From contig NC_089395.1 of NCBI RefSeq assembly GCF_003171515.1, positions 2,108,001 to 2,172,000 of the forward strand: a stretch of 64,000 bases of DNA, in the 5' to 3' direction. Made by a program: the position numbers and the translations under genes. This document shows positions 1-64,000 of this stretch, piece by piece; positions within the stretch are counted from its first letter, which is position 1; the number at the start of each line of letters is the position of its first letter. The notes beneath the pieces are model-generated. The model was not told the DNA's origin. It worked only from the letters and a program-made list of their open reading frames with translations, and searched no databases. The DNA is from Pyrenophora tritici-repentis. Lineage: Eukaryota > Ascomycota > Dothideomycetes > Pleosporales > Pleosporaceae.

Positions 1-2349
1 CATTAGCACATCAGCGTTCCGCCATAATAACACCCATCGGGAGATTATGCTCGTCTTGCCCATGCCATTCTCTTCACCTTGCTCATCCATGCTTGTCAGG
101 AACGAGAGGCAGGTGCTGTCCTGCAGGGGACCGACCACATTCATCTCGGAGCACACCGGGACCCTGCGTCGTAAACTTTCCACACCCACATCTCAGGATA
201 GCATCAGTTGAATCCTCTCTGCCAGTCCCGAAATGCCCGCGGCTATAGACACTTTCGCTGCTCCGCCACCACCCCGGCTGCAGAGCACCACCACGGAAAC
301 CTGCGTCTGTCTTGGCCGCGTCTGATTGCTCACTACCCAAATACATTCACTATGCACGACTGTCGGCCTCGCTCACAAAATCCCGGCCAGGGGGGTCAAG
401 AAGAATGCACCAAATCATGTGCTCGCTTGGGTACCAAGTCCCCAGATTCCTTTCCCACGGGTTGGCTATCAACAGTTGTGGCTTCCCGAAGGAGAACGTC
501 GTGCACATTGCAACGCGACGCGTTTGCCCTCACCATGGCTTGAAAGCCAATCTATCTGGTGCGTCCATCCTACGGCTCCGCCCTTTGCGCCAACGGATGA
601 CTACAGTCACGCATGAGTGATCCGAGATTGCTGCTTCAACCGCTGCAGGAGCTGGAAAGCGTACCATGGCTGCGAGGCTTTGGTCGCGACCAGGATGCAG
701 TCTTCCACGAGGACCTCTGCCATGGAACCGGGTCATTACCTCCGGCATCTGAAACGCGCTTCTGGATGCTCGTGGTACACAGCGAATGACAGCATGCAGT
801 CATCCGCTTTTACCTGCGAGCCCGGTCACCATGAAGAGCCAACAGACAACTAGTTTCACCCACAAATGCCACCACGAAGATATCTGACCTGGTTTTAACT
901 TGTAGCTTAACAATTGCCTCTTGCAAAGATAGTCCGCCTGTGCAATCTTGCCAACGGTTCTTGTGCTCGAGGAGACCTTGGACTATTGGCCACTGGTTTG
1001 GTGCCACAAAATGGACACAGGGCCTTTTATTGTTACATCTACTACGCCATAAGGAGTGCAGTCTGCTTTAGGCTAACGACACACCGCACTCCGAGGTCGC
1101 TTGGGGGAGCCGCTTCTGCAAAAGCTTCGTTTACGACGTGCCCTGACGATTGTATTGGCTTTCCCTTCCACTGGTACATCATGTGTCTCCTGTCAGTGTT
1201 GAACCCATCTAAAAGCATCGCTTAGAATATGTCATCTTCAGTAGTCTTGACTGCTGATTCGACAGAAGGGCGCAAGTCTCATGGCTGTCACCAGGGGAGA
1301 GTTTGGACAACATGTGGTTGCCGAGGTAATACCTACGTCAGCATGGTTTGCAGAAGCCACGATAGGGCTGCTTTGTATTCCCAAGTCTTGTCCAACGTCG
1401 GAATAACCATGGCGGGATCTGTTTGCAACACACTTTTTATGAACCCGGTTGTCGGGAACTTCCTGCATTTTGTTGCACCAAACCTTGCCCAATAGTTGCC
1501 ACTGGCCAAGGCAAGACACCCAGTTACCCGGTCACGCTTGACAAGCAGTTCTCCCAAAATTTCATGTGGGGAAAGGGAAAACTTCTTCGATTATGCACCT
1601 GCCTGCATTGCACTAATGAGCCTATTAGTCGCTTCGGTTGGAGCCGTCGTCTACGTCAACATGGGTGCGTTTGACAACGCAGAATGTAACATGTTGCGAA
1701 TATCTTCGACCGCGAGCTTGCCGCCACTACGTAGACGCGCCTCCCCCTCAACGCATTTTGAATACGAGACACCCTCTTCACCTTGATGACCGACGTGCAA
1801 CATCCCCAACGGCCCTGTTGCACAACGATCGCCAGCCTCCCTAGAGCTTTTCAAAGCCACTCGATGTTTTGCATAATCTCCCTGGCTTCCAAGCAAAGCC
1901 ACTGGGAACACGATGCGACACTTGCATGGATGCATGCTCACGTAGGCACGTGATCAACGGCCCTTTTCGGCGGCTCAAGCATTCCTGTCCAAGCCATGGG
2001 CCGATGAGACTGATCGGATCTGACAGCGGTGGCATCTTGATACGATTGTAACATGATGGAACGTACTCAGGGACTGTTGTAAGCGAGGAATGTAAGCTGG
2101 TCGCTGTCAGTAAATGACCAGTAGTTGATGCACGGTCATGAATGCTGCGGTCTCGTACGCCGACTCGAATCGTGAGAGGCTATCTCGATCATGGTGGGAT
2201 ATTAACGACTCTATTAGCATTATACGAAGATCTTCTATGCGCAGCTGATAGCATCTAGAAAGTGAAGAACAGCTCAAATCTAGGAACACGAAGCTTTTTG
2301 ATACCTACTTATTTGCTCTTTTTCTATCATTGAAACCCCAAACAGCCAT
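1..2349. other. Intergenic, no gene recognised
   Basis: I see no protein family, tRNA or repeat in this stretch. The open frames are all short (at most about 110 codons), overlap each other on both strands and have no recognisable motif. The right end is the 3' flank of the TPR gene that begins at 2350. A multi-exon gene with very short exons cannot be excluded by eye. Confidence 0.5.
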
Positions 2350-5139
2350 CTAATCCTTACCCTTCAGCTCCTCCAGCCTCTCCACCAACTTCTCCCACCC
2401 AGCACTATCCTCCCAATTCTCCTTGCCCTTGCCAATAACACTCCTCACCGCACTCCTCGACTTGAATTTCCAGTCTTTGGCCACCAGCTCCCCACTACCC
2501 GCACCCAGACCCTCAGTCCTATCCCGTGGGCCCAACGTCTCATATGCGTCGACGAGGTCAATCGTCATATCCACTACCGCGTTCCACACTTGTTCACTTC
2601 CCGACTCCCACTTCGGCTGGCTGGTAACTGCGCGCCAGGCCTTCTCGTGGCACTCTAGCGCTGAGCCAGGTCGGCGTGTATGCGTGTATAGCGTTGCTAG
2701 AATAATCCAGAGTTTCGGGGAGAACGTGATGAGGGGCTTGATGACTCGTTCTAGGAGGTCGTTTACCATGCGGGCGAGACCCGGACGCGTGATATCGAAG
2801 CCTCCTTCCAACGAGACGACGTGTTTGACTAGCATATCCACGATTTCCGCATCCACACATTTCTCGCCGTCGGTGGCGCCACGCAACTCGGCGATGCGTC
2901 GTTGGGATGTGATGACGTCGGACCATGAGGGGGGGTTTGTCGATGCCGCGACGGCGAGGACGTTGTTCCAGATACGGTAGTCGTCGTGTTTGATTGTGGC
3001 TGCGCGTTTGAAAGCTTTGAGGGCGTCGGTACGTGGGTGGTTTGACACCCGTGTTTCTTCTACTACGCCGTCTTCATTTTCCGTGGTCTTGGGCTTGAGA
3101 TGTAGGAGTGAGGCGGCGAGGTTACTCCACGACTCGGCATCTTGGTCATCGAGCTGCACACAGCGGGAGAAGGCTTCGACGGCGTTTTTGAACTGCATGA
3201 GCTCCAGGTAGGCGCAACCGAGAGCGAACCAGGCCGGCTGGTACAAGGAGTTGATTTTGAGGGAGAGAGAATACGCTTCTGCGGCTTTCTCGTAGTTGCG
3301 GGCGGCGATATATCTTTGGCCGAGCGAACGCTGGGCGCGTGCGTACCGTTTGCCAGAGACTTCCCAGGCTTTCTCATACATGGCGAGGTCGTTGTCGAGG
3401 TCTCCTAGAATGCAGTAGTACCGCGGTGCTTCAGCGGGTGGAGGATCGCGTTCAGCGCCCTCCCACTTCTCCTCGTCAAGATCAACTGTCTCCTCATCGC
3501 CGTTGATAGCATGGAAGAGCTGTCGTCGAATCATCTTTCGCGCCCTGTCTTCCTTTTCTGTAGCAGCATAGCAAAGCGCGGCTTCAGCCCACATTTCCAG
3601 CCTCTCGTAGATCTCCAGTGCGGACCGTAGACCACCGAGCGAGACCCAGCGAGCAGCAAGCTCAGCCTCCAGCTCCCATCGTGATGGAGAGCAAAGCGGG
3701 AACACGTAACGGAGACGCTCTTGAACAGGTGCTGATTCTCCTTCTTTTGCCGCTGGCAGGAAAGCAGTGATCTTCTCCCCCGTCTCAGCATCCGTAGTAG
3801 CATCACCCGATGTCTCGGCAATGACTTGATCAACGAGCGCTTGAAGCTGCAATAGACCACGCTCAAGGGTTCGCGACTTGTAACCTTCGATGCGACTACG
3901 CACTAGCAAAGCCTGAGTGTAGACTTGCCAGTTCGAGCTTCCACCCTCCAATACACGCGTAGCATACGGCTCCGTCTGCTCTCTTGTGATCCCATCTGCC
4001 GGATTCGTGTTCTTGATGCTCTCGGCTAGAGAAAGCATGATGACAGAGTCCAAGGGATCTAGAAGCGGTTGATTTGAAGGGTCCATTGACGTAAGAGATG
4101 CGGGTAGGGCAGACTCGTCCTTGATATCCATTGAAGCAGTGTTGTTGGTGAAGGAGATGGACTCGAGTAAAGTATCGTCGTTCAAATCCAGCGCTTTTGG
4201 CTGCGAAACACCGTCCGTAGTGCCATTAGTATCCGAACCCGCGCTTCGAGCCAACACGATCAACTGGCTGGTATCCTTTGTTTGAAACTTCGTCCTCTTT
4301 CCCATCAACCCCGTCAACGCAAACTCAAACTTGCGCTCGGAAGTCGCCTGCTCCAGATCCGCCCTGGCCTTCTTATCCAGCCCATGATGCGTATGGATCG
4401 CAGCTCTCTCAAGCAAAAAGCTCGTGTACAATTCTTTAATCTCCTCTTTCTTTGCCGAGTTCATAATCAAATCCTCCACAACCTTGACGTCCTCGTAAAT
4501 CGCATCTTGGAGTTTTGGTGCTGGTTCACTGAGCAGCCTCTGGTGTATGAAGTTGACTCTGAGTTTTGTCCACGCAGAAGCTGCAACGTTCTTCGCAATA
4601 GGTGGGCTGATGAGAATAGTCTGTGCCAGACACAGCAGCTCAATGTTCGGTGTAAGCTTATACGCTGCAACACCATCTGTGCTCAACGACGCGACCAATT
4701 CTGCTCGCGTCTTGCTCACTGCTTTTGTATCACTCGCTACATCCTGCGGTAACGCCACTTCCGCGGCTTTGAAAGGCAGCGGCGGACCCGTGACATTGGA
4801 CTGCAGAAACGCATGCAATGCAGCGACTGCAACAAGGAAGTACAGATGCTGTCGATACGCTGCTGTTTCCTGGATCGGTGTGGAAGCCTCCTCTTCACTC
4901 TTTTTCGACAGCAAGAGTCCTAATCGATGAAAGATGTAATCGCTCCAAAGCCCAAAATCGCTGCTCTTGACATTTTTTGTGGCCTCATTCTCCTGGTGAC
5001 CCAACAAGATTTGCGTTTCTGGTAATTGTAATACTTTTAAGAAATCGCCGGTCTCGGTTGCTTGCAGCGCGGTTTCCAGGACAGCAGCGAGGTCATCTGG
5101 CAAGGTGCTCCGGAAAAAAGTAAGGAATACGTCGGCCAT
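2350..5139 (-). CDS. TTC27: TTC27/Emw1-like tetratricopeptide repeat protein
   Basis: Single-exon gene, 929 aa when started at the ATG at 5139 (protein MADVFLTFF...). An in-frame ATG 13 codons upstream exists, but it adds a non-conserved tail, so I prefer the inner one. The C-terminal half has tandem TPR helices, clearest around residues 590-690 (ARNYEKAAEAYSLSLKIN, then QFKNAVEAFSRCVQLDDQ and SWSNLAASLLHLK). The arrangement of a long alpha-helical N-terminal region followed by these TPRs is that of human TTC27 and yeast Emw1 (YNL313C). Yeast Emw1 is an essential protein linked to cell wall integrity; the molecular role of the family is poorly defined. The residues around 310-390 look disordered and poorly conserved. 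The family assignment is fairly sure; the function is known only by homology. Confidence 0.85.
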   Translation of the reverse strand: MADVFLTFFRSTLPDDLAAVLETALQATETGDFLKVLQLPETQILLGHQENEATKNVKSSDFGLWSDYIFHRLGLLLSKKSEEEASTPIQETAAYRQHLYFLVAVAALHAFLQSNVTGPPLPFKAAEVALPQDVASDTKAVSKTRAELVASLSTDGVAAYKLTPNIELLCLAQTILISPPIAKNVAASAWTKLRVNFIHQRLLSEPAPKLQDAIYEDVKVVEDLIMNSAKKEEIKELYTSFLLERAAIHTHHGLDKKARADLEQATSERKFEFALTGLMGKRTKFQTKDTSQLIVLARSAGSDTNGTTDGVSQPKALDLNDDTLLESISFTNNTASMDIKDESALPASLTSMDPSNQPLLDPLDSVIMLSLAESIKNTNPADGITREQTEPYATRVLEGGSSNWQVYTQALLVRSRIEGYKSRTLERGLLQLQALVDQVIAETSGDATTDAETGEKITAFLPAAKEGESAPVQERLRYVFPLCSPSRWELEAELAARWVSLGGLRSALEIYERLEMWAEAALCYAATEKEDRARKMIRRQLFHAINGDEETVDLDEEKWEGAERDPPPAEAPRYYCILGDLDNDLAMYEKAWEVSGKRYARAQRSLGQRYIAARNYEKAAEAYSLSLKINSLYQPAWFALGCAYLELMQFKNAVEAFSRCVQLDDQDAESWSNLAASLLHLKPKTTENEDGVVEETRVSNHPRTDALKAFKRAATIKHDDYRIWNNVLAVAASTNPPSWSDVITSQRRIAELRGATDGEKCVDAEIVDMLVKHVVSLEGGFDITRPGLARMVNDLLERVIKPLITFSPKLWIILATLYTHTRRPGSALECHEKAWRAVTSQPKWESGSEQVWNAVVDMTIDLVDAYETLGPRDRTEGLGAGSGELVAKDWKFKSRSAVRSVIGKGKENWEDSAGWEKLVERLEELKGKD

Positions 5140-5672
5140 ATTTGCGAAGATTATCAACAAACGACGGCTCTTGGGCAAGATGTGGGAGAAATGCGCTGCA
5201 AGAGTATTTTTTACAGCAACAGTCTGTCACTTGTTGCCACTAATTTTTCGCAACTTGATAGCCTGGTTGCGGGGCTACTTTGGGAATTTGCGGCGATGAG
5301 TAACGCTGTGGTGGGGAAAACCCTGTGAAAAGGGCTGTTGCACTAGCTTCTTTGGGTGGTGGTACTTTCTAGTCTGGACATGGCGACGCCGCAAAAGAGT
5401 CTCACGGAAGGAAGCATATCGAATGCAGACACCTGAAAGATGAATTGAGTCGTAGCACTATGCACGTACGGGGATTCACTGTATTGGGATTGTAATGTGT
5501 GCAAGCGTCTCGAAGCATGACTACTGTGTATTCAAAGTAGGTATAGGTTATGTCGCAAGGATGCTGCCTTCTAGGTAACTTGGTCGACCACTCTTATCTA
5601 GCAATCAACGCCGTTGATATGCAGTACACTAGATCGCAGGAATTTCAACAAGGGCGAAGTTGTACTAAGAGC
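5140..5672. other. Intergenic: TPR gene promoter side and 3' flank of the next gene
   Basis: This lies upstream of the TPR gene and downstream of the minus-strand gene ending at 5673. I see no gene or clear promoter element in it. Confidence 0.5.
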
Positions 5673-6664
5673 TCAATCTGATGAACTGCTGGAACTAGAG
5701 CTGTCCCTACGTTTGCTGTGGCTCCTGTGCTTATGATGACCACCATGTTCATGATGCGAGTGGTGCGAGGACCCGTGATGAGAACCATGGTGAGAGCCGT
5801 GATGAGAGCCGTGATGGGAACCATGATGCGAGCCTTCGTCGGAGCTATCATGCTTCTTATGCTTTTTGTGCTTCTTGTCTTTCTTTTCTTTCCTTTGAGC
5901 AAGTCAGTAGATGTCTATTAGTACATACAGAAAGGCTGATACAACTTACTTGTCGCTCACAAAGTTGGCAGCAACGGCACCCAATAGCGCTCCTCCTACG
6001 GCGCCCATGGCTCCACCACCAAGCTTGTTGCCTACAAATGCGCCACCAGCACCTCCGATCAGGGTAGAGCCAAGACCACGGTCGCCGTCAGCGGGTCCGC
6101 CTGGAGCACCAGGTTGGCCGTATTGAGGCGCGCCATAGCCTTGTTGTTGGTCTTGATAACCCTGTTGCTGATGTGCGCCGTGTTGCTGGTTGGGATCATG
6201 GTAGCCTACTTGCTGATGCCCTCCGTATTGCTGGTTCGGGTCATTGTAGCCTTGCTGTTGATGCGCGGGAGGTGGGTAAGGAGAGGTGCTGCGGTTTGGG
6301 TCGTAGCTCTGCTGGTAATGTTCCGATGGAGGCGCACCATAGCCGTGCTGGGGAGTTTGTCCATACGAGTCGTGCGAAGGCGGAGGATATGGGCTCTGAA
6401 AGGCTGTTAGCCGCCGGGCCTGGATAAATACAGTTGCGCAATGAAACGAACCTGTCCCTGGGGGTAAGGACTGTGTTGCCCATATTGCCCTTGAGCTTGC
6501 TGTCCATACTGGCCCTGCGCCTGCTGCCCGTACGGCTGGTCTTGAGGAGGATAGCCCTGGTTGTAGGCTCCATAAGCAGGCTGTTGCTGGTTTGCGCCGT
6601 TGTGGCTGTAGCCGTAGCCCTGGCCGTGGGCTTGACCCTGACTATAATAATCCTGACCTGACAT
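5673..6664 (-). CDS. Q/G/P-rich glycine-zipper protein with His-rich tail
   Basis: Three exons on the minus strand: 6664-6452, 6395-5950 and 5892-5673, giving 292 aa. Phases agree at both joints (0, then 2). Intron 1 (56 bp) has a GTTCGT donor and a GGCTAAC branch site. Intron 2 (57 bp) has GTAAGT and an AAAG acceptor. Residues 1 to about 165 are low-complexity Gln/Gly/Tyr/Pro repeats (GQYGQQAQ, SPYPPP, GYNDPNQQ, GYHDPNQQ). A glycine-zipper segment follows at about 180-218 (LIGGAGGAFVGNKLGGGAMG, then AVGGALLGAVAANF), which could insert in or lie on membranes. The tail is Lys-rich, then has five SHHG-type repeats and ends in a Ser run. The layout resembles the glycine/proline-rich XYPPX plus 2TM glycine-zipper proteins of plants and fungi, whose role is uncertain. 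I assign no function. Confidence 0.7.
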
Positions 6665-7395
6665 GCTGTTCTACAATTATCGAGTATTGTGTGGTAATGG
6701 TGAATCGGTGTGTTGACAAAGAGAGTGTTGAAGATGAATGTTATGGCGGCGGGGGAGGGGCAGCATCAGGCAGGTATCTGTGCCATTGCGGCATCGCACG
6801 CGCCTGGAAAGCCACACGCGCTCGCAGCATGGGGCTGAGTTGGACGCCACATAGCGCGAAGGTCAGTCGTTTGCCTAACGGCATTTGCAAGGGTCTCATC
6901 AAAGCTGAGCTGGGTGAGGTTTGGTCAGATGGAGCCGAATGGCCAACAACGAACATGTGCGCAATGCGCATGCATGGATACATGCGCAGCCGACGAGCTA
7001 ACCGCATTTGTCACATGGGTGGCTGAGAAGACCTTCACCGCAACAGTCCCATTTCGCGTCATCAACGAAGCTAGTTAAGTATTTTTAGAGCTGATTTACC
7101 AATCTCCCCGAGAGCGAGCATATGCCCCCTATGATGAGGACAATGCCCATAAACGATTCTTTTAACTCGTGAGTGCCATGACATATGCGACAAGAGTTTA
7201 ACTTTTTAGGAGGCCGAAGTATAGTCAAAGGCAATTCAACTATGTTTAATGTGCTGTACATATTCCTACTGCATCAGCCTGATAATGCTACAACCCATCT
7301 TAAGTCCTCCGCCATCTATATAAGCCCTACGATCCCTCATCATCTTTTAAGCACTTTCCTTATTTACTTCAGAAACACTGCAACTTTACTAAAAC

Positions 7396-7581
7396 ATGCG
7401 AGCCGTCGACTATGTCTCTCTTTTGGTGGCAGTCACTTTGATCTACGTCTTACCTGCCGTCTTTAAACAAAATTATGAACTAGGTGGTAATAAAATTTCC
7501 ACCTTTACTCCCACGTGTCTAAAAAACATGTATCTCTCCATGCGTTATCTCGGGCGCATAAAAACAAGTTGGAACATATAA
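7396..7581 (+). CDS. Possible small secreted or membrane peptide
   Basis: A 61-codon frame starting with ATG. The first 22 residues are hydrophobic after a short charged start (MRAVDYVSLLVAVTLIYVLPAV), as in a signal peptide or signal anchor. A TATA-like box (CTATATAAG, about 7315-7323) and a pyrimidine-rich leader lie 70-80 bp upstream, which is what makes me list it. There is one cysteine and no known domain, and the codon use is not distinctive. It could equally be a chance frame in AT-rich DNA, or the first exon of a spliced gene (GTGGTAATA occurs at codon 30). Confidence 0.25.
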   Translation: MRAVDYVSLLVAVTLIYVLPAVFKQNYELGGNKISTFTPTCLKNMYLSMRYLGRIKTSWNI

Positions 7582-9359
7582 TGTCGTGACCTCATATGCC
7601 GGTTCTGAACTGTGTTGAAAACAACAATTTCGATATTAATATGAGCTTGAGCCGTTGTGAACATTTTGCGGCCTCTGAATTGATTGTGAAATGTAACATG
7701 ATGTACTTTAGTTACTACCTACAGGATTGCCCTTGCTCATTGCTATGAGCCTTGATCGAAAAAAGGCAGCGTCGATATCTATGTGCCCGTGCGTGTGCCG
7801 CCTCCAAAAATATGGGGCCCAGATTCATGAGCAGACGCGGAGTGACTGGGGAAAGGGAAAGCCTTGCTCCAACTTGGTGACCAAGGCTAGACATGCGCTT
7901 TCTCACGATAGGCAGGTGTATAAAAGGCGGCTGCTTTCCTTCCTCCCTCCTTTCCTTCTCCACACAATTCCCACCCCCCAAATTTCCAGATCTGCATCAA
8001 AGATCGATCTTGCAGGCCTGAGCTGCTCCAAAGTTGATCGACCATGAGCTGATGACTTATTGTTGTGCAATTGAGCCAAAGACTAGTGCATGGATGTCCT
8101 GTTTTGGGCCCGTCGTTCTCTTTGGGGTTCACAGAAAAGACTCAGTAGTCGCCAATGTGCCGTTCTACGGCGTGATCTCATGGGTTTCAAATACCACATT
8201 TTTGAGTAAAAATACAAGTATGTTGTTGGAAGAGTCTAGCCAGACTCGCTACGGTCAGAGCTTTTGAGCATAACTTTATGGTAGCGCACCGTGATGTGCA
8301 ATTCGTCTCACAGGCGGGACAGATTGGTACAAGCGTACTATGAAGAACACTGCGGTGGCCGAAATCCGGGGTATATCGATAACTGGTGGGGTGTGATCCG
8401 AGCGTTATGGCTGTTGACATGCTCTGTCATGACCGGATTACCAAATTTATTAGATGTGTTTTGTAAGAACAGAAAGTGACCACGGTCAACAGATAAACAG
8501 CAGTGGATATACTCTACGCATTTTCGGATAGTTGTAGCGTAATGCTTTCTAGACTTCTCATCCTGAGTGGTGTCTAGGGAGCACGTTCTCCCTCGTAATG
8601 ACTCGTTAGACGTGTCTAGACATATCTGAGCTGTGTGGCAAATAGTATACCAGGGAACTCTCGCACTCGTCTCGACTTCGGTGGAACCGGAAATACTTTT
8701 GTCATCAAGTCTGGAGCCTCCGCTGTTGGCCGTAGTGCGACGGCTTGGCAAGGCTGCACGAACAGCGGGCGGCAAGTCTACCGCATCGGTAAGGCACATG
8801 GATATGATGGAGCTAGGGAAGTTGCATCCCGCTTTCTGTTGGAGTCAAACATTGGGGTGGAATAAATGCCAACAGGTGAGAATTGGAGAGCGTCGTAACT
8901 TGAGAGCCGTAGGGCTCGACCGCCACAACGAAACGTGCTAGTGCGAGTCCCTGATCTTCGGGCTGCATGTCCGCGGCTCTGAACCGTTGGGCATGTCGCG
9001 AGCCATGGTTGGCTATGAGAAGGCGGTCAGCGCGCCTGTCCCAGACTCGCCACATATAGATGGCCTTTTGCAACGTGGGCTGTGACATGGGCTCCGGTCG
9101 ACGACAGTGTCTCTGCCCGTCATTGCAACGAGAAGACGGAGGGGCAATCGGCCAGCGACGGACAATAACTGGAGAAATTCCGGCGATTGTGAAAACTCTG
9201 GCCATGTGTGGGCGATTGTGAAGTCATGGGCAATACGGCGAAGGCGAAGTGTCCCGGATGCTGAACGCAGGGGCCAGCGCACGCTAATCTTATCGGCTTA
9301 CGCCCGCCCTGGGCCAAAAAATTCCTCAAAGCGAGGCAGCCCACCATAGAGATAAAAAG

Positions 9360-9632
9360 CCCCTCCACAACCTCGCAAAGCGCTCTCTCTCTCCACTTAC
9401 TCTCCCTCTGGGCTGACCCAAAGTACCTTCCCTTCTTTGTGTAGTTGTGCCAGGTAGCATAGAGTTGCGAGTCACGTTCTTCGCGGCTGTGTTTGATACC
9501 CCCGATAGATTCACTCTATCTTTTCACGCCAAAAGTTTTTTAGGCCCCGCCGCCTTTGTCCATATAAGGACCGTCGCCCCTCCTCCCAACCCGACCCTTT
9601 TCACACATCCCCCCTCACACATCTTCGACAAC
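9360..9632 (+). promoter_or_regulatory. EF-3 promoter and 5' leader
   Basis: Long CT tracts (from about 9370 and again from 9580), a TATA-like CATATAAGG at 9561-9569 about 70 bp before the ATG, and a start context of CAACATGG. Pyrimidine-rich leaders of this kind are usual for strongly expressed fungal genes. The start site itself is not visible. Confidence 0.5.
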
Positions 9633-12600
9633 ATGGCGCCTGCTGCTTCGCACGATGCCAAGGACGTCAAGTCCGAAAACTCAAAGTCGCTCAAGGCGCT
9701 TGAGGAGATGATGCAGAAGTTGACCATGTCCAAGGCCCAGGACGAGATCAACGCCTCTGCTCAGGCCATCGCCACCTTCATCAATGGCGACATTGAGGAG
9801 GCTGATGCTCCCACCAAGTAAGTCTAGACTTTGCCCCTCCCCCACTACAACACAATTTCTAACAATTCGCCCAGGGCTGTCCAGGTGCTGAAGAAGCAAC
9901 TCGCCAGCAAGAAGGATGCCGTCGCCCGCGAGCGTGCGCTCGATGCCATCCGTGCCATCGCCCAGCACTCGCACGTCTCCGCCTCTGTCGAGCCCTACCT
10001 CGTTTCCCTCCTGCCGGACGTGCTGGCCGCGGTCGGTGACAAGATGAGCGGTGTCAAGGTCGCTGCCCAGACGGCGGCCGAGTCCATCGTTCAGGCTGCG
10101 AACCCCAACGCCGTCAAGGCCATTATCCCCCACATCATCCACTCGCTGGAGAACGCACAAAAGTGGCCAGAGAAGATGACCGACCTCAAGTGCATCGAGG
10201 TCCTCACCAAGAGCGCACCCGCACAGATGGCTTTCCGTGTCCCCGACCTGATTCCCGTCATCTCGGGAGCCATGTGGGATACCAAGCCTGAAGTCAAGAA
10301 GGCTGCTTACGGCACCATGGAGACTCTTTGCTCCTTGATCTCCAACAAGGATATCGAGCGCTTCATTCCCGAGCTCATCAAGTGTATCGCTAAGCCCGAG
10401 AACGTCCCCGAGACTGTTCACTTGCTCGGTGCCACCACTTTCGTCACTGACGTCCACGAGCCCACTCTTGCCATCATGGTTCCCCTGCTTGAGCGTGGTC
10501 TTGTCGAGCGCGAGACTGCCATCAAGCGTAAGTCTGCCGTCATTATCGACAACATGTGCAAGCTTGTCGAGGACCCCCAGATTGTTGCCGCTTTCTTGCC
10601 CCGTCTGATGCCGGCGCTTGAGAAGAACCACGACAACTTGGCTGACCCCGAGGCCCGTGAGAAGACCCGTCAAGGTCTCGACACCCTCATCCGTGTCGGT
10701 CACGTCGAGAACGGCAAGATCCCCGAGATTGAGAAGTCTGGTGACATTTCCACCATTGCCAACAACCTCACTGCCGTCATCCCCTCCGGAATCAAGGTTG
10801 ACGAGCGCTTCACCCCTGTCGTCAACTACATTGGCGCCATTGGTGGTCAGCTCATCGACGAGAAGGACTACGAGCCTCTCAACTGGCAGGCCAATGCCGG
10901 CCCCTTTGTCGCCGTCCTTGTTGGCGACGAGAAGGCCAAGGATGTCACTGAAGAACTCCGCAGGAGGTCCCTCCCCGGTGCCGCTGCCGAGCGCCTCGTC
11001 GAGCCCGATGAGGAGGAGGGCGAGGATCTCTGCAACTGCACATTCAACTTGGCCTACGGTGCTAAGATCCTGCTCAACCAGACTCACCTTCGGCTGAAGC
11101 GTGGTCAGCGTTACGGTCTTCTCGGACCCAACGGTTCCGGAAAAACCACTCTCATGCGTGCCATCAACAACGAGCAAGTCGAGGGTTTCCCCAAGCAGAA
11201 CGAGGTCAAGACCGTCTACGTCGAGCACGACTTGGACTCTGCTGACACTGAGATGACCGTTCTTGGCTGGACCATGAACAAGCTCAAGGCTGTCGGTATC
11301 GACAAGCCCGAGGAGGAGGTCAAGACCACCCTCAACGAGTTCGGTTTCTCCGACGCCATGTACAACGGTGGCATTGGTGCGCTCTCTGGTGGATGGAAGA
11401 TGAAGCTCGCGCTTGCTCGTGCCGTTTTCGAGCAGCCCGATATTCTCCTGCTCGACGAGCCTACCAACCACTTGGACGTGAAGAACGTCAAGTGGCTCGA
11501 GGACTACCTCACCAGCTCTCCTTGCACATCCATTGTCATTTCCCACGACAGCAAGTTCTTGAACAACGTCATCCAGCACGTCATCCACTATGAGCGCTTC
11601 AAGCTCAAGCGTTACCGTGGTAACCTTGACGACTTCGTCAAGCGTGTGCCCGCCGCCAAGTCTTACCACGAGTTGGCTGCCTCCGACATGGAGTTCAAGT
11701 TCCCTGAACCCGGTTTCCTTGAGGGTGTCAAGACCAAGGCCAAGGCTATCCTCCGTGCCACCAACATGAGCTTCCAGTACGAGGGTACCTCCAAGCCCCA
11801 GATTGAGGACATTACCTTCCAGTGCTCGCTTGGATCCCGTATTGCCGTCATTGGCCCCAACGGTGCCGGAAAGTCTACTCTCGTTAACGTCTTGACTGGT
11901 GAGCTTGTCCCTACCAAGGGTGAAATTTACCACCACGAGAACATCCGTATTGCTTACATTAAGCAACACGCTTTCGCCCATATCGACCACCACCTTGACA
12001 AGACTCCTTCCGAGTACATTCAATGGCGTTTCCAGACTGGTGAGGACCGTGAGACCATGGACCGTGCCAACAAGATCGTCACCGAGGAGGACGAGAAGGC
12101 CATGGACAAGATCTACAAGATTGAGGGTACCGAGCGTCGAGTCATTGGTATCAACTCTCGTAGGAAGTTCAAGAACTCTTACGAGTACGAGTGTTCGTTC
12201 GCTCTCGGTGAGAACGTCGGCATGAAGAACGAGCGCTGGACACCCATGATGTCTGCTGACAACGCCTGGATTCCTCGTTCCGAGATCATGGCCTCCCACG
12301 CCAAGATGGTTGCTGAGGTTGACCAAAAGGAGGCTCTTGCCAGCGGTCAGTTCCGTCCTCTTGTCCGTAAGGAGATTGAGGCCCACTGCGCCAACTTCGG
12401 TCTCGACGCCGAACTTGTTTCTCACTCACGTATGCGTGGTCTCTCTGGTGGACAGCGTGTCAAGGTCGTTCTGTCTGCCTGCTCATGGCAGCGTCCTCAC
12501 TTGATCGTTCTCGACGAGCCTACTAACTACCTGGACCGTGATTCTCTTGGCGCTCTCTCCAAGGCCATCAAGACCTTTGAGGGTGGTGTCATTATCATCA

Positions 12601-13103
12601 CTCACTCTGCTGAGTTTACCGCCAACCTTACTGAGGAAGTCTGGGCCGTCATGGACGGTCGCATGACTCCTTCTGGTCACAACTGGGTGCAAGGTCAGGG
12701 TGCCGGACCCCGTCTTGCCAAGGATGATGGTGAAGAAGAAGAAAAGGTATGTCCCCCTCACTCTACATTAATGCAAGCACGTACTGACCTCACTGCAGTT
12801 CGACGCCATGGGTTCGCATTCCCCGTTTTCTAGGCTTTCCTGTTCATTTTACACCATTCCCGACCATCCCTGGTCACCCCCAAACCTCCACGGACCCAGA
12901 AATCCATTCTGAGGCACCACCTTTTCCCGACCCTTTCTCAGCCACACTGTACGCGTAAACATGCTAACAAACTGATAGGTAACAAGATTGCTAGCCAGAA
13001 GAAGAAGGCCAAGCTCACCTCATCCGAGATGCGCAAGAAGAAGAAGGACCGCATGGCCCGCCGCAAGCGTGGTGAGGAGGTCTTCTCCGACGAGGACGAG
13101 TAA
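9633..13103 (+). CDS. TEF3: Translation elongation factor 3 (EF-3, ABC-F ATPase)
   Basis: Four exons: 9633-9817, 9875-12746, 12799-12811 and 12979-13103, giving 1064 aa with agreeing phases. EF-3 is the fungal ribosome-bound ATPase that helps release deacylated tRNA from the E site during elongation. The N-terminal about 320 residues are HEAT repeats, followed by a four-helix region. ABC domain 1 has Walker [10 protein letters not shown] near residue 479, signature [10 protein letters not shown] near 565 and Walker [13 protein letters not shown] near 585. ABC domain 2 has GPNGAGKST near 722, an inserted chromodomain-like segment, LSGGQRVKV near 918 and [12 protein letters not shown] near 939. 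The tail is Lys/Arg-rich and ends in an acidic stretch, as in other EF-3 proteins. The third exon is only 13 nt. The third intron (167 bp) has a GCTAAC branch site. Codon use is strongly biased to C-ending codons, as in highly expressed genes. Confidence 0.97.
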
Positions 13104-16100
13104 ACGCATCGCCATCGTCGAAAAGTTGTTTTCTTTCATCGGTCTTCCGGTTTACGAGGGTTTATGGTGCATGTCGACAAGATGTCGGCCTTTCATGACA
13201 TAATGCAGTAGTGTTTACGGTTCATGGTTCATGCCCGGCGTCTGGATATCAAAACCTTCCCCCTTGCATCTTTGCGGATTCATCCCCCCGTAGAAGATAG
13301 AAATAGATTCCCATGATACTTCATCTTGTTTGCCTTGCGCGCTTTGTAGTGACTCCATCGCAATACCGTCGTTCGTTCTGAGACTGCTGGATGTATACGT
13401 GAGCTCATGACGACTCCACATGAGAGAAAGGAGCTGCATATATTCTTCCGGCCTTTGCATTTCTTTCATACTTTTAGGGCAGAGAAGAACAGGCTTTTCT
13501 GCCTTAGTGTTGCAGGTCAGATGTAGTCGGATGTGCATGTATGTAGAGGTGAACATACTTCACAAATGTAATTTAAATATTTTTCCGTCTAGAGAGAAGT
13601 TGTATATTTCTACATCTCTACGCAGCGAAGGGGCGTATTCTACACGTATATAGGTACTGCACCTCTACTCCGTTTGCAAAGCACCATGACGTCCGGAGGC
13701 GTCATAGGCTTGCATTCTCCCGGCCTTTTCTTTTCCACTTGGATGTTCGAGTTTCAAAACCTCGGTGTTCTCTTCTCACGCTCTCATATATCTAGTCAAG
13801 AAAATTGTAAATCGAGCTGAACAGTGCGTGCGCCTGCAGCTCTAGACCGCTTACTAGACTTCTATCCTCGTACCCTTTCGCCTTATTCAGGACTCCCGTC
13901 TTCATGCCCTTTTACTTGTAGAGCTGGTCTCATTTCTGCGCTGTTGAGAAAGTTGTGCTTCTAGTAATAGCGGACCTTAAGTTATAGGTTTCGCCTTTGT
14001 TGCCCTCTTTCGTCTGAAATTTCAGTTATAGGTTAGGTAGTTACGCCGCGTAGCGTTGTAGGCCATTCTCCCGGCTCTTTCAGAAGTATATTTATGTTTA
14101 GGGTGCTGATGATGCGTGCGATAAAAGCAGTGCTGCGGTCTTTACGATATAGCGAAATTCCTGCTAGCTCCTTTCTCATCTACATTTTCGAGAAGATACT
14201 TGTATCGGGGGTATTGTCTGTGCGCTCAGTAATAGCTATGCCACGCGTGTCGCAAGGGGCAGGTCTGTTGCAACAGATTAGGTGTGGGCGTGCGATTAGA
14301 AGGCGTTGGAATGTAGATCTTCGACAAAATAGCATGTCTCGGTTAAGGTCTTAATCCCTTGCTACACAGTGATGGGAGCAGCAAGGCTGACAGCGGTGGT
14401 AGCGGCTATGTGAACTTCAAGTGGTTTGTCCGAATGCTCGTGTAGTGTAGGTACTGGTATTGCCGCCGCCGCCACGGAGACCACTTCGTGTGCATGATCG
14501 AGAAGCAAGAGAAACTGGGGACAGAGGTCAAGCCGGGAAGCAGAGGAATCGCAGGTTTGAGAGGAGTCACAGTTTAAGAGGAACCGCGGGTTTGCCCGTT
14601 TTTCTGAGGGGTATTAGCCTTTATGCAGATGAATTTGATAAGAGTATACTCGAAAGTGCTTAGGTTAGCATCGAAGACACAGGGTCGACGAAGTTCCCGC
14701 CCAGACCGACGCGGAGGATGAGCATTCCCGGGCATGTTCTTTAAAGAGCTTGTCTCCCCTTAAACGTCTATCACCAGATGTTTAAGACGCCCGCGCTTGG
14801 ACGGCGGAGAGTCAAGGTGGTCACGTTTGCTTAGGCTTAGTGGTGTTACATCGTTAACGGTGTTTCGTTAACAAGTGAATTGCTACATGCTAGACAGCTA
14901 CATAGTAGGTTGCGCGAGAAAACATTAGGGATGAAAACAGGTTTGCGCAGTCACCTATCGAAAGAAGACAACATCATGAAGAACTCCTCGGTTTGTCGCG
15001 GTGCTTGGTGAAAATCAAGGCACTCAAACATCTATCCACGCCCTTGTGACCGGTATCTTCAACACCCACCGGCTTGGTTAGTTACCAGGATATTTTATCG
15101 CACGGGCTTTCTGTGTTTCTTCCTTCGCGCATAGGTTGATGCCCACCACTTCGGAGTCTTTGATTTCGTCAAGAGCGGATAGTGTTGACAAGGCCACGAT
15201 TAGTCCATCATAGAGCCAGGAGCTACTCGCTGTGTGCATGCTTAGGAAAAACAACCCCTCTTTGATATCCATGTATGTAGGGAGTAGCATGTGCTAGGGG
15301 TCTTGCGGTGCATGTGCTAGCCAATGATGCGTAGACTACTGGGTGTGACACGCTATAGGTAGCTTATTGATCTTCTAACCTGGAACCTTACGCTCCAGGT
15401 TTCCTAGACCAGGAGAGGCAGGTAATGTAAATTGCTGTCCGCCTTTTTGACGAAATCAAAGACTCCGAAGTGGTGGGCATCAACCTGTGCGCGAAGGAAG
15501 AAACACAGAAAGCATGAAATGCTCACTTTGGTGTATACTACAGACCCTGATAGCTCATGAAAGTAGACGGGGGCAAAGACACAGGCCAGAGTAAAAAAAC
15601 TCAGGATACACCGGTGAACACGATTATAACGCTAAGGCCTTCGATTACAAGCCACATCAAGTGCAGGCCAACTAATCAAATGATGTCAGTCATGGATAAC
15701 TAACTGGTTAATCGAGATCTTCGCTCGGAGACCGAGGTTTGTGAAGTGGAGTATCGGTGACACCGCGACGTGGATGGCGTTCGACGGACCTGCACTTAGC
15801 GGGTGTGAGTAAAGTGGGGCCGCTGGGTGTCCCGATCTTGTGCTAAGCTTGTCGGAAACTCAACACACCTCTGATCGCATGTGCCTCCTCCCAGGCGTGC
15901 TTGCGGCGTTTCGCGGCTTGATGGCTTCGTGGATGCGCAACCAGCTCAGGCAGATTGCTTGTACCTCGCTGTATCCAACAACACCCTTCGATCTGTGGAT
16001 ACCCAGTCTCACAGCGGCAGGTACATAGTGACACGGTATTTGCAGATTTTCTATGCACAGCGTCTGGTCGCGCAGATAACAGAGTCATGGGCAAGCAAAT

Positions 16101-16682
16101 TTTGAGAATTGTCGATGAGGTGCGTGGCTGCATGAGATGAAAGCAAGACAGAAGGCACTCAGGGGTGTGAGCCATGTCAAACCTGGGCAGTGCCTGCGCT
16201 CTGTTCTCCCGCAAAAGCACATCTGAACCACCACTTCTCAAGCTTCACCAAGCTTCTACAGTGGCCGCAAAAACGTGAAAAAAGAAGTCTCTGTCGTCAT
16301 TAGACCCGCTAAATAGAAACAAGATCGAGACGATTCCAATCGTTAGCTCCTCCGATCCACACATTAATCTGCCTCTCGAGCCCCGACCGGGCTCAACGAT
16401 ACCAGTGTTTCGCAGGATCTGACCTAGGATCGTCGAGGACCCCGATTGTAGTGTCCAATCTGTTTATCATGCGAGGTTGAGATAGCTGATCGGCATTCTG
16501 CTAAGACGTAGCTGGAGATCACCTCACTCGGCGATTGTATCGTCATTGGGGTAGTGCTACCCCAGGTCGTACTAGCATGATACGAAAACCCTTTTTGTTT
16601 CGGAGGAAAATGTTTCTCTGTCCTATATTTTCCCTTCTCTGCGTGGAGTGGAAATACGAGTGATATAGCTAATACAACAACC
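13104..16682. other. 3.6 kb gene-poor region
   Basis: I recognise no gene or RNA. The first few hundred bases are the 3' flank of EF-3. The only structure I could support is the 67-bp inverted repeat at 15106-15513, listed separately. The last about 400 bases are upstream of the MFS gene. Confidence 0.5.
15106..15513. repeat. 67-bp inverted repeat with 274-bp spacer
   Basis: The arm at 15106-15172 is the reverse complement of 15447-15513 with a single mismatch seen (T/C in the GCGCA[T/C]AGG part). Read toward the spacer ends, both arms contain the same coding-like stretch (DEIKDSEVVGINLCAKEE). It may be a duplicated gene fragment or the ends of a decayed element. The spacer has no recognisable content. 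Confidence 0.8.
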
Positions 16683-18299
16683 ATGCAGCAATCGTGGTCA
16701 GAAAGCAGTGCAGCGTCGACGCGACCACCAAGTCCTGCAGAAGCGGAAAAGTCAAGCGATAGAAGTCGTCAACCGTCAGATTCGAAGTCAGACTCAGACC
16801 CAGAGAAAGGATTGCAATCCCCAGCCCACGATACAGCGCCAAACTCACCCGTTCCCTCTCCACAAGATCGTCCTACATCTCTCGATTGGGATGGCCCGGA
16901 CGACCCTCTCAACCCTCACAACTGGAGTTTAACACGGAAATGGTATCAAACATTTACAATCAGCGGCATCGCGCTTGTAGGAACCTTTGCCTCATCCGTA
17001 TTTACACCAGCTATCGAACAAGCCGCCGCTGAGCTCAACTCCACACGTCTAATAGCAACACTCGCATACTCAATCTACGTCCTGGGCCTCGCTTTCGGCT
17101 GTCCCTTTGCCGCACCACTCAGCGAGACATTCGGTCGACGACCCGTCATCTTCATCAGCCTCCCAATCTTCTCACTCTTCATCCTCGGCACCGGCTTCGC
17201 GCAAAGCATATCATCCCTAGTTGTCCTTCGATTCTTCGCCGGCTTCTTCGCATCTCCAAGCCTAAGCATGGGCTCTGGAACTCTGAGCGACATCTGGCCA
17301 CCGGAGAAACGCTCAGGACCAATGTCTCTCTACGTAGCAACACCTTTCTTCGGCCCAGCCTTAGGACCTATCCTCGGCGCCATCGTAACACAAGCTCGCG
17401 GCTGGCGCTGGACCGCCTGGCTAATCCTCTTCTTCACCGTTGTCCTCGTCCTCGCACCCGCGCCCTTTTTCGTAGAATCCTTCAAACCCGTCCTCCTCCG
17501 CAAGCGCGCAAAACAGCGTAACCTGCCTCTCCCTCTCCTCCCAACAGAAGGCATGTCATGGCCCAAGGTTATTCATACGTACGCCACCAGAACACTCACT
17601 CGACCCATGCACATGCTGTTCACCGAACCCATTGTCGCAACCTTCAACACATATAGTGCCTTCAACTTTGGCGTTCTGTACGCCTTCTTCGCCGCATTTC
17701 CCTATGTGTTTGAGAGAGAATACGGTTTCGATAGTATATCCACTGGTCTGACATTCCTCGGTCTGGGCGTCGGTGTTCTCATCGCGTCTGTTGGTATCGT
17801 TTCTTTTACCAAACTCTACTACATCCCTCGAGTGCGCAAAGCCGTTGTGGAGAAGCAGCCACCCCCGCCTTTCGCTACTTCCAAACTGAAACCAGAGAAG
17901 CGACTTCCCCTGGCAATGGCAGGAGGGCCTATTCTGACGATTGGGCTTTTTCTCTTTGGTTGGTCTGCTGCGTATCGTGTACATTGGATTGTACCGACAA
18001 TTGCGGAGGCGCTGTTTGGTTTGGGCAATATGCTTGTTTTCATGGCCTGTATGATGTATATCACGGACACATATGGGCCGCTGTATAGTGCCAGTGCCAT
18101 GGCTTCGAATGCGATTTTGAGGTATGTGTTGGGTGCTTTCTTCCCTTTATTTGCGGTACAGATGTTCCAGCATCTGGGCACACAGTGGGCATGTACTTTA
18201 CTGGGGTGTTTGAGCGTTCTGGGGGCATGTATCCCGTTTGTGCTAGTCAAGTACGGAGAAGCGTTAAGAAGCCGGAGCGGGTACAAGCGGAATGGATGA
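16683..18299 (+). CDS. MFS multidrug/polyamine-type transporter (DHA1)
   Basis: Single-exon gene, 538 aa. The first about 85 residues are a hydrophilic, Ser/Pro-rich cytoplasmic tail. The motif DWDGPDDPLNPHNWS just before the first membrane helix is typical of fungal DHA1 carriers of the Flu1/Tpo group. About 12 hydrophobic helices follow, with the MFS loop motif in the form APLSETFGRRPVIF between helices 2 and 3 (near residue 140). A longer central loop near residues 270-310 is basic (KRAKQRN). These are proton-coupled exporters of drugs, polyamines or toxins in the plasma membrane; the substrate cannot be read from the sequence. It stands alone, with no biosynthetic genes beside it. Confidence 0.9.
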   Translation: MQQSWSESSAASTRPPSPAEAEKSSDRSRQPSDSKSDSDPEKGLQSPAHDTAPNSPVPSPQDRPTSLDWDGPDDPLNPHNWSLTRKWYQTFTISGIALVGTFASSVFTPAIEQAAAELNSTRLIATLAYSIYVLGLAFGCPFAAPLSETFGRRPVIFISLPIFSLFILGTGFAQSISSLVVLRFFAGFFASPSLSMGSGTLSDIWPPEKRSGPMSLYVATPFFGPALGPILGAIVTQARGWRWTAWLILFFTVVLVLAPAPFFVESFKPVLLRKRAKQRNLPLPLLPTEGMSWPKVIHTYATRTLTRPMHMLFTEPIVATFNTYSAFNFGVLYAFFAAFPYVFEREYGFDSISTGLTFLGLGVGVLIASVGIVSFTKLYYIPRVRKAVVEKQPPPPFATSKLKPEKRLPLAMAGGPILTIGLFLFGWSAAYRVHWIVPTIAEALFGLGNMLVFMACMMYITDTYGPLYSASAMASNAILRYVLGAFFPLFAVQMFQHLGTQWACTLLGCLSVLGACIPFVLVKYGEALRSRSGYKRNG

Positions 18300-18470
18300 G
18301 TAGTACATAATGTTAATATTAGGTAGAAAGAACTTTCGTCTCGTACTATGAACTTGCTAGTGACTTGAAAACCCCCTTACACCTTCCTGATCCTCGCTTA
18401 CTTCCTATCTATAATCCCAAAAGCAAAAAATAAAGCCTCAAAAGCAAAAAGAAAAGGCAAAAATATATAT

Positions 18471-18619
18471 TGACACGAGTGGGGTTCGAACCTGATACCG
18501 CCGTTAGCATAGTTTCCACAGGATAGAGGTTGCAGAAGATACATACCCACGCACATTACTGTAGTAGAGATCTAAGCAAAGCTTAAATCTACCGCCTTAG
18601 ACCACTCGGCCATCGTGTC
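18471..18619 (-). tRNA. tRNA-Leu (UAA) with two introns, one mRNA-like
   Basis: The acceptor stem GACACGA (18619-18613) pairs with TCGTGTC (18478-18472), with A at the discriminator position (18471). The D stem is GCC/GGC. The anticodon stem GTAGA/TCTAC encloses TTTAAG..C, so the anticodon is UAA. A canonical 12-nt intron follows position 37 (about 18570-18581) and contains GCTTA, which can pair with the anticodon region. The long variable arm is 13 nt with an ACA/TGT stem, as in class II tRNA-Leu. The T arm is interrupted by 55 bp (18492-18546). Without it the T stem is GTGGG/CCCAC around TTCGAAC. The mature length would be 82 nt. Runs of five T on the transcribed strand at 18463-18459 and 18450-18446 are Pol III terminators. 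The A box (TGGCCGAGTGG) and B box (GGTTCGAACC) are both present. It could also be a gene inactivated by the insertion. Confidence 0.85.
18492..18546 (-). other. Spliceosomal-type intron inside the tRNA-Leu T arm
   Basis: Read on the minus strand this 55-nt segment begins GTATGT, has TGCTAAC with its branch A 12 nt from the end, and ends TATCAG. The same donor and branch forms are used by protein-coding introns in this window (GTATGT in EF-3, ATP9 and the beta-propeller gene; CTAAC in SRP68 and the GATA gene). Its length is also typical. Its exact removal joins GTGG to GTTCGAACCCCAC and rebuilds a perfect T arm. Splicing is inferred, not shown. Confidence 0.75.
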
Positions 18620-19313
18620 GCAGCTTTTTTAGGAGAAGTGAATAATTTTTTGGACTACGGGAATTATAACTGCAACAGAAAGCAAAAACAAGCGTTCTGG
18701 TGGAGTTGGGGACCGAATAGAGGTGAAATGGGCTGTGTGGGCGGATTCGCGAGTTTTGGAATATGTTGGGTGAGGTGCGGGGTCGGAATGGCGGGGAGGG
18801 GTCCGTTGACGTATGCTGATTACTGGATTCTTGGAACAACGGGAATGATAGTGTAATGTTTTGCCCTACATAGTATAACTTACTCGAACACTGGCAAACC
18901 CTATAGATTAGGAAAATGTAGTTTTAGACCAAACGGTCTTGTGAGAGAAAAAAAATCGGGATTTATACTCAACGACTATGATACGCATACTTTAACACGA
19001 TTTTCACCAAAAAACATTAAACATTTTACCCGATTCAACACGCTTGTTACCAAACCATTGAACAGTTCACTCGGTTACGCAATATCAAGGTTTGTGAGAC
19101 AAGTATCTCGATCTAGTCAAAGAGCTCGTAAACAGCGCGTGTCGGACATATACACAAGACCTCATACCAAGAAAATTTTCTTGTATTACAATTCCAATCT
19201 GTTATATACACTTGAATCGTATTAACAATACATACAAACTCCCTCAACCTGATAAACCAAAAACCTAAATGCTCAATTTCCAACATCGCCACTCCTCATA
19301 TCATCACATCAAC
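18620..19313. other. AT-rich intergenic region
   Basis: It lies between the tRNA 5' flank and the 3' end of the repeat precursor gene. There is one open frame of about 90 codons on the plus strand (18941-19225), but it is AT-rich and without any motif, so I do not call it. Confidence 0.4.
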
Positions 19314-19989
19314 CTATGCAGTCCATCGCTGACCAAGAGTCTTGGCTGCCGCCGCATCATCCGGGTTGTTTGCCGCGAGCGCAGCAAGAATGCTGTTAAG
19401 GTCATCCTGAGGAGCACGCTTCATGTTGCTCAGGAGCTTAGCTGCCGCCGCGTCGTCGGGGTTGTTTGCGGCAAGCGCAGCAAGAATGGATGTAACGTCA
19501 TCCTGGCGCTTCATGTTGCTTAGGAGCTTCGCTGCGGCCGCGTCGTCTGGGTTGTTGGCGGCGAGGGCGGCGAGAATGCTGGTGACGTCGTCCTGGCGCT
19601 TCATGTTGCTAAGGAGTTTTGCTGCTGCTGCGTCGTCGGGGTTGTTTGCTGCAAGGGCGGCGAGGATGGATGTTACATCGTCCTGGCGCTTCATGTTGCT
19701 CAATAGCTTAGCGGCAGCAGCGTCGTCTGGGTTGTTCGCCGCGAGAGCAGCGAGGATGCTGGTGACGTCGTCTTGGGGAGCACGCTTCATGTTGCTCAGA
19801 AGCTTAGCAGCAGCCGCATCATCGGGGTTGTTAGCGGCGAGGGCAGCAAGGATGCTGGTGACATCGTCCTGGCGCTTGACTACTATGTGTTAGAGTTGTT
19901 GGTAGATACAAAATATCAAAAGACTTACCAGCTGAAGAAAAGACAGCGCCCGAGAAAGCGGCAACGGCGACGAAAGCTGTGAAACGCAT
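19314..19989 (-). CDS. Secreted precursor of Kex2-processed repeat peptides
   Basis: Two exons, 19989-19929 and 19879-19314, joined across a 49-bp intron (GTAAGT...TAG), giving 208 aa. Exon 1 is a signal peptide (MRFTAFVAVAAFSGAVFSSA). Then VKR leads into six repeats, each with the core SILAALAANNPDDAAAAK. Repeats 1-5 end in LLSNMKR, and the last ends in TLGQRWTA at the stop. Repeats 2 and 6 begin Ala-Pro-Gln; the others begin Gln. Every unit is thus preceded by Lys-Arg, the cleavage site of Kex2 in the Golgi, as in fungal pheromone precursors, KEP proteins and ustiloxin-type RiPP precursors. Cleavage would release several copies of a 28-30 residue, Ala-rich, Cys-free peptide, probably helical. 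There is no Tyr/Phe core, and no UstY-like gene is nearby, so a cyclic RiPP of the ustiloxin type is unlikely. The function is unknown: an effector, signal or surface peptide are all possible. Confidence 0.85.
19323..19878 (-). repeat. Tandem repeat, six coding units of about 90-96 bp
   Basis: Six head-to-tail units inside the precursor gene. The units differ at many third codon positions (for example the Ala-Ala-Ala-Ala block uses different GCN codons in each copy) while the encoded residues are almost unchanged. Confidence 0.9.
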
Positions 19990-21353
19990 GTTTGCTGTGG
20001 TTTAATAGTACTTGAGTGAAGTAAAGGGTATAAAATAGAAGTGACCGGCACGGTTGTTAGAAGATGATTGTATGGAATGGTTGTGATGATCATTCAACTA
20101 AAGGAATACTGAGAGATATATACCAAAATATCAACCAGCATGTTCAGCGAGACATGAGAGTCGTGCCGGTATTGGCTGAGCCCATCGCCAAAACCGATTG
20201 TAGTTTCACGGCGCTGCGACGACCCGAACATGAACCCTCAATTCTACCACTCGAAAGCACCAAAGGTTCCGCAGTTGACAGGGACTTCATGCATGTTTGG
20301 TTTCTGGTCGCTGTGTGGACAATGTTCGCACGTTATGTTTCGGGAATAGCTTCACCATACTGACCAAACGCGCATCTGAAACATCACAACCTCGACCCAC
20401 ATGATTGCGCAGCGAGTTTTGCTTATTCTGTGACCATGTCGCGCATCTCAGAGACTCAGCGTGGTGCTCCAAACAAGAGTCAAATCAATGCTTGCAAGAG
20501 GTGATGCAGGACCGATCGATCCGCCCCTGCAGAGCCGGAATGGTTGTTCCCTCGAGTACATCACGTACTTATGTACTGAACTCAAGAATTCATGTCCTTC
20601 GCTTTGTATGACGTGGTGTCGGGGCAAGCGGGTTGTCGTGGTAGAGTCGGCGTCGCATTGCATCTCCAAGGCGCTCATTCGAGAAGCGAGCAGAGGCTCG
20701 CGCACGATGTCGATTACAGGCTAATACTAGTTCCCTAAACATGGTCAGTATGTTTCGAGATATGGTACAGCTAGACCAACTGTTGTGTCAATACCCATCA
20801 ACCCCCACCATACACCACGACGACATCGAGCAAGTCTTCCAAACTCATCTGAGCTTGGTACATAGCGTGGTGCATATTATGGTGCATAGCATGATGCATA
20901 GCAAGCACAACCAGCAACGACGTACTCATCCTGTATGAGGTGGGGTAGAAGCGCTGGCCACGAACTGAGGTTGAACGAAAAGCTTGGCGTGACCAAATCG
21001 CAATATCCGACAGCTCAGCTCATGACGGAACGCAGCACGGGCATTGGGAAGCTTCGGCATTGCTTCTTGGGTCCAATTGAGTGGATTGAGCTTAATATCA
21101 TTCATCCGCACATGTCATTACCGTAGCTAGAGCTTCCGCATGCTTTGATCAAGGAAAGCGAGCCGTGGTGGTAGCTTGCTCTTCAGATTGCTCGTCTAAA
21201 GTACATGTTTTACACAATCTGACCGGCCACTAGAGTAGGAAAGAGGTAGTAGTCGTCCCTATGCACACACCCATCCGCAAGAAAAGTTTTCCACCTTGCG
21301 GCACCCCCATACCAAAGACCCCAAATGTCCGGCAGTCAATGTAATGCACACAT
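19990..21353. other. Intergenic, no gene recognised
   Basis: The part near 19990 is the promoter side of the repeat precursor. The part near 21353 is the 3' flank of the ATP synthase gene. The short frames in between have no domain, and both strands are about equally open. Confidence 0.45.
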
Positions 21354-21842
<489 letters not shown>

Positions 21843-23147
21843 AGTGATGGTATTGACGGTCGGAGTGGAGATGAGTTGGAGATGAATTGGTCCTTCAATG
21901 GATGGGGAGTGGTGGGAGGAGGATGGAGGAGGTGGATGCAAAAACTCGCTGAAGGGTTGATTAGCTGCCAAGAGTCCGTGCGGGAGCTCATATCGGGTTA
22001 GCCTTGCCCGTTGACTCCCGAACATCACCTTGCCAACTGTCTTTCACCATGATTTGGGGGGATAGGATGGTCTTTGTGATAGTATGGGTGGTCCTGGAAG
22101 ATGATAGTAGATTTTGGGATGAATTTGGGGTCATTTCATCCCACAAACCCGCAATTACCGAGTATTGCATGAGCCCACACAACCGATTGAGGATAGCATT
22201 CTTCGGGAAGGTCACGTCCTAACAGATCAATTGGTACAAAGCCATTGAATTTATTCCTATGCTTTTTAGTAACATCGTAAGCATTGGTGTTGTTGTTGGA
22301 ATGGGCGATATCCAACATCTAGACCACCAGATAGAAGTCAAAACTACCCAGGTATTGCACCTCGCGACCCAATTGGTCTCAGAACGCAGTATATGTTCTA
22401 GACAATTGTTCTCATAACTGGTCTGTAGTTCATATTGCCTACAATTGCATCTCTCTGCCTTTTTCGGCTCAGTGAAAGTCCGCAACATTCGAAATACTTT
22501 CTACATTGCCTTTTCTGTACATAGACTGGCACCGATACCGGGAGATTTGCATCTGTTTCGATTGTGTCCAGCTAACAAACTCGCAATCATTCGACTGATT
22601 TGCTACACTTGACTACTTTACTAATCTTCACCTTCTATCTTGCAGCATTGGCTTCACGTCTCTTCATTGGACAGCAGATTACGAGCATCGGAATATACTA
22701 TCCTAGGTTATCAGACAATGTCCTCACACAATACTCAACACTATAGACCATATAAATCGTCAGGCAGATCATCGTTTCGACTCATTCCATTTGATCCAAC
22801 TAGCTAAACCCGACATTTAAACTTTTGGTAAACATAACCATAACCCTTTCCCTCACCACTCAACACCAACCCCGCCGCCCCCCCATCTATCCACCTGCAT
22901 CAAGACTTGGTATCGGAGCGAAAAGCAGGATTACAATACAGTCACCGCCGGAAGACGGCAGCGATACGAAGTGGTATTCAGACATTATGTGGTCAAAGCG
23001 ACCTAGAAGAGTTAGCGTCGACGCTCAACGCTCATGGAGAGCAGAAAAGACATGGATCGAGTGTCATCTCAGCCCAGTCGCATCAGAACCCCTTTCCCCG
23101 CGTACATGAAAAAGTCGTGATAGATACTAGAAATAAACGCCTCATGA
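21843..23147. other. Intergenic: ATP9 promoter and GATA gene 3' flank
   Basis: I see no gene, RNA or repeat. The first 100-200 bp upstream of ATP9 are rich in pyrimidines on the transcribed strand, as in its likely leader. Confidence 0.45.
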
Positions 23148-24699
23148 TTAGTCCACCATTGCGCTAATGGGCGTACCGGCGCGGCTTTCGTCGACGAATT
23201 CGCTCATCTTCATCTTCTTGTGCCTCGGGCTGTCACCCTCAAGTTCATCCAGCCGCCTCTTCAAGTCAGCTTCCCGTTGCTTGACTTCCTCCAACTCTTG
23301 CCTCAGTGTAGACTCGGTCTGGCGGGCTGACTGCTCACTCTGTTCGAGTTCGCTGACGCGGTTCCGGAAAAGGTCGTTGATGAGTTCCATCTCTGATACA
23401 CGAGTCTTGAGCGCAGTATTCTGTGCAGCAAGGGTCTCGTAGGGCAGAGGGGCTTCAAGGTGCGACCCATTGATGGATGAGTTGGCGGGAGAAGGAGCAC
23501 GGAGACCAAAGCCTGGTAACGAGGGCGAGTGGAAATCACTATGCAGGGCCTGCTCAAACATGTGCTGGGGCGCAATGTTGGAGGGATGGTTGAAGTTGGG
23601 AGTACCGGTGCGCGAAATGGGTGATTGCGAACGGTCCGACAGGCCCGAGGAAATTTTACCTGATGCGCGGCGGTGCTGAGCAAGGGCTAGCTGGCCATCT
23701 GCATCAGGATGCGCTGCGGGGAGACCCCCTTGGTCGCTGGTCTGTGGTACGTTAGACAACTATATCACGTACAAGAGCGGCTGTCTTACCCTCTTGCGTC
23801 CGGGCCCTCCGGTCTTGACACGGTTGCGGCTCTTAATGACATCGGTCTTGAGCGATATGGGTCGCGGCCGGCCGTGCAGCTTCAGGAAGAGACCGCAGGC
23901 GTTGCAGAGAACGGCACCCGTCTCATCGCGGCGCCATAGCGGCGTGGTGCTTGTTGAGCAGTTCTGGCAGACAGGCTATCGAGAGTCAGCATAGGTACGT
24001 ATTGTCGAGCATATACCGGTACGGGCCATGGCTATCGATTAGATAAGAGACAAAATCGGAGCGCGAGGCAGCGCATGGCCTTGCGACCAAACATCAGCAA
24101 AATGGCATTTCAACGTACCGGAGAGCCTGCTTGTCCACCGGCAGTCGCGGGCGCAGAGGTTGCATAAGTCATGCTGAGGCCATGAGAGGGTTTGCTGGAC
24201 TCCATGTTAGTGGGCGACTGGAAAAGTTGAGGTGCGGCACCACGCCAAGCTTTGCGATAAGCCCTTCAGGCAGGTACGGCGGGCCGCACCTGCCACGCGC
24301 GCAGCAGCACTCGGGCTTTCTCTACCGACTTTGCACGTACCCAAGCGGAGATGGAGCCTTTCTCTCGGGCGTGTCTCTCTTCATATTATCATTACTATCA
24401 TTATTGATGTTCGCGGCGGGGCAATTGGACGCGGCCGAAGCTAGTGTGGCCAGGGAGGGCAGCTGGATCGAGGCATTGCTGCCAGGTCGTTGCTGGGTAA
24501 AGGAAGCCACGGTCGAGCTTGACGAGGGTCGTGATATGTCGTGGCCGATGGATGGCAGCTTGTCGTCGAAATTGGCGGTAGTCGGCGTCCTGAAGGCTGG
24601 CAGGTCGAAAACCTGCAGTATGGAGGGTCTGCGAAAGGAATCGTCGACCTGGGGCCGAGGGAGAATCGAAGTAGCCAGTGCGGAAGCCGTGATGAAGAA
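23148..24699 (-). CDS. areB: GATA zinc-finger transcription factor, AreB/ASD4 type
   Basis: Exons on the minus strand: about 24699-24341, 24194-24119, 23975-23790 and 23741-23148, all phases agreeing. Introns have GTACGT, GTACGT and GTAAGA donors and CTAAC-like branch sites. About 404 aa are readable. The N-terminal exon has the conserved [20 protein letters not shown] stretch. The single GATA finger is C-x2-C (CQNC), then TPLWRRDE, then CNAC, followed by the basic [13 protein letters not shown]. The C-terminal part has a long coiled coil (about the last 100 residues) before an acidic, Lys-containing end. A GATA finger plus C-terminal coiled coil is the layout of Aspergillus AreB and Neurospora ASD-4, repressors in nitrogen regulation and sexual development. 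The start is unresolved: the first frame is bounded by a TAA at 24702-24700 and has no upstream ATG. The ATG at 24205 lies within an intron. Confidence 0.85.
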
Positions 24700-25696
24700 T
24701 TAAGATCGAGAAACGCGTGGCGCTCCTCGAGATGGCGGTATGGTACGGAGGGGATCCCTTTATGCGGAGCGAGCGGGCTGTAGAAATGTACACCAACGGA
24801 AACGTAGGCAAGCAGGCAGAGCTTTCAAAAGAGTGTGGTATTAATTAAGTGAGCGACGGTAAAGAGCGACGGACGCAAGAACAACAGCTGAAAAGAGTGT
24901 TGAACGAGAGAGAGTGTGTTGAGAGGAACGAGCACGACCAAAAGTTGAGCTGCAAGGTACACGATACATTCTCTGCGCGTTTGTGGATAAGGGGTCATAC
25001 CAAGTAGTGCCCGCTCGTATCGCTGCTAGGGGTGCTATCGATATCCACCCATCTCAATTTAACTAATTTAACTACCTGCATGACCTCAGAACTGCTACCC
25101 CAAAGCGCCCCTCCAGACCCTTTCGAGCTGCCCTGTTTGACGGTGTTGCACCTTTGTCGCTGATATCTGGGTCAATTCACCATGCAGCCCTCCGTCACAA
25201 CAAGGCGTAACACAGCTCACCGACTCAGCCTCTCCAACGGTCGTGACCGACGCCATGCCGTGCTCTGCAGCAAGAGGTACAGGTTGCTGAAACGAAACAA
25301 CCGTCCCGGCAGGGCGCGTTATGGTTCACGCTGTACGGCGCTTATGCTATTGCCCCTGAGGCTCCAAGGCACACTAGCCCCACAATGGCCGTGCAAGGCA
25401 CATACCTGGCCCCCGTCCAATCATGTGCATGTCAGCAGCAATCTGTGGCTGTCGCGAAAATAGAGGTGCAATCTGGAGGGCTACCATGGCGCGAGCGTGG
25501 CGCATCCAGGTACCAGGAGAAACGGGCATAGAGATCTTGTCTCGGCGATTTTGAGCGTGCCGTGGCAGGTAGGAGCATCACCATCACTTGTAATTGCAAA
25601 GACCCTGATTTGTGAGGCTTGCATTGGTAGAAGATTTTTGAGCGACCAACGGCGATCCTCATGGATGCATCCTTGCGAAGTACGCGCGCATTGCTG
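24700..25696. other. GATA gene upstream region and SRP68 3' flank
   Basis: The first exon or the 5' leader of the GATA gene should lie in the first few hundred bases. I could not find an ATG exon that joins in phase. There is no other gene. The open frames at 25182-25463 and 25432-25830 have no motif. Confidence 0.4.
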
Positions 25697-27663
25697 CTAT
25701 CTACCAAACGAGAACCAGCCCTTCTTGGCCTGTGGCTTCTCCTCTTTCTTCTCCTCGACTGGCGCCTTCTCTGGCTCTGGCTCTTGCACTTGCGGTGCGC
25801 GTCCAGGGTACTCGACGTAATTCCACGCAACGTCTAGGAATAGAGGCTTGACGGGCACAGGCTTGAGCTTTGGAGGCCATGTGACTAGGTTTTTCAGGTC
25901 GACTGAGCCTGACGACGGGTATTCGTTGAGCCTCTCTACAACAGGCGCCGCGTTGGCCAGTCCAGCCTTGGATGCAGTATCCGAGTTGGCAAACAGTTGA
26001 GAAAGTGCCACCACGCCTCGGTAATGGGAATTGAGATTCTCTAGGCTGGTCTTGAGCGTTTGTGTCTGCTCTGCGGATACCTCCAGCTTGGGTGCTTTGG
26101 AGCTTGGAGACGGATCAGACCGTGGGGCAGATGCTGCCTGAGCTGCTAGTGATAGGGCCCTGTTGCAGAGCGCCAATGCTTGCTTTGGTGTCGACAGGAA
26201 AGCATACGAGTGCGACAGGTTCAGGCACTTGAGCGCCTGGAAGTATGTGCGCTGTCCGTCTAGCTCAGCTACAAAGGCAGTGTCGCGAGCCGCTCCTCTA
26301 AGATCTTTGACAGAGTCAATGCTTTGCAGGATAGCATCGTACAAAGCAATGCGCTCCCGTAACCGTGCGAGCTTGCGCCCAGTGGGCTCCTCGCGTTCTG
26401 CCCATTCTTTGCCGTCTTTGCGTTGCCGCCGGGGTTTTTGTGGTGGGTTTGCAGGGAATGTGAGGCCATCGTCCTTGCCAATGAGCACTCGGTTGCGCCC
26501 TACTCTCCATGATATGAGGTCGTAGTTGACTGCGAGGTTCGTCACGCGGAGATCCTGCATGCGCGCATCGCCCTCGTCGACGCCTTCCTTCTCGAGCTCT
26601 TCGATGGCCCTTCGCGTCGCATCGACGGCGTCCTGGCTTGCGATGAGAATGTCATCATATGCGTTGGCCCGGTCTTTGGGAGACGTGGAGGAGCTGGTGG
26701 ACTGGTCTAGGGCGGCCGAGGCGGTATCAACGGATGCCAGAGCCTGGCCAATTGCAGCATCCACTACGTTTGCTGTGCGGCCGCGCCATGTGATGTGTGA
26801 GTCTGATGGTTGTTAGTGGGGTTCAATGATGGGGTCTTTTGACTCACGAGAGGAGACTGCTTCTTCCTCCTGTAGGGCTGCTGGGTCGACGTTCTTCACA
26901 GCTTGCACGAGCTCTGCTTCATCCTGGGGGAAGTACTTGATTGCGACAGCGGGGACACCCACAGTTCGTGGGATGCGACTCTGGTAGGCAGCATAGCGTA
27001 TGCTCGGGTCGATGGTGCCAGCAAGGACGTCTTTGAACAGATCCTTCTTGGTCGCCTTCAACAAGCAGCTATAGATTACGCGCGCGACCGAGTAGTTTTT
27101 GAGACACGTAGCCCAGCGGTCCGATTTTGCATTCTTGCTCTTTGTGCCTTCAGCCTGCTTCTCAAATTCCTGTGCTCCAGCCAGTGCATACGCATATGCC
27201 CGTGCTTCGAGCACATCCATCTCGGTTGCCCCGCTTGCGCTCGTGTCGGAAACCAGGTCGACCATTTGCTTTGCATGTTGAACAGCCTTCTGGAGGCGAG
27301 AGACAATGTGTCGGCGGGTAGAGCCAGTAATGTTCTTGTCGGCCTTGTCTTCAGAGTGCGAGGCCTTCATGGCCATGGCTTGCGCCCATGCCCGCTCCGA
27401 GCTGAGCAAGAGAACATGGAGAGCCCTGTTCCTGTCAGCGTGCGATTGTGCAATATCCGGTCAATGCCATACTCTTTGTTCTTGCTGATATCCTCGGCAG
27501 TCACAGGCGCTTTTGCAGCATATTTGGCATTCTTGGGCGTGGCCCGGCCGAGCTTCCTGTTCACAATCCGGAGACGGCGCGAAAGCTGATCGCGGTAGGT
27601 ATTGTAGTCGCCCACGAGAAAGGCCGACTCGCGGTAGTCGGTGACGAATTTTGTAATATCCAT
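25697..27663 (-). CDS. SRP68: Signal recognition particle subunit SRP68
   Basis: Three exons: 27663-27473, 27431-26848 and 26802-25697, giving 626 aa with agreeing phases. Intron 1 is only 41 bp; an acceptor 6 bp further on would drop two residues and cannot be excluded. Intron 2 has GTGAGT, a CACTAAC branch site and CAG. The N-terminal half holds the RNA-binding domain that, with SRP72, binds the S domain of 7SL RNA; it includes the conserved SSERAWAQAMAMK and TRRHIVSRLQKAVQHAKQ stretches. Then SHITWRGRTANV, a family hallmark, is formed across the second joint. The C-terminal half is helical with TPR-like character (YFQALKCLNLSHSYAFLS) and contains the likely SRP72-binding part. It ends in a Glu/Lys-rich stretch and GWFSFGR. 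It acts in co-translational targeting to the ER. Confidence 0.9.
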
Positions 27664-28013
27664 GGTCCTCTTGCTGTTGCTGTTGCTCGTATGCAAGTGC
27701 AACTGTGGGGTGTGTCTCCGAGGGGCATCAATTGGCGAGCTATCCATCAGCCCTGCCAAGCTAATTCCATGCTCCACCTAGTCTTGCCGAGTCAACTTTT
27801 CCATGTCAAGATCATAGAAGAAGTCGGGCGCGGCATTGCCACGCACGCTAGTTAACATGGTGTATGTGTGTATACTAGGCTTGCTTTCCTTTCCATTTTA
27901 ACACCAGCCCTATCAGACTATCGCCATAAAGTGGCAATCCACCCTCTCTTCGCTATCGCAGGCGCATCATCACGAAACGTCCAATTTGTGGCTAGGCTAG
28001 GATATCTGGGCTA
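27664..28013. promoter_or_regulatory. Shared upstream region of SRP68 and the PPR gene
   Basis: 350 bp between two divergently transcribed starts. No TATA box is evident. A shared or overlapping promoter is inferred from spacing only. Confidence 0.45.
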
Positions 28014-31000
28014 ATGCTTGAACGTACTTCGACATGTCTACGTGGTCGGCACGCGGCTCATTCGAATTTGTTGCACCGCCGTGCAAGCCATGTCCTGGCC
28101 GCATCTTCGAGTGTTCAAACCACACGCGGGAACACAACACCTAAACCAGATAGAACCCACCACGGCATATTTCTTGACTTCCTGTATCCCAAACAGACGT
28201 TCGCCCTCCTCAAACGCTCATCGCACAACCGGCCACTGCCATGTACAAACCAAGTGTGCCGCTACTCTACCGTTCCGCCACAGACCCTGCATGCAGACCC
28301 GAACCTCGACGCGAAAGTGTTACAGCAGATCAAGGAGGAGGCGGACACTCTAATACGAACATCTGATGCTATCACCGAGTTAAAGAAGCTTCTGCGTACT
28401 GGACAGGTCGGAAAGCAGGAGTTGGCATGGCAACTATACGACGCTATTGGAGTAGACCTATTGGTGGACCAGCATGAGCTGAAATGTGATCTCCTGGAAT
28501 ATTTCGTTGCAGATGGTATACCTGCCGTTCCTAGTCGCGTAGTCCGCGTATATACAGACCTGGACCCAACAGCTCGCCGACCTTCGTCCTATCAAGCAGC
28601 CATTGTCGGCTACGCTACATCTGGCTTGGTTGGTCCAGCAATAAAGATACTGGAAGAAATTGACTCGGCCAAAGGTTTCGATATGCTTCACTGCGGTATC
28701 AACGCCATTCTCCGACGAACTGTTCTTGACGAGCAATGGGACCTGACCTTCCGTGTCTGGAGGGTTTTCATCAGAAAATATCCCAAACATCGTGGACAAG
28801 CGGTAGATCGACAGATTCGCTTCGGTGAAATCTTCCCAGAGATTTGGGCGGATGTGGCTCAATTACCCGCACTGGTAGAGCACTTCCAATCCTTCGTCAG
28901 ATACCTTCGAGCGTATACAAAAGAACTCGACCGTACCCCAAGAATTCAAAGAGTTGGCTATAGGCGGGACTTGCGCTGTTTTATCATGACCTTTGTCCCT
29001 AACGTAATGCACCGCGTTCTGCATACAAAAGACCCAGACGAAGACTTTATCTGGGACTGGTTCGTGCAGACCTTTGACGAGCTCAATTCTATGAATCTCT
29101 GTACTTCGGCTTGCTATGAGTATGCTATCAAGCGGATGCTGGAGATTCCTCGATACCAACAGTATACCAACAAACGTAAACTTTGGCACACGTTGTACAG
29201 GGCTTATCGTCAGCGACACCTTGATAGCGTTAAACGTGGTTCCAAAACACGACCGTCTGAGAATCTGGTTAGGAATATGGTAAACCAATACACCGAACAT
29301 CATGCCACGCGAAATACCGAGGAATTCATAAATGATTTGCGTCTTTTCTACCCCACGCGGCCTTTGCGTCCGGGGCTCCTTAGACGCCTCATCATGTATT
29401 ATGCACGGAAAGGAGATGCAGAGAAAGCTCAAGAATACCTCAAAGAGTTTGCTTCGAATTACCCCAGCGAACTGCACCTGCAGTTGCTGACATCGCTTCT
29501 TTACGCGTATGCTAAACGCAGAGATGTTGATGGAGTCATCAGGGAGTTTACGCGCATCCACCAAGAGTACCAGATGACCCCGGACCTCAGTTGCTGGAAT
29601 ATATTGATTCTTACCTATCTTCGCGCAGACAACCTCGATGGCGCTCTTGAATGTTTCAACAACTGCATCGAATTTGGTCTTGTACCAGACACTTATACCT
29701 TCAGCCCTCTGCTCAACTTCTGTGCTTCAAGAGGTGATATTGAGGCTTTTGAAGCACTCTTCTCAAAAGCAAAGCAGATGGGCGTGCAACTTGACAGCAA
29801 CGTTCGTGCAAGATCGGCTTACGTACGAGCATTTCTCAACGCAGGCGACCCTGAAGGCGCCGAAGCAATCGCCCTCGGGATGCTCAAGAGCTGGCAGAAT
29901 GGAACTCTTTATGGCGAACCTCTCACCCATACGTGGAACCTATTGATCCAGGAGCAAGCTCTGAATCGAGATCTTGCAGGTAGTAGGCAATACTACAAAC
30001 AGATGGTCCAAAACGGCATTCCTTTGGACAGTTGGACTTTTGGCAGCTTGATGCGATCGCTTGTCGAAGTGAAGCAAACTAATGCTGCCTACAAGATTCT
30101 GAGGGTGGCAATGCCAGAACAAAATATCCGGGTCCACGCTTTTCACTATGCCATAGTCATGAGTGGTTTCCTAAAAGAAAAGCAGTATCATTTGGCCATG
30201 GATGCTTATGAGCGAATGAAGGGTCGCAACGTACCCGAGACTGAGAGCGCTCGCCAGGCTTCGCTTCGAGTATTAGGCGAAGCCAATATAGAAAAGCTCA
30301 AAGACCGAGAGGGCAAGCTCCCCAACTACCACTTGCTCAAAATGGGAAAAGCGCTTGAGGAAATGCTTGTGTCGAGCGTAGATACAGACTCTGTTCATGA
30401 CCAACCCCGGAATCAACGCGGTATTGATGTTCACGCCTATGGAAGTGTTCCACAGCACTACTACGCAACAGTGATCTCGCTGTACAGCGATCGATGGAGC
30501 TACAGGATTTGCAAGAAGCTCTTCAAAAAGGCTGAAGAGCTGACACCCGACACAGAAAACTATATAAGGCCACTCAACCTTACCACGGCAATGATGGAAG
30601 CCCATTACAAAGCAGGCAAACACGACGAAGTAGCCAAATGCTGGGAACTAGCACGCGAGTCCGCCACCAAATTAACGAAGACATTCAACCAAGTCCTTCA
30701 ACAACCCGAGCCCGCCCCTGAAATAGTCTCTCTCCACGACCCCACGATCCAACAACGCTTCTCTCAATCGCGCCTCGCCAGCAACAGACGCCACATGCTT
30801 GCCACCCCCTCGCGCATCTACATCCGCAGCCTCCTCGCGCAAAAGGACCCCGCCGCGCTCGAAAAAGTCAAACACACAATCTACGACCTCCTCGTCAACG
30901 GCTACCTCGTCGACAACTTCAGCTGGAACGAATACATCCAGCACCTCGCCTTCCATCCAGGCCACCTCGTCGAAGCCTTCACCCTCTGCGAACAATACCT

Positions 31001-31322
31001 CATGCCGCGCTTCCCCGGTTGGCGCACTCTGCATCCAAACTACATCCGCCACGACCGCAAAGGCTACCAGCTCATGGAGCTGCGGCACTACGAAATCAAG
31101 AAATCGAGCGTAATGCCCCGCTACAAGACGCTCGTTGTGCTGGCAAAGGCGTTTGGTCAGGTTAGGCAGGATGAGAGGAGCGGGTTTGGGTATGATCAGG
31201 AGGCGCAGGCTTGGATGGCGGAGATTTTGGAACAGAGGGCTCCGGATACGGTTAGGGCTATTGAGACGATGCCTAGGACGTATGATCAATTGCAGGAGAG
31301 GCAATTTCGTATGGGGTTGTAG
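28014..31322 (+). CDS. Mitochondrial pentatricopeptide repeat protein, Cya5/Pet309-like
   Basis: Single-exon gene, 1102 aa. The N-terminal about 95 residues are rich in Arg/Ser/His and poor in acid, with CRYSTVP near residue 83 resembling a presequence cleavage region, so mitochondrial import is likely. The middle (about residues 440-740) has repeated PPR helical hairpins, such as DLSCWNILILTYLRADNLDG, LVPDTYTFSPLLNFCASRGD, and PLDSWTFGSLMRSLVEVKQT. Length and layout fit the fungal Cya5/Pet309 family, which binds COX1 mRNA and promotes its stability and translation at the inner membrane. PPR families are hard to tell apart by eye, so the specific role is only a suggestion. Codon use shifts to C-ending codons in the last quarter (about 30650-31130), then back. 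The start lies 350 bp from that of SRP68 on the other strand. Confidence 0.85.
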   Translation: MLERTSTCLRGRHAAHSNLLHRRASHVLAASSSVQTTRGNTTPKPDRTHHGIFLDFLYPKQTFALLKRSSHNRPLPCTNQVCRYSTVPPQTLHADPNLDAKVLQQIKEEADTLIRTSDAITELKKLLRTGQVGKQELAWQLYDAIGVDLLVDQHELKCDLLEYFVADGIPAVPSRVVRVYTDLDPTARRPSSYQAAIVGYATSGLVGPAIKILEEIDSAKGFDMLHCGINAILRRTVLDEQWDLTFRVWRVFIRKYPKHRGQAVDRQIRFGEIFPEIWADVAQLPALVEHFQSFVRYLRAYTKELDRTPRIQRVGYRRDLRCFIMTFVPNVMHRVLHTKDPDEDFIWDWFVQTFDELNSMNLCTSACYEYAIKRMLEIPRYQQYTNKRKLWHTLYRAYRQRHLDSVKRGSKTRPSENLVRNMVNQYTEHHATRNTEEFINDLRLFYPTRPLRPGLLRRLIMYYARKGDAEKAQEYLKEFASNYPSELHLQLLTSLLYAYAKRRDVDGVIREFTRIHQEYQMTPDLSCWNILILTYLRADNLDGALECFNNCIEFGLVPDTYTFSPLLNFCASRGDIEAFEALFSKAKQMGVQLDSNVRARSAYVRAFLNAGDPEGAEAIALGMLKSWQNGTLYGEPLTHTWNLLIQEQALNRDLAGSRQYYKQMVQNGIPLDSWTFGSLMRSLVEVKQTNAAYKILRVAMPEQNIRVHAFHYAIVMSGFLKEKQYHLAMDAYERMKGRNVPETESARQASLRVLGEANIEKLKDREGKLPNYHLLKMGKALEEMLVSSVDTDSVHDQPRNQRGIDVHAYGSVPQHYYATVISLYSDRWSYRICKKLFKKAEELTPDTENYIRPLNLTTAMMEAHYKAGKHDEVAKCWELARESATKLTKTFNQVLQQPEPAPEIVSLHDPTIQQRFSQSRLASNRRHMLATPSRIYIRSLLAQKDPAALEKVKHTIYDLLVNGYLVDNFSWNEYIQHLAFHPGHLVEAFTLCEQYLMPRFPGWRTLHPNYIRHDRKGYQLMELRHYEIKKSSVMPRYKTLVVLAKAFGQVRQDERSGFGYDQEAQAWMAEILEQRAPDTVRAIETMPRTYDQLQERQFRMGL

Positions 31323-31924
31323 GGGTGTGGTGTTTGATGGGTTGGTGTTATAGGTGTTAGTGAATGTGATTTCTCTGCTCACCTCGTTCGACTCTTTTGT
31401 TTCCTTCTGCTGAAGCCTGTGCTTAGGCGTTTTCGATGTACTGATGCTTCTTTCCTGTTCAAATCTCCTTTGTCGTTGTTTTCGCTAATGGTGGTACCTG
31501 CCTCTTTTTGTATATATGTACAAAGTAGTATGTGAAATCGATATATATATCTCCTCTTCAAGCTAGCCTTTTGCTTTTCTTCTCATGATTTCTTTGGAGG
31601 CAATAAAACTTACTAGGCAATGGGAGACGATAGAAAGGATTTGTTATGTGGGGTTGTCGAAGCGGATTTATCTTGTCGGAATCGTCATACTGGATATCAC
31701 GAAGCTGGAAGCTCAAGACTTGTGTTGGTGGAGAAGGTTGCATATTGTGGAGGTTAAACGAATCAATTTCTAGCCTATTTAAACGAGAGACGGTAGGAAA
31801 GATACATTGAAAACCAGTAACGACCGTGAATATGGAAATACAGGAAAAGTGCGATACATGAGCTGGAAGATTCCTCATTCCGACAATTCGTCTTCCGTGT
31901 CAACAGAGAAGTCCCAGTATTCCA
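31323..31924. other. Convergent 3' flanks of the PPR and C2H2/ankyrin genes
   Basis: No separate gene. The part at 31878-31924, read on the minus strand, holds an alternative C-terminal reading of the C2H2/ankyrin gene (see findings). Confidence 0.5.
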
Positions 31925-33798
31925 TCATATCCCCATGAGTAGGGTCGTTCGAGGGGTCAGAATGAATTCGTTGTTTGGTTGGGAAGAGGTGGTCTGTGGA
32001 GTAATGGTGTTTGCTGCGTTTGAAGCGGTGGTGGGTTGGGTGATGGTCGAGAGAGTGTTGGCTTCGTCGTCTTTGGCACCGTAGGAGATGAGGAGGTCGA
32101 CTATTTCGTCGTATTTACGGACTTTTGCGATACGCAGTGAGGTTCTTCCATGCCAGTCTTTCATATCTAACTGGATATCCGGATGTTGGAGGAGAAGCTT
32201 CACAGCTTCAACTTGGCCACATTCCGCGGCCTGATACAAAGGCGTTCTTTTACAAGCCGTCAATGCATTCACATTGATATCCTTGTGCTCCAGCAGAATC
32301 TCTATAAGCTCGCAATCTACTCTTGCAGCTGCCAAATGCAGAAGTGATCTACTACGTGGACCCCAGGGTTCTCCTATGTTTGGATCTTTGAAGTCCTTGT
32401 GTTTTAACAACCTTCGAACGACTTCTGTCCTAACAAATGGCTCGCAAGTGCCCAGGAGATTCGTCGAGAAACCTTGAAGAAAACGCGCGTTCTGATGTTC
32501 AAGCAATAGGTGGACCGTTTCCCACCTTCCCTTAAAAGCAGCAAGCTGCAAAGCTGTGGATCCCGCAGAGTCTTTGCCGTCGGTGTCGATTCCTGGTACT
32601 GAGAGAAGATACTCAACGACTTTCGTGTGCCTCTGAAAAGACGCGAGATGTAAAGGCGACTCATTTTTGAGTGTCCTTGCGTTGATAAAACTTTTCTCTT
32701 GACCTAGCAATAGCTTGACCATCTTCAGGTGACCCTCTCTTGCTGCAATGTGTAAGACTGTGTCTTCTCGCCGAGTCCTGCTCAACAGATCGATAGATGG
32801 GATCTTGATTAGATGTCTCATTATCTCAAGTCGATTGTACTGTGTTGCAATATCAATTGGTCGCCGCCTATTTTGACCATATTCTTTGTTGACGTCGATA
32901 TTTGGATAGTCCAAAAGCCCGATAGCTAGGGACACATTCCCGTGATGTATAGCTAAAAAGAGTGCCTCTTGAGAGACACCGTCATAACTGCGTCCAAACT
33001 GATTCAGATGCGCTTGGAACATCTCGCTCGTGCCATATTTTACGAGAAGCTTCTTGTGTTCAGACTCGATTGCATTAGTGTGAAAAACTCGTTCCCATAC
33101 CTTGTCGTCATAGAAGACTTTCAATGCGTCGAGGTTGTGACTTCTTATTGCTTGAGCTACTGGTGTCATGCCTGATAAGTTCCGAGTTGTTAGGTCAGCC
33201 CCCTCTTGAATCAAAAGAGCCATCGCATCAACCTGGCCAGCCCTTGCAGCACAGTGAAGTGGTGTTGAGCCATCGTCAGCTCTTGATTCGATTGGAACAC
33301 CAACTTGTAAGCAAGTTTCTACTAGTTCGATGTTGCCGGAGGCAGCCGCCTGTAAGAGTATGGAAGTGTTGAAACCCCCTACAACACCTTTGTCGGCCGC
33401 AGCAAGAGCTGATCCGGAAGTCGATGGGATCTCCTTTTCGGCCTCTGTTACCATGTCTTTTTGCTGTTCAACAGAATATTGGTGACTCTTCTTCCGAATA
33501 TGTTTGTTAAGATTGTCTTTACGGATCGTAGAGAAATCACACTTCGGATAATGACAACGGTGTAGCGGTTGGCCAGCGCGATGGCGAGCTTTGATGTGCC
33601 GCTGGAGATCTGAGTTAAGACCAAAACTGACGTGGCACGTCTCGCATTTGTACGGTTTTGAATGTGTTTTCTTGTGCTTACTATCAAGCATTAGTATTCG
33701 TAAGCTGAATGCTGCAGATAGAATTACTTCAATTTCCCTTGCGTAGCAGCAGACCTGGAGCACCTTGACCAATCGCAGATAAAAGATTCAGAAGCCAT
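31925..33798 (-). CDS. C2H2 zinc-finger and ankyrin repeat protein
   Basis: Two exons, 33798-33728 and 33680-31925, joined over a 47-bp intron (GTAATT...ACTAATG...GATAG), giving 608 aa. The joint completes the first finger: CDWSRC in exon 1, then HKKTH in exon 2. Finger 2 is CETCHVSF...HIKARH and finger 3 is CHYPKCDFS...HIRKKSH. After a linker, about 12 ankyrin repeats run from about residue 145 to 560 (for example DGSTPLHCAARAGQVDAMAL, and TPLYQAAECGQVEAVKLLLQ). This combination is a common accessory-type protein in fungi, perhaps a DNA-bound factor with a protein-binding solenoid; no specific function can be given. The annotated stop at 31925 truncates what may be a longer acidic tail in another frame. 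Confidence 0.8.
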
Positions 33799-34142
33799 GT
33801 TCGCAATGTGCTATGCTGAGGCGTGCTGGGTTTATTCATCTTCTGTCGGAATGTTCTGAGGATGTAAAAGCTTAGCGGGTTTCCACCTAAGCATAAGATT
33901 CGCCTAGGTAATTAGTGGCTAGTTAATGCTGAGGCGCATGTGAAGGGCGAAAGAGGGCACGGCTGACTAAGTACACCCCCCTTCTTATCCAAGCATAACT
34001 ACCTAGGCTAAAACCCTGCATACACGCACTAAGCCTTCAACTTCATCAACCATTTTGTTCACCTCAACTGTATCATTTGAAGATATTCGTCATTATACCC
34101 TTTATTTCACAAAAACGCATCCGTCAGCTACCCTCTTGCAAA
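33799..34142. promoter_or_regulatory. Shared upstream region of two C2H2 genes
   Basis: 344 bp between divergent starts. No clear core element is visible. The sharing is inferred from spacing. Confidence 0.4.
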
Positions 34143-35016
34143 ATGGCAGAGCATCCGCCCAACGCCTACGCCTTCCATCATGATAGCGATGGCGGTGAAA
34201 CCGAAGAGCCGACTCTGCTCCCCAGTACAATTCATAGTTGCAGCCAGATGCAACAAATGCAGTAGGTTTTTTTTAACATCATGCAGGTATGCCTCCCTGT
34301 TGAAAGACAATGCTCCGTGTTTCTCAGGCACCCCCCCCCTCGACGCCACCATTCCTCTCAATGGTCCAGAAAACAATGCAGCCTTGCAAGGAGCACAGCC
34401 TGGACCCACCTACTCTCAGCACTCCGACCAACCCAATGGCGACATCCCCGGCTGGGTCCCTGAGTTCTACAACTGGGTGGACTTGGATCTCGGGGCATCA
34501 TCCTTCGACCAAGCTTTCATCGATTCCTCAACGAACCCCCCATTGAACCGAAACGTGGTTTTTGGATTCAATGGATTTCAGCTTGGTCAAGCTGGAACTG
34601 CCAATGACATCATGTCTCCCGGGCCCAGCCCGCCCATGCCCATGCCCAACGCAGACGAAATTCAGCAGAGCGAGGCAGTCTACCACACTACAACCCTAGC
34701 TCCTACTGTACCAGCCCCAGCTCCAGCGACGACTACCAACAATGTTTGCACTCGCTGCGGTAAAACATTCGGCCGCCCAAGTGAAATGCGCCGCCACGCA
34801 AAGAAACACTTGCCGCCTCGTTTTGAGTGCAACGTTGAAGGCTGTAGCAAGACTTTCTACCGCAACGACAAATTACAAGATCACCTTGCTAAAGGCCACA
34901 GAAACCGTTACCAGGAACGCGACCAGGTTCCCACGTTCCAGTGCCCACTCATCGGCTGCAACAGGACCTTCTACCACCTGGGGGAGTGTTTTGACCATGC
35001 CACGAACGATCACTGA
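34143..35016 (+). CDS. C2H2 zinc-finger protein with three C-terminal fingers
   Basis: The sure part is the exon from 34328 to 35016. Its last about 95 residues hold three C2H2 fingers: CTRCGKTFGRPSEMRRHAKKH, CNVEGCSKTF...HLAKGH and CPLIGCNRTF...HATNDH. The preceding part is Pro/Asn-rich and disordered (PGPSPPMPMPN), with an aromatic/acidic stretch (WVPEFYNWVDLDLG) that could be an activation or interaction segment. For the 5' end I suggest an exon at 34143-34194 starting MAEHPPNAYAFHHDSDG and a 133-bp intron to 34327. The phase fits, but the donor (GTGAAA) is weak. An alternative is a start at 34180, in the same frame as the main exon and with no intron. It is probably a transcription factor; its target is unknown. 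Confidence 0.65.
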
Positions 35017-36255
35017 GGCGTCGACTTTTTGGGTCTTCAATTTGATGTACTGGAACGAATGGCACAGAGTACATTGTATAGCTGACGAAGTTTCTTTTCT
35101 TGTTTGAAGGAGTTGTCATGTTTCGGTTCGTTTTCTACATGTCCGTCCTCACGCCCGTAGCTTTTCACTCCCTTGCTTTTAGAATAGCGTATTAATACAC
35201 AGTATTTCGGTATCTACAAAAAAATATCACTAAAATCCAATCGCTTCGACCCTTCTGATGCTCTGTCCCCATCACCGCGTACCCTCTCATCAGAATCGCA
35301 ACAACCAGCCTCGTCCCCCATGCAAGCTCGCTTCCAACCCTCCCTGCACCACAAAATCCTGCCAAAATCCGGTCAAAGTCCCGGTTGTTTAGCTGAAACT
35401 CTGGCCTCGCAGCTGGGTGTGCTGAAAGGGCACGCTCCCCCAATCGCGAACGACAAGCGAGAGGGCACGATGGCCCCTAACTGCTCGGCGTGCCCCTCGC
35501 GTAAAGAGGGCACGCTCACCCAATGGCATTGTGAAACGTGAGCGAGGCGTGCATACTGCAGCTGCACGCTGAGTTGGCAGGGCACGGTGGCTTGGACACT
35601 GGAGGCCTGGTGCCTAACGCTGGCGGCTACGGGCATTGCGCAGGATTTTGCTGAGATGGAAGGATGGAAGGATTCTTGGCCATATGCGTGATCATGACGA
35701 GTGTACAGTACAATTCTCGTTGAGCGTTTTCAGATAGGAGACGACCTCGGTAAGAGACCTGGAGGTATGCACGTCACGCCAATCTCGCTACGGCTTAGTT
35801 CCAGATCTTGTCAACTTTTGGGTACCTGTGAACTGCACGCTGTCGCGGTTATGTGAGAAAGGAATGCGGGGATATTAGTAGTTGCAAAAGATTTGATGGA
35901 GGTCGTGTTGCGAGAAAAACGCTTGTGGTCAGTGAAATTGACTAAGATAATTGCAAGGCTGCGGCATGATGCCCTATGTAGCCTCATCAATCTTCGCGGT
36001 ATCCTCACGAGGTGGATTATCAATGGAACCATATCTCATAGTCATCAAATAAGGATACATCGAATCTCCCCTTTCCACCGTTCTCATCTTCATCCAGTTG
36101 ATCACCTCCGTCTCTGTTTATGCTCTCTCCATTCTCCCCTCTGCAAACCAATCGGCCAACAGCAGCAGGTAACTTAATTGAATTTATGAGCATGATATAC
36201 TCGATGCCCAACCCCCTAGACCCAGTACTGCAGCAACCGCAACACCCGAACCCAC

Positions 36256-36642
36256 CTAATCACCCAAACCAACCACCTCAAACCTCTCCGTAAACTTCGC
36301 AGCACGCGGCAAAGAAACGTTGCTCTGCGACGCCTGCGCCCTTCTCAACCCCACAGTCGTTGAAACAGCACTCCGCGTCCCCCTCCTTCTCTCTCCCTCT
36401 TGCGTTCTGATCTCCGCACCAGTACGTCTACGACTTCTCTCTCTACCTCGGGTTTCTAACGTTAGCGACTGTGGCGGTATAACGAGGGGCTCGACGTCTT
36501 GTTTGGGATGGAGACGAATGAAACTGAATGATTGTTCTTGCTTGCGCTTGAAGTTGAAGTTGCTGGATTTTTTGGAGAGACGGAATGTGCAGAAACAGGG
36601 GCATGGACATGAAAAGGAGCGTGGGCGGCGCGGGGATGTCAT
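36256..36642 (-). CDS. Hypothetical basic protein (uncertain)
   Basis: A 128-codon frame with an ATG start. It is Arg/Ser-rich (TRGRERSRRRTGAEIRTQEG) with four cysteines near the N-terminus (CPCPCFC) and ends in VSLPRAAKFTERFEVVGLGD. There is no known domain. It is listed because it is the longest isolated frame in this gap and its C-terminus looks protein-like. It may be chance. Confidence 0.3.
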   Translation of the reverse strand: MTSPRRPRSFSCPCPCFCTFRLSKKSSNFNFKRKQEQSFSFIRLHPKQDVEPLVIPPQSLTLETRGRERSRRRTGAEIRTQEGERRRGTRSAVSTTVGLRRAQASQSNVSLPRAAKFTERFEVVGLGD

Positions 36643-36874
36643 TGCATGTGATTTGGATGCGGGATTTGTCTATCGTTTGTGTTATCTGTAAATCATCCAG
36701 GAGTATATGGCTTATGTAGGCTTCAGACGGCGTGGGAGAGGTTTTAGTTGTCTCGAGTGAGATACTGGAAGTGGGGTGTTTCAGTGGTGGTGTCTTGATA
36801 CTGTTCGAGAAATGTATGCGGGTGGTGTGCGAGTTGCTTGCTAAGCGGTTCTGGAGTTTGAGAAGGGAAATAGG

Positions 36875-36904
36875 AAGAGAGAGAGAGAGAGAGAGCGAGA
36901 GAGA
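36875..36904 (+). repeat. (GA)n microsatellite
   Basis: An AG/GA run of about 30 bp with one interruption (GAGCGAGA). Confidence 0.9.
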
Positions 36905-37117
36905 AATAGTTCGTAGTTCTTTGTATATATAATGCTGATCTATCTATATTGACGTAAAGTAAAGTCGTGATTGATAAGTATGCTGCAACGATTGGATCGA
37001 AAGAAGACGTAAGAACGTACCCACACCACTTAAACCCAAGTCTTTCAGATACGAAGCACCGATTTAAATATCCCCGTCTATTGCCAACAACTACCACTTT
37101 CTCAGTGCAATCGTCCC

Positions 37118-40100
37118 TCAGAGTACAGGCATAAGCACATCCTTCATCCACCTCCTCACAAACCCATACATCTGTCTGTTCTCCTGCCTATCTTTACCCT
37201 TACCAGCACTCCTCACACCCCAAGTACCCTCAACATCAAGCGCCAAATCCTTGAATAGCGCTCCAATTTCCGCATCCGCGTCGTCCCACACCAGACCCTC
37301 TACATCACCACCCTCGTCCAGCCACCTCTTCAACAGATCTCCGTCGATATGTTTGTGTCTCTGGCCACGCTGCGAGTTCTGCTCTAAATGCCTTGGATCC
37401 ACGTCTCTGATGAGAATGCCGCCATGTTGGTTACCAGGGGTGTTGTTCATGAGCACTTTGAAGATATCACCACTGCGAGGCTTGACGGTGGCGTGCTGAT
37501 GGGCGCCGGAGCGGGTGGCTTTCACTTCGATAAGATTTTGGAGAAGGCGGAGGAGATGGCGAGCTGGTTGTGATAGAATAGCAAGGGCGAAAATCGTGCC
37601 GTCGGTACAGGCGCCGATGATATCATCAGCGAGGACACCAATCACCTTACCGTTAGGGTTAGGGCGTCGCCATGGTGGACGGATGTCGCCGCGATCTAGA
37701 CGGACTACCGAGCGAGGTAGACACGCTTCGAATAAAGTGGCGGATGCGTTGCTATATGCGAGTGCTGGTGGTTGGTAGAGGCCTGTTATGGAGCCGCTGT
37801 TCTTGTCGGTGAGTAGCACAAATCGGTTGTTATCGAGGGCTACGTTTGCATTTGGCACTTCCATGACTAGATGGCGCGCACAACTTCGCGCAGCACTGTC
37901 CGAAAATTCCAGGGCTAGGTCAAAATATCCCGGGCGTGTTGTTTCGCTCACTCTGTAACACAGATGCGAATGCTTCAGCGTCGAGACGTATATGAATGGT
38001 CGATTAACAGATACGTGAACACCTGGCGATGGCAGATCCAATTTACCGCGTTGATACCATCTGTAGGCAATTAGTGAATCTCCCATTATATGAAGACGCG
38101 TTTACATACCTGCCGTCTGGCTCGCTGAATCGGTCAATGGACAGAGTTTTGCCGATAATGCTGATTATTGTTTGGTTGTCCCATAAAGCGATGCTGTAGA
38201 TGGGATCGGAGTATGTGGAAGCCTTTTGCTGCTCCAATTTGGAGCCATGTTTTCCAGTGTTGAAGATCAACCTCCTTCCACTTTGACTTGTTGAGCTTAT
38301 CTGTATCCCCGTGCCAACAATGATGAAAGAGTATCTTTTGCCTTCTTCGTTAACGAACTGCCATTCAACCATAGAGTACACTCTCTCGGCATTCAGTAAA
38401 GAGCATTGGGCTACAACAAGTCTTTCTGCGGGAACCTCTTCCTCTTGCTTGATGTCTGTGTCGTGCTGAGGTCTGTCATCGCGTACCCGCAGTAGCTTGA
38501 TCGAAGATTCCAAGACTCGCTCGCCATGTGGTGGAGCATGCTTTTCTTTTGCTTCCATCGTAGACACCAAAACTCGTCGCAACTTCTGCATGTATAGAAT
38601 GTTGGTAGGTTTGGCACCGGTCACAAGCTTTCGTGGAACCGCTCTCGCGTCATACGGAACTGGAGGAGGTACGTCCGAGGTTGGCCATTTGACATCAGAA
38701 TCAAGTTGCGAGAAGAGAAGCCTATCTCCAGCAACTGCGAACAGAAAGCCACCGAGATTCTGTCCAACAACATCCGAGTTCTGCAAGAAGGGAAGCTGAT
38801 ACATTGCCGAGACCGGAGATTGATTGTACTCAGGATGAGCACGGTCGGTGAACCAAATGGAGTCAAGCTGGATGTCCGACGACTCAGCTGCGGAGCAGCG
38901 CACTCTACAGAAGTCTGAACCACACGAGACAAATGCTGCGGAAGCGTCGGTTTCACTTCGGGTTACCTTGGCCGACGTAGCACCCATTTGGATGGCCGTC
39001 CAGGAAGATAAAGATGTCAGCCCTATTCAGTATCAGTAATGTTAAGATAATACCGTGATCAAGCATACCATCTTCTCCCACTTCAAGATTAGAGCTCCAC
39101 AGAAAACCGTCGCGCATGCCACAGACCAATACATGTCGCCCTTTACAGCTCAAGACTGCAGCGCTTTCACACAACTTTTGTGAATTGCCAGAGTTGATGT
39201 GCCATGCGTCCTCGTTTAACTCTGTTATCCGACTGGTTTCACCACGGTAGTGCTTGAAGAGCAAGATTTTCGAGTCGAACGTGCTGACGAACACGTACTG
39301 GAAGCCACCAATCCCCAGAATTTCTATACACGTGGGGTCGTACGCGAGTTTGTGTCGGAAGCTGTTGGCCTTCTCAAAGGCACCGGTTGTGGATATAGGG
39401 ATGACCTCAAGGAACGTAACACCCCCTTCTCTGAAAGCAATAGCGACGAAAGGACATCCTATCCGAGAGGCAGCTAGTAACAAGGAAGTATCAAATTCTA
39501 ATGAATGAGCCAGTCGTAAGGTAGGTCGCACAAGTGTACGGGCCTCTTTACTGGTTATTTGAATCGATATTCGATCTGACCAGGTACATGCGGAGATGGT
39601 TTCTTCGTCTCGCATCACATCGTCCTCAAGCGGATCATCCTCGCTAGGCGTCTGGAACTTGTCCCACGAACCCTGCTCCCATGCCCCGGAGAACTCGGCA
39701 CGGCTTTCGGGTTGGGTGCGGACAACACGTATGACAAGTGTCTCGGGGGGCAGTGTTATAACAAATATGGCGTAGTGTTGTCTCTTCATCGTGCCTTCAA
39801 TGTCCACCATATGACTTCCATGATCAACCACCCATATGCCAGCACAGCCGTTGATTCCACTGAAACTATCATCTACGACGGCCTGTACACCATGTCGGAG
39901 CTCGGAAATCTCGCCGTGCGGGCTATTGCCGTTGGCGACGAAGATGGAAGATCTTTGGCGTTCATCTGATGCGCGAGGACTGGATAGTTGGGTAACTGCA
40001 AGGTCTGTAAGAGGTGTCCAGTTTGGTATTGATTCAACGTAAGAAAACTGGTTCGTCCCAGGGTATTGCACTGTATGTGAATACTCTGCGGGCCAGGAAC

Positions 40101-41534
40101 CAACTTTACAAAGGAGACCATCGTTACCGGCACCTCCAGCTACCAAGATATCGGGGTACTGCTGTGATGCTTCGGAATTGTCCATACTTAGACAAGCAAA
40201 AGCAGTGTCGATCCGATACGACCATTCGCCGGCTTCGTCCAGTTCCACAGTATTGGCAGGGCCTCGAACCACATACATTATACGCCCGTCTTCCCTGGCA
40301 ATGTAGAAGGCTTCCTTCTGATATTCAGGATTGCGTGGCGCTTCATCCCATGCTGTCCACCGTGGCAAGGTTTTGCTGTCGCCAGGCAGAAGTGGGCAGA
40401 GTATATTCTCGTCGATCGGTACCAAGGTACGTGCTGTATAGCCCGAGAGAATGTTTTTGTAAACCGAGATGTGATCATTGGAAACTAGGAGGAAATCGGG
40501 ACTACGACGTAGTGGAATGAGTAGCGAAGGCATCATGTCCTCTGGTTCGATCAGTGATTTATACAAGGGCGATATAAGTCGTCTTACATACCATCTTGAA
40601 CAAGATGTCTCTCTGTGCGTGCAGTGACCTTGCTCAAATCTTGCCTGCAGTCCCAGTCAAAGCACGTAAGCTTGGTTTTTCCATCGACGACCACAACGAA
40701 GAGAAGTACAACGTGAAACTCGTCCTGTGCCCCGGATGACAAGAAGTCCATGTGCATGATCTGTCCCTCGAGGGAAATGATTCGTTCATCTTCAATGGGT
40801 GTAGTGATGTCGTTGTTGGCTTTTGATTCTCCCCTCCATCTCTCCATAGATTTGGTTTTGTATAGAATGAAACGGCCTTCATGTGCTGCCACGGCTATTG
40901 CTCGAAATTTGGGGTCTATGGCGAGAAAACTACCGAGACGATCTAAGCGTGTACTTCCCGCAGGTAGTCTGAGGGTCTTGTGGCAAAATCTAGCAGCTGC
41001 CGTGTGCATCTGCCGAGCCCAGAGAAACATCAGTGTTCGGTTGGTGAGGGTGAGTACAACGACTTCTGGAGGCAGAAGATTCTCTTCTTCCCCTGTGATT
41101 AATTTTCTTGGTCTCATCTTCATGTGATCTTTGGACATGGGGAAACCAGCACCTTTGCTCTTGGGAATTTCGCGAGGATCACCAAACACCTTGGCAGCGA
41201 GGATATGACCGCCACTAAAGTCAGTTTTGGAAGCAACATGACGAACATGGCCGTAATCACAAATCTCTTTTATATGTATAGCATCTTCTCCAACCATTAC
41301 AATGTCGGTCAGGTCCTTGTGACGTATGTTCGCCGGAAGGATGAGTTTGTTCAATGGCGTCGAGATGACGGTTTGTGACAATATGCCGTATTCTGGTACC
41401 TGGGTAGTTGTCTTGGGGACCGCATCCCGCATCTCAGTGTCATCTTGCCGAGCGCTGGCCATGATGTGATAAGGGTCGAGAGGTCTGGAAACCCACTCGC
41501 CGTCGACGAGTATGAGACCGCGGGCTGCTTCCAT
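37118..41534 (-). CDS. MMS1_N/CPSF-A type beta-propeller protein (DDB1/CPSF160/Rse1 superfamily)
   Basis: Four exons: 41534-40592, 40541-39069, 39022-38110 and 38060-37118, giving about 1423 aa. All phases agree. Introns are 46-51 bp with GTATGT or GTATGC donors, and ACTAAT or CTGAT branch-like sites. The first exon has EYGILSQTVISTPLNKLILP, followed by IRHKDLTDIVMVGED, the start of the N-terminal propeller of this superfamily. Later parts have the repeated beta-strand pattern of WD-like propellers (ILVAGGAGNDGLLCKVGSWP, then VDHGSHMVDIEGTMKRQHYA). Members include DDB1, Rse1, CPSF160 and Mms1, which are scaffolds in ubiquitin ligases, splicing and mRNA 3'-end processing. Which branch this is I cannot decide; it is more divergent than true DDB1 or Rse1. 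The start is the first ATG after an in-frame stop; a second ATG at residue 25 (MASARQ) is also possible. Confidence 0.78.
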
Positions 41535-42621
41535 GACGCCCGGGCAGCGTATGGTCGGCAGACTGAGCACAATGTGAATTTAGACGAGCCCAAGCCAATG
41601 GCAGTAGCGAAGTCGTGCAACCATGCATAAGACTGGTTCAAGCCAGAGTGAGGTTGAGCAACGAAGGCGCACTGTCGAGAGACGAGACTGATGGCATGTT
41701 GCTGCCTACCCCTCTAGGCAGGCTCCTCAGACAGTTATGGGGCGAGAAACGTCAAACAGCAACTGGGGTCAATTGATGCGTATACAGGCGTCGCAAGGAC
41801 TGGATTGGATGGCAGCAACGAGGAGTGGGAAAGTCAACTGGACAAGTAGCCGCAGCCGGGATGCCCTTGACAAGGCAAAGTGGGCGGCTGCGAGACTGCT
41901 ACAGCACCCTAGGCACTCTATCAAGAAGCAAAAAATCAGCAGATTCGCCCGCTGATTGCACGTCCGATACGTGAGATGACTCGTGTAATGCGCCTCTAAT
42001 TCGGAATATTGCCCCGATCTAGATCACCAGATGATCGTGCAGCAGTACAGAACCACGATCTTAGCTGGATCGCGATGGATTTGTGAAAGGGCGGCAAACC
42101 CAATGCTGTGATTCCGGGGTGCGGATGGCTTCTCTGCTTTTGTTGGTCGCTGTGAAGATGGTGGAGGGGCGTCGTGCCGTGGGAGGGGTTGCGTCTGTTG
42201 CGGCACGGTCGGGCAGCGTTTCGGGTCCGTGAAGCCACGGATAAACCGTTCCGAGGATGGTTCGGGTAGATCGACCCGGCAGCAGTTCGGATCGGGTAAC
42301 ACAGTTGTAGTTCGCCAGTGGAGGCTAAAAGTGCTCGCAGCTCGCAGATACTTCGCCGCAGGTGCCAATGGTTGCCATTCACAGTTGGTGGGGTGCCAAG
42401 CACCTCGGCTCGTCTGGGAAGAAGGTACGACCGTCATGTCGAGCAGACCTCAGAAGAAACCGACACGTAACGTCATGTAACCCGGCCGCACAACTCGTCC
42501 AGCATCATCTCCTACGCGCCTTCTTCTGCGCATACGAGGCACACGTTGGTCACATCATTGAGCGCTTCCTCGATTTTTGCAGAGCAGTAGTCAGCATAGG
42601 CCTCGAGATGCCGTTATTGTC
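41535..42621. other. Divergent upstream region of the propeller and RabGAP genes
   Basis: About 1.1 kb with no recognisable gene. The minus-strand frame at 41351-41641 overlaps the propeller gene start in another frame and is not called. Confidence 0.45.
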
Positions 42622-43975
42622 ATGGCCTCACCCTCCCACTCTGCCTCGGTGTCACGCTCAGTGAGCTCCGGCAGCCTTCCCTCGCGCCATGCTTCACCCG
42701 CCATTCACCTTTCACCCGCTGAACAAGAGAAGGAGGCGCTAGTACGCGCAGCCATTGATGCTGGCGATGTCGATACCCTCGTGCATCTTGCCATGAGCGC
42801 CTCGGGCCTTGTTAGCGACAGCCTGCGTTGCACTGCTTGTAGGCCACTATCCCACCACGTTCCGAGTCTGGCTAACCTACGAAAGGGCCGCTCCTGCTAG
42901 GATGCTCAGCTAGGGATTCGCGGAAGGAGCCATGGACGGACCTTCCCGAGCATAAGGACGAGCATCAGGTCGGCCTGGATGTCAATCGGGCCTTTGTCCA
43001 CTACCCCAAGAAAGGCATGCAGGGTCTTTCCCCACTGCGGTCGTGTCTATACTGACTGCCTCAGATTCTGAGAAGCAGCTCGATCGCCGGAAGCAAGAGC
43101 TTTCCAATGTCATCATCCATGTTCTGCGCCAACATCCAGCCCTGTGCTACTTCCAGGGCTACCACGATATTGTACAGGTCTTCCTACTCGTCCTCGGCCC
43201 CGAAGATGCCCCCACCGCCGTCGCCCGCCTAAGCCTCCTCCGCATCCGCGACTTCATGCTGTCGTCGCTCGAGCCTGCACTCGCTCAGCTCGAGCTACTC
43301 CGTCCCATCCTCCGCGCCGCCGACCCCAGTCTGTACCACCACTTACGCGGAAGCCAGCCTACATTTGCGCTCGCGGGTACCATGACCATGTTCGCTCACA
43401 ACATAGAAGATTATAAAGACATTACTAGGCTGTTTGACTTCTTCTTGGCGGGACATGCTGCCATGCCGATATACTTTTTTGCGGCTGTCGTGCTCTCCAA
43501 GAGGGAGAAGCTGCTAGCTGAAGACGATGAAGATATGCTCTACGTCACGTTGGGCAGGCTTCCAGCCCATTTTGACGTCGAGTTTCTCATTGCACGCACC
43601 GTCGAGTTGTATGAGAGGCTCCCACCTGCCTCGCTGGACGGTTATGAATGGTGGTGGATCTCGTCTTCCAGTGTGCTCAAGTCGTCGGCTACGACCACTA
43701 GGCTGCGACAACTCACGCTGGAAGATGGCGAGAGGTATTTCGCCAAACAGGAGAGGGATCTTCAACGAGAGCAGTCTCGGAAACGTGCACTCAAAAAGAT
43801 GCAGTATATGAGGCTACGTCTTTGGTACTACCGCCGGTATGGAGCTGTTGCTCTGGCCGTCGCAGTGGGCGCATACGCGCTGTGGCTTGGTAAGAATGGA
43901 GACATCAGCAAGCGTTATCCAATGTTTAATTCTCTGGGTCATTTCGTGTGGAGATATCTTGGTGGATCAGCATAA
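42622..43975 (+). CDS. GYP8: TBC-domain Rab GTPase-activating protein, Gyp8/TBC1D20-like
   Basis: Three exons: 42622-42838, 42886-43023 and 43065-43975, giving 421 aa with agreeing phases. The first joint makes LRCTAWPLLLG, the conserved entry to the TBC domain. The R-finger region reads VGLDVNRAFVHYP (residues about 98-110), and the Q-finger motif is YFQGYHD (near 147). Hydrophobic helices of the TBC fold follow. Near the C-terminus a basic stretch (SRKRALKKMQYMRLRLWYYR) precedes one membrane helix (VALAVAVGAYALWL), so the protein is probably tail-anchored in the ER, as are yeast Gyp8 and TBC1D20, which act on Rab1/Ypt1. Intron 2 is only 41 bp with a weak GTCTTT donor, so this joint is less sure. 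Confidence 0.85.
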
Positions 43976-44442
43976 AGAGGGATCATACAGGAAGTAAGGA
44001 ACACAAAAGTCATTTCAAAGCATAGCACGGCGCCTGGAGCTCAGTTAATCAGTATTAAGTAGTAACATGGAAAAATACTGATCAACACAACACGCGTTGG
44101 GCTATCTCTTGTAGAGACGAATGATATTGTCGATGTCACTTCCAAGCTCACTTTATAGATTCCAAGGACCCGCCGTTGTCCACACCTATCGCTCCCATCT
44201 ACAGCCTAGAGCTTCTCCAGTGTGTTTATGGCCAAATTCTTCTCTCCCTTCACTTACGAGCAATCTGCGAATTCCACCCAGCTTGCGCGCAAGACGAATC
44301 ATACGGGCACCAATTGCGAGCCCCTCGCACGCCACTCCCTTCACACACAGACGCATACATCCAGATGAAGCGCCACCTCTTCTCGGAAAATCCCTCGCAC
44401 CAAGGTGCATCCCGTCCAGATAGTGGCACGACGAAGAATCGT
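43976..44442. other. 3' flanks of the RabGAP and the small secreted protein gene
   Basis: No feature seen. The plus-strand frame at 44176 starts with TTG, not ATG, and overlaps the minus-strand gene. Confidence 0.4.
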
Positions 44443-44832
44443 TTATTTGCCCCAGTAGTCTCCAATATACTCCACACTATGCTCTCCTACCGTGGTTGCT
44501 GGATGTGGCCCATAGAGGGTAGTAGTAGCAGTAGCGGTCCTAGTAACAGTAACATAATAATATTTTGCGATTTCAACCCGTGAGGGTGAGACGGAGCATG
44601 AGTACGGGACCGTGACTCTGGTGTCGGTCGAGGTCAAGGTGACGGAAACGGTCTCGGTGACGAGCCAAAATGGGCCGGCTTTGGGGAAGACGCAGGGCTT
44701 TGGGGACACGTAGGGGAATTTGAGGGGGATTGTTCTTTCGGAGAGCTGGGGTTGCGCGGTGGGGAGGGAGGCGAAGGCGTCGGCGATGGGGAGGGTTGCG
44801 GCGAGCGTGATTGAGGGGGTTGGGAGTAGCAT
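44443..44832 (-). CDS. Hypothetical small secreted protein
   Basis: Single exon, 129 aa, with start context CAAAATG. The N-terminus (MLLPTPSITLAATLPIADAFA) looks like a signal peptide. The middle and end are Thr/Val-rich (TETVSVTLTSTDTRVTV, then YYYVTVTRTATATTTLYG), a composition common in O-glycosylated fungal surface proteins. It has two cysteines, in PKPCVFP and YSCSV, and no known domain. A GPI signal is not evident. It could be a cell wall or secreted protein; the function is unknown. Confidence 0.5.
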   Translation of the reverse strand: MLLPTPSITLAATLPIADAFASLPTAQPQLSERTIPLKFPYVSPKPCVFPKAGPFWLVTETVSVTLTSTDTRVTVPYSCSVSPSRVEIAKYYYVTVTRTATATTTLYGPHPATTVGEHSVEYIGDYWGK

Positions 44833-45518
44833 TTTGTGGGAGGTGGAGGAGGTGGACTGAGTGGGATGGATGGCGGTGAGAATCGGTGGGTGGTGGTGGT
44901 GGTGGTGGGAGTATTGTATTCATGTAGATTTTTTGAGGCGGAGAAAGGGGAAGATAATGGGTGTTTGCGTGATGAGGCTTAGGGGTTTAGATGTGGGGTA
45001 CATGGATGAACTGAGTACTCCTTCGCCCTGAATGTGGAATAGAGATGGGGATCCCAATTATCAGGGTTCGGATCAACGTTATAATCATGAGTAATAGGCC
45101 CCATACATTACGTGGACCATGTTCAGGGCGCATCACCATGAAGCAACCTTGAGTGCGAATTCATCCACAAAAGACGGCGTACTGACGTGCTAATATTGAT
45201 CTTGGTATGCGAAGAAAATTGGAGATACAAGACTAGATTAACAGACACACAATAGAAGTCACCGCAAGCTGGTATGGACAAGTTGTGGACATTTGTAATT
45301 TTCAATACCATTAGTTCTGTTCTGAGAGAGATCTGTCGACTGGCGACCTTGAACGCATGTACTACTCGCATGTACTACTCCCAGCCATGCACGTAACTCA
45401 TGATATAAAAAAATAAACTAGTGGTATCAGTTTTCCGGCTCCTTATATCAAGTTTAGTTTCGCTTGCCCTCGTGAGCGATTTTTTGAAGCCCAACTTAGG
45501 AGAGTAGCGTGTGGAGCA
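44833..45518. other. Intergenic, with a (GGT)n run
   Basis: It includes a GGT/GGTG simple repeat at about 44885-44909, just upstream of the small secreted protein gene. Nothing else is recognised. Confidence 0.45.
44885..44909 (+). repeat. (GGT)n simple repeat
   Basis: About 25 bp of tandem GGT with one GGTG interruption. Confidence 0.85.
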
Positions 45519-46151
45519 TTACGCAGCCTGAGGGTTCGATCCTGAGTCATAGCCGGCTGCATTCTTGGGGTCCTCTTCCATGAGATCAGTACTATAGACG
45601 CGCTTATAGTCCTGCTCATTCCAGCCCTGTTGCTGAGCAAGCCCACTAAGGCTCAATCCTCGCGAGCGTGTCTTCTTGGCCGAGTCACCCTGGGCGACAC
45701 CAACGGGTGAGGAGCCGTAGTTGAGCGGTACTACTCCCTGACCGGGTGGTGGGAATGGCGTAGTAGTCGATGCAGGCGACGCAATCGTTTGGCCAGTAGC
45801 AATGCCCTCGCTCACTGAATCGACCGACCTATTCGACGATACAGAAGCTTCCTTGGCCCTCTTCAACGCGTTCTCGTAGTTGGTGGAGCTTGTACGAGTG
45901 ATTCCGCGTCGGCGATAAGCTTTGTGGGCCTCGTCGACGCCATCATCTGACTGTTCGTTGCCGCCTCCAGCACCCATGAGCGGAAGCAAGCGTGGGTCAG
46001 GAGCTGCTGCATCGGTCTGCGCGGTGCTGTTGGACGTGAAGGCAGCTTCAGCTTCAGAGCGTGTGTTGGGTGTGAGCCCCGACGGGGTAAAGGCGCCTGA
46101 CGAGAGGAAGGAGCCCTCGACGGGCGGCATCAGGGACGGTCGTGGAGTCAT
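45519..46151 (-). CDS. Hypothetical disordered Ser/Pro-rich protein
   Basis: Single exon, 210 aa. The start MTPRPSLMPPVEGSFLSSGAFTPS and several Ser/Thr/Pro stretches indicate a mostly disordered protein with many possible phosphorylation sites. A conserved-looking basic segment (DEAHKAYRRRGITRTSSTNY, then ENALKRAKEAS) and a C-terminal part (GLSLSGLAQQQGWNEQDYKR) could be short binding motifs. I recognise no domain. The frame is the only long one here, and its codon use is like that of the neighbouring genes, so I think it is real. Confidence 0.65.
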   Translation of the reverse strand: MTPRPSLMPPVEGSFLSSGAFTPSGLTPNTRSEAEAAFTSNSTAQTDAAAPDPRLLPLMGAGGGNEQSDDGVDEAHKAYRRRGITRTSSTNYENALKRAKEASVSSNRSVDSVSEGIATGQTIASPASTTTPFPPPGQGVVPLNYGSSPVGVAQGDSAKKTRSRGLSLSGLAQQQGWNEQDYKRVYSTDLMEEDPKNAAGYDSGSNPQAA

Positions 46152-47398
46152 ACTGAGTTCGGTATGGCTGTGGATAGCTTAGTATGAGCTAAAGATTTGT
46201 AAAATAGCTCGCCGACTGAGTTAAGAACACACCTATGTCGTACTTGTGAGTGGCTGGGTAGTGACAAACTAGTTGATTGGGTTGTAATTTCCCTGCATCG
46301 CCTTAGTAGAAGCAGGGTACAGGGTGCCGGAGACGATAACCTACCAATGCTTCCGGGTCCGGGCAGGCTTTGTGGTGCGGCAGGCGAGAATTATAATAGT
46401 TCGTTCACACATATCCAAGGCAACTTGGACCTATTTGAACAATAGTGGCTGATGCTATGCCATCATACCTTGGCGAGTGACGTCTTCTCAGGGTCCAAAA
46501 CTTGCGGGGCTATTCTAACCGCATCCAGCAACTACCCGTGCTACTCAATCGAGATGTGGCCATTCCAGCAAGGCCCAAGGGTTTTGTTGATCGCTGACAT
46601 GGTCAAGGTGGAGTCGGGATGTTTGGATAGGTGGGAATGATACGGTAGGAGAACAGGGTGGGGATGAACATTCCACAATCGCACATCACAGCGCGTTAGA
46701 GTGGTGCAACGTTGAGAGTCAGGGTTGAATTCCGAAACGAGGTCCCGAGTAGTTTTCAGCGAATTGCCGACTCTCGATCTGGAGAGTCTGATCGCGCGGA
46801 GTGGGAGGCAACAAAGTAATCTTTGAAGTCGCATCTAACGCATTCGAGCATGACGGGCTCATGTATCAATAGCAAGCTCCGATAGACGGTGAAGGAACTG
46901 ATTGTTGAATATTTCCGATATGACCTAAGAAATTATCAGCAACTTTTCAGGAAAGAAACTGGGCCTTAATCAACCAGGGATTTATAGTCAGATTTTCCAA
47001 AAAAAAAATGGTGCTGAGACTACTTAAATCATGCATCTAATGACACCAGAGTTGTCTTCACAACGCACGCAGTCATGATAATGTAGTCTTCGTTGCCATC
47101 ACCAGCGCAACACGGTAGAATAGCGCGCTGCAATCTACACAAGCAATCATGCGCTGCCATAGTTGACAGGTGCTTGAGAAAAGGTGGTGCACTGTGGCGA
47201 GCTATGATATCATCGACAAGTTTGTAGGGGTGCAACACACGACAGCGAGAGTAACAAAGCAGAATGAGAGGTGTAGTATTTAAGTTATAGTGACCGATCC
47301 TATAAAGAGAGAGCTTAATATCAAGGTATGTGAAGATTCAAAGACTGTTTTCGGGCAGAGGTGCAGAGCTCGTAAGTGGCGTTGAGTTCCGAAAGCGG
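46152..47398. other. Intergenic region left of the transposon island
   Basis: No gene recognised. It marks the change from unique genes to repeats. Confidence 0.45.
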
Positions 47399-47400
47399 TA

Positions 47401-47455
47401 ACATGATCCATGGGCGAGCGGCGCACACGGGCGAGCGGCGCACCCCACCAACTTT
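47401..47455 (+). repeat. Left terminal inverted repeat of copy A
   Basis: Begins ACATGATCCATGGGCGAGCG and is identical to the reverse complement of 49201-49255. Confidence 0.95.
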
Positions 47456-47520
47456 TGCAACTTTAAAGCGATGCATCTCAACAACGCGATAATATTATTG
47501 CTAGATATTGATACAGTAGA

Positions 47521-49173
47521 TTACTCTATATTAATAGTATCAGTCTTGCATGTGCGCGAGTTGTGCCCAGTCTCCTTGCACCTAGTGCAGCGCCTTTGAG
47601 CCCGCTGGCTGAGGCCTGATCGCGCTCCTCCTTGACGCTCTTCATGAGCAATCTGCTGGTCAGCCTCATTTTGAGCCAGTATATCCTCTCCAGCTCCCTT
47701 TGTGAGTACTCCATGCTTCTGTATACGCCTTTTAGAGCGCCGCCTACGCTCTGAGGCTGCGCTATTGGCCTTCTCAAGACTAGAGATCCGATCGCGCATC
47801 AGCTCAGCAGAGAGCATCATCACCTCGGCGCCCTTCTTTAGCTGGTCAATCGCCATAATAATTGAAGCTGGTGATGAGCTCTTGTGCTGGCGCACGCGCT
47901 CACGTATTAGGCTTGACTGAGCCTCAAGCTCACGCGCGTTGCTCGGCGTTTGAGCTACCCAGGGAGCCTCTGGCAGAGCTGCTGGAGGAGTAGGTGTACG
48001 CAGTTGTACATCTACCTTTGATAGAACAGCCTCTGGTTGTAGAGGAACAAGGCCTGCGCCGCGGAAGGCTGAGCAGATATTGGCTGGCGTGAACGCTTGA
48101 TCAAATGCTGCCTTGAACGCTGGCAGAAACTCTAGCTTGGTGATGTGGTTGATGTGGTTGCGCATAAGGCTCTCCACCTCACGGCTGTACGCGCGCTTCA
48201 ATGGCGAGAAGCAGCCAACATCAAGTGGCTGGAGTAGGTGAGATGAGTGAGGAGGCATACAGAGCGTATGGATATTGTTCTCCTTGCAGAGCTCCTGGAA
48301 CTCTAGAGATTGGTGGCTCTTATGGCCATCAATAATAAGCAGGCGACGCGCGCCTACACTACGAGCCTGCGTGTGAGCGTTGAAGTGCTTTAGCCACTCA
48401 ACTCCAAGCTCATTATTCGTCCAGCCATTATCGCTGACTGCGATCGCCCAGTCGCGTGGGATCTCAGCTTCCTTATACCAGGCTGATAGGTGGTACTGGC
48501 CAGCGAAGATGAGGAACGGTGGGACTGACCAGCCAGCAGCGCTGATAGCAGCGATCAGCGTTACCCACTCGCGATTGCCTGGCTGAATACTCTTCGGCCT
48601 GCCTCTCCTCTCTGCTCCTGTTATAACTAGCTGCGTTGTAATCTTGCCCATCATAAAGCCAGCTTCATCAAAGTTGTAGACGTCCTCATCGCAGATACCT
48701 AGCTCAGCCTTTGTCTCTTCTACAAGCTTAAACCACCTCTTTATTAATGTTGCATCCTCACAAAGAGCTCTCTGCCTATCGTACGCTTGGTTGAAACACG
48801 TCCGAAGACTGTCTGTACGCTTAACAAAGGTAGATGGCCAGTTGACTCCAACCTGCTCTCCACCACGCGCAGCCAGCAGCTTATCAGCCATATCACGTAC
48901 AGCTGTGTAGGTAGGCGCAAATCCACGCAGATCTAGCTGAAGTATATAGCTAATAATCACCTCCTCTTCTCTCTGGGTAAGCTTCCTTGAGTTGGGCGGG
49001 CAATCGCGTCGGGCAGGTATACCAGCGCGTCGGCGGCGGAGCGTTGTTTCGGCTACGTTGTAGACTACTGCAGCAGTACGGGTACCTTGGATCTGGTGCG
49101 CATTAATAGATGAGATAGCAAGCTGAATATCTGCTTCATTTGATAGTAATTGAGTAGCGCTGCGTTGAGCCAT
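47521..49173 (-). CDS. pogo/Fot1-type DDE transposase
   Basis: Single exon, 550 aa, with an ATG start. The N-terminal about 150 residues have the helix-turn-helix DNA-binding region of the pogo/CENP-B type ([18 protein letters not shown], then the second domain with WPSTFVKR). The catalytic core has its acidic residues in [21 protein letters not shown] and [14 protein letters not shown]. The C-terminal part has a short coiled coil ([20 protein letters not shown]) and ends with a zinc knuckle, [14 protein letters not shown] (C-x2-C-x4-H-x4-C). No stop or frameshift is seen, so it may be active. It is a close relative of the transposase at 51446-53098, though clearly diverged from it. Confidence 0.93.
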
Positions 49174-49200
49174 TGTAGATTAAGATCAGTAAGGTGAGTA

Positions 49201-49255
49201 AAGTTGGTGGGGTGCGCCGCTCGCCCGTGTGCGCCGCTCGCCCATGGATCATGTT
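49201..49255 (-). repeat. Right terminal inverted repeat of copy A
   Basis: Exact inverted copy of 47401-47455. Its end is followed by the TA duplication. Confidence 0.95.
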
Positions 49256-49257
49256 AT

Positions 49258-49921
49258 AACTAGCTAGCGGCACATTTCGAAACTTGCCGAGGTCCTGCCG
49301 ACCACCGTAACAACACGGGCTGTGAGTCGCACTCAACTCGACCTTTTACACGTCATATATGAAGCATACGAGGCAGACTATGCTCGTTGCCTTTAAGAGG
49401 GTGCAAGTGCGGTTGGATAGTAATGCATATACATGTGTTGAGTGAGGCTGAACGCCTAAACCAGTGTGGTCAACTGCAAGAGGCAAGAGTCGAAAAAGCT
49501 GGGAAAAGCTGTCGTCAAAATCATGTAATCGATGGTTCTTTAATTTTCTACGCCAAGGATGGGTATTGTGGCACTTCTACTCCACAAGTTCGCCTCGAAA
49601 TTTGAAAAGTTATAGAAGGTTTTAGGGCAACTTCACTATAGATTTGATGGCTTCAAGCCTCACGAAAAAGCAAAATAGCATTCAGAAAACTCAGCTCGTA
49701 TGAGCCATGCCATCCTGACTAGCTCCAATACCTGATTGCGATCACAATATGTAGCCTTCCAGAAAGGCTGAGCAGGCACCGGAGCAGCAGTTACACATGC
49801 TGCTCAGCCGCCCCCACAGCCTCAATGCTCCTCACTTGGAAGGATGCCCACTCGCTCATAATACCACCCTTTTCCTTCTACATACGATACCACCCTCAAT
49901 ATCTCTTTAGTCTGAACTATC
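49258..49921. other. Intergenic between transposon A and the NLR relic
   Basis: No gene recognised. The last about 100 bp would be the old promoter of the NLR relic. Confidence 0.4.
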
Positions 49922-49977
49922 ATGGAGTTCCTTACGGCCCTTGGCTTCGCTGCCAACATTCTTCAATTTACTGATAT

Positions 49978-50105
49978 CAGACTCCGCAACAATCAATCGG
50001 ATCGGCATGATTGATTCCTATCTAGGTTAAAGGCTGCCTAATAAAGTAACTCTTTAACCTATATAGGAATCAATCATGTCGATCGATTGATTGTTGCGGA
50101 GTCTG
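49978..50105. mobile_element. Palindromic MITE, copy 1 (hAT-like, 8-bp duplication)
   Basis: 128 bp, nearly all palindrome: about 55-bp arms begin CAGACTCCGCAACAATCAAT and differ at only a few positions. It is flanked by the 8-bp direct repeat ACTGATAT (49970-49977 and 50106-50113). It has no coding capacity. An 8-bp duplication points to mobilisation by a hAT-type transposase. It sits inside the NLR relic. Confidence 0.88.
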
Positions 50106-51239
50106 ACTGATATAATAAAAGTAATCTCACAGACATCGCGCATATACAGAGTCGAGACGGATTTGAGTAACCGATCCCTTAATACCGATCTGACGTAAAC
50201 TGGGAAAGAGCTCATCGGCTACACAAGAAAAATACAACTTGATAGCTCAGTCAAGGAATTTCTCTGGCCTGGAACTTTCGATCGTGGAGCGTGTGAAGCA
50301 GGATATTCTATTGGGAACCCATGGAGGAAAAGATTGCTCAATCCGTTCACCCAGTCGCATATCAAACAAGCCAATTTAGACGATTCGTGTGTAGAAGAAT
50401 GCTTGGACGTAGACACAGTCAAAAAACTATCAAAAAACGATCAAGCTATTCTCCGGGTATGCATGGAGTGTAAGGAAGTTACTACCAAGCTCTGAGAGAC
50501 GATATTGGACCTTACAAGCTCCAAAATAACTCTCTGGGCTAGCTTTGCTGTAGCACTTAGAACTGTTTGGAGTGAGGAGGATCTTGAGGGTTTGCGCCGC
50601 AATTTAGACCGCTATCTACAAAAGATGATCATGCTATCGGTCAACTCCTTGAGGTACTGACTTCTAGCTGCAGCAGGATAGTAATCATGCTAACAGAAGA
50701 TAGGAGCAAAGTCGAAATGCATGCACAGGAGGCTCGAAAGGCCCAAGAAGAATCTGCGCATGCTCAAAAGATCAGACACAAAGACCTCTTCGATATGACC
50801 GTAGATACAAGAACTAGACTCCAACGAGACTTTTCCCAATCGGCGCAATGAATGAAAGAGGTCCTGCGAGCCATAAAACAGTCACATCAGCCACAACCTC
50901 TCAATGGTGATACTGATGATCCAATCAACACTACTTTGGACAGTGACTTGAAAGCTTCCAATCACCATCAGTTTCACGAGAGTCTTCTGAGCTGGATCTG
51001 CTTTGCAGACATTGACACACGACACGAAAAAATCGCCACTGCATACGAACAGACCTTTGAGTGGATCTACTGCACCCCGAACGAGTGCAGATGGTCTGAC
51101 TTCAGCTTATGGCTGGCAGATGAACATGATGACCTATATTGGATCACTGGAAAAGCTGCTTCTGGAAAGTCTACACTGATAAAGTTCATCTATGGCGACG
51201 CACGTACCACAAAACATCTCACGACGTGGGCAAACGGTA

Positions 51240-51262
51240 TTATTATTATTATTATTATTATT
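51240..51262 (+). repeat. (ATT)n microsatellite
   Basis: About 23 bp of tandem ATT at the decayed end of the NLR relic. Confidence 0.9.
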
Positions 51263-51354
51263 CCATTAGAGTCCTTTTTCAGTCAGAGACTATGTAGGAC
51301 TTTGGCCGAAGGCCGTTCTATCTTGGTTTTTCTAATTTACATGGTTTTCTGGTA

Positions 51355-51419
51355 ACGTACCTCACGGGCGAGTGGGCCACACGGGCGAGTGGGCCACTCC
51401 GCTAAGACCCCACCAAAAC
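51355..51419 (+). repeat. Left terminal inverted repeat of copy B
   Basis: Begins ACGTACCTCACGGGCGAGTG. It matches the right end apart from a few substitutions and a one-base length difference. Confidence 0.88.
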
Positions 51420-51445
51420 ATACTGTTACCTACAGTACTTTCACA

Positions 51446-53098
51446 ATGAGCCAACAACAAAACAATCTACCAGCTTTAAAAGAGGCTCGATTACAGCTTG
51501 CTCTCAAGGCTATCGAACGCGACGCGACGCTGTCGCAGAGACGCGCTGCAGCTATCTACAACGTATCTCGAGTAACTCTTGGGCGCCGACGCGCTGGAAT
51601 ACCTCTTCGGAGCGATTGTACGCCTAACTCAATGAACCTCCTTAAGACAGAGGAGGATGTAATTGTCCAGCATATCCTTGACCTCGACGCGCGAGGATTT
51701 CCGCCCCGACTTGCTGCTGTGCAGGATATGGCTAATTCTTTGTTGGCTGAGCGCCACCGCGACCCTGTTGGTCAGAACTGGGCTGCAACCTTCGTCAAAC
51801 GTCGCCCTGAGCTTAAGGTCAAATTCAATCGCAAGTATGACTACAAGCGAGCCCTCTGTGAGGATCCTGAGGTTATACAAGGCTGGTTCCGACTTGTGGA
51901 GAACACAAAGGCCAAGTACGGTATCCTTGATGAGGACACCCACAACTTTGACGAGTCTGGCTTCATGATGGGCATGATATCAACTGGAGCAGTAGTCACA
52001 GGCTCTGAGCGTCGAGGACGACCAAAGAGCGTTCAGCAGGGCAATCGCGAGTGGGCTACAGTGATCCAGGGTATCAACGCGACTGGGTGGGCAATCCCAC
52101 CTTTTATCATCTTCAAAGGCAAGAACCACCTCTCTGCCTGGTACAAGGAAGATAACCTACCTCGCGACTGGGTTATTGCAGTCTCTGAGAACGGCTGGAC
52201 AACAAACAAGCTTGGTCTAGAGTGGTTAAAGCACTTTGACGCTCACACAAAGAAGAGGACTGTAGGAAACTATCGTCTGCTTATTATCGACGGCCACGAG
52301 AGCCACGACTCGCTCGATTTCCAGCAGTACTGCAAGGATCACAACATTATTACTCTCTGCATGCCTCCTCACTCGTCGCACCTACTACAGCCTCTTGATG
52401 TGGGGTGTTTCTCGCCTTTGAAGACAGCGTATGGCCGCCAAGCCGAGGATCTAATGCGCAACAAGATCACCCATATCACTAAACTAGAGTTCCTACCGTG
52501 CTTTAAAGGCGCTTTTGACGCTGCGATTACAAAGGCCAATATACAAGGAAGCTTTCGAGGCGCTGGCTTAGTCCCATTTAATCCAGAGGCTGTGATATCG
52601 ACGCTTGACGTGCGGCTGCGCACTCCACTGCTACCTACCGTCGAGGACGGTCCCTGGCAGTCGCAAACTCCAAGCAATACCCTAGAACTTGGGTCGCAAT
52701 CAAAGCTGATTCAAGAGAGGATTCGAAGACATGTAGATAGCTCACCTACGTATATGGTTGAGGCGATCAAAAGCCTGTCAAAAGGTGCAGAGATGATAGC
52801 GCATTCTCTGGTGTTAATGACCAAGCGCAACGCTGAGCTCCAAGCCGCCAACGAGGCCTCAAGTAAGCGTAGATCATATAAAAGGAAGCGCTTACAGCAG
52901 CAAGGGACCTTAACAATTGATGAGGGCGTGCGACTGACGACTCTTAAGGAGTTTGGGGCATGTAGTGATAGGAAGAAGGCGAAGAAGAGAGTGCGCGTTG
53001 AGGCAGGCGAGCCTAGCCAACGACGCTGTGGACGCTGCGGCGAGGCAGGACATAATATGCGCACATGTAGGCAAGAAGCAGCGATAGATTCTGAGTAG
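51446..53098 (+). CDS. pogo/Fot1-type DDE transposase
   Basis: Single exon, 550 aa from the ATG at 51446 (MSQQQNN...). The same frame is open from 51389 upstream, but that part overlaps the inverted repeat. It has the same layout as the copy A protein: helix-turn-helix (AAIYNVSRVTLGRRRAGIP), a second DNA-binding part (NWAATFVKRRPEL), catalytic acids in HNFDESGFMMG, LLIIDGHESH and [14 protein letters not shown], then a basic coiled region and a C-terminal zinc knuckle CGRCGEAGHNMRTC. There are no stops or frameshifts. Confidence 0.93.
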   Translation: MSQQQNNLPALKEARLQLALKAIERDATLSQRRAAAIYNVSRVTLGRRRAGIPLRSDCTPNSMNLLKTEEDVIVQHILDLDARGFPPRLAAVQDMANSLLAERHRDPVGQNWAATFVKRRPELKVKFNRKYDYKRALCEDPEVIQGWFRLVENTKAKYGILDEDTHNFDESGFMMGMISTGAVVTGSERRGRPKSVQQGNREWATVIQGINATGWAIPPFIIFKGKNHLSAWYKEDNLPRDWVIAVSENGWTTNKLGLEWLKHFDAHTKKRTVGNYRLLIIDGHESHDSLDFQQYCKDHNIITLCMPPHSSHLLQPLDVGCFSPLKTAYGRQAEDLMRNKITHITKLEFLPCFKGAFDAAITKANIQGSFRGAGLVPFNPEAVISTLDVRLRTPLLPTVEDGPWQSQTPSNTLELGSQSKLIQERIRRHVDSSPTYMVEAIKSLSKGAEMIAHSLVLMTKRNAELQAANEASSKRRSYKRKRLQQQGTLTIDEGVRLTTLKEFGACSDRKKAKKRVRVEAGEPSQRRCGRCGEAGHNMRTCRQEAAIDSE

Positions 53099-53161
53099 AA
53101 TAGCCTATTACGATTTCTATTTACTATCTTTGACGGTGCTATATAGTCGTGTACAGTCGTG

Positions 53162-53227
53162 GTTTTAATGGGGTCTTAGCGCAGGTGGCCCACTCGCCCG
53201 TGTGGCCCACTCGCCCGTTAGGTACGT
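53162..53227 (-). repeat. Right terminal inverted repeat of copy B
   Basis: The inverted partner of 51355-51419, ending TAGGTACGT before the TA duplication. Confidence 0.88.
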
Positions 53228-53229
53228 TA

Positions 53230-53812
53230 TGGTTCGCTAATATGGTTTTTGGCTTTTCTACAAAAGATAGCTTGTATCTGTTTGTTGCCAGGTGCTAAAG
53301 AGCAGTTTGATAAGTAGAAAGAGATGTATCAGCGGGCTCTTGTGGCAAAGGAGAGGGTTGTGGTTTTAGTTTTATACAGTGTCTCTCTGTTGATGTTGAT
53401 GTTGATTATGGTTTAACGCCCTATCTGTAACCTCCCATAGGGTATTCGGGCGGGTCCCGCCGTGGTCTTATAGTGCTGTCGCACTTGCCTCGTGGAACCT
53501 ATTCCTAGGTGTTTTGTATCTAAGGGGAGTGATGTCCTGCCTATATACATGTTCGTGAAAAGGACTCCCGCCATTTGAAGCCGTTTTCCTACAATATTCT
53601 AGTATTTCGTGGCTTGCGCCTTTGATCGATGCAGTACAATAACTGCTTTTTAGAGAGAGAAACGAAAAAGTAACAAGAGGCAATTTAAGATACAATGAAA
53701 GTTTTAAAAGAGAGCGTGTGGGTTGTGGCATCTATGCGGCGTTTTGCCGCGAATCCTACACTGAATAATGCCAAGGAATTCAGCGGGTCTTTGTGAAATT
53801 CAAAAATAGAAA
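53230..53812. other. 3' region of the LINE and flanking repeat debris
   Basis: It follows the LINE 1 ORF2 stop (minus strand). It includes a GTTGAT-type short repeat near 53389-53406 and the GC-rich palindromic CGGGCGGGTCCCGCCG near 53448. The element's true 3' end is not marked by a poly-A run and remains uncertain. Confidence 0.45.
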
Positions 53813-56800
53813 TCACTCGTTATAGAAGGAGTTCGTTACCTTAACGAAGGTCTCGAACTCTTGTGGCTGGTCTATTAATTGCGCGAGGTACGCTAGGCCT
53901 TCCTGTCTTGTGCGAGGGGGCACGATGGGGCGTAGAGGCCACTTCTTGAAGTGTGTTGTGGCTCTCTTGCAGAACACTAGGTGTTCTGGCGTCTTGGGCC
54001 TGCCGCATAGGCATTTCGAGGTATCCTCGTGGTTGAATTTTCGGTGGTACCATTCAAAGTCGCCATGCGTTGAGCGTATCATAAGGACTTTCGCGAGTAT
54101 CCTTCGGGGTAGCCATAGCGCTGCGGGCGTGCGCCTAGTATCGTATGGCAGCTGCCATTGCGTGTACCATGCTGATAGCCTACTGCTCTTATCCTGCCAC
54201 CAAGTGTCCCTTGTATGTTCGAGGAGGCGGCGGCCTACTGTTCGTATACCGGATCTTGTGGGGGAGGCGGCCATGCCGTATGGCTGGTGCGGGTCTTTGG
54301 CCTCGCTGTCAGCCAGCTGGTCGGCGAGCTCGTTTCCAACAATCTTCATGTGTCCCGGCGCCCACCGCGTTTTCACGTTGTAGGCCTCCATAGCTCCATG
54401 GATTTGGAGGAACGCCCATTGGGAGGAGGTAGGGGCGGTTCCGCGTATGCCCCATATTACCGAAGTGCTGTCTATGCAAAGTACGATCTCCCTCTGGCTA
54501 GGCAGTGAGAGTTGTAGTGCGTGTTTGAGTCCTCTGCACGCGCCTATAGCCTCCGCATCGAAGACGTGGCTAAGGGCATTTAGTGAGCCTTGTCCAGTCG
54601 CCACGGCGGCCTGGCCCTGGTATATAGCGTACCCGTAAGTGACCACCCTTGTACCGTTGATTTGTTGTTCAGACCCGTCTGAGAAGACAGTGATTGTCTC
54701 TTGTCCAAGAGACTCCCACCAGATGGTGAAATTCTGGGCAGCAATGTCCTTTCCTTGCCCTTGCGTTGGATCCTGCCTCGACCCGTCTGAAAAGTGAGGG
54801 CTGGCTAGGACGTTTCGGGGTGTGGCGGGTAGCAGTTGTGCTACGCGCTGAACCTTCGATCTTGGTATCCGTCGGTTGCCCGCTGCGCGTCCTCGTATGA
54901 CTAGTGGCAGTGTAGTTCTATTAGTAAGTGGGTGCTTGTCGTCTATTGTGCGTAGGTGAACTGCAAAGCGGAGCTTGGCCTCCTCTAGCGCCACCTGTGC
55001 CGACGGCATCGCAGCTTCTCTTAGCAGTACTGCGTTTGGTGTTGTCCTCCACGCAGGGAGGATTGCCTTCGTGGCTGCTATTAGTGCCTGATCTATCGTG
55101 GTTAGGTGCCAGCCTACCCTAGTGCTGACCGTGGGTTTACGGGAAACCCTTGCAATTCGTGGGTTCTTCGTCCTGCCCTCGTACCATGTTTCGGCTCCGT
55201 ATAGTAGTATGGGCAGGATACATGTTATGGCTGCCTTGCGTAGCGATCCTGCTGGAGGGCCGTGGGCTGTGTTGGCGAGGCTCCGGAGATGGTTCGCTAC
55301 TTTCCTAGCTTGCGCCGCCCTTTCTGCGACGTGCTTCTTGAAAGTTAGTCCCCTATCAAACCACACCCCAAGCCAGCGCAGCGCTGTCTGGCTTCCCCCC
55401 TGCGCAGGGGCTATAGGGTGAATTGTTTGATCTTCCAATTGGATTGGCGGCGCATGTAGTCCTTTCTGGCGCGTGAGGTGGATCAGCTCCCGTTTCTCTG
55501 GTGCAAACGTGATCTTGTTCGCAGCTCCCCATTCATTGATAGATTTGAGGTCCTCTGCTAGCAGTGCGACGTTCTCGTCTAAAGAGTGGGAGACCCGGTA
55601 TAGGTTGATGTCGTCGGCATACCCGAACCGGAGTTTTCGGTCCTGGTTGAGTAGTTCAGCTAGGTATAGGGTGTATAGGACCGGTGATAGCGGCGATCCC
55701 TGCGGGGTGCCGCAGGCCACTCGATGTACAGGTGTAGTGACATTGCCTAGGCGTACTCGCACCCTCCTTTCCGACAGGAAGTTCTGGATAAATTTCCGGA
55801 GTAGGGGTGGCCACCCTTGTTGCCGCATTCGGTGTAGTAGCCTGTTTTTCAGTAGCGCGTCAAACGCCCCTTGGACGTCTAACGTGAGCATAGAGACATG
55901 CTCGTGTCTTGACCAAGCCATCTCCACGTCGTGTGTGAATGCGGTCGCCAGGTCCATCGCAGAGCGTTTTGGCAGCGCTCCACCGTGCTGTGGGCTTAGG
56001 ATGTCAAAAGCCATAGCTGTGTGTGCTATGCGCCTTGCTATGATACGCTCGAGTCCCTTCCCTAGACAGGACGATAGGGCAATTGGTCTCATTGATCTGG
56101 GTGAGGACTTATCCTTCTTCCCGACTTTGGGTATCATGGCCACTTCTACCGTCTTCCAGGCGGCTGGGTAGTGGCCTTGTTCCATGCACGCCCGGTAGAT
56201 GCCTAGCACTAGGTGTCTAATGTGTTCCCAGCATGCCTTTAGGAGTCGGACGGTCACCTGATCGGGTCCTGGGGAGGTGCTAGATACTCCAATCACGTAG
56301 CGTTCAGTCTCCTCCATCGATATGTATGTGTCCCATGGTAGTGGCGTGGTTTGCGGGTCGTTGTCAAGAGGCGGTGGTTCTAGGAGGTCGTCCTCCGCCG
56401 AAAAACGGTCGAGGATTGCCTCTCTAAGTGCCTCAGCTTTCTCGAGTGGTGCTGTGATTGTCCTACCTTCGATTACAAGTGGGGTGTCCCGTTGGTCGAA
56501 TGATAGTTTATGCCAGCCTACTAGCTTGTATAGATCTTTGTCGTTATTACAGCCGTCTATGCGCTGCTGCCAGTACGTTCTCTTGGCTTTTCGTACCGTA
56601 GCTAGGAACGCACGGGTGGCTTCTGAGGGGGATTGGCCATAGTCCGACTTTTCCTGGATATGCCGCTTATACGCCACTCTACAGTCCTCTGTCCACCATG
56701 GGGCGGAGTGGCCTTTTTCTCTATTTGGTGTTCCCGCCGCGTGCATTGCATCTCCTATAGCTTGGGTGATTCTAGCTATGCTTGCGTCGATTACGTCCGC

Positions 56801-57618
56801 TGGGGCGCTATTGCTAATTGGCTGTACGCCTACTGTGTAGAGTTGAACTAGCCCGGCAAACCTATCTATGTTTCTCTCGTGGACCCGGTAGTGATGCTGT
56901 TCTAGCACCGCTCTCCCTCGGCTTGGAAGGACAGTCACTAGGGTGAAATGGTCTGACCCTGTATACATATCTTCGCGGACTGTCGTTCTAGCGAAGGGTA
57001 TATTTGAGAAGGATACGTCTAGCACGTGTCCCGCCCGATGTGTTGGGTTACCTGCCTCGCCGATGTAGGGTATGTCGTTCTGAGTGGCCCAGCGGGCGAT
57101 CTCTGCCCCCTATTGGCCGACGTGGAGCCGGGCTCAAAAAGTTCATGGCGGGCGTTTAAGTCACCCCCTATAAGGCAGTTACGGGGTGGCGTTAAAGCTG
57201 TGAGGTATTGAAATGTCGAGTCATTCTGTGGCTGCCTATAAACATTCAATATGCGGTAGCCGTTGGCCTCGATCCATAGCACATCCCGGCTGATGCGTGG
57301 GTGTATAAGAGTAGCCCTTATATTTGGGCTCTTACGGGTATAGGTGAGCACCCGTGGTCGGTCAGTTCCCCACGTTGTGGGGTTGTTCCAGCTTATCACT
57401 GGCGATATCATATGGAATCCTGGGTGTGTAGAGGTCCGGGTTCCAGTGAGAGTAAAGGGTTCTTGGATGCATACTATGTCTATGTCTGCTTCCCATGCAC
57501 GTTCTAAGGCTGTAATGTGGCAAGGCGAGCTTCTGGCCACATTCACCCAGCATACCTGCATTTGTCTGTGTCGGTGTGGCGTGGTTTCGCCGGGTGAATT
57601 TGCGGGTTGTGCCCTCAT
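53813..57618 (-). CDS. LINE 1 ORF2: endonuclease, reverse transcriptase, RNase H (one frame break)
   Basis: It begins with ATG at 57618 (MRAQPANSPGE). Residues to about 170 are an AP-type endonuclease (DIVCIQEPF, then LIGGDLNARHELF). At the G5 run 57110-57106 the frame changes by -1, after which AEIARWATQNDIPYIGEAG continues the endonuclease (SDHFTLV). The reverse transcriptase has STSPGPDQVT, CGTPQGSPLSPVLYTLYL and the catalytic FGYADDIN. The RNase H has FSDGS, DAEAIGACRG, IDSTSVIWG and GNELADQLAD, giving all four acidic residues. A C-terminal zinc motif reads CLCGRPKTPEHLVFC. The stop is at 53813. Apart from the single break it is complete, about 1270 residues. Confidence 0.88.
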
Positions 57619-59287
57619 TACGCACTAGATCCGAGGCTCATTTCAGTGTCAGCGTGCTCAGACGATGACGTATTAGGGTCTTGGTCAGCGGTGCTAGGCT
57701 GCACGCTTCTAGCAGACATTCGCGCTAGGTTGAGGTCTTGCGTAGTTGCAGCTGTTCTCTTAGACCTCCTAGTCCCTAGGGTGGTTGCGGGCTCTCTAAC
57801 AGTGGCTGTGTTTAGGTTGTTTACGTCTTGTCGGCTTCTTTTACTTGCGTCCGTAGGTGTTCCCACAGGCTCAGTAGTATTAGCTATGTCGCCGTCCGTG
57901 ATTTCAATGGAGGTTTCGACCGTGCTGCCTGTCTGTCTTCCTCTAGCTGGCTGCATTGCCTCAGAAGCACGGTCACCCGCCTCCCTAATGACTTTTAGTT
58001 CCCCCTTTGTGGGTTGGATGAGTCGGCCGTTCGCCCTCGTTGGGGCTGCTGGGCACTTGTCGTGGGTTGCTGGAAATGGGCCGTGGCAGTTGGCGCACTT
58101 TGGTGTGTCTTTGCATTGTTCTCCGTGTGGTCCCTGGTGAGTTGCCGTTGTTTTGCTGCATGTCGTGCAGCGGGCTGGCCTTGTGCAGCGGCTGGTTTTG
58201 CAGTACCCTAGGCAGCCTGGGTCGTGCAGCATTGCAGGTGAGTTCTTCTTTATCTCGTGCGCGTAGTCGCCCGTCCCAAATAGGCGAAACGATCGTACGG
58301 GTCTGGTGAAAGATATAATCCAGGTTGTCCTTCCCTCCGTGGGTCCATGTCTGGAGGGCCGGCAGCTCGCCGGTTCGATCCCTGTCTGGGACAGAGCTTC
58401 GCTGACTATATCGTCTATTGTGGTGGGTATACTTTCCCCTGTGATAGTGCGGTATGAGCTTTCTACGCCCTGGACTGCATAGTTCACCCATCGTTCAGGT
58501 AGTCTTGCGCTCTCGCCCTCTACCGCTCGGATCATGAGTTCGCGATTCTCCTGCCCCATAAGCAGGGCCTTGATTTTGTCGTTGCGGGGCGTAATCGCCC
58601 AGCCAGTCTTGATATGTTTTGCCGTAGGTATGTCGGAGGGGGTAATTTCCTTAATCGCCTTTACAATAGCCATGCGGGCCGCAAATGGTGATGCCCGTTG
58701 GAGCCGAGCCTCCGCTCCAACCGCTATAAGGATACGGTTGTCAGTGTTTAGAGGTCGCCTAGGAGTTTGAGCTAGCTGCTTTGGGGCAGCCGTGGCCGCT
58801 TTCGTCGTAGCGGCCCCCCTTGCTGGGGGGTTGGATTTTTCAGGGTCCTAGCTACGTCCGCCCAGGAGCGGTGCGTAGTGTCAGAGTCGCTCCCTGAGTT
58901 TGGGGGCGTGATTAGGGGCGTGATTAGGGAGGTGTTAATAGCCCTTAGCACCTTCTGTTGAAGGTCCTTAGCCACACGGGCTCCGTCTGGGTCGGTGTAC
59001 TTCCCAAGGCATCTGTCGACAGCTGTCGCTAGATCCGTTATGATGGAGTGGTGGAGGTTTGTAGCTTTTTGGGCTGCCTGAATCCGCTGGCGGACCGCTT
59101 CAGAGACAGCTTGATTGTAGGAGGTGGGCGCAGTGCTACCGATAGAAGGTTCAGCACGAGTATGTGCTCGCTGCCTCCTCTTGTTGCCGCGCAGGTCAGT
59201 ATTAATAGGGCTCTCAGGCTCCTCTGATCGTGTATGGGGGGGTTGGGCACTCCGTGGCGCCCTCTCTGGAGTTTCTACATTAGCCAT
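57618..59287 (-). CDS. LINE 1 ORF1: Gag-like nucleic-acid-binding protein (one frame break)
   Basis: It starts at the ATG at 59287 (MANVETPERAPRS). The first about 160 residues are polar and end in WADVARTLKNPTPQQGG. At a G6 run (58819-58814) the frame changes by -1, and the protein continues as AATTKAATAAPKQLAQ to the RNA-binding core (IVKAIKEITPSDIPTAKHIK) and a cluster of Cys/His knuckles (CTTCSKTTATHQGPHGEQC, CANCHGPFPATHDKC). The tail is Thr/Ser-rich. Its TAA overlaps the ORF2 ATG as TAATG. Gag-like proteins of this kind coat the element's RNA. Confidence 0.83.
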
Positions 59288-59459
59288 TCTAACCACCTCC
59301 GCGAGAGCAGAAAGCGGTTATTTAGCTGAGGTAGTTACAGGCCGCCGTGCCGTTAAAATGATGTAAAAATCGTATAATTTTATAAGGGTCCCAAATTCCT
59401 TAAAAGTTGGTGTTCGGTGCAGTGTCTCTCTGTAGGTCTTCTGCTGGCTGTCCTAGGTA

Positions 59460-62400
59460 CTATTTTCTTGTTCCTATTCTGGTGCTAGTGATAAAAGCTA
59501 GGGTTGCTTCTATACCTATACTAGTGTGGAGTAGTAGTGGTAGTGTGACTGGGCGATGTTTGATTGTTTGTAGGAGCGTTTTTCGATGGTCTTTGTATAG
59601 ATGGCAGTACAGTAGTAGGTGTTCTGGCGTTTGGATGTTTTGGCAGGTGCAGCGATTAGAGTCTCGTTTCTTAAATCTCTTTAGGTAGGAGTTGAAGTAT
59701 CCGTGTCCTAGCTTAAGAGAGTAGAAGGCGCTAGAGGTTACTCTTTTCGTGTTCTGTGGCATTTGGGTGGTTTTGCTGATTTTAAGAGGGTATTTGGCTG
59801 AGTAGGTAGCTTTGTTTAGAGCGGTTGCTCTTGCTTTGTATTTCTTATACTCTTAGCGTTGTTCCGTTTGTTGTATCCTTTTGATTGTCGTGCCTAGGTA
59901 GGCAATGCTCTTTGTTGTTGATCTGGGGTCCTCTTTGGTTGCTTCTTTTGCTAGGTAGTCTGCTCTTTCGTTTCCAACTATATCTGTGTGTCCAGGTGCC
60001 CAGAGTAGGTGGATGTTTGCTTGTTTTCGTCGGATCGTATTTGCCGCTTTTAGACATCGGAGTTGCCAATGCTGTCCTGGGTTATCTGATAGGTTTTTAA
60101 GCCTGTAGATTGCTGCTTGGTTATCTGCGTAGACCTCGAATTCCTGGTCGGTTGTAGCGTTCTTTGCTGCGTATTCGAATGCTCGTGTGATCCCTTCTAG
60201 TTCGCCGTTGTAGACTAGCTGGTATTGTCCGATATTAACTGTTTCTGAGTAGATCTCTTGCTGAGTTGAGTTGTAGACTGCTATCCCAACTCCTATTCCT
60301 TTTCCTTCTTGTGTTTGCGAGGCGTCTGAGTATATTGTCGTGTAATTGTCTAGCCTTGTTTTAATGTAGGCTTGGTGCGCATTTGCCTCCTCTTCTTTGG
60401 ATTTTTGAGAGACTGTTACGGTATAGTTTAGAGTATCCCATGGCCTAAACCGGTATGGGATAGTCTGCTCTGTGTCTCTTTTGTTGTTTTTAGGAATTGC
60501 GTTAGTAATAGTTTGTAGCTGTCTGTGCTGGTTTAGTTTCTTTGAGCGTTGGAGATTAGTTGATTGGATCCGAGTTATTGCCTTTGCAATTGGATGGGTG
60601 TTGGCTAGCAGGTTTGCTTTGCTTGCGTAGTTCCGGATAGTTGAGTTCACAGTCCGCAACAATCAATTAAGTGGGTCCTAGAAGGTTCAGATTGGATTGA
60701 TTGATTACCGCTTTAAGCCTAGTAGTTACCTATAGGAGTTTAAGCCCTACCTAGATAGGTAAGTGGGTCTAGGAGAGTGACCGGATTGAATTGATTGTTG
60801 CGGAGTCTAGTTGAGTTAAGCCTAATTGCTGGTGGTAGTAGGCTCGCTTCGAGGCTTGTAGGGACTGTTGGTGCTGTTCTAAACACTCCTAGAGTTTTTC
60901 GACAAGCCAGGTTGTGTAGTGACTGTAGTTTCTTTGTAGCGTAGGGTTGGTTTTTCTAGTATATTTGTGCTCCGTAGTCTGACACGCTAGTTACACATGC
61001 TAAGTATAGTTGTCTAATAGCGTGTGTTGATAGGCCGAGTTCAATGTTCGCTAGTCTTCCTAGCCTGTAGAAAGCTTGTCTGGCTTGGCTTACACGTATA
61101 GACACATGTGATTTGAATGATAGTCGGTTGTCTAGATAGATACCTAGCCACTTGACAGTGTCTTTGTGTTCTATCCGGTCGTTGTTTGGGAGTATAAGGG
61201 CTCTTTCTATCCTCTCCTTCTTAGCGGTGAAGTGGATTAGTTCTGTTTTGGATGTGTCGAAGATAATGTCTAGCTGCTCTCCCTTGGCAAAGAGTGTAGC
61301 TATCTCTTTTTGCAGTGCTCTTATGTTTTTCTTTAGAGAGGTTGATGAGGTAGTAAGAGATAGGTCGTCGATATACGATAGTTGAAAGCTTTGTAAGGTT
61401 GGGAATAGGTCTCGGATATAGATAAGAAAGAAGATTAGTGATACTAGGCTGCCCTGTGGAATGCCTGCTATAATCTTGCTAAATTCTTCAATCTTATTAT
61501 CGAATGCCAGTCTTAGGGTCCTGTTAGAGAGAAAGGATTTCGCCCAGCAAATTAAGCTAATTGGGAGTCCAAGTTTCTTAAGTCAGTCTAGAAATCGGTT
61601 GTGTATGACGTGGTCAAAAGCTCCTTTGACGTCCACGAACACTGTGGAAGTAATTTGGCCTTGCTGTTTTTTGTGTTGAATCTGGTCTACTAGGAGGAGA
61701 GCGGCGTCTATTGCAGATTTCTTGTTTCTACCTCCAATTTGTGAGGAGTGTAGGAGGTTTGTGGTTTCTGCTAGACTAGCTAGTCTTTTGGCGATAATTC
61801 TCTCTAGTACCTTCCCTAGGCTGTTTAAGAGAGTAATTACTCTATAAGCTTTCGGGAGAGAGTAGTCTAGTTTGGATAGTTTTTTGAGAATTGCTCCTGT
61901 AGCTGCTTTCCAGCACCTAGGGTGGTATCCGTAATTAAACAAGATTGAGTAGGCGATAAAGAGGATCTCTGGGTTGAACTTAAATGCAGCGGTTATAATA
62001 TCTTGAGTAATAGCGTCAGGCCCTGGTGTACTACTTTTAACTTTACTAGAACAGGCTTGTTCTAGTTCAGAAATTGATAGTTGCGGCCAGTCCCAAATGC
62101 TCTCTTGATAGTTTAGAAAGCTTGGTAGTTCTGCTGTTGGAGGAGGAGGGAAAAGTGCTTTTCTAAAGGCCTTGCACTTTCCTTTGAATGTTTTCTCTAG
62201 TATCTCTCCTTGGATAGGTGGAATCTTTTCGACCTTTTGATCCTTTGTGTATGCCATAGCTTTGTAGATAGACTGTGGGGTTTCTTGTTCTAGAAAGCTA
62301 TTCCAATGTCTCTTCTTGGCATCCTTGATTGCTCTTGCGTAGGTGTTCCGCGCTATTAAGAAGTCTTTCTTGAATAGATATGCCTCTTGGATGGACAACT

Positions 62401-63475
62401 GTTGCAATTGTTGTGTGTAGACTCTTTGGCAGTGAGTAAGCTCTCTTCTTAGCTTAGTAAGCTCCTGGTTCCACCAGGGTTTTGGTTTAGGACCTAGTTT
62501 GACTTTTGGGATTGCTTTGTCAGCTGCTAGTTGGATGACTTGCGTAATTGCTTCCCCTATCTCCTCTAGTTTGCTTTGAAGCTCCTGGTCCTCTTCTAGA
62601 ATTAGATTCTTGCAATCTTGTTTCCTAGGGTCGTTTATCTCGCTTATGTGCTGTAGCGTGATGTTGTTTTGAATAGCCTCGTTTAGGGTTTTTTGAAAAA
62701 GTGGCCAATCCGCCTTTTTTGTGTTAAACTTGCGTTGGTTTATTGGATTGTCTACTTGGTCGGTGTCTGATCGAATTGAGAAGAGTAGGCCGTAGTGGTC
62801 AGATCCAGTCTCCGTAGTGACTTGCCAGTCAATAGCTTTGTCAGCTAGGTCTGGGGTAACTAGGGATAGGTCTAAAACTGATTCTCTTGATAGGTGTGGC
62901 CTAAAGAAAGTGCCCGTTCCTGGTGTGTTTAGAAGGCTAAGGTTTTGGCTTTCTATCCATTCTACAAATGGGGGTGCTCCTGGGCTCGTCGATGTGCATA
63001 GTGGGTCCCACCACGGGTGGTGCTCATTTGCGTCTAGGAGTAGAATAGATGACTCTGGTAGTCTTGTGTTTGTGTTTAGAAGAACTCTTGGGATAGTCTT
63101 TGTATCTCCTATACCTCTCTCGTTGTATAGGTTGAAGATATTAAACTTATGGTTTCCTTTCTGTACTACTAGTGCTATAGCGTCTGGATCTGACGTAAAA
63201 CCTTCTAGTAGGTGGGTTTCTGCTAATAGCGTTCTAGAGATATAGAATAGCACTCTAGGGCGGAGTTTTGGTTCGGATTGTGGGAGAATTTGGAGGTATG
63301 CTGCGTGGCTAGTGGACCTAGTATCAGCGTAGTCGTTGTTTCTTGTTGGTGTGAGCCAAGGCTCTTGGACTGCAATTATATCAACCCTTAGTTCGACAGC
63401 TAGTTGAAGAGTAGACTCTGTAGCCTGGATACTCTTATTCAGATTCGCTTGGAGAATCTTAATGCTGTCTAACAT
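59460..63475 (-). pseudogene. LINE 2 ORF2, inactivated by stops and a MITE
   Basis: It starts MLDSIKILQANLNKS at 63475. The endonuclease has VDIIAVQEPW, LLLDANEHHPWWD and GSDHYGLLF. The reverse transcriptase begins SSTPGPDAIT. A TGA follows HNRFLD (61582-61580). Reading on, AGIPQGSLVSLIFFLIY and the catalytic box SYIDDLSL (YIDD instead of YADD) are in the same frame. Further in-frame stops are a TAG after SDYGAQIY (about 60957) and a TAA after QQTEQR (59853). The MITE lies between RLNST and IRNYASK. The RNase H part (59853-60640) has IYSDASQ, GELEGITRAF, YADNQAAIY and GNERADYLA. A final zinc motif, CTCQNIQTPEHLLLYC, is near the end. The protein cannot be made whole from this copy. Confidence 0.85.
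60648..60809. mobile_element. Palindromic MITE, copy 2 (same family as 49978-50105)
   Basis: 162 bp with ends related to AGACTCCGCAACAATCAAT in inverted orientation, flanked by the 8-bp direct repeat GTTGAGTT (60640-60647 and 60810-60817). The inner part is also partly palindromic but differs from copy 1. It has no coding capacity. Confidence 0.85.
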
Positions 63476-64000
63476 TCTGTTGTATATTGGTTCTCCTTGT
63501 TTGTTATAGCTGCGAGGACTTCACAGTCTCTGCTATTAGCAAAGTGAGGTTCTTTGCAGTTTGAGCATTTTGGGAGTGTATGGATACAAGGCTTCCCACT
63601 TGTCGTGCAGGTGGAGCATTTATGCTGCGATGTAGGGTGGGTCCCCGCACATAGCTGGCATGCTGTTTGGTTCCGGCATTTAAGCTTTGTATGGCCAAAG
63701 CCTTGGCAGTTGTCGCATTGGGTAGTAGCTGGAATACTTCTATACTTTTCAGTACGGAGGCTCTCTCCAAGGATGATGATCCTCGCTCCTAGTTTCTTTG
63801 CTTCAGCTTCTGTTTTAAAAGCAATAACAATAGAGCTGTTTTGCTTGTTCTTCCAGTCTTTTGTAAGCCAGTAGGAGTTACCAACTATTTGTAGTCCTTT
63901 GTTGTATGTAGGGATTTCAGTTTAAAGGATTTCTAGCGTGTCTGCTCCTTCAAAGGTTGTAGGGACGTTGTGGACTATGACTTTTGTCCAAGATTCTAGT
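63469..64000 (-). pseudogene. LINE 2 ORF1 (Gag-like), partial, with a stop
   Basis: It continues beyond the window. The readable part has VIVHNVPTTFEGADTLEIL, then an in-frame TAA (63924-63922), then IVGNSYWLTKDWKNKQNSS and a run of zinc knuckles: CDNCQGFGHTKLKC, CQLCAGTHPTSQHKC, CSTC...C and CSNCKEPHFANSRDC. Its stop TAG (63471-63469) overlaps the ORF2 ATG as ATGTTAG. The knuckle pattern is that of LINE Gag proteins. Confidence 0.8.

Follow-up and report, generated by a model that had tools for sequence, protein, structure and literature searches.

The window (the whole 64-kb stretch of DNA that we analyzed) comes from Pyrenophora tritici-repentis, a Dothideomycete of the order Pleosporales, and carries on its minus strand a nuclear tRNA-Leu(UAA) gene with two introns (18471..18619), identified with Rfam RF00005 (31.9 bits) and a cloverleaf check. 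Read along the minus strand, the gene has an A box region in the D arm (TGGCCGAGTGG..., 18602..18612), with an exact 19-mer in common with tRNA-Leu(UAG), the anticodon TAA (UAA, 18583..18585), and a canonical 12-nt intron at position 37/38 (CTTTGCTTAGAT, 18570..18581) that holds a TTA complementary to the anticodon. The second intron, of the mRNA type, is 55 nt long and interrupts the T arm between positions 52 and 53 (18492..18546, placed by sequence and cloverleaf check). It begins with the 5′ splice site GTATGT (18541..18546), contains the branch-site sequence TGCTAAC (18503..18509), whose branch A lies 12 nt before the 3′ end, and closes with the 3′ splice site CAG (18492..18494). The 3′ exon (18471..18491) supplies the last T-stem base, the T loop, the 3′ T stem, the 3′ acceptor strand, and the discriminator. 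Because the 55-nt insert ends in G before GTTCGAACCC, the B box GGTTCGAACCC (18482..18492, cloverleaf check) is kept intact. A run of five T, resembling a Pol III terminator, starts 8 nt past the gene (18459..18463, minus strand).

Removing both introns leaves 82 nt with 7/7 pairs in the acceptor, 5/5 in the anticodon stem, and 5/5 in the T stem; the T arm after exact removal of the 55-nt insert reads GTGGG-TTCGAAC-CCCAC. The boundary of this insert is ambiguous by one G and is settled by the GT-AG rule. The original prediction had described a T arm broken by 55 bp (GTATGT...TGCTAAC...CAG) whose exact removal gives a perfect T arm and a length of 82 nt. Our analysis arrives at the same coordinates (18546-18492, minus strand), and the cloverleaf check agrees on the product when the 12-nt 37/38 intron is removed as well.

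On the opposite strand, a gene for an MFS transporter (538 aa), which is 100% identical to a protein of Pyrenophora tritici-repentis Pt-1C-BFP, ends 171 nt from the tRNA gene. Elsewhere in the window, two reading frames with DDE_1 transposase domains (47521-49173, minus strand, and 51389-53098, plus strand) are probably pogo/Tc-type elements.

The Rfam RF00005 match spans exactly 18619-18471 with 61 nt skipped in the T loop (E 0.0095, gathering score 29). ARAGORN with default settings reported zero tRNAs in the 64-kb window, and when introns of up to 200 nt were allowed, it called the Leu(UAA) gene a “tRNA-Stop” and misplaced the 55-nt intron into the anticodon loop.

T-arm inserts in thirteen tRNA genes

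We performed pattern searches of the 40.9-Mb genome (41 contigs) and found 13 nuclear tRNA genes with GT-AG inserts of 50-65 nt in the T arm. This number is a lower bound, with patterns aimed at the D and T arms. The interruption affects the single genes found for Leu-UAA and Arg-CCG, the single full-length Leu-UAG gene, all four Arg-ACG genes found, two of the four Leu-AAG genes, three of the six Gly-GCC genes, and one of the five Lys-CUU genes; these copy counts rest on pattern searches and a 41-contig assembly. All 13 inserts lie outside the canonical 37/38 position and occupy four sites: 52/53 in Leu-UAA, Lys-CUU, and Arg-CCG; 54/55 in Leu-UAG and, twice, in Leu-AAG; 55/56 in the four Arg-ACG genes; and 57/58 in the three Gly-GCC genes. 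Each of the 13 also has a canonical 37/38 intron. Removing the insert restores a perfect 5-pair T stem in every case, and a run of at least four T begins no more than 36 nt downstream of each gene. One interrupted Arg-ACG gene and one interrupted Gly-GCC gene adjoin on contig 4.

The inserts share the signals of mRNA introns. In filamentous ascomycetes, the spliceosomal consensus is GTRNGY at the 5′ end and a branch sequence CTNAY shortly before the 3′ end. The 5′ ends of all 13 inserts read GTA[ACT]G[TC], in agreement with GTRNGY; all 13 contain CTNAY, its A lying 10-18 nt from the intron end; and all 13 end in AG, preceded by C or T in 12 and by A in one Gly gene (L236, AAG). When intervals of 50-65 nt were counted on both window strands, 15 of 2,048,000 (7e-6 each) showed the combination of GTANGY, CTNAY with A 10-18 nt from the end, and AG; the stricter GTATGT...TGCTAAC...CAG within 45-90 nt occurred once in the window, as the tRNA-Leu(UAA) insert itself. 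For comparison, we used two proposed coding introns of the eEF3 gene on the plus strand: GTAAGT..TTTCTAAC..CAG (9818..9874) and GTATGT..TACTGAC..CAG (12747..12798). Their lengths of 57 and 52 nt compare with the 50-65 nt of the T-arm inserts, in a comparison set of two. The joined eEF3 protein matches solved elongation factor 3A over residues 14-1025, a match spanning both intron junctions, with the alignment as printed ending ahead of the second. An ab initio scan for coding introns gave 18 candidates vs 8 in the reversed window, too few for use. The original prediction had claimed a resemblance of the insert to coding introns of the window, and the two eEF3 introns show the same kind of signals.

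Several kinds of pattern contributed to the set. The tRNA-Leu(UAG) gene, with GTAAGT...TACTAAT...CAG in its T arm, was found by a D-arm pattern; the Lys(CUU) and Arg(CCG) inserts by a pattern for AG beside a B box; and the Leu(AAG), Arg(ACG), and Gly(GCC) genes by further exon patterns together with small fetched stretches. A covariance model that permits T-arm inserts (R2) was applied to individual loci. The AG-beside-B-box pattern matched 81 places, of which 73 carry CAGGTTCGATTCC and 70 of those were examined; the other eight are the window gene, two further tRNA genes (L216 and L217), three places that are not tRNA genes (L215, L218, and L219), and two mitochondrial places. L218 and L219 resemble 18S rRNA. 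The 73 occurrences of CAGGTTCGATTCC are spread over many contigs, often as pairs ~5.5 kb apart on the same strand, and one common repeat flank was present in all 70 examined; from sequence, this is as expected for a long-terminal-repeat retroelement. One match to the pattern for site 54/55 (L226) was rejected as a chance match. Pattern scans for fungal relatives gave zero matches in prokaryote genome contigs and zero in viral contigs, save for one unspecific scan of the latter (120 stretches).

We also performed an Rfam family search, which gave 63 matches from 1172 first-look candidates; it is no census, having missed two of the four intact Lys-CUU genes. Nineteen of these 63 tRNA matches tie at 46.1 bits and 84 nt (contigs C1, C2, C3, C5, C6, and C8). 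The seven that were fetched (L047, L048, and L050-L054) differ very little from one another, and ARAGORN calls them Arg(UCU); the set represents a large gene family or else a repeat derived from a tRNA.

Mature sequences, codon use, and promoter elements

Next, we compared gene copies. In each of the four multi-copy families (19 genes), all copies found, interrupted or intact, encode one identical mature tRNA: 71 nt for Arg-ACG (n = 4), 71 nt for Gly-GCC (n = 6), 82 nt for Leu-AAG (n = 4), and 73 nt for Lys-CUU (n = 5). Global alignment of T-arm introns between paralogs gives 59-75% similarity vs shuffle means of 58-64%, and a few pairs equal or exceed the best of 200 shuffles. Arg-ACG introns reach up to 0.75 vs a shuffle maximum of 0.73, and one Gly pair reaches 0.71 vs 0.71; some paralog introns, being slightly above shuffles, may therefore have a common origin. 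Identical exons with diverged introns are as predicted by selection on the joined exons. Gene conversion could help keep the exons identical, but it should homogenize the introns too.

It is conceivable that the interrupted genes are dead tRNA pseudogenes and that intact genes elsewhere supply the cell. Intact paralogs with exact empty sites do occur among the Lys-CUU (four of five), Leu-AAG (two of four), and Gly-GCC (three of six) genes, and according to a review (PMC4090602), most insertions in the D or T arm of tRNA genes in eukaryotes are regarded as pseudogene marks. However, the mark of a pseudogene, a decayed or relaxed mature sequence, is absent from the four multi-copy families, interrupted copies included; splice signals in 13 of 13 inserts are not expected from random insertion; and all four Arg-ACG genes and the one Leu-UAA gene that were found are interrupted, yet their codons are used. 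We therefore regard this explanation as very unlikely.

Statements on missing intact copies apply to the patterns given here. No intact Arg-ACG gene was found with a D-arm pattern allowing up to three mismatches, for which all 12 places were examined: six are tRNA genes (Arg-CCG, four Arg-ACG, and Thr-CGU) and six are not. One of the latter, L242, scores 12 bits and by eye is no tRNA. No uninterrupted Leu-UAA gene was found by a whole-tRNA DNA search of the genome, by three D-arm patterns, or by a T-arm pattern allowing up to three mismatches, which an intact copy would match with one; the search for other Leu(UAA) genes that had been proposed as a check thus came back empty by all three means. 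One of the Leu D-arm patterns matched 24 places, eight of them tRNA-Leu genes or a truncated copy and 16 not. Reading UUA requires a UAA anticodon, and CGU and CGC require ACG. In five reading frames of the window (3820 codons), UUA occurs 25 times and CGU plus CGC 117 times; CUA and CGN codons are also in use in the window reading frames, and in eEF3, 42 of 47 Arg codons are CGU or CGC. Judged by codon use, the Leu-UAA and Arg-ACG tRNAs are needed.

Other observations were made on the tRNA genes. A truncated 5′ half of tRNA-Leu(UAG) without a T arm (L033, G000:C1:1869341-1869360, minus strand) lies ~10 kb from the full gene, and a decayed 5′ piece of tRNA-Gly(UCC) (L005:1835-1930) has an intact copy a few hundred bases away. 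The Leu D-arm patterns found no tRNA-Leu(CAA) in the whole genome; this gene may carry an interruption in its D arm or a D loop of unusual form. The 3′ trailers of the four Leu(AAG) genes (L209, L210, L221, and L222) look alike, with GC..TTCGTC..CAG..CCCAGG preceding the T run, an unusual feature, it seems, for tRNA trailers.

The Leu-AAG genes L209 and L221 have the same canonical intron and nearly identical 3′ trailers and differ by the T-arm intron; the intron has therefore been gained or lost precisely. Such a presence/absence pair would be consistent with a mobile, introner-like family whose members arrived recently in tRNA genes, and the original prediction had offered a mobile intron as one of its readings. 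As a near-identical introner-like family, this reading fared badly: a DNA search of the genome with the window insert alone as query matched it at its own place only, with no near-identical copies elsewhere, and the similarity of paralog introns is at or little above chance. No target duplication was seen beyond the one ambiguous G at site 52/53. Recent arrival of a mobile family thus appears highly improbable.

Inserts at sites 55/56 and 57/58 split the B box, an element of the internal Pol III promoter. Six of the seven introns at these two sites contain TTCGA, at intron positions 23-31, as compared with none of the six at 52/53 or 54/55; by chance, TTCGA arises in 3-7% of shuffles per intron (0.03-0.07). 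The exception is the Gly intron of L236, the same one that ends in AAG, which splits the B box and is without TTCGA. The three inserts at 54/55 leave a partial B box, CAGTCGA, and have no TTCGA. The simplest reading of this pattern is that TTCGA in the B-box-splitting introns is probably a substitute B box, although the statistics would be weaker if some of these introns had a common origin. The Pol III features present are an A box, a B box or an intron TTCGA, and a T run, with a partial B box in the three 54/55 genes and no TTCGA in L236.

Possible routes of T-arm intron removal

We are confident, short of certainty, that the 55-nt insert represents a U2-type GT-AG intron of the spliceosomal kind, that the tRNA-Leu(UAA) gene whose T arm it interrupts is functional and transcribed by Pol III, and that it is one of at least 13 such introns in this genome. 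The sequence evidence indicates that the spliceosome very probably removes the T-arm introns from Pol III precursors. In the proposed pathway, Pol III would transcribe each gene from the A box and B box and stop at the T run; in most B-box-splitting introns, the TTCGA that they bring would probably stand in for the B box, a statistical pattern from which we infer the function. GTANGY, CTNAY, and AG, which are present in the genes, would then be recognized in a precursor whose T arm is broken, and the spliceosome would remove the intron. The tRNA body would fold only after T-arm splicing, whereupon RNase P and tRNase Z would trim the ends and the tRNA endonuclease would remove the 37/38 intron. 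This order would fit the genes in which the T-arm intron alone is missing while the 37/38 intron and the trailer are kept. The spliceosome reading of the original prediction is strongly supported at the sequence level by the 13 genes, by Arg-ACG and Leu-UAA without an intact copy, by the identical exons, and by TTCGA in the introns.

A GT-AG intron normally marks a Pol II transcript. The tRNAs could thus lie within longer Pol II transcripts to which the introns belong, with the tRNA either incidental or cut from the spliced transcript; besides the GT-AG intron itself, the nearby end of the MFS gene could be cited for this. However, the MFS gene is on the other strand, a T run follows each of the 13 genes, TTCGA is found only in introns that split the B box, and removal of the intron restores the T arm in 13 of the 13 genes found, in a sample biased by search patterns directed at the D and T arms. 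A Pol II host transcript is, in our judgment, a very remote prospect.

Another enzyme that might act here is the tRNA splicing endonuclease, which could remove the T-arm introns through a bulge-helix-bulge, as in the red alga Cyanidioschyzon merolae. The tRNA-Ile(UAU) of that alga, as described in part of PMC9602550, is like our genes in being a nuclear tRNA with a T-arm intron in addition to one in the anticodon loop. Unlike our 13, which carry spliceosomal signals, its introns have the bulge-helix-bulge (same part of PMC9602550). In cryptophyte nucleomorphs, very short T-arm insertions are also removed: non-canonical introns in the D and T arms of Guillardia theta nucleomorph tRNAs are described, with excision by RT-PCR, in a section of PMC4090602. 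They resemble ours in their T-arm location, but they are 3-24 nt long vs 50-65 nt here, and that section gives their mechanism as unknown and makes no mention of spliceosomal signals (PMC4090602). The same section describes a ruler by which the tRNA endonuclease measures from the tRNA body (PMC4090602), and T-arm introns do not fit it. We searched all 13 genes for a 3-nt bulge, a 4-bp helix, and a 3-nt bulge at both junctions. Two Leu-AAG inserts reach 4/4 central pairs, but with 0/3 in one flank, and in all 13 genes the best structure is equaled or beaten by 28-96% of 2000 shuffled introns. Such a structure, which had been named from the outset as evidence that would speak against the spliceosome, was clearly better than shuffles in none of the 13, and it leaves GT-AG and the branch sequence unexplained in every one. 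We consider removal by the endonuclease extremely unlikely. Group I or group II introns can be dismissed, since 50-65 nt is far too short for either.

Spliceosomal removal from a Pol III transcript has a precedent in U6 snRNA. The fission-yeast U6 intron holds a B box, and other fungi also have U6 introns. In the portion of PMC10484740 that treats it, the fission-yeast U6 gene has an mRNA-type intron that is spliced out of a Pol III transcript. Our genes are similar in having, by sequence, an mRNA-type intron in a probable Pol III gene, and differ in that the hosts are tRNAs, with at least 13 genes, seven isoacceptors, and four T-arm positions. The U6 intron is attributed in that same portion to reverse splicing near the catalytic bases of U6 (PMC10484740), an explanation that does not apply to tRNAs. 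We performed a literature search of open-licence PMC papers and, among the matches listed, found no report of spliceosomal introns in nuclear tRNAs. As far as we have seen, then, U6 already provides an example of a spliceosomal intron in a Pol III gene, and what is new is the essential tRNA hosts, the several T-arm sites, and the probable substitute B boxes.

The introns of nuclear tRNAs and those of mRNAs are taught as two distinct systems, each with its own enzymes. We think it likely that the spliceosome serves as an obligatory enzyme of tRNA maturation in this fungus, and perhaps throughout its order; that the Arg-ACG, Leu-UAA, Leu-UAG, and Arg-CCG tRNAs are made only from T-arm-interrupted Pol III precursors; that B-box-splitting introns supply a substitute B box; and that tRNA finders miss or misread such genes, leaving annotated sets incomplete. 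Zymoseptoria tritici is another Dothideomycete. A codon-usage study with tRNAscan-SE reports, in the part that concerns us, 11 codons without isodecoder tRNAs in that species (PMC5315462); as a guess, T-arm introns may be the cause there as well. In tRNAscan-SE 2.0, the relevant section describes non-canonical introns as modeled for archaea, by bulge-helix-bulge models (PMC8450103), and genes with T-arm introns may therefore be overlooked. Gene sets from standard programs may thus lack real tRNA genes. If the spliceosomal reading is true, Pol III transcripts besides U6 would routinely enter the spliceosome, and the same tRNA encoded with and without an intron would offer natural gene pairs for testing intron cost or regulation. 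Translation in this organism would then depend on the spliceosome through its tRNA supply.
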